Shown here piece by piece: positions 1 through 32,237 of a DNA stretch of 32,237 nucleotides; position 1 is the stretch's first letter; each line of letters opens with the position of its first letter. Location: positions 1-32,237 of the forward strand of contig JASEHZ010000005.1 in NCBI GenBank assembly GCA_030018585.1. Direction: 5' to 3'. The stretch is from Patescibacteria group bacterium (GTDB taxonomy: Bacteria > Patescibacteriota > Minisyncoccia > UBA6257 > GWB1-50-10). A model generated the notes under the pieces. The model did not search any database and had not been told where the DNA came from. It saw nothing but the letters and a program-made list of their open reading frames with translations. The position numbers were made by a program, and so were the translations under genes.

Positions 1-60
1 TTCCTCAAAAGTCAATAAATCCCTTTCGGGTAAAAAATATTGATAAATTAATAAAAATTA

Positions 61-90
61 CCCCGCTTTATAAATAGCGGGGTTTTTTAT
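61..90. terminator. hairpin terminator downstream of murA
   Basis: ccccgct-ttataaat-agcgggg followed by tttttt on + strand; abuts the murA stop (minus strand). Confidence 0.7.
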
Positions 91-1391
91 TTTTCTAATA
101 TTTCGATTCTCGCGCCCAATTTTTTTAGTCTGCGACTTAAATCTTCATAACCGCGGTTTATGGAATAAACATTTCTTAAGAGGGAAGTGCCTTTGGCTGC
201 AAGCATGGCAATCATGATAATGGCGGCCGGTCTTAAAGCGGGTGGGCAAATTACTTCCGCGGCTTTTAATTTTGTCGGACCATTAATATAGACTCTGTGC
301 GGGTCAGCGAGAATTATATCAGCGCCGAGTTTGGTAAGCTCCAAATAATAAATCGCCCGATTTTCAAAAACCCAGTCATGAATTAATGTTTGCCCTTTGG
401 CTTGGGTGGCGATTGGCACGAAAAAGGGGAGATTATCAATGTTTAATCCTGGGAATGGCCGTGCATAAATTTTTTCTTCAAGCGCTTCGAGTTTTGATTG
501 ATTTGTTTTTAAATCAATAAGATTGGTCACGTTATTTTTTGATTTATAGCGTTTTAAAATCTTATATTTAAAATTCATTTTCTCTAACTTCAAAAGCTCA
601 AGTTCTAAAAAATCAATTGGGCATCTTTTGATAGTGATTGACGAGTTTGTGGTTGCGGCGATAGCTAGAAAAAGCATGGCTTCAATCGGGTCTTCGCTCG
701 GATAGTAAACGACAGTTTTATTAATACGAGGCGTGCCGTAAATCGTAATTGTGGTTGTACCGATCCCCTCAACGTGTAAGCCTATTTTTTTCAAAAATAA
801 ACAGATATCTTGTACTTGATAATTAGCCGACGCAAGTTTTATCGTGGTTTTACCTTTGATTTTGGCTGCGGCAAGCAAAGTGTTTATGGTGACTGTATCG
901 CCTGATTCATAGAGCACAATTTCAGCATTTTTAAGGGCTTTAGATGTGATTTTATATGCTTCTTTAACGGTTTCGATTTTTACACCAAGTCTTTCTAGAG
1001 CAAAAAAATGAGGTCTTACGGTTCTTTTGCCTAAAGCGCAGCCGCCAGCTCGGGGGATATAAAAAGTTTTAAATAAATGGATAAGCGGTCCGATAAATAT
1101 TATAATGCTTCGAGTTTTTAAAGCCGATTCGGTATTAATATTTTTCAGGTTTAAGTTTTTTGGCGGAATAATTATCAGATCGTTATTTTCTGACCAAGAA
1201 ACAGAAACGCCGATACTTAAAAGCACCTCAATTAAACGGTTTACTTCTTCAATGCGCGGCATTTGTTTTAAGGTTGTTTTGCCGGAGTTTAAAAGCGAAG
1301 CGCAAATAAGAGCCACTGCGGAATTTTTGGAGGTATTGATTTGAACAACGCCGGAGAGTTTTTTGCCACCCTCAATTTGAAAAATTGCCAT
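87..1391 (-). CDS. murA: UDP-N-acetylglucosamine 1-carboxyvinyltransferase
   Basis: 434 aa EPSP-synthase-like fold sequence; PRAGGCALGKR (catalytic Cys loop), N-terminal INTSKNSAVALICASLL. Confidence 0.9.
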   Translation of the reverse strand: MAIFQIEGGKKLSGVVQINTSKNSAVALICASLLNSGKTTLKQMPRIEEVNRLIEVLLSIGVSVSWSENNDLIIIPPKNLNLKNINTESALKTRSIIIFIGPLIHLFKTFYIPRAGGCALGKRTVRPHFFALERLGVKIETVKEAYKITSKALKNAEIVLYESGDTVTINTLLAAAKIKGKTTIKLASANYQVQDICLFLKKIGLHVEGIGTTTITIYGTPRINKTVVYYPSEDPIEAMLFLAIAATTNSSITIKRCPIDFLELELLKLEKMNFKYKILKRYKSKNNVTNLIDLKTNQSKLEALEEKIYARPFPGLNIDNLPFFVPIATQAKGQTLIHDWVFENRAIYYLELTKLGADIILADPHRVYINGPTKLKAAEVICPPALRPAAIIMIAMLAAKGTSLLRNVYSINRGYEDLSRRLKKLGARIEILEK

Positions 1392-1438
1392 CCTTTTATA
1401 TTGTAGATGGCAAGATTTAAAAAGAAAAGATATATAAA

Positions 1439-1900
1439 TTAGCGTCCGGTATTTGCAGTATTTACAAGACTTATTTCCGGATTAATAACAACAATTTCCG
1501 CTTTTTGGATTCCAAATTCTTCAGCGTCTTCTTTGGTTAGCATCCAAATGTCTATAAAATTCTTTTTCCGACGGTGCATTCTGTCTTCAACAGCAAACAC
1601 TTTTTCGCCAAAGAGGGAAGGAATCAAAATCTTAGTGCCAAAAGGCAGAAAATTAGCGGCAACAATACCGTCTCTTGTGTTTGTCCCCAATGCTGTAATA
1701 AAAGGCGTGTCATCAGTTTCTTCAGGAGTGCTGGAGTAAGCCGTTACCCAAACGGTCATGGTTTTGTAGCCGGATTCAAGTGAAGCAGAAGCGGCCTTAG
1801 CCGTCTCGTTTGTCGGGCTAAAAACAATACCAATACCCATTATTGATGGATAAAATACTAGCCCAAAGCTTATAACAACTGAAATTATATATTTTTTCAT
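1439..1900 (-). CDS. 3D (Asp-Asp-Asp) domain, double-psi beta-barrel secreted protein
   Basis: N-terminal signal/TM segment; VTAYSSTPEETDDTP...GIVAANFLPFGTKILIP...VEDRMHRRKKNFIDIWM typical of 3D-domain proteins. Confidence 0.75.
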   Translation of the reverse strand: MKKYIISVVISFGLVFYPSIMGIGIVFSPTNETAKAASASLESGYKTMTVWVTAYSSTPEETDDTPFITALGTNTRDGIVAANFLPFGTKILIPSLFGEKVFAVEDRMHRRKKNFIDIWMLTKEDAEEFGIQKAEIVVINPEISLVNTANTGR

Positions 1901-1902
1901 AA

Positions 1903-1921
1903 AAAAACGCCCTTTATGGGG
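1903..1921 (-). promoter_or_regulatory. terminator-like hairpin abutting the start codon of the 3D-domain gene
   Basis: minus strand acacccc-ataaa-gggcgt followed by T7 then ATG at 1900. Confidence 0.4.
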
Positions 1922-2043
1922 TGTCTAGATTATTTAATGGTAGTATAATCATATTTTGGATATTTTGCAAGCTTTTGAGGCTTTATAACGTGAAAAAGCC
2001 CTATTTTATTCGCCTTTTTGAGGTTTTGGGTTAGTATTAAACT

Positions 2044-2781
2044 ATGGCGTTTGATTTAGAAATAAGAGTTATTTATGAAGATAAAGATTTAGTGGCGATT
2101 AATAAACCGGCTGGTATTTTGGTTCATAAAGGAGCCGAATCTAAAAGCGGTTTTAATGAAATTACGGTAGTTTCCTGGGTTTTAAACCGTTACCCAGAAA
2201 TAAAAACAGTAGGCGATAAACCAGAAGAGCGGCCGGGCATTGTTCATAGGTTAGATAAAGATACTTCCGGCGTGCTTGTTATTGCTCGTAATCAAAAGTC
2301 TTTCGAATATTTAAAAAAGCTTTTTCAAAGTCATGAAATTAAAAAAACTTATATTGCTCTTGTTTTGGGTAAAATAGAGCGGAATGGCGTAATTAATAAG
2401 CCGATTGGGCTTAGATCAGGTACAACCAAAAGAAGTGTCAGAGCAAGAAATATAAAAATGATAAAAGATGCTATAACTGAATATAAGGCAATTGAGTATT
2501 TAAAATTTAATGATCAGATGTTCACTTTAGTTAAACTTTTGCCAAAAACTGGTCGAACTCATCAATTAAGAGTTCATTTAGCGTCAATTAATCATGCGAT
2601 AGTCGGCGATGAGCTTTATGGTCCGAAAAAACAGGTTTTAAAAATTAACCGGCAATTTCTTCATGCGGAATCAATTGAATTTACTAAACCTGACGGCGGT
2701 AGAGTTAAATTAGAAGCCGAATTGCCAGAGGATTTGCAAAATGTTTTAGCTCAATTGGAAAAAAATAACCCCGAAATCTAA
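2044..2781 (+). CDS. RluA-family pseudouridine synthase
   Basis: RPGIVHRLDKDTSGVLVIAR and GRTHQLRVHLASINHAIVGDELYG motifs. Confidence 0.92.
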   Translation: MAFDLEIRVIYEDKDLVAINKPAGILVHKGAESKSGFNEITVVSWVLNRYPEIKTVGDKPEERPGIVHRLDKDTSGVLVIARNQKSFEYLKKLFQSHEIKKTYIALVLGKIERNGVINKPIGLRSGTTKRSVRARNIKMIKDAITEYKAIEYLKFNDQMFTLVKLLPKTGRTHQLRVHLASINHAIVGDELYGPKKQVLKINRQFLHAESIEFTKPDGGRVKLEAELPEDLQNVLAQLEKNNPEI

Positions 2782-2800
2782 TCCTAGACTTCGGGGTTTT
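2767..2800 (+). terminator. rho-independent terminator of the RluA-family gene
   Basis: aaccccgaa...ttcggggtttt hairpin overlapping the 3' end. Confidence 0.75.
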
Positions 2801-2814
2801 ATGTCCCTCGGCCG

Positions 2815-2918
2815 TTTAACCAAGATAACACGAAGGACAAGGGTTATCCCAGCGAGCCTTCGTCGATTTAACCAAGATAATTGAAGGTTAGTTTTATCAA
2901 GGCTAGCCCACGCTATTC
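2815..2918. repeat. two imperfect ~52-nt tandem units
   Basis: tttaaccaagataa occurs exactly at 2815-2828 and 2867-2880; each followed by a gaagg and a gttatc/ttatc complement. Confidence 0.5.
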
Positions 2919-3128
2919 ATATCCGAATCCCGGGCCAGGATTTGGATACTAGACATATTTGGAGTAAGTCATTAGTAAGTATATTCATCTTTGGGAATTT
3001 GTCAAATCTAGTATCGGGTTAAATAAAATGCCCCGATTTTTTCCTTCGGGGCCAAGGTTGATCTCAACACAATGCTCGACTCGAGAAAACCGGAGATCTG
3101 GCGGGTTCGGAATCGTACCGGTTGAATT

Positions 3129-3290
3129 ATGAATTATCCGGCTTTTTATCAGAAATTATTTGTTTTGGCGTTTCTTCTCTCTGTCTTTGTCTTACGTTTT
3201 GGGTGTTTTTTGTTATTCGCATCGCAGGCATCTGCGGGATTTTCGTTCTGGATTTCCGTGAATATTGGTAATAAGCGCCGATCCATTTGA
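3129..3290 (+). CDS. possible 53-aa secreted peptide (not in ORF track)
   Basis: MNYPAFYQKLFVLAFLLSVFVLRFGCFLLFASQASAGFSFWISVNIGNKRRSI; hydrophobic core then ASQASA-G signal-peptidase-like site; no clear SD. Confidence 0.3.
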   Translation: MNYPAFYQKLFVLAFLLSVFVLRFGCFLLFASQASAGFSFWISVNIGNKRRSI

Positions 3291-3348
3291 GAAAAAACCA
3301 AGATAAACTTCTGTGGCTGGATGCCAATTTCGTTTTATATCCATATAT

Positions 3349-3615
3349 TCAAAACTCTTTTTTACCCCCCCCTTCTAATAGGGTAGTAACATCGGGAGTT
3401 TGTGTATTTTGATTTTCTGGTTCAGGGGTTGCCGTGGTTTCCCCAAATTTGTCATCCGACGAGGTTGGTAAGACGGGAGAAATTGGTGGTGAATCTCCCT
3501 GAAATCCATCACCAAAAACAGTTATGGTGGGTATGTTTGGGTGGGATTTTAGCAAGAAGATGAAGATAATTGCTAAAATTCCAACAACGACAAGAGCATA
3601 GATTACGAGTTCCAT
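3349..3615 (-). CDS. small single-TM hypothetical protein with Pro/Thr-rich tail
   Basis: MELVIYALVVVGILAIIFIFLLKS then low-complexity TATPEPENQNTQTPD; SD-like aaaaggag upstream. Confidence 0.6.
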   Translation of the reverse strand: MELVIYALVVVGILAIIFIFLLKSHPNIPTITVFGDGFQGDSPPISPVLPTSSDDKFGETTATPEPENQNTQTPDVTTLLEGGGKKEF

Positions 3616-3716
3616 AAAAAGTCTCCTTTTAAGAAAATATGAGAATGTATAGTTTTTTAAAATGCTAAAAGAATTATAGCATAATGAATATATTTGTCAA
3701 TAGTACCCTGAATTTC

Positions 3717-3744
3717 TTGCTTATTTTGTTCATATTTGTATAAT
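3717..3744 (+). promoter_or_regulatory. sigma70-like promoter of rplS
   Basis: TTGCTT - 16 nt - TATAAT. Confidence 0.65.
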
Positions 3745-3753
3745 AATTTGATT

Positions 3754-3893
3754 ATGCCTAGTAGTGAAAACTCGATTGCTCCGACTGCGTCGGAGAGGGT
3801 TTTGGAGAAAAACATTATTGGGAAATAAAACAAAGATTAGCCAAAGGTCAAATAATTACAATAAAAATTAATCGAGTTTCTACTACTGGGTAT
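3754..3893 (+). promoter_or_regulatory. structured rplS leader; long stem includes the start codon
   Basis: 3754-3777 pairs with 3870-3893 (23 of 24 positions including 3 G-U); inner hairpin ctccgac-tgc-gtcggag at 3779-3795. Confidence 0.65.
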
Positions 3894-4209
3894 GGATGAG
3901 AAAATTATTGATAAAATCAAACCCGGCGCAAAAGTGCGTGTTTGGGAAAGAATTAAAGAAGGTGATAAAGAGCGTCAAAGCGCTTTTGAAGGTATAGTGA
4001 TTGCGAGAAAACATGGCAGGGAAGCGGGCGCCACTTTTACGGTCCGAGCGGTTTTGCGGGAAGTGGGCGTGGAAAAAGTTTTTCCGATTTACTCGCCGGT
4101 TATCGCAAAAATAGATATTATTTCATCGCCGAAAAAAGTTCACCGATCAAAACTTTATTATCTTCGGGGATTTTCCAGTAAAAAAACCCGTGAAAGATTA
4201 AAAACATAG
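3892..4209 (+). CDS. rplS: 50S ribosomal protein L19
   Basis: FEGIVIARKHGREAGATFTVRAVLREVGVEKVFPIYSPVIAKIDII...RSKLYYLRG. Confidence 0.93.
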   Translation: MDEKIIDKIKPGAKVRVWERIKEGDKERQSAFEGIVIARKHGREAGATFTVRAVLREVGVEKVFPIYSPVIAKIDIISSPKKVHRSKLYYLRGFSSKKTRERLKT

Positions 4210-4216
4210 AATTATT

Positions 4217-4246
4217 CCGCCCCGACCTAGGTCGGGGCGGGTTTTT
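4217..4246 (+). terminator. rplS terminator
   Basis: ccgccccgacctaggtcggggcgg palindrome then gttttt. Confidence 0.85.
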
Positions 4247-4377
4247 AGAAGACGTGTTTTTAAGTTATAATAAAAATGTGAGAGGTAAAAAATATTCAAA
4301 ATTAGGCAATCAGCCGGGTAATCCGGCTTATCGAACTTCGGCCAAATTTAGATATCAGCAATACATAAAAATAAAAA

Positions 4378-4863
4378 ATGCCAAAGCCCAAAAGAATAAA
4401 TAATCAGGAGAAAAAAAATAAACGTCCAAGTTGGAAAGAATATTTTTTAAGTGTTGCTAAAATTGCATCAAGTCGTTCTACTTGTGATCGTTTGCGTGTT
4501 GGTGCGGTGATTGTAAAAAATAAAGCGATTTTATCAACTGGTTATAATGGCTCTTCGCGGGGATTGCCGCATTGTGATGATGTTGGTCATGAAATATCAG
4601 ATGGTCATTGTATTCGTACGATTCATGCAGAAGCAAATGCTTTGGTGCATGCTGCTCGGCACGGCATTGCGATTGATGGCGCAACTATGTTTTTAACTAA
4701 TTCGCCTTGTTATGATTGTTTTAAAATGATTGTGAATGCCGGCATCAAAGAAGTAGTTTATAGTGGTTTTTATATGAGTCGTTATGGCGCTTCAAAAAAA
4801 GTTTTGGATTTAGCTAAAAAAGCCGGAGTAAAGATTAAGCACTTGGAAATAAAGGAGGTGTAA
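4378..4863 (+). CDS. deoxycytidylate (dCMP) deaminase-like protein
   Basis: HAEANAL zinc motif plus PCYDC; STGYNGSSRGLPHCDD. Confidence 0.88.
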   Translation: MPKPKRINNQEKKNKRPSWKEYFLSVAKIASSRSTCDRLRVGAVIVKNKAILSTGYNGSSRGLPHCDDVGHEISDGHCIRTIHAEANALVHAARHGIAIDGATMFLTNSPCYDCFKMIVNAGIKEVVYSGFYMSRYGASKKVLDLAKKAGVKIKHLEIKEV

Positions 4864-4874
4864 AATAAAAATTT

Positions 4875-5546
4875 ATGGGAATTTTATATATTGTTGCCAC
4901 GCCAATTGGCAATTTAAAAGATATTACTTTGCGGGCGCTTGAGGTGCTGAAAAGCATGGATTTGGTTTTGGCCGAAGATACCCGTTTAGCAAAAAAATTG
5001 CTTTCTCATTTTGAAATTGCAAAACCTGTTTGGCGGTTTGACGAATATGCAAAAAACAACTCTTTTAAAGAAGTTAAGAAAAAACTTGAAGAAGGGAAAA
5101 ACTTGGCTTATATCACTGATGCGGGCACGCCCGGTATTGCTGATCCGGGATGGAAATTAATCGAGTTTTTACGAAAAAAATTACCAAGTGTAAAAATCAT
5201 TCCTATTCCCGGGGTTTCTGCGATTATAGCCGTACTCTCTGTTTCCGGTATTGCTGGCGACCAATTTACTTTTTTAGGGTATCCGCCTCATAAAAAAAGC
5301 AGGCAAAAGTTTTTTAATGAACTTAAAAATATTCAAATTATGCCTGTTGTTTTATATGAATCGCCGCATCGGTTTCAAAAAACACTCGATAATTTAAATC
5401 AGGTCTTTGATGATAAAAAGGAAATTATTATTGGTAGAGAACTTACTAAAATTCATGAAGAAATTTTAAAAGGGAGCATTGGTTTCCTTAAAAAGCATTT
5501 TATTGGAGAGCGTAATCGGGGCGAGTTCGTGATTATTGTTCCTTAA
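4875..5546 (+). CDS. rsmI: 16S rRNA (cytidine-2'-O-)-methyltransferase RsmI
   Basis: GILYIVATPIGNLKDITLRALEVL, AEDTRLAKKLL, DAGTPGIADPG, PGVSA, YESPHR. Confidence 0.92.
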   Translation: MGILYIVATPIGNLKDITLRALEVLKSMDLVLAEDTRLAKKLLSHFEIAKPVWRFDEYAKNNSFKEVKKKLEEGKNLAYITDAGTPGIADPGWKLIEFLRKKLPSVKIIPIPGVSAIIAVLSVSGIAGDQFTFLGYPPHKKSRQKFFNELKNIQIMPVVLYESPHRFQKTLDNLNQVFDDKKEIIIGRELTKIHEEILKGSIGFLKKHFIGERNRGEFVIIVP

Positions 5547-5553
5547 CCTATAT

Positions 5554-6144
5554 ATGGTAAAACGAGTAATAGATATTATTGGATCTATTTTTGGCCTTAT
5601 TTTTTTATTGCCTTTTTTGCCTTTTGTTACTTTGGCGATTATTTTGGAAAGCGGTCTGCCGGTTTTTGTTAAATTGGATAGAATAAGTAGCGGCAAAGTC
5701 ATTAAAGTTTATAAATTCAGGACCATGGTAAGAAATGCGCATGCTTTGAAAAAGGATTTAAAATCTTTAAATGAAAGAAAAGACGGCCCGTTTTTTAAAA
5801 TTAAAAACGATCCGCGATTAACTAAGATGGGTAAGTTTTTAAGAAAATTACGCCTTGATGAGTTTCCGCAGTTTTTTAATGTTTTAAAAGGCGAGTTGTC
5901 GCTTGTGGGCCCAAGGCCGCACGAACCAGAGGAAATATTGGCGTATCCGCTGGAATTTAAAAAATTGTATTTTGCAAAAGGCGGGCTTACGGGTTTATCG
6001 CAAGTAAGTGGCGCATCAGCCTTACCCTTTACCAAGGAATTGGAATACGACCTTTTTTATGTTGAGCATCAATCGTTTTGGCTGGATTCAAAAATTCTTT
6101 TTAAAACTATTGCGATTTTCTTTTTTGACCCGACTGGGGTGTAG
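5554..6144 (+). CDS. bacterial sugar (undecaprenyl-phosphate glycosyl-1-P) transferase
   Basis: VYKFRTMVRNA...RLTKMGKFLRKLRLDEFPQFFNVLKGELSLVGPRPHEPEE; ATG at 5554 preferred over TTG at 5536. Confidence 0.88.
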   Translation: MVKRVIDIIGSIFGLIFLLPFLPFVTLAIILESGLPVFVKLDRISSGKVIKVYKFRTMVRNAHALKKDLKSLNERKDGPFFKIKNDPRLTKMGKFLRKLRLDEFPQFFNVLKGELSLVGPRPHEPEEILAYPLEFKKLYFAKGGLTGLSQVSGASALPFTKELEYDLFYVEHQSFWLDSKILFKTIAIFFFDPTGV

Positions 6145-6339
6145 ATCTGAATAAGCACTCTTTTCATTCGTACGCTTTCGAATGCAATAATATGGACTTG
6201 CTTACTCGCTATTCGCCACCCAACTCGCCTTACGCCTGCCTGCCGGCAGGCAGGGCGGGGGTCCTGGCTCATAACGCGGTTCGTTCGTATATTATTTACA
6301 TTCTCAAGCAATACTCACTCAAAGAACGCTTATTCAGAT
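6145..6339. repeat. ~195-nt imperfect inverted-repeat element
   Basis: atctgaataagc (6145-6156) exactly inverted at 6328-6339; inner arms also complementary; central GC palindrome. Confidence 0.7.
6235..6254. repeat. 20-bp perfect palindrome CCTGCCTGCCGGCAGGCAGG
   Basis: direct read; self-complementary. Confidence 0.9.
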
Positions 6340-6345
6340 TAGAAT

Positions 6346-6369
6346 AGTGCTTCAATTAATTGAAGCACT
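6346..6369. repeat. 24-bp perfect palindrome AGTGCTTCAATTAATTGAAGCACT
   Basis: direct read; terminator-like but lacks a T tract. Confidence 0.85.
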
Positions 6370-6446
6370 CGGTTGTTGAGATTTAAAAAAGAAGAAACAG
6401 CATCAATCGGCAAAAACAAAATTTCGTATAGTTTAAGATTGTGGGC

Positions 6447-6475
6447 TTGACCGTATATATTTTACGGAGTATAGT
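6447..6475 (+). promoter_or_regulatory. sigma70-like promoter
   Basis: TTGACC - 17 nt - TATAGT upstream of the 6514 gene. Confidence 0.7.
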
Positions 6476-6513
6476 TTTTTTAGTTTTTTTGATAACTAAA
6501 GAAGAGGTTAGAT

Positions 6514-6915
6514 ATGAAGTACTTTTCATTTTCAATACTGTTTGTTATTGTTATCCTATTTTTCTTGGCGTGTATTCCAGTTTTATCTCAAGTAAAAGTT
6601 GTTAAAGATATTGATGTGGAGCACGCAGTAAAATATCGATTGGTTCAAAAACCTTGTGGTCCGCGACTTGAGCAAGTCGAAACAATCACTTATATTTACT
6701 ATTCTCGTTATTTGGAACTAACATCGGTTCGCCACCAAGAAGGAATGTATGTAGATATTGGTGATGGTAGAGCTAATGTATATATCGTGACTTTTCGAGA
6801 CATTCAGAATAATAAAGAATCGCGATATGTAGTTCCTGTTCCAGCGGATGAATTGAAAATTTTTCAGCATCCTAAGGCAGTTTTTCCGAAAAAAGCACGA
6901 AAGGAGAAAATATAA
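6514..6915 (+). CDS. secreted hypothetical protein
   Basis: N-terminal signal peptide-like segment; SD gaagagg; own promoter. Confidence 0.7.
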   Translation: MKYFSFSILFVIVILFFLACIPVLSQVKVVKDIDVEHAVKYRLVQKPCGPRLEQVETITYIYYSRYLELTSVRHQEGMYVDIGDGRANVYIVTFRDIQNNKESRYVVPVPADELKIFQHPKAVFPKKARKEKI

Positions 6916-6916
6916 A

Positions 6917-7135
6917 GTGGATGATTATATTTTGGAAATTCGCAATAACAGATATGATTTGTTGGAGACGATTCATTTTTCTGCGAAAACCGAAAAAGCC
7001 GCCAAACAAAAAGCGCGAAGAATGATCCCCGCAGCATTCTTTGAATATGGGCGCTTAACGGGAAGCGCTTGTTTATTAGATGTCATACGCAGACCAATAT
7101 GCAGATGGGAATTTAAAAGAAGGCGGTGGGATTAA
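6917..7135 (+). CDS. small hypothetical protein (72 aa)
   Basis: immediately follows the 6514 gene; SD-like aaaggag at the preceding stop; terminator after. Confidence 0.6.
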   Translation: MDDYILEIRNNRYDLLETIHFSAKTEKAAKQKARRMIPAAFFEYGRLTGSACLLDVIRRPICRWEFKRRRWD

Positions 7136-7163
7136 CTCTGTTTAAAGAGAAGTAGAATATTTA

Positions 7164-7192
7164 AAACCCCGAATTATAAGTTCGGGTTTTTT
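7164..7192 (+). terminator. rho-independent terminator
   Basis: aaccccgaa-ttataa-gttcgggtttttta. Confidence 0.75.
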
Positions 7193-7230
7193 ATTTCACA
7201 AGGTACTAAAAACAAGATAAAATATAGAGA

Positions 7231-8328
7231 ATGAAAGTTGCGATTCTTCATGATTATTTAAATCAATTTGGCGGAGCCGAAAGAGTGCTTCAGGCAATAC
7301 TTGAAATATTCCCCGATGCAGATCTCTACGCGCTTTTATACGACAAAAACAGAACCTACGGTTTTTTTGAGCAAAATATCAGGAAAACAAGTTTTTTAAA
7401 TTACCCGTGGATTAAAAAGAAACACCGTCTTTTTATTCCTTTTATGCCTATTGGGGCAAAATTTTTAAAATCAAAAGAAAAATACGATTTGGTAATTTCT
7501 TCTTCCGCGGGTTACGGCAAAGCAATAAATATTAATGCGCCGTATCATATAAGTTATTGTCATAGCCCTTTGCGTTATGCTTGGGAAATTGATTATTTGA
7601 AAGATTTACCGTTTACACCTTGGCCGTTAAAAGAAGCGATTGTAAAGCCAATTGCCAATTGGCTTAAAACTTGGGATCGGCGAGCATCATCTAAAATAAA
7701 TATTTTTGTTGCTAATTCAGAATATATTGCTGGAAAAATCAAAAATTATTATGGTCGCGAAGCAATAGTTATTTATCCGCCGGTTGATCTTGATTTGTTT
7801 TATCCGGAACTAACCACTAATGCGGAACGGGATTATTATTTAATGGCTGGCCGGCTTTTGTATTATAAAGGCTTTGACTTGGGCATTGAAGCTTTTAATC
7901 GGTTAAAAAGGCCGCTTAAGATTGTTGGTCGCGGTCCGGAAATGAAAAAATTAATTTCTTTAGTAAAAACTCCCTATATTCAATTTATACCTTTTGTTTC
8001 AGACGACGATTTACGATTGCTTTATAGTAATGCTCGAGGATTTATTTTTCCCCAAATCGAAGATTTTGGGTTGGTGGCGGCTGAAGCTCAGGCTTGTAGT
8101 TTGCCGGTTATTGCTTATAACCAAGGTGGCGGGTCGGAAATAGTGGTCAATAAAGTAACTGGTCTTCATTTTAATGAACAAACGCCGCAGGCCATTGTTC
8201 AAGCGGTTTACGAATTCGAAAATCTTAAATTTGACCGGCGAAAAATAAGGCAAAATGCCGAACGTTTTTCAAAGGAGGGGTTTAAAAGAAAATTTAAGGA
8301 ATTAATCCGAAACGCCGGTTTTGTTTAA
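7231..8328 (+). CDS. glycosyltransferase family 4-type
   Basis: AILHDYLNQFGGAERVLQAI; GRLLYYKGFDLGIEAF; EDFGLVAAEAQACSLPVIAYNQGGGSEIV. Confidence 0.9.
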   Translation: MKVAILHDYLNQFGGAERVLQAILEIFPDADLYALLYDKNRTYGFFEQNIRKTSFLNYPWIKKKHRLFIPFMPIGAKFLKSKEKYDLVISSSAGYGKAININAPYHISYCHSPLRYAWEIDYLKDLPFTPWPLKEAIVKPIANWLKTWDRRASSKINIFVANSEYIAGKIKNYYGREAIVIYPPVDLDLFYPELTTNAERDYYLMAGRLLYYKGFDLGIEAFNRLKRPLKIVGRGPEMKKLISLVKTPYIQFIPFVSDDDLRLLYSNARGFIFPQIEDFGLVAAEAQACSLPVIAYNQGGGSEIVVNKVTGLHFNEQTPQAIVQAVYEFENLKFDRRKIRQNAERFSKEGFKRKFKELIRNAGFV

Positions 8329-8449
8329 TCCCGTTAGAAGCAGGATGCCGAAGGCATCCGTGAATCTATTGGTGATACAAAACAGTCAAATGGAATATAT
8401 AAGTCGAAACATAAAAAGCAAATCAAACTTTAGTTGCTTCTAACGAGAT
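8329..8449 (+). promoter_or_regulatory. structured leader of the second glycosyltransferase
   Basis: 8332-8342 pairs exactly with 8435-8445; inner hairpin ggatgcc-gaa-ggcatcc at 8343-8359; stem reaches the ATG at 8448. Confidence 0.55.
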
Positions 8450-9590
8450 GAAGATTTTAATTGATGTCCGACTTTTAAATAAGGGAAGAACATCGGGCAT
8501 TGAAGAATATACCCGTTTTCTTATTAACCAATTGTTAACCATTGATCAAAAGAATGAGTATGTTTTCTTTAACAACGGTTTGCGAAAAACGAATCCGTCC
8601 GTAGATTGGTTTAAATTCAAGAACCCCTCTTTTGTTAATTGGAGAATACCGAACAAGATTTTTGATCTTTCTCTTAAATTTTTAAAGGAACCGGAACTTG
8701 ATAGATTTATTGATTTTGATTTGGTTTTTAGCCCGCATTTTAATTTGCTTCGTCTCGGCAAAAATAAAAAAAGGGTGGTTACTTTTCATGATTTATCTTT
8801 TATTCATTTTCCGGAATTTTATCCATGGCGGAAAAGATATTGGCACTGGACGCAAGATTGTAAAAATCAAGCGAAAGAAGCCACAAAATTAATTACCGTT
8901 TCCGAATTTACAAAAACTGATTTGGTTGAAGTTTTCGGCATTGAGCCAAATAAAATTGAAGTGATTTATTCCGGAATCAATCCCATTTATTCAAAATTGT
9001 TAGGGAACGACGAAGGTTTAAAAATATTTCAGAAAAGAAATAATCTTCAGAGGCCATTCCTTTTATTTGTCGGCGTTATTGAACCAAGGAAGAATATCGA
9101 TGCAATCATCAGAGCATTTGATATTATTAAAGATAAGCCGAAATTTCATGATTTGGAACTTATTATTGTTGGTGAGCAAGGATGGCTTTATAAAAAAATA
9201 ATAGAAAAAATAAATAGTTCCAAAGCAAGAGAAAATATTAGAATGTGGGGAGCGGCTTCGTATGATGAGCTTCGTTATCTCTATAATCTGGCTACAGTTT
9301 TTGTTTATCCGTCTATTTTTGAAGGATTTGGTTTCCCGCCGCTTGAAGCTCAAACTTGCGGAGCGCCGGTAGTGGCTTCAAATCGTTCGTCGTTGCCGGA
9401 GATTTTAGGCGAATCAGCTCTTTTTGTTGATCCTTGGCGCATTAATGAATTTGTCGTGGCAATTGAATCATTATTAGAAAATCGAGGTTTAAGCGAAAAA
9501 TTAATAAAAAAAGGCTTCGAAAACATTAAAAGATTTAATTGGGCCAAAACCGCTCATCGAGTTTTAGAAATTTTTGAAACATTAAAATAA
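8448..9590 (+). CDS. glycosyltransferase (GT4-like, group 1)
   Basis: LIDVRLLNKGRTSGIEEYTRFL; LFVGVIEPRKNIDAII; PSIFEGFGFPPLEAQTCGAPVVASNRSSLPE. Confidence 0.9.
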   Translation: MKILIDVRLLNKGRTSGIEEYTRFLINQLLTIDQKNEYVFFNNGLRKTNPSVDWFKFKNPSFVNWRIPNKIFDLSLKFLKEPELDRFIDFDLVFSPHFNLLRLGKNKKRVVTFHDLSFIHFPEFYPWRKRYWHWTQDCKNQAKEATKLITVSEFTKTDLVEVFGIEPNKIEVIYSGINPIYSKLLGNDEGLKIFQKRNNLQRPFLLFVGVIEPRKNIDAIIRAFDIIKDKPKFHDLELIIVGEQGWLYKKIIEKINSSKARENIRMWGAASYDELRYLYNLATVFVYPSIFEGFGFPPLEAQTCGAPVVASNRSSLPEILGESALFVDPWRINEFVVAIESLLENRGLSEKLIKKGFENIKRFNWAKTAHRVLEIFETLK

Positions 9591-9596
9591 TTTTAT

Positions 9597-11690
9597 ATGT
9601 CTAAAATCGTTCCTGTTAAAAATATTGAAAAAACAATTTCTGATATCAAACATCCCGATCATACAGTGCCGCAAGAAGAGCGTGTTAAAAAAGAAGTTAA
9701 TTTAACTCACGACGTTCGGAAAAAACCGAAAAAATTTCATTGGATAAGAAAAATCACTAAAACGCTTTTGTTTATTTTTATAGCGCTTATTATTGTGCTT
9801 GTTGTATTTTTTGTTATAGGTTTGAACGACGCCAAAGAAAAATTTGCATTTCACGGTGAAAATATAGCTCAAAATTTCTCATCTTCGGTTAATGCTTTGG
9901 GAGAATTAAATCCTGATAAGGCCAGCGAGTATTTAAAGAAGAATTCGGCAGAAATAGAAGCGTTGAATAAAATTATGGACGAAAGTTACGGCAATAAAAT
10001 TTTAAATGTTTTCGGTAAAATTATCCCGACTTTTAGGGAGGCGGGCAATCTTTTCGGCGGCTTAACTTCTTTAAATATAAATTTTTTGGGTCTTTCCGAG
10101 GCTTTATCGGATATTGAGCGGAACGGTTTTAAATATTTTCAATCAGACGGGAAATTATTTATTAAAAAAATTACCCTGATTAACGATTTAGTAAAAAAAA
10201 TAATCAGTCAAATAGAAGAATTGAAAAATAGCACTGCGAATTTAAAGAATATTTCGTTGTTTTTTGATAAACTCGATAAAGTTATTGGCAATGAGTACAT
10301 CGGGCGTGGTCCGGAATTGCATGAATTGCAGAATTTTGTTTCTGGACTTATTAATTTAATTTCGGGGAGCGAAGAAAAACATTTTGTTTTGTTTTTTCAA
10401 AACCCGGCGGAAATAAGGCCTGGTGGCGGTTTTATCGGCAGTTATGCTGATCTTGTATTGAAAGACGGTCGGATGGACAAGATTGAAGTACGTGACATTT
10501 ATGATCCGGACGGCCAATTGCCGATTAAAGTAATTCCGCCAGAACCGCTTCAGGGGATTACGGAGGTTTGGGGGGCGCGTGATGCAAACTGGTTTTTTGA
10601 CTTTCCGACTTCCGCGAAAAATGTTATTGATTTTCTTGAGACTTCAAAAATATATTCTGAACAGAATATAAAATTTGAGGGCGCCATCGCGATTAATATA
10701 AATGTTCTACAAAGTATTCTTGAACTTTTAGGCCCGATTCCGCTTCCAGAATACAAATTAACAATCGACAAAGATAATTTTTTAGCCGAAGTCCAAAGAG
10801 AAGTTGAGGCTGGTAAAGACAAAAAAGCTGGCGAGCCCAAAAGAATACTTAAAATTTTGACGCCGATTATTCTTGATAAGCTGCAGAATTTATCAGCTGT
10901 CGAGCAAAAAGATTTTGTTGCAAAGATTCAGAATCACATCAATTTAAAAGATATAATGTTTTTCGCTAAAAGTATTGAACTCGCGAATTATTTCAGATCA
11001 AAAAATTTGGATGGCGGTATTTTTGAATTGCCTAATAAATTTTGGGGGAGTTATCTGGCGGTTGTGAATGCTAATGTCGCCGGCGGAAAAAGCGACGCTT
11101 TTATGAAAGAAAATATTAATGTTCGTATTGATATTGATACTAACGGCAGCGCTTTAACTGATGTGGCAATTACCCGAACTCATAATGGCCAGAACGAAAA
11201 AGATCCATGGTGGCGAGTAACTAATAAAGATTTTATCCAGATTTTTACGACTCCCAATTCAAGCTTGGTTAATATTAAAGGCAATGACGTTAAATTGTTG
11301 TCAAAAAGAAATTACGCTCTTGATGGTTTTGCGACAAATCAATTTTTAAAAGAATTTGAGCAAACAAAAACTTATTTAAAAAATTACGAAACTTGGGTTA
11401 CGAATGCTTTTGGGAAAATAATATTTGCCACTTGGCTTAATACGCCGGCTGGTAAATCCAAAACTCTCAATATCCGTTATCAGGCGCCGGCTAATCAAGA
11501 TGTTTTACTGGAAGTTGGAAGAAAATTTGAATTTATATTTGAAAAACAATCAGGCGCGAACAGTTCTCTAAAATTGACTATTGCTGCGCCAATTGGTTAC
11601 TATTGGGCGGAAACAAATGATTCGGTGTTTTCTTATGAAAATCAAAACCCATCTAAACGGGAAATAATGAGTTTAACTTTGAAGAAGTAA
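9597..11690 (+). CDS. DUF4012-like membrane-anchored protein
   Basis: 697 aa; N-terminal TM; FVLFFQNPAEIRPGGGFIGSYADLVLKDGRM...ANWFFDFPTSAK signature region. Confidence 0.75.
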   Translation: MSKIVPVKNIEKTISDIKHPDHTVPQEERVKKEVNLTHDVRKKPKKFHWIRKITKTLLFIFIALIIVLVVFFVIGLNDAKEKFAFHGENIAQNFSSSVNALGELNPDKASEYLKKNSAEIEALNKIMDESYGNKILNVFGKIIPTFREAGNLFGGLTSLNINFLGLSEALSDIERNGFKYFQSDGKLFIKKITLINDLVKKIISQIEELKNSTANLKNISLFFDKLDKVIGNEYIGRGPELHELQNFVSGLINLISGSEEKHFVLFFQNPAEIRPGGGFIGSYADLVLKDGRMDKIEVRDIYDPDGQLPIKVIPPEPLQGITEVWGARDANWFFDFPTSAKNVIDFLETSKIYSEQNIKFEGAIAININVLQSILELLGPIPLPEYKLTIDKDNFLAEVQREVEAGKDKKAGEPKRILKILTPIILDKLQNLSAVEQKDFVAKIQNHINLKDIMFFAKSIELANYFRSKNLDGGIFELPNKFWGSYLAVVNANVAGGKSDAFMKENINVRIDIDTNGSALTDVAITRTHNGQNEKDPWWRVTNKDFIQIFTTPNSSLVNIKGNDVKLLSKRNYALDGFATNQFLKEFEQTKTYLKNYETWVTNAFGKIIFATWLNTPAGKSKTLNIRYQAPANQDVLLEVGRKFEFIFEKQSGANSSLKLTIAAPIGYYWAETNDSVFSYENQNPSKREIMSLTLKK

Positions 11691-11694
11691 TTTT

Positions 11695-13506
11695 ATGAAT
11701 GGTATTCGCAATTTTGTTATTATTGCCCATATTGATCATGGCAAAAGCACTTTAGCCGATCGCTTACTTGAGGTAACCGGCACGATTGAAAAACGGCGCA
11801 TGAAAGCGCAGTATCTTGATCAATTAGAGCTTGAACGGGAGCGAGGTATTACTATTAAAATGGCGCCGGTCAGAATGAATTATAAACTTCAAGGGAAGGA
11901 GTACATTTTGAATTTAATTGATACGCCAGGACATTCTGATTTCCATTACGAAGTTTCCCGTGCTCTAGAAGCAGTAGAAGGCGCTGTTCTTTTGGTTGAT
12001 GTAAGTCAAGGCGTGCAAGCGCAAACTATTGCTAATTTTCACGCAGCACAAAAAGCCGGTTTAAAAATCATTGGAGCGATAAATAAAATTGATCTTTTAG
12101 ATCGTAATGATCCGCGTTTCAAAGCGATTATTAATGATTTGTCTGTGCTTTTGGGTGTTAGTGAAAAAGAAATTCTGTATGTTTCGGGCAAAACCGGCGA
12201 GGGAGTTCAGAAATTATTAGAGGCTGTTGTTGCTGTGGTGCCGCCGCCAAAAGAATCAAAAAACGAAGTGCAGGCTCAAGCATTGGTATTTGACTCTTTT
12301 TATGATGATCATAAAGGCGTGGTTGCTTCAATCAGGATGTTTCACGGCGAATTTGAAAACGGCAAAGATATTTTTCTTATTGGTACTGAAACTCATTCAA
12401 AAGCAAAAGAAGTCGGTTGTTTTTTCCCGGAATTAAAATCTCTTAGCCGCGGCGAAAAATTAAAATCAGGGGAAATCGGTTATGTGGCTACCGGTATTCG
12501 TGATCCGGAAAAAATTAAGATTGGCGATACGCTCATTATTTGCGAACGATCAAAAGGCGGTAATTTAGAAAAATTGGCCCTGCCCGGCTATAAAATACCG
12601 AAATCGGTTGTTTTTGTTTCTTTTTATCCCGATAATCCCGATGATTACGAACTTTTAATGCGCGGCCTTCAAAAATTAAAACTCAATGATTCTTCGCTTT
12701 CGATTGAACCGGATCAGAATGAAGTTTTAGGACGGGGATTTAAGGTTGGTTTTTTGGGCCGGCTTCATTTTGAAATTACAGCCGAACGGCTAAAGCGCGA
12801 ATTTTCCGTACCAACCGTGAATACTTTTCCTTCAGTTATGTATAAGGCAAAAACTCAAACCAAAGATTGGATTACGATTGTGAAGCCGGAAGAATTGCCT
12901 CAAGGCGTCTTGGAAATTTGGGAACCAATGGCAGAAATTATAATTCTTATGCCTAACGAGTATTTGAAAGATATGTTTTCTTTAGCTCGACGTTATCGAG
13001 TAGAGGATATGACGACTTCAACTTTTCAAAATCGGGTGGAAATAAAAGCCGTGATGCCTCTTGCAGAACTCATTAGTGATTTTGATGAACAATTAAAATC
13101 TATGACATCTGGTTTTGCTTCTTTTAGCTATGAAATTATTGATTATAAAAAAGCTAATGTGGTAAAAGTTGATATAGTTCTTGCCAATAGTTTGATTCCG
13201 GGATTAAGCCGATTTATTCCTGAAGAAACGCTTCAACGCGAATCGCGAAAAATGGTTGAACGGTTAAAAGATCTTTTGCCGCGTCAGCAATTTGCTCAGT
13301 CAGTTCAAGCGGCTTCCGAAGGCAGGATTATTGCACGGGAAGATATCCCAGCCTTAAGAAAAGACGTAACTGGTTATTTATATGGCGGCGACCGGTCAAG
13401 AAAAATGAAATTGTGGCAAAAACAAAAACGCGGCAAGAAATTATTAAAAGAACGTGCTAGAGCGACTATCCCGCCGGAGATATTTAAAGAGCTTTTAAAG
13501 AAATAG
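11695..13506 (+). CDS. lepA: elongation factor 4 (LepA)
   Basis: RNFVIIAHIDHGKSTLADRLLE; ERERGITIK; DTPGHSDFHYEVSRAL; C-terminal YGGDRSRKMKLWQKQKRGKKLLK. Confidence 0.95.
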   Translation: MNGIRNFVIIAHIDHGKSTLADRLLEVTGTIEKRRMKAQYLDQLELERERGITIKMAPVRMNYKLQGKEYILNLIDTPGHSDFHYEVSRALEAVEGAVLLVDVSQGVQAQTIANFHAAQKAGLKIIGAINKIDLLDRNDPRFKAIINDLSVLLGVSEKEILYVSGKTGEGVQKLLEAVVAVVPPPKESKNEVQAQALVFDSFYDDHKGVVASIRMFHGEFENGKDIFLIGTETHSKAKEVGCFFPELKSLSRGEKLKSGEIGYVATGIRDPEKIKIGDTLIICERSKGGNLEKLALPGYKIPKSVVFVSFYPDNPDDYELLMRGLQKLKLNDSSLSIEPDQNEVLGRGFKVGFLGRLHFEITAERLKREFSVPTVNTFPSVMYKAKTQTKDWITIVKPEELPQGVLEIWEPMAEIIILMPNEYLKDMFSLARRYRVEDMTTSTFQNRVEIKAVMPLAELISDFDEQLKSMTSGFASFSYEIIDYKKANVVKVDIVLANSLIPGLSRFIPEETLQRESRKMVERLKDLLPRQQFAQSVQAASEGRIIAREDIPALRKDVTGYLYGGDRSRKMKLWQKQKRGKKLLKERARATIPPEIFKELLKK

Positions 13507-13542
13507 TAGCGTCAATATTCTATAAATGTTATAGTCAAAATA

Positions 13543-13839
13543 ATGAAATTTTGGAGGTTTTTAATTATTTTGGTTATTTTTGCGGTGTTAAGCTGGGGTG
13601 TTTATAATTTAATTATTGAAAGAAAATCTCTTGAAGCGGAAATCAGTAAATTGAGCTTGACCGTATTTTCTTTGAGAGAAGAAAACAAATCTTTAACAGA
13701 AAATATTGAATATTTTAAAAGGCCGGAAAATTTGATTAAAGAATTAAAATCCCAGTTTAATTATAAAGAAGCAGGCGAGAACTTGATAATAATTGTGCCC
13801 AATGCTACTGGTGGTTTTACAACAAGCCCCGTACCATAA
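13543..13839 (+). CDS. DivIC/FtsB-like septum formation initiator
   Basis: N-terminal TM followed by coiled coil KSLEAEISKLSLTVFSLREENKSLTENIEYFKRPE. Confidence 0.7.
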   Translation: MKFWRFLIILVIFAVLSWGVYNLIIERKSLEAEISKLSLTVFSLREENKSLTENIEYFKRPENLIKELKSQFNYKEAGENLIIIVPNATGGFTTSPVP

Positions 13840-13987
13840 CTAATAAGATTTGAGGATTTTAAGAATAATTATTCATATCGTTTCCTATGCCGGACAAAAC
13901 GTTGCAATCGCAGTTATGGTACAGGGCAAGCACAAATCAATAAGGGGCGGGTCCTCACCCCAATTGAGGATCGGCATGCGAATAATT
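13826..13987 (+). ncRNA. candidate structured RNA / switch upstream of tRNA-Gly
   Basis: 16-bp (1 mismatch) helix 13826-13841/13912-13927 interlocked with helices 13867-13874/13980-13987 and 13887-13892/13972-13977. Confidence 0.4.
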
Positions 13988-14013
13988 TAATATGATCGTC
14001 AGTTGGTGTGGGG

Positions 14014-14084
14014 GCGAGATTAGTTTAGTGGTAGAACATTTGCTTCCCAAGCAGAGGGCACCAGTTCAATTCTGGTATCTCGCA
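14014..14084 (+). tRNA. tRNA-Gly, anticodon CCC
   Basis: GCGAGAT...ATCTCGC acceptor pair, anticodon stem TTTGC/GCAGA with loop TTCCCAA, T arm ACCAG-TTCAATT-CTGGT; no encoded CCA. Confidence 0.92.
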
Positions 14085-14191
14085 CAGAACGGAGTAAAAT
14101 TAAGGCGGGACCAAACAGTAGATATGGGTTCGACTTATTCCGTACTTACGCGAAGCGTATGATTTGGGGTTCCCGTATCCCGTACCAGAAT

Positions 14192-14404
14192 ATGGAAAAT
14201 ATAGAAAATAAAAACGAAAAATCTGAAAAATTATTAGAACTTGAAAATATTTTAAATCTGATGGTAGCTGAAACGGATTCAGAATTAAATGCATTAAAAG
14301 CGAAAAACAATATCAAATCTATAAAGTTTGGTGCGTTAAATAATTTTACGTCTATCGAAACCGGAAAGTCTTTGATTGAACATTTTAATCAAGTTATTGA
14401 TTAA
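14192..14404 (+). CDS. hypothetical small protein
   Basis: MENIENKNEKSEKLLELENILNLMVAETDSELNALK...; ATG 14192 preferred over 14159. Confidence 0.55.
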   Translation: MENIENKNEKSEKLLELENILNLMVAETDSELNALKAKNNIKSIKFGALNNFTSIETGKSLIEHFNQVID

Positions 14405-14412
14405 ACTTATTT

Positions 14413-14739
14413 ATGGAACACGATTTTTTGCACGTTTTGTATGGAAATATTTTTAAAATACTTGAAATTGAGCATTTAAATGACGTGGAACGAAATGAGA
14501 TTTTGAAACGCTTGGCGGAAATCTTGGAACAGAGAATATTTATAAAAATCGCCACATTGCTTCAAGAACCCCACCAATTAAAATTGCTTCAGCTTTTTTC
14601 CGATAATAATATAAGCGATGAAATGAAATTTGCTTTTATTCATAATCATATACCGAATTTCACTCTATTTTTGGAAAAAGAGCTTGCGGTTTTTAAAAAA
14701 GATTTAAAAAGCAGATTGCAGGAAAACATCCAAAAATAG
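14413..14739 (+). CDS. hypothetical helical protein (DUF5663-like)
   Basis: LNDVERNEILKRLAEILEQRIFIKIATLL; adjacent terminator. Confidence 0.6.
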   Translation: MEHDFLHVLYGNIFKILEIEHLNDVERNEILKRLAEILEQRIFIKIATLLQEPHQLKLLQLFSDNNISDEMKFAFIHNHIPNFTLFLEKELAVFKKDLKSRLQENIQK

Positions 14740-14749
14740 GATGTTTTTT
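14725..14749 (+). terminator. rho-independent terminator
   Basis: aacatcc-aaaaata-ggatgtttttt. Confidence 0.8.
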
Positions 14750-14833
14750 CTTGACTTTTATTATTAATTTTAGCTATTTTAGCTATACTATTTTTAGTTA
14801 TTTTGTACAACTAAATATAGAGAAAGGCGGCTT

Positions 14834-15280
14834 ATGAAACTCATTGTTAGTATTTTAGCAATTGTTTTTTTGACAAGTATCGGATATTCTCAAGATCATC
14901 ATTTTTTGGGTTCACGGATTTATCCTCTTTACGGTGATTTATTGCCTTTAGACCAAAAAATTTTTATTCGTTCCGGATTTTCGTTTTTTAGCAGCAAAAA
15001 AGAAGGATTTAAATATTTTTGGTCTTTAAGCGGACCGGTTTGGATAGAAGAAAGATTTTGGATTCCTTCGCGAACGGGATTTTTAATGGGTTTTCGCAAT
15101 GTGCCGAAGAATACGCCGTGGTTTGGATTTGGTTGTGAAATTATTAACACAAAATTATTTTACGGCCCTTATGCTGGAATGCGTTATGGAAAATGCGATT
15201 TTGAATTTCAATATTTTTGGAATTCGCAAAATAAAACCCGGGATAATTTTCGGCAATTAACCGTAAGATTTAATTTTTAA
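14834..15280 (+). CDS. secreted protein with beta-barrel-like C-terminus
   Basis: signal peptide MKLIVSILAIVFLTSIGYSQ; SD aaaggcgg; ends FRQLTVRFNF. Confidence 0.65.
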   Translation: MKLIVSILAIVFLTSIGYSQDHHFLGSRIYPLYGDLLPLDQKIFIRSGFSFFSSKKEGFKYFWSLSGPVWIEERFWIPSRTGFLMGFRNVPKNTPWFGFGCEIINTKLFYGPYAGMRYGKCDFEFQYFWNSQNKTRDNFRQLTVRFNF

Positions 15281-15296
15281 GAAAGGAGAAGAAAGT

Positions 15297-15689
15297 ATGA
15301 ATTCGCAAGAATCTGTAGTAGCTCAGAAAATTACGCTAGAGGAATTTCTTAAAAAGGAATTAAATGTTCAAAGTCAGTCTTTCGGTAAATATATTGAATC
15401 ATTGTCCAATATGCTTGTTTTTTTTCTTTATATGGATTATCTATCTTTGTTGGCCAGAGCATATTTAGTTCAAAATCGTATTGAAGATTTTATTCTTTTA
15501 ACTGATAAGCCGGTAAGTGATGAAACGATGAGGTATTTGATTAGAATATATTCTTTGAAACAACCAGATGTTATCGAAACCAAAAAGATATTCGATACCT
15601 CAATGGTTATAAAAAGCAAGAAAGAAGATATAATAGTGAATTGGACGAACTATGATGGAAAAATCAGGGTATCTGTAAATAAGAATTAA
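15297..15689 (+). CDS. hypothetical protein (130 aa)
   Basis: strong SD gaaaggag; terminator directly after. Confidence 0.65.
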   Translation: MNSQESVVAQKITLEEFLKKELNVQSQSFGKYIESLSNMLVFFLYMDYLSLLARAYLVQNRIEDFILLTDKPVSDETMRYLIRIYSLKQPDVIETKKIFDTSMVIKSKKEDIIVNWTNYDGKIRVSVNKN

Positions 15690-15700
15690 AAATATTATTA

Positions 15701-15726
15701 AGACTCTACGAAAGTGGAGTCTTTTG
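15701..15726 (+). terminator. rho-independent terminator
   Basis: agactctac-gaaa-gtggagtcttttg. Confidence 0.8.
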
Positions 15727-15747
15727 TGTTTCGTTGCTGATTTTTAT

Positions 15748-15777
15748 AAAAAAGCGCCCCGATTTTGAATCGGGGCG
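15748..15777 (-). terminator. minus-strand terminator for the 37-aa microprotein gene
   Basis: cgccccgatt-caa-aatcggggcg followed by a T-rich tract on the minus strand. Confidence 0.8.
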
Positions 15778-15800
15778 TTGAAACTACACGAATATCTTTC

Positions 15801-15914
15801 TTAACAGCGGCATCGGCCACGACAACCACAGCGTAATCTTTTTACTTTCTTTACTTTTCGAGACTTAGTTCGTTTTGTTTTCTTTACTTTCTTCACTTTT
15901 TTCTTTTTTGCCAT
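15801..15914 (-). CDS. 37-aa Lys/Arg-rich, Cys-tailed microprotein (absent from ORF track)
   Basis: MAKKKKVKKVKKTKRTKSRKVKKVKRLRCGCRGRCRC*; -10-like TATACT upstream and own terminator downstream. Confidence 0.7.
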   Translation of the reverse strand: MAKKKKVKKVKKTKRTKSRKVKKVKRLRCGCRGRCRC

Positions 15915-15982
15915 TTGGAGAATCTAACTAACCCGACCTTTAATTTTAGTATAACAAAATATTTTCATGGATTTCGATTAAT

Positions 15983-16011
15983 TTGAAAGAAAAACGACTA
16001 AATTGTATACT
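15983..16011 (+). promoter_or_regulatory. sigma70-like promoter of the cysteine desulfurase operon
   Basis: TTGAAA - 17 nt - TATACT. Confidence 0.7.
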
Positions 16012-16030
16012 TTTTACATAAAGTATTTTT

Positions 16031-17296
16031 ATGAAAAAGAAATTTTTCTATTTTGACTATGCCTCAACTACTCCTATTGAACAAAAACACGTGTTTCGAG
16101 CCATGGAACCGTATTTAAAAAATGAATTTGGCAATCCCTCGAGTCTTTACGAGTTAGGGCGGAGGTCAAAAGTGGCTATTCAAAAGTCGCTGGAACGAAT
16201 CTCGGGCGTATTAAGATGTAAGCCGGACGAATTTATTTTTACTGGTTCGGCAACCGAGGCCGACAATCTTGCAATAGAAGGCGTGGCAATGACAAACAAA
16301 GAAAAGGGGCATAAAATCATTGTTTCTAACATTGAGCATAAAGGCATTCTTTCGATTTGTAATTTTCTAAAGAAGCAGGGTTTTGAAATTTTAGAATTAA
16401 AAGTTCAAAAAAACGGCCTCCTTAATCCAAAACATCTTGAAAAGTTAGTTGATGGTAAGACGATTTTAGTATCTTTAACTTACGCGGACTCAGAAACCGG
16501 CACAATCCAGCCGATAAGCGACTTAGTGGGGGTTGTAAAACGATTTCGGAAGGAAAAAAAATCAGATTTTCCATATTTTCATACTGATGCAAGCCAAACC
16601 GCGTTATATCTTGAGCTGGGTGTGGATAACTTAGGTATTGACCTCATGACGCTTTCGGCTCATAAAGCGTATGGTCCGAAAGGAATTGGCGGTTTATATA
16701 TCAGGCGGGGCATAAATATAAAACCAATAATATATGGAGGCGGCCAGCAGGGGAATTTAAGATCAGGCACGGAAAATATTCCGGGCATTGTTGGTTTTGG
16801 TGAGGCCTTTTTTCTCGCCAACAAAAATAAAAAAAAAGAATTTTTAAGAATTAAAAAACTTCGAGACAAATTAGAACGTGGAATTTTCCAAAAAATCCCA
16901 AAAGTTATTTTAAATGGTCATCCTAAAAAACGCTTGCCGAATTTTTTAAATATTTCCATTTTAGATATTGAGGGAGAAGCATTAATTTTATATTTGGATA
17001 GGCTTAGCATCATGGTAAGCACTGGTTCAGCTTGTAATTCAGAAAGTTTGGAGCCGTCTTATATTTTAAGTGCCTTGAGAAGGCCTTATGAATTTATTCA
17101 TGGCAGTTTAAGATTTACTCTCGGTAAGTATACAAAAGATTCTGATATAAATTATGTTTTGAAGAAATTGCCAGCAGTTGTAAAAAAACTAAGAGCCGTT
17201 TCTCCCTTGAACTTATCTCTTAATGCGAAAAACAAAATTTTAGAACCAAAAGCATTTATTGGTGGACAAGCGCCTCATTTTTTAAGGAAGAAATAA
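16031..17296 (+). CDS. cysteine desulfurase (NifS/IscS-like)
   Basis: YFDYASTTPIE; HTDASQTA; LSAHKAYGPKGIGGLYIRRG; STGSACNSESLEPSYIL. Confidence 0.92.
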   Translation: MKKKFFYFDYASTTPIEQKHVFRAMEPYLKNEFGNPSSLYELGRRSKVAIQKSLERISGVLRCKPDEFIFTGSATEADNLAIEGVAMTNKEKGHKIIVSNIEHKGILSICNFLKKQGFEILELKVQKNGLLNPKHLEKLVDGKTILVSLTYADSETGTIQPISDLVGVVKRFRKEKKSDFPYFHTDASQTALYLELGVDNLGIDLMTLSAHKAYGPKGIGGLYIRRGINIKPIIYGGGQQGNLRSGTENIPGIVGFGEAFFLANKNKKKEFLRIKKLRDKLERGIFQKIPKVILNGHPKKRLPNFLNISILDIEGEALILYLDRLSIMVSTGSACNSESLEPSYILSALRRPYEFIHGSLRFTLGKYTKDSDINYVLKKLPAVVKKLRAVSPLNLSLNAKNKILEPKAFIGGQAPHFLRKK

Positions 17297-17299
17297 TTT

Positions 17300-17968
17300 A
17301 TGCCGAAAACTAAAACAAAACCCGATATTGTAGATAGATTTACTGGTGACAAATGGGTTTACTCAAAAATAGTAAAATCTCATTTTTTTCATCCAAAAAA
17401 TTTTTTAGTCGGGGATTTGAATAAAGTTAAATTTGACGCAGATGGGATTATCGGATCGCCGGCTTGCGGCGATGTGATGCGCGTATGGCTTAAAATTGAT
17501 CCAAAAACCGAAAAAATCAAAAAATTTAAATGGCGAACATTCGGTTGCGCAAGTGCTATTGCCGCGACCTCAATGCTTTCAGTGATGGTTACGGAAAAAG
17601 GCGGAACAAAAATCAATAAAGCTTTAAAAATCAAACCTCAAGATATTACGAAACGTTTGGATGGTTTGCCAAATCGGAAAATTCATTGTTCGGTTTTAGG
17701 CGATAAAGCGTTAAGAATAGCAATTAATAACTGGTTTAAAAAAACAGGCCAATACGAGAGAATTGTTGTTGAGGGCTCGAGAATTTTAGACCCCAATACC
17801 AAAGTTACCGAAGCTGATATAGAAGAAGCGGTACTTGAGGGGGCTCTTAATCTTCAAGATATTCAAAAAAGAACAAAAGTCGGCATCGGCTATAAAAAAT
17901 GCATTCCAGAGGTAGAAGGGCTGATAAGATTTTATCGGGAAAAATATTATGGACCAGACAAAAAATAA
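17300..17968 (+). CDS. IscU/NifU-N-type Fe-S scaffold
   Basis: three ligand Cys contexts: GSPACGDVM, TFGCASAIAATSM, KIHCSVLGDKA. Confidence 0.9.
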   Translation: MPKTKTKPDIVDRFTGDKWVYSKIVKSHFFHPKNFLVGDLNKVKFDADGIIGSPACGDVMRVWLKIDPKTEKIKKFKWRTFGCASAIAATSMLSVMVTEKGGTKINKALKIKPQDITKRLDGLPNRKIHCSVLGDKALRIAINNWFKKTGQYERIVVEGSRILDPNTKVTEADIEEAVLEGALNLQDIQKRTKVGIGYKKCIPEVEGLIRFYREKYYGPDKK

Positions 17969-18179
17969 AATTGAAAAAATACTTGAGAAAGTAAGACCGT
18001 TTATTCAAATGCATGGCGGTGATGCAAAGCTAATCAGAGTTAAAAATGGAGAGGTAATCCTTAAAATATCCGGCGCTTGCGTGAATTGCTCGCTTACTGA
18101 TTTGACTTATAATAAAATGATAGGGGGTTTAATTAAAGAAGAAACACCCCAAATTAAAAAGGTCATTGTTATCAATTAA
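17949..18179 (+). CDS. NifU C-terminal/Nfu-type protein
   Basis: MHGGDAKLIRVKNGEVILKISGACVNCSLTDLT (CxxC). Confidence 0.88.
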   Translation: MDQTKNKIEKILEKVRPFIQMHGGDAKLIRVKNGEVILKISGACVNCSLTDLTYNKMIGGLIKEETPQIKKVIVIN

Positions 18180-18183
18180 AATT

Positions 18184-18444
18184 ATGGCAGATTTAAAAGA
18201 ATACCTTCGTAAAAAATCTGATTCCAAATTTGGGAAAATAGCGATTGATCGGGATTTATGCATTGGCGCCGCTTCTTGTATTGCTGTTTCGGGCATTACT
18301 TTTGAATTGGATAATGAAAATAAAGTAATCGTGATTGATCCGGATAGCGTTGATGATGATACGCTTCTTGCGGCTGCTGAATCATGTCCAACTAAAGCAA
18401 TTCTTCTTTTTGATAAATCCGGCAAACAAATATTTCCAAAATAA
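18184..18444 (+). CDS. 3-Cys ferredoxin, probable [3Fe-4S]
   Basis: DRDLCIGAASCIAVSG...AAAESCPTKAI; ATG at 18184 (MADLKEY) more plausible than 18166. Confidence 0.8.
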   Translation: MADLKEYLRKKSDSKFGKIAIDRDLCIGAASCIAVSGITFELDNENKVIVIDPDSVDDDTLLAAAESCPTKAILLFDKSGKQIFPK

Positions 18445-18462
18445 AATTAATTAGCGGTCTTT

Positions 18463-19710
18463 ATGGAAAAATATAAATATCTCATTATTGGAGGTGGGGT
18501 AGCGGGGCTGACTGCTGCTGAAACTATCCGTTCAAAAGATTCTATTGCTTCCGTTGCAATAGTAAATGACGAGCCCTATACGTTGTATTCCCGGGTGATG
18601 CTTTCAAAGCCCAATTTTTTCTTAGGCGAAATTCCTTTTGACAGCGTTTGGCTGAAAAATGAAGATTGGTATAAAAAAAATAACATTAATTTTTTCGGCG
18701 GTAAAAAAGCAGTAAAATTAGATTCAAAAAATAGAACAATTATTCTTTCCGACGATTCCGCATTAAGATACGAGAAATTACTTATCGCAACCGGCGTCCA
18801 AGCAAGAAAGTGGAATTTTCCAAACTCTGATAAAAAAGGAATTTATTATCTGCGGACGCTTGAAGATGGTAGGGTAATTATGAACGCGATTAAATCTGCA
18901 AAACGCGCCATTACTATTGGCGGGGGATTTATAAGCTTTGAAACGGCGGATCTTTTAAAAATGGCTGGCATTGATACAACAATGATTATTCGGGAAAACT
19001 ATTTTTGGGAACCGTTATTAGATGAGGAATCGGGTCGAATGATCGAGGGGGCACTAAAAAAAGGCGGCATCAAAATTATTTATAAATCAGAAGTTAAAGA
19101 AATTGTCGGCAAAACCAATGTTGAAGCAGTTATTTTACAAGATAACACAAAAATTGAATGCAATATGATTATTTGCGGCATTGGCGTTTATTGTGATTTT
19201 GACTGGCTTAAAGATTCTGGTTTAAAAACCAATCGTGGAATTTTAGCTGATGAGTATTTGAAAGCTAATTTGCCGGATGTCTGGGTTGCTGGTGACGTGG
19301 CAGAATTTAAAGACATTACTCTTGATGAGACAATCCAAATAGGGAATTGGGTTAATGCTCGGGAACATGGCCGAATTGCGGGATTAAATATGATTGGTGA
19401 AAAAATTCCTTTCAAATTTGTTTCATTTTACACAACGCAGGGTTTGGGAATTTCCATTGCTTTTGTGGGCGATGTGCGGTCTGATAAAAGCCGGATCGTT
19501 ATCAAGCGCGGTTCGCCTCAAAAAAATTCTTATGGCCGGGTTATTATCTTGGATAAAGGCGCTCGTAAAGAAATTGAAGGCGCGACTTTAATTAATAGAA
19601 CAAGCGAGCTTGCAGCAATTGCTAAATTAATTGAAAAGAACATTGATGTTTCGGATAAATTAGATAAGCTTGGAGATGATAATTTTGATTTAAAGTCTCT
19701 AATCCAATAA
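18463..19710 (+). CDS. NAD(P)/FAD-dependent oxidoreductase (rubredoxin/nitrite-reductase-like)
   Basis: YLIIGGGVAGLTAAETI; LIATGVQARKW; AITIGGGFISFETADLLK; NLPDVWVAGDVAEF. Confidence 0.88.
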   Translation: MEKYKYLIIGGGVAGLTAAETIRSKDSIASVAIVNDEPYTLYSRVMLSKPNFFLGEIPFDSVWLKNEDWYKKNNINFFGGKKAVKLDSKNRTIILSDDSALRYEKLLIATGVQARKWNFPNSDKKGIYYLRTLEDGRVIMNAIKSAKRAITIGGGFISFETADLLKMAGIDTTMIIRENYFWEPLLDEESGRMIEGALKKGGIKIIYKSEVKEIVGKTNVEAVILQDNTKIECNMIICGIGVYCDFDWLKDSGLKTNRGILADEYLKANLPDVWVAGDVAEFKDITLDETIQIGNWVNAREHGRIAGLNMIGEKIPFKFVSFYTTQGLGISIAFVGDVRSDKSRIVIKRGSPQKNSYGRVIILDKGARKEIEGATLINRTSELAAIAKLIEKNIDVSDKLDKLGDDNFDLKSLIQ

Positions 19711-19827
19711 AAATTCTCCATTTTTCTTATTTTTTACAGCTATTGATAAATAATTACTATTTGCTATATAATGCTTTTGGAAACTTAAAAAACTAATTAC
19801 TAATTAAAAGGAAAGATAAGCGAAGAA

Positions 19828-20433
19828 ATGAAATGGGTATTAAACGTTGCTATTATTTTGGTTATTGCCGTTTTAGGAATCGGTTGTTACCAGTATAAAC
19901 CCGATGATTATGACATGACTTCAGCCAAAAAATTTTACGAAACGCCTCATAAACTTCGTAAAATGTTTGTTAAAGATCAGGAAATTACCGTAAAAGAGCC
20001 GTCTGGTGGTTTTTTCCTGTTTGTCGGCGTTCTTGGCGGAAATTACAAAGAAGGAAGTGAAGTAAAATATTCGGTAACTCACGTAAGATTTGCATGGGAG
20101 ATTAAAGATAATTTATATATTATAACTACTTTGCCGGTTGAAAAAGCAAGAATTCAGTTGGCAAAAAGCATAGAAATTCCTACCGCCCAGTTTTTTATAA
20201 ACAGATACGAAATAGATCGTTATCTTGATGAACTCACAGAACATGGTCGAGGAAAAAATAGTGATAGAAATAATAAAGAAAAGTTGAGACAATACAAGAA
20301 CGAAGTGTTAGATAATTTTTCTAATCCTGAGAAAATGATTGCTCATTATTTGGATTATGTTGTGTTTAATGTAAAAGACGGAGATTGGTCATCAAATATC
20401 AATCTGCCAACAAATAGTAATTTCAGTAACTAA
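19828..20433 (+). CDS. putative lipoprotein
   Basis: MKWVLNVAIILVIAVLGIGCYQY lipobox; SD aaaggaaag. Confidence 0.7.
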   Translation: MKWVLNVAIILVIAVLGIGCYQYKPDDYDMTSAKKFYETPHKLRKMFVKDQEITVKEPSGGFFLFVGVLGGNYKEGSEVKYSVTHVRFAWEIKDNLYIITTLPVEKARIQLAKSIEIPTAQFFINRYEIDRYLDELTEHGRGKNSDRNNKEKLRQYKNEVLDNFSNPEKMIAHYLDYVVFNVKDGDWSSNINLPTNSNFSN

Positions 20434-20450
20434 CCTAAAAAATGTATCTC

Positions 20451-20484
20451 AAGACTGCTTTAATTAATTAAAGCAGTCTTTTTT
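20451..20484 (+). terminator. palindromic terminator
   Basis: AAGACTGCTTTAATTAATTAAAGCAGTCTT perfect palindrome then TTTT. Confidence 0.85.
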
Positions 20485-20528
20485 ATGCGTTCGTTTAGAA
20501 AACCAAAGGTGCAAATCTGTAATTCTTA

Positions 20529-22562
20529 TTAAACCATAAACCGCGCGTCAACAATATGCGCGGTTTTTTCATTGACGATAACCGGATTTAAATCAATTTC
20601 TTTTATTTCAGGATGAGCGAGTGATAATTTCGATAATTTAACAATAATATCCGCGATTTTACTCAAATTAACAGATTTTTCGCCGCGCAAACCTTTCAAA
20701 ATATTAAATCCTTTAATTTCTCCAATCATTTTCAAGGCTTCGTTTTGATTAACTGGCGCGATTCCCAAAGCAATATCTTTTAATGCTTCCACGAACATAC
20801 CGCCCAAACCGAATATAATAACTGGACCAAAAACTTGATCGCGTTTCATGCCAATAATGATTTCTTTGCCGTTTGCCATTTGTTGGATAAGTACGCCTTC
20901 AATTTTAGCTTTGGGATATTTTTTCTTTGCCGATTTAATTATTAAATCCCAAGATTTTTCGGCTTCGGTAAGATTTTTTATATTTAATTTAACGCCGCGA
21001 ATATCGGTTTTGTGGATTATATTTTGGGAAATAATTTTCATTGCCAATAATTGCTCTTTTTTTGTTTTAAATAATTTATTCAAATCCTTTTTCTTTCGGA
21101 TTAATTGGCCTTCAAGCTTAAGATTAAAATCATTTAGGATTTTTGTTGTTTGGGAGATTTTCATCATTTTTAATTCGGTTTTGTCCGGAGATTTTGCCGG
21201 AATCGGCTTCTTCTTTTTGATTAATTTTACGGCGCCAAGGGCATCCAGTGATTCAATGGCGTCTTTGGGAAAATCAAAATTAACCAAGCCTTTTTTTCTA
21301 AAAACCTTTTGGGCATTTTCTAAAGATTCTCCGCCAATAAAAACTGGAATAACGGGTTTTTGTTTGGCGTAAGAAGTAAGAATTTCCGCAATTTTTTCTG
21401 ATTCAGTCATGAATTGAGGAGTAAGTATTAAAAGAATCCCGTCAATATTTTTTTCTTTAACTAGAATTTTTAAAGCCTCTTCGTAGCGGGTGGCTGAAGC
21501 ATCGCCTAAAATATCAATTGGGTTATTAATGGCCGCGGCCGGTGGCAATATTTTTTTAAGTTCTTTTAAAGTTTTATTTGATATTTTAGCAATCTCAAGC
21601 GTTTTAGAAAGATCAATTAAATCTGTAGCTATTACTGACGGGCCGCCGCCGTTTGTTAAAATTGCTATTTGCCGTAAAGGTTTAAAAGTCCTTATATGGA
21701 AAAGTTTTGCGAGATTAAAAAATGAATGCAATGAATCAGTGGTTATAATTTTACTTTTTTTGCAAGCAGTTTCAAAAATTGAATCTTGAGGTGCAAGTGA
21801 ACCAGTGTGCGACATTACTGCCTTTAAGCCTCTTACGCTTCGACCGGCTTTTAGGACAACGATTGGTTTTTTGGCAGTGATTTTTTTCGTAATTTTTATA
21901 AACTTTTCACCATCAGTTATTTTTTCAAGATAAAGAAAAATTGCTTTTGTATCGGGGTCATTACCTAAAAATTCAAGAAAATCTAATTCAGAGAGAACCG
22001 CTTCATTGCCCAAGCTTATGAATTTCGAAAAACCAATTCCTTTATTATTCGTCCAATCAAGCATAGCGGTGCCTAAGGCGCCGGATTGAGACAAAAAACC
22101 AATATGTCCGCGAAAGGGTTTTTGGATAGCAAAAGAAGCGTTTAAATCAGATAAAGAATCAATAATTCCCAAACAATTCGGGCCCAAAAGTGAAATTTTA
22201 TATTTTTTACAAATTTGTTTTAATTTTTCTTCAAGGTTTTCACCATTTTTGCCTAATTCCTTAAAACCAGAAGATATGACGATCGCGTTTGGTATTTTCT
22301 TTTGGCCGCACTCTATAAGCACCGACAGCACAAATTCAGCTTTTACAATAATAATGGCCAATTCAACTGGATTTTTTATATCAAGCACGGAACGATAACA
22401 TGGCAAATCAAGAATTTCCTGATGAGCCGGGTTAATGGGATAAAGATTCCTTTTTTCTCCACGGAGAAGATTAAAAAGAATGGCGTATCCGACTTTGTTT
22501 TTATCTATCGTGGCGCCGATAACAGCGATTGATTTAGGATTAAAAAACTTATTTAAATCCAT
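20529..22562 (-). CDS. ADP-forming acetate/acyl-CoA ligase (fused alpha-beta)
   Basis: FNPKSIAVIGATIDKNKVGYAIL; GPNCLGIID; LSQSGALGTAMLDW; VMSHTGSLA; ATP-grasp C-terminal region IIGMKRDQVFGPVIIFGLGGMFVEALKD. Confidence 0.9.
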   Translation of the reverse strand: MDLNKFFNPKSIAVIGATIDKNKVGYAILFNLLRGEKRNLYPINPAHQEILDLPCYRSVLDIKNPVELAIIIVKAEFVLSVLIECGQKKIPNAIVISSGFKELGKNGENLEEKLKQICKKYKISLLGPNCLGIIDSLSDLNASFAIQKPFRGHIGFLSQSGALGTAMLDWTNNKGIGFSKFISLGNEAVLSELDFLEFLGNDPDTKAIFLYLEKITDGEKFIKITKKITAKKPIVVLKAGRSVRGLKAVMSHTGSLAPQDSIFETACKKSKIITTDSLHSFFNLAKLFHIRTFKPLRQIAILTNGGGPSVIATDLIDLSKTLEIAKISNKTLKELKKILPPAAAINNPIDILGDASATRYEEALKILVKEKNIDGILLILTPQFMTESEKIAEILTSYAKQKPVIPVFIGGESLENAQKVFRKKGLVNFDFPKDAIESLDALGAVKLIKKKKPIPAKSPDKTELKMMKISQTTKILNDFNLKLEGQLIRKKKDLNKLFKTKKEQLLAMKIISQNIIHKTDIRGVKLNIKNLTEAEKSWDLIIKSAKKKYPKAKIEGVLIQQMANGKEIIIGMKRDQVFGPVIIFGLGGMFVEALKDIALGIAPVNQNEALKMIGEIKGFNILKGLRGEKSVNLSKIADIIVKLSKLSLAHPEIKEIDLNPVIVNEKTAHIVDARFMV

Positions 22563-22587
22563 AGAAATTTATTGATAAAATTATCCT

Positions 22588-23358
22588 TTACTGCTGGGCT
22601 TCAAATGTTGGTTTGGAAATTTCGTAAAAAATACCGCAAGGGATTTTACCTTTAATGTTTTTTATTTTTTGCATTGCAATTTCAGGATTGTCTGCGGGTT
22701 GATCATCAATCCAAAAAATCCTTTCTTTAAAATATTCCCGGGTATCAAAAAAAGTGATGCAGGGCTGGATAATATCGACAAATGCGAATCCTTTATGTTC
22801 TATGGCTCGTTTCATAATTTCTTTTGTTTTTGAGATATCCAAAGCAAATGTTCTTGCAATAAACGAAGTATTTAAACTGAGCATCAGTAAAATCGGATCG
22901 AATGGTTCATCGAGATTGCCGAAAGGCGTCGATTTGCCCTTAAATCCTTTTGGACTTGTTGGCGTAACTTGGCCGGTAGTTAAAGCGAAAATTTGATTGT
23001 CGTGAACGAATAATTTAATATCGGAATTTCGACGAGCCGCGTGAATTAAATGTTCTATGCCTTCGGCGTAAGCATCGCCATCGCCAGAAAAACCAATTAC
23101 GGTCAGGTTTGAATTTGCCGTTTTAATACCAGTCATTGTGGGGATCAATCGGCCATGAAGAGAAGTGTAAGTATTTAAATTTAAATATTCCGCGATTTTG
23201 CCATGGCAACCGATGCCAGCGGTCGCAACAATATTTTCTATTTTCAATTTATCTTGGGACGTAAGTTCGGTAATTGCTTCCCTAAAGGCAACAAGTATCT
23301 GGGAATTAGGACAGCCTGCACACCAAGTTATTTTTGCTTTTGTATTTAATTCTTGCAT
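22588..23358 (-). CDS. 2-oxoacid:ferredoxin oxidoreductase, beta (TPP) subunit
   Basis: WCAGCPNSQIL; GIGCHGKIAEY; GFSGDGDAYAEGIEHLIHAARRN; NQIFALTTGQVTPTSPKG. Confidence 0.9.
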   Translation of the reverse strand: MQELNTKAKITWCAGCPNSQILVAFREAITELTSQDKLKIENIVATAGIGCHGKIAEYLNLNTYTSLHGRLIPTMTGIKTANSNLTVIGFSGDGDAYAEGIEHLIHAARRNSDIKLFVHDNQIFALTTGQVTPTSPKGFKGKSTPFGNLDEPFDPILLMLSLNTSFIARTFALDISKTKEIMKRAIEHKGFAFVDIIQPCITFFDTREYFKERIFWIDDQPADNPEIAMQKIKNIKGKIPCGIFYEISKPTFEAQQ

Positions 23359-23362
23359 AATT

Positions 23363-25078
23363 TTATTTCAATAAAAAATTGATTTTTTCCGCTAATTCTA
23401 TTGGTTCAAATGGTCGTGAATCATAACTTAAAATATTATGATTAACTTCAATACCAGTTTTTTCTCTGAGAAGTCCGGCAAACTGGGCATTATGATTGCT
23501 TTCAATGGAAATTATATTTTTGATGCCTTTAAATTGAGGCAAGATATGTTCGGTATCAAATGGTTCCATCCATAGAACTTGAATTAATTTGGCTTTTTTA
23601 TCCAGATATTTAGCGGCTTCCAAAACAACGGTTTTCGTTGAGCCCCAAAAAACAATCGCGTTTTTGCTTTTTTGATCGCCGTAAACTTTAATTGTCTCGC
23701 ATTTTCCAATCCCTTTTAAAAGAGTTTCTTCTTTTTTAAATCTTTTATCTTGCATTTTCCTTATTATATCCAGATCTTCCGTGGCAATGCCGTCTTCATC
23801 ATGTTCGTAACTATTTGATTTAATTGTGATTTCGGGCGTACCGGGGAAAGCAACGGGGGAGATGCCGCCTTCTGTAACTAAATATCTTTGATATTTGCTA
23901 TCTGTTTTTTCTGCTAATTTACCTTTTTCTATTTTTATAGAATCGGCATTGATAATGCTGGTAGTTAAATTTTCCGATACGTGCTTATCTAAAATTACAA
24001 TAACCGGCATTTGATATTGCCAAGTGAGATTTAAAGCTTGGGTGCCGCATTTAAAAGTTTCTTCCGGATCGCCCGGCGCCATTACGATTCTCGGGAATTC
24101 ACCGTGGCCGGAATGAATAATAAATCTTAAATCAGCTTGGCTTGAATGGGTGGGTACGCCGGTTGCCGGTCCCTGCCTTTGCGATACGGCAATAACAATC
24201 GGAATTTCAGCCACGCCGGCCAAACTAAACGCTTCCTGCATTAGAGCAAAACCGCCGGTCGCGGTTCCTATTGCGACGCGCTCACCGGCATAAGCCATGC
24301 CCAAAGCCATGTTAATGACCGCGATTTCGTTTTCTGGTTGAATGACTCTGATATTAAAATCTTTTTGTTTTTTCGCAAGAAAATGAAGAATTGAAGTTGA
24401 TGGCGTCATTGGATAAGCAAGATAAGATTTTAACCCCGCCGCTATAAGCCCTTTGGCAAACGCCGTATTGCCATCAATAAGTTCTTTTTGAAAATTTTCG
24501 TTCGGTTTTATTTTTTTCCAATGTTTAAAATCGCGTTCTTTTAAAAATTCGTAGCCTTTTTCAGCCAAAGCAATATTTGATTCAAGCAACTTTTCTTTAA
24601 AAACTTTATGTAAGACATTTTTCATTTCTTGGAGTGGCAGATTAAGAAGATGGCAAATAGCGCCAAGTGCCACCGAAGAACGGGTAACTGGCAATGCGTT
24701 TAATTCGGCTGTAAATTGCGAAAAGGTAATTTTTACCGCGTTTTTACCGAAGTTTTTTAGATCATTTTCATCAAAATTTTCCGAGAAAATAAAAGCATTT
24801 TTAGCCAATTTCGGTTTATGGCGTTCGATTGTTTCATCATTCAAGGCAACCAAAACATCAATATGCGAATTATCGTAAAATACTTTTTCCCGCGAAAAAC
24901 TTATTCGCGCGTAATTATGGCCGCCGCGGATAAGCGAAGGATATTTAAAAGAAATAAAAACTTCGTAGCCGATTTTAGCCAGAACTTGGCCCAAGTTATT
25001 ACCGGCCTCACGAATACCATCGCCAGCGGCGCCGCCAATAACTATAGTAAAAATTCCGTTATGATTATGTTCAATCAT
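23363..25078 (-). CDS. 2-oxoacid:ferredoxin oxidoreductase, fused gamma-alpha subunit
   Basis: N-terminal IGGAAGDGIREAGNNLGQVLAKIGYEVFISFKYPSLIRGGHNY (gamma), then YPMTPSTSILHFLA...GTATGGFALMQEAFSLAGVAEIPIVIAVSQRQGPATGVPT (alpha). Confidence 0.9.
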   Translation of the reverse strand: MIEHNHNGIFTIVIGGAAGDGIREAGNNLGQVLAKIGYEVFISFKYPSLIRGGHNYARISFSREKVFYDNSHIDVLVALNDETIERHKPKLAKNAFIFSENFDENDLKNFGKNAVKITFSQFTAELNALPVTRSSVALGAICHLLNLPLQEMKNVLHKVFKEKLLESNIALAEKGYEFLKERDFKHWKKIKPNENFQKELIDGNTAFAKGLIAAGLKSYLAYPMTPSTSILHFLAKKQKDFNIRVIQPENEIAVINMALGMAYAGERVAIGTATGGFALMQEAFSLAGVAEIPIVIAVSQRQGPATGVPTHSSQADLRFIIHSGHGEFPRIVMAPGDPEETFKCGTQALNLTWQYQMPVIVILDKHVSENLTTSIINADSIKIEKGKLAEKTDSKYQRYLVTEGGISPVAFPGTPEITIKSNSYEHDEDGIATEDLDIIRKMQDKRFKKEETLLKGIGKCETIKVYGDQKSKNAIVFWGSTKTVVLEAAKYLDKKAKLIQVLWMEPFDTEHILPQFKGIKNIISIESNHNAQFAGLLREKTGIEVNHNILSYDSRPFEPIELAEKINFLLK

Positions 25079-25255
25079 GATTTAAGTTAATTATAACATT
25101 TATCCACCGTTCTTTTAGGAATTATTAAATTTTGATCTATGGCGTATTTAGTAATCTTCGCATAGTTGGTTGCAAAATATTCAGGAAGAGTAGGGGATTT
25201 TTTATTAAATCCTCCTTGTATTCTTAAAAATGTGTTATGATATATAAAAATATTT

Positions 25256-25735
25256 ATGACCGACGATAAAAAAATAAAAATCGGATGGTTTTCTTTTTCA
25301 TGCTGTGAAGACAACACAATTGTGATGACCGAGGTAATGAACGAGCATTGGCAGGAATGGAAAAAAATATTTGATTTCCGCCATATGCGGGTTTTAAAAT
25401 CAAGAAATGTTTTGGATGAATTGGATATTGCTTTTATTGAAGGTGCGGTTGCTTCACTGGAACACGAAAAAACCATAAAAGACATCCGTGCCCGTTCCAA
25501 AAAACTTGTGGCGGTCGGTTCTTGCGCTGTAATTGGTCTGCCGGCCGGTGAGCGGAATAATTTTACCGAAGACCAGAAAAAAAGCATAGAATTTTTAATT
25601 GCCCGATTCGGGGCTTTACCTAAAGTTTTAAAAGTTGCCGATGTGGTTAGGGTTGACGTTGAAATTCCGGGTTGTCCAATGGATCCTAACAATTTCCTAA
25701 AAGTAGTAAACAACTTAGTTCGGGAATTTAAATAA
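25256..25735 (+). CDS. minimal [NiFe] hydrogenase small subunit (group 3 / HydD-like)
   Basis: KIGWFSFSCCEDN; DIAFIEGAVASLEHEKTIKDIRARSKKLVAVGSCAVIG; EIPGCPMDPNNF; 159 aa, 4 Cys. Confidence 0.82.
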   Translation: MTDDKKIKIGWFSFSCCEDNTIVMTEVMNEHWQEWKKIFDFRHMRVLKSRNVLDELDIAFIEGAVASLEHEKTIKDIRARSKKLVAVGSCAVIGLPAGERNNFTEDQKKSIEFLIARFGALPKVLKVADVVRVDVEIPGCPMDPNNFLKVVNNLVREFK

Positions 25736-25736
25736 A

Positions 25737-32237: not shown

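Follow-up and report, generated by a model that had tools for sequence, protein, structure and literature searches.

The question raised by this locus is whether a short ORF on the minus strand of a 32,237-nt stretch of DNA from a Patescibacteria group bacterium (the whole stretch analysed, hereafter the window) is a genuine microprotein gene, and what its product would do in the cell. Our preferred reading, to which we give a probability of about 0.6, is that the ORF truly encodes a protein and belongs, as a diverged member with a C-terminal extension, to an undescribed family of Lys-rich proteins of ~10–50 aa in Patescibacteria, and that its product would act as a polycation whose expression is linked to a GUCG leader motif.

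The ORF (15801–15914, minus strand) translates to MAKKKKVKKVKKTKRTKSRKVKKVKRLRCGCRGRCRC, a peptide of 37 aa with 14 K, 7 R and 4 C (K+R = 57%); its codons 1–9 (MAKKKKVKK) are the same as the N-terminus of the family described below, and its C-terminal CGCRGRCRC tail is specific to the window's species. An intrinsic terminator on the same strand (15755–15777), with a 10-bp stem followed by the T tract CTTTTTTATA, starts 23 nt past the stop codon (15777–15755, minus). The folding energy of this segment is -19 kcal/mol (z = -4.25), and shuffled copies of the microprotein region contained a mean of 0.8 terminator-like sites. Upstream on the minus strand, a -10 element TATACT preceded by TG (15948–15953) is conserved in a same-genus genome, and a weak -35-like TCGAAA (15972–15977), a consensus match only, is separated from it by an 18-nt spacer. 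The ORF, the strong terminator and the TATACT were all found where the original prediction had placed them. A GGTCG motif (15934–15938, minus) is located at -24 from the start codon, close to where the transcript is expected to begin, and is conserved in the same-genus genome. No Shine-Dalgarno sequence precedes the start codon, but this is not unusual, because only 9 of 30 starts checked in the window carry even a loose one. The window's genome is 0.68 Mb in size and 99.5% complete, and in five simulated genomes of 0.68 Mb each, built with the order-3 composition of the window, there was no ORF of 30–45 aa with at least 55% K+R. The microprotein gene lies beside nifS, and the gene adjoining it is convergent. 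Between tRNA-Gly and the microprotein gene (14159–15689) are four small ORFs without a Pfam match, two of which (148 and 130 aa) have syntenic homologues in the same-genus genome. Elsewhere in the window, hydrogenase small- and large-subunit-like genes (25256–27032 and 27391–28122; PF01058, PF00374) adjoin a DUF6390 gene.

The same-genus genome (G001) has an identical gene order here, with a nifS that is 82% identical to that of the window, and it carries a counterpart of the microprotein gene between the 130-aa homologue and nifS. The encoded peptide, MAKKKKAKKATKNRGKR, is 17 aa long and has no Cys, and both peptides start with MAKKKK(A/V)KK. The leader stretch TTTGTTATACT(A/G)AAATTAAAGGTCGGG, which contains the GGTCG, is kept with one mismatch in 27 nt, the G001 ORF has its own terminator with a sequence unlike that of the window, and the adjoining gene is convergent there as well. 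The match of leader and promoter, together with the Cys-less 17-aa peptide, indicates that conservation covers the transcription unit and the Lys-rich N-terminus but does not extend to the Cys tail or the second KKVKK block, in a close-relative comparison that consists of one genome with a peptide half as long. Thus the conservation of the frame in relatives, on which the original prediction was staked, holds for the Lys-rich N-terminal part and fails for the Cys tail.

Related tiny ORFs of 10–51 aa with their own terminators, starting MAKKKK or MAAKKK, recur across the order and the class. The family start pattern is ATG-GCN-(GCN)-AAR3-4 in a short K/R-rich ORF, which the window's MAKKKKVKK fits. 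A search with ATGGCNAARAARAARAARNNNAARAAR gave matches in 9 of 246 genomes of the order and 14 of 392 of the class, and nearly all were ORFs of 10–37 aa (such as MAKKKKAKKKKRI, MAKKKKAKKKAKKSKKSRRR and MAKKKKVKKKATKKRKTKKKAAKRKTRKRKR), mostly with a terminator just past the end; the exceptions were one sigma-factor-like and one pilin-like protein. The sigma-factor-like protein (L043) has an N-terminal extension, MAKKKKNKKAKKKAKPKKKAKK, that resembles a fused tiny Lys-rich ORF. The MAAKKK variant is present in 37 of the 246 order genomes, and 29 of 30 loci inspected were tiny ORFs, the remaining one being recA-like. In a scan with one genome per species, all 21 Patescibacteria loci among the 80 matches listed were 10–25 aa. 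Kaiserbacteria, Nomurabacteria and other Parcubacteria are among the carriers, and tiny Lys-rich ORFs with a strong Shine-Dalgarno sequence also occur in Omnitrophota, Planctomycetota, Goldbacteria and DPANN archaea, for which we do not claim common ancestry. Tandem arrangements were seen on an archaeal contig (MAKKKKAKKK followed by MAKKKSKKSAKKCSCC) and on a contig of Endomicrobiales (MACKKKAKKKKKKK followed by MAKKKKAKKKKKKK). A protein match in another genome (G030, E = 0.87) was discarded, as it lies inside an unrelated frame. No profile in Pfam, NCBIfam or PHROGs matched the window's peptide or the family, a PDB search gave nothing beyond one chance-level match, and in the open-access literature we found nothing relevant on MAKKKK, small, RRM or nucleoid proteins in Patescibacteria. 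The existence of a tiny Lys-rich family is well supported, and the family is widespread in Patescibacteria and apparently undescribed; not all of its members need be homologous, because low-complexity sequences converge easily.

Evidence of coding selection comes from one genus of the window's own family: across six of its species, pN/pS over the aligned units was 0.12. All ORF gaps in this six-species alignment are in multiples of three, and the hairpin and terminator stems that flank the ORF stay paired despite changes. Moreover, between MAKKKK pairs of the same length, third positions hold 37 of 62 differences (the searched codons being left out), and arginine is retained via AGA/CGC codon swaps. 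With the promoter, leader and start conserved in the same genus and coding selection in the family, the claim that this is a true microprotein gene with a terminator of its own stands, and the ORF would be translated in the window's species.

In the preferred reading, each member would have a short transcript of its own, comprising a promoter, a short leader with the GUCG motif (in most cases within the loop of a hairpin), the ORF and an intrinsic terminator, and the peptide would be an intrinsically disordered polycation that binds rRNA or ribosomes (or DNA), probably when cells grow slowly or are dormant. The nucleic-acid binding that was originally suggested agrees with this, as composition and family context would fit nucleic-acid or ribosome binding. 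The family context is as follows. A typical gene order is murB, tiny ORF, hpf, secA, and of the 37 MAKKKK loci, 19 are followed immediately by hpf and/or secA in the same orientation; for MAAKKK loci, hpf/secA are directly downstream in 11 of 29. Conversely, among 30 hpf loci picked by the hpf profile alone, a K/R-rich tiny ORF precedes hpf in 8, compared with 0.75 expected from background density. Two Cys-tailed peptides, MAKKKKKKKSECCCCC and MAKKTKKKKCCSC, come from two genera that belong to one other family, where they are encoded immediately ahead of 16S rRNA, in its leader region. The hpf/secA neighbourhood is also missing in about half of family members. The hpf profile PF02482 had no match in the window's genome or in G001, and no Lys-rich tiny ORF was found in the region before secA in either; because of this, the window's copy beside nifS is either a relocated or an independently placed unit.

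Histone-H1-like bacterial proteins (of the Hc1/Hc2 and AlgP type) are Lys/Ala-rich and of low complexity, and an unlikely alternative is that the peptide is an H1-like nucleoid polycation that compacts DNA and has no action on the ribosome. Its basic composition would also fit such a role, and the longer members, for example the 50-aa MAAKKKTVKKAAPKKAAKKVVKK, contain K/A-rich repeats of the AKK type. However, many members are just 10–15 aa, far shorter than Hc1/Hc2 or AlgP, their neighbours are hpf, secA and rRNA genes and no DNA-metabolism genes, and even the 50-aa member has no Pfam or NCBIfam match, although such profiles handle low complexity poorly. A ribosomal target is favoured by the adjacency of tiny ORFs to hpf and rRNA genes, which composition alone could not decide. 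Small basic proteins of ribosomes offer comparisons. The bTHX (S31e/Thx) gene, whose product is likewise a very small and strongly basic ribosomal peptide, adjoins rRNA genes in some genomes (in Spirochaeta thermophila it follows 5S) or else the gene of an r-protein (PMC3353972), but the gene context here is different (hpf-secA for the family, nifS for the window) and there is no Pfam or NCBIfam match. SRA, a small basic protein with a possible link to slow growth like that of the family, was found only in some enterobacteria (PMC3353972), and the window's peptide has no profile match. Lso2/CCDC124, a ribosome-bound recovery factor of yeast and human (92 aa, pI 10.8, a late-annotated short ORF; PMC6135351), is small, basic and ribosome-binding, and it serves as an analogy of working mode only, with no homology claimed, since it is eukaryotic, longer and predicted to form a coiled coil, unlike the family peptides.

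A further possibility, which we regard as improbable, is that the unit works chiefly as a small regulatory RNA or as a leader-peptide attenuator for hpf/secA, similar to SecM or the trp leader, in which the peptide itself would be unimportant. SecM-type leader peptides are encoded by short ORFs upstream of secA and control secA in cis, and many family members are likewise short ORFs that precede hpf/secA in the same orientation, with a short transcript that has a 5′ hairpin and a terminator. Nevertheless, many copies are located away from hpf/secA, purifying selection acts at the amino-acid level, and the family peptide differs from SecM in having no signal or transmembrane segment and in having its own terminator. 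In both the window and G001 the next gene is convergent; for the window this rules out attenuation of a downstream gene, as no gene follows its copy in the same orientation. Nor does a Lys-rich tiny ORF precede the secA of the window's own genome.

The notion of a metal-binding or redox microprotein defined by the four-Cys tail, which the original prediction named as an alternative to nucleic-acid binding, fares worse and is very doubtful. Four Cys are present among nine residues, and short C-terminal Cys clusters recur on a few tiny Lys-rich peptides of other lineages (MAKKKKKKKSECCCCC, MAKKTKKKKCCSC, MAKKKKKKKGCCG, MAKKKKAKKKKKVAKKKKRCCR and MAKKKSKKSAKKCSCC). However, the syntenic 17-aa homologue has no Cys, the pattern of the tail recurs in no other genome among 43 of the family, and a class-wide search for Cys tails gave 7 matches, with only two Lys-rich Cys-tailed peptides, the others being out-of-frame or unrelated. 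CXC metal-binding peptides of the metallothionein type would be expected to keep a conserved Cys motif, and that of the window is absent from G001 and these 43 genomes. We therefore rejected a conserved Cys knot, and the core function of this gene cannot reside in the tail, because the tail is absent in the same-genus homologue and nearly all relatives. Metal binding by the tail is possible as a feature of the species and not of the family, and the tail would then provide a species-specific end that is sensitive to metal or redox state. Finally, an ORF arising by chance in an AT-rich intergenic region, as the AT-rich genome and the start without a Shine-Dalgarno sequence might suggest, is extremely improbable and was rejected, because start, frame and leader are conserved in synteny within the genus, the simulated genomes held no comparable ORF and the family-level pN/pS of 0.12 shows selection.

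Returning to the proposed polycation gene and its leader, GGTCG is the most enriched 5-mer in 37 leaders of patescibacterial tiny ORFs, where it was found in 23 loci compared with 2.3 expected. At loci of these kinds, only 27 of 321 other ORFs are preceded by the motif (Fisher p = 2e-13, an optimistic value, as related genomes are not independent). The (G)GTCG is usually in the loop of a hairpin, as in GCGAATAG-TTAGTCGA-CTATTTGC and AGTGAGGC-ATTGGTCG-GCCTCATT, and the leader hairpin stems are stronger than those with shuffled flanks in two sets: the value was 4.21 compared with at most 3.43 in 50 flank shuffles for a first set of loci, and 4.26 compared with at most 3.37 in 200 flank shuffles for a second. 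For the window's gene a transcribed GTCG hairpin is unsupported, since the only possible left arm overlaps the -10 element, and the pairing is absent in G001. Shine-Dalgarno sequences and GTCG are nearly mutually exclusive in leaders, but this carries no weight, because Shine-Dalgarno sites are sparse in the window's genome anyway. An Rfam search with the leader matched no known RNA family, and nothing relevant on structured RNAs in Parcubacteria was found in the open-access literature.

A search for GGTCG 12–42 nt before ATGGCNAARAAR also returned genes of small RNA-binding RRM proteins (MAKKLYVGGLPYSTT and onward). When 25 RRM genes were picked regardless of the motif, 14 carried GGTCG at most 100 nt ahead of the start codon, and one of these 14 is from the genome to which the window belongs (GAGTGGTCGCCCTAC). 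The leader motif that these genes have in common with the tiny ORFs suggests that tiny Lys-rich genes and small RRM genes may form a shared regulon, to which the GUCG leader would couple expression of the peptide. The RRM protein is unlikely to be the sole reader of the motif, because three genomes (G047, G179 and G180) have GTCG-led tiny genes and no match to PF00076 (RRM). The small RRM genes, that of the window's genome among them, also have a long leader in which GTAGG...GGTCG(C/A)C(C/T)TAC pairing recurs and GGUCG sits in an internal loop. This leader resembles a structured RNA element in its own right and is without an Rfam entry. Only tentatively do we extend these observations to an unrecognised post-transcriptional regulon of Patescibacteria, in which a GUCG-presenting leader would control both small RRM proteins and Lys-rich, ribosome-associated (hibernation) peptides of 10–50 aa encoded beside hpf-secA or rRNA genes.

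Common gene callers use a minimum length of 90 nt, and most family members (10–27 aa) fall below it. Moreover, peptides that are more than half K/R are lost in a tryptic digest, which leaves no usable tryptic peptides. A family that is widespread in a large and barely cultivated bacterial radiation could thus have escaped annotation and proteomics alike, and its hpf/secA/rRNA neighbourhood, together with the leader motif shared with RRM genes, connects it, in a concrete and testable way, with ribosome hibernation and with RNA-based regulation in minimal-genome cells.
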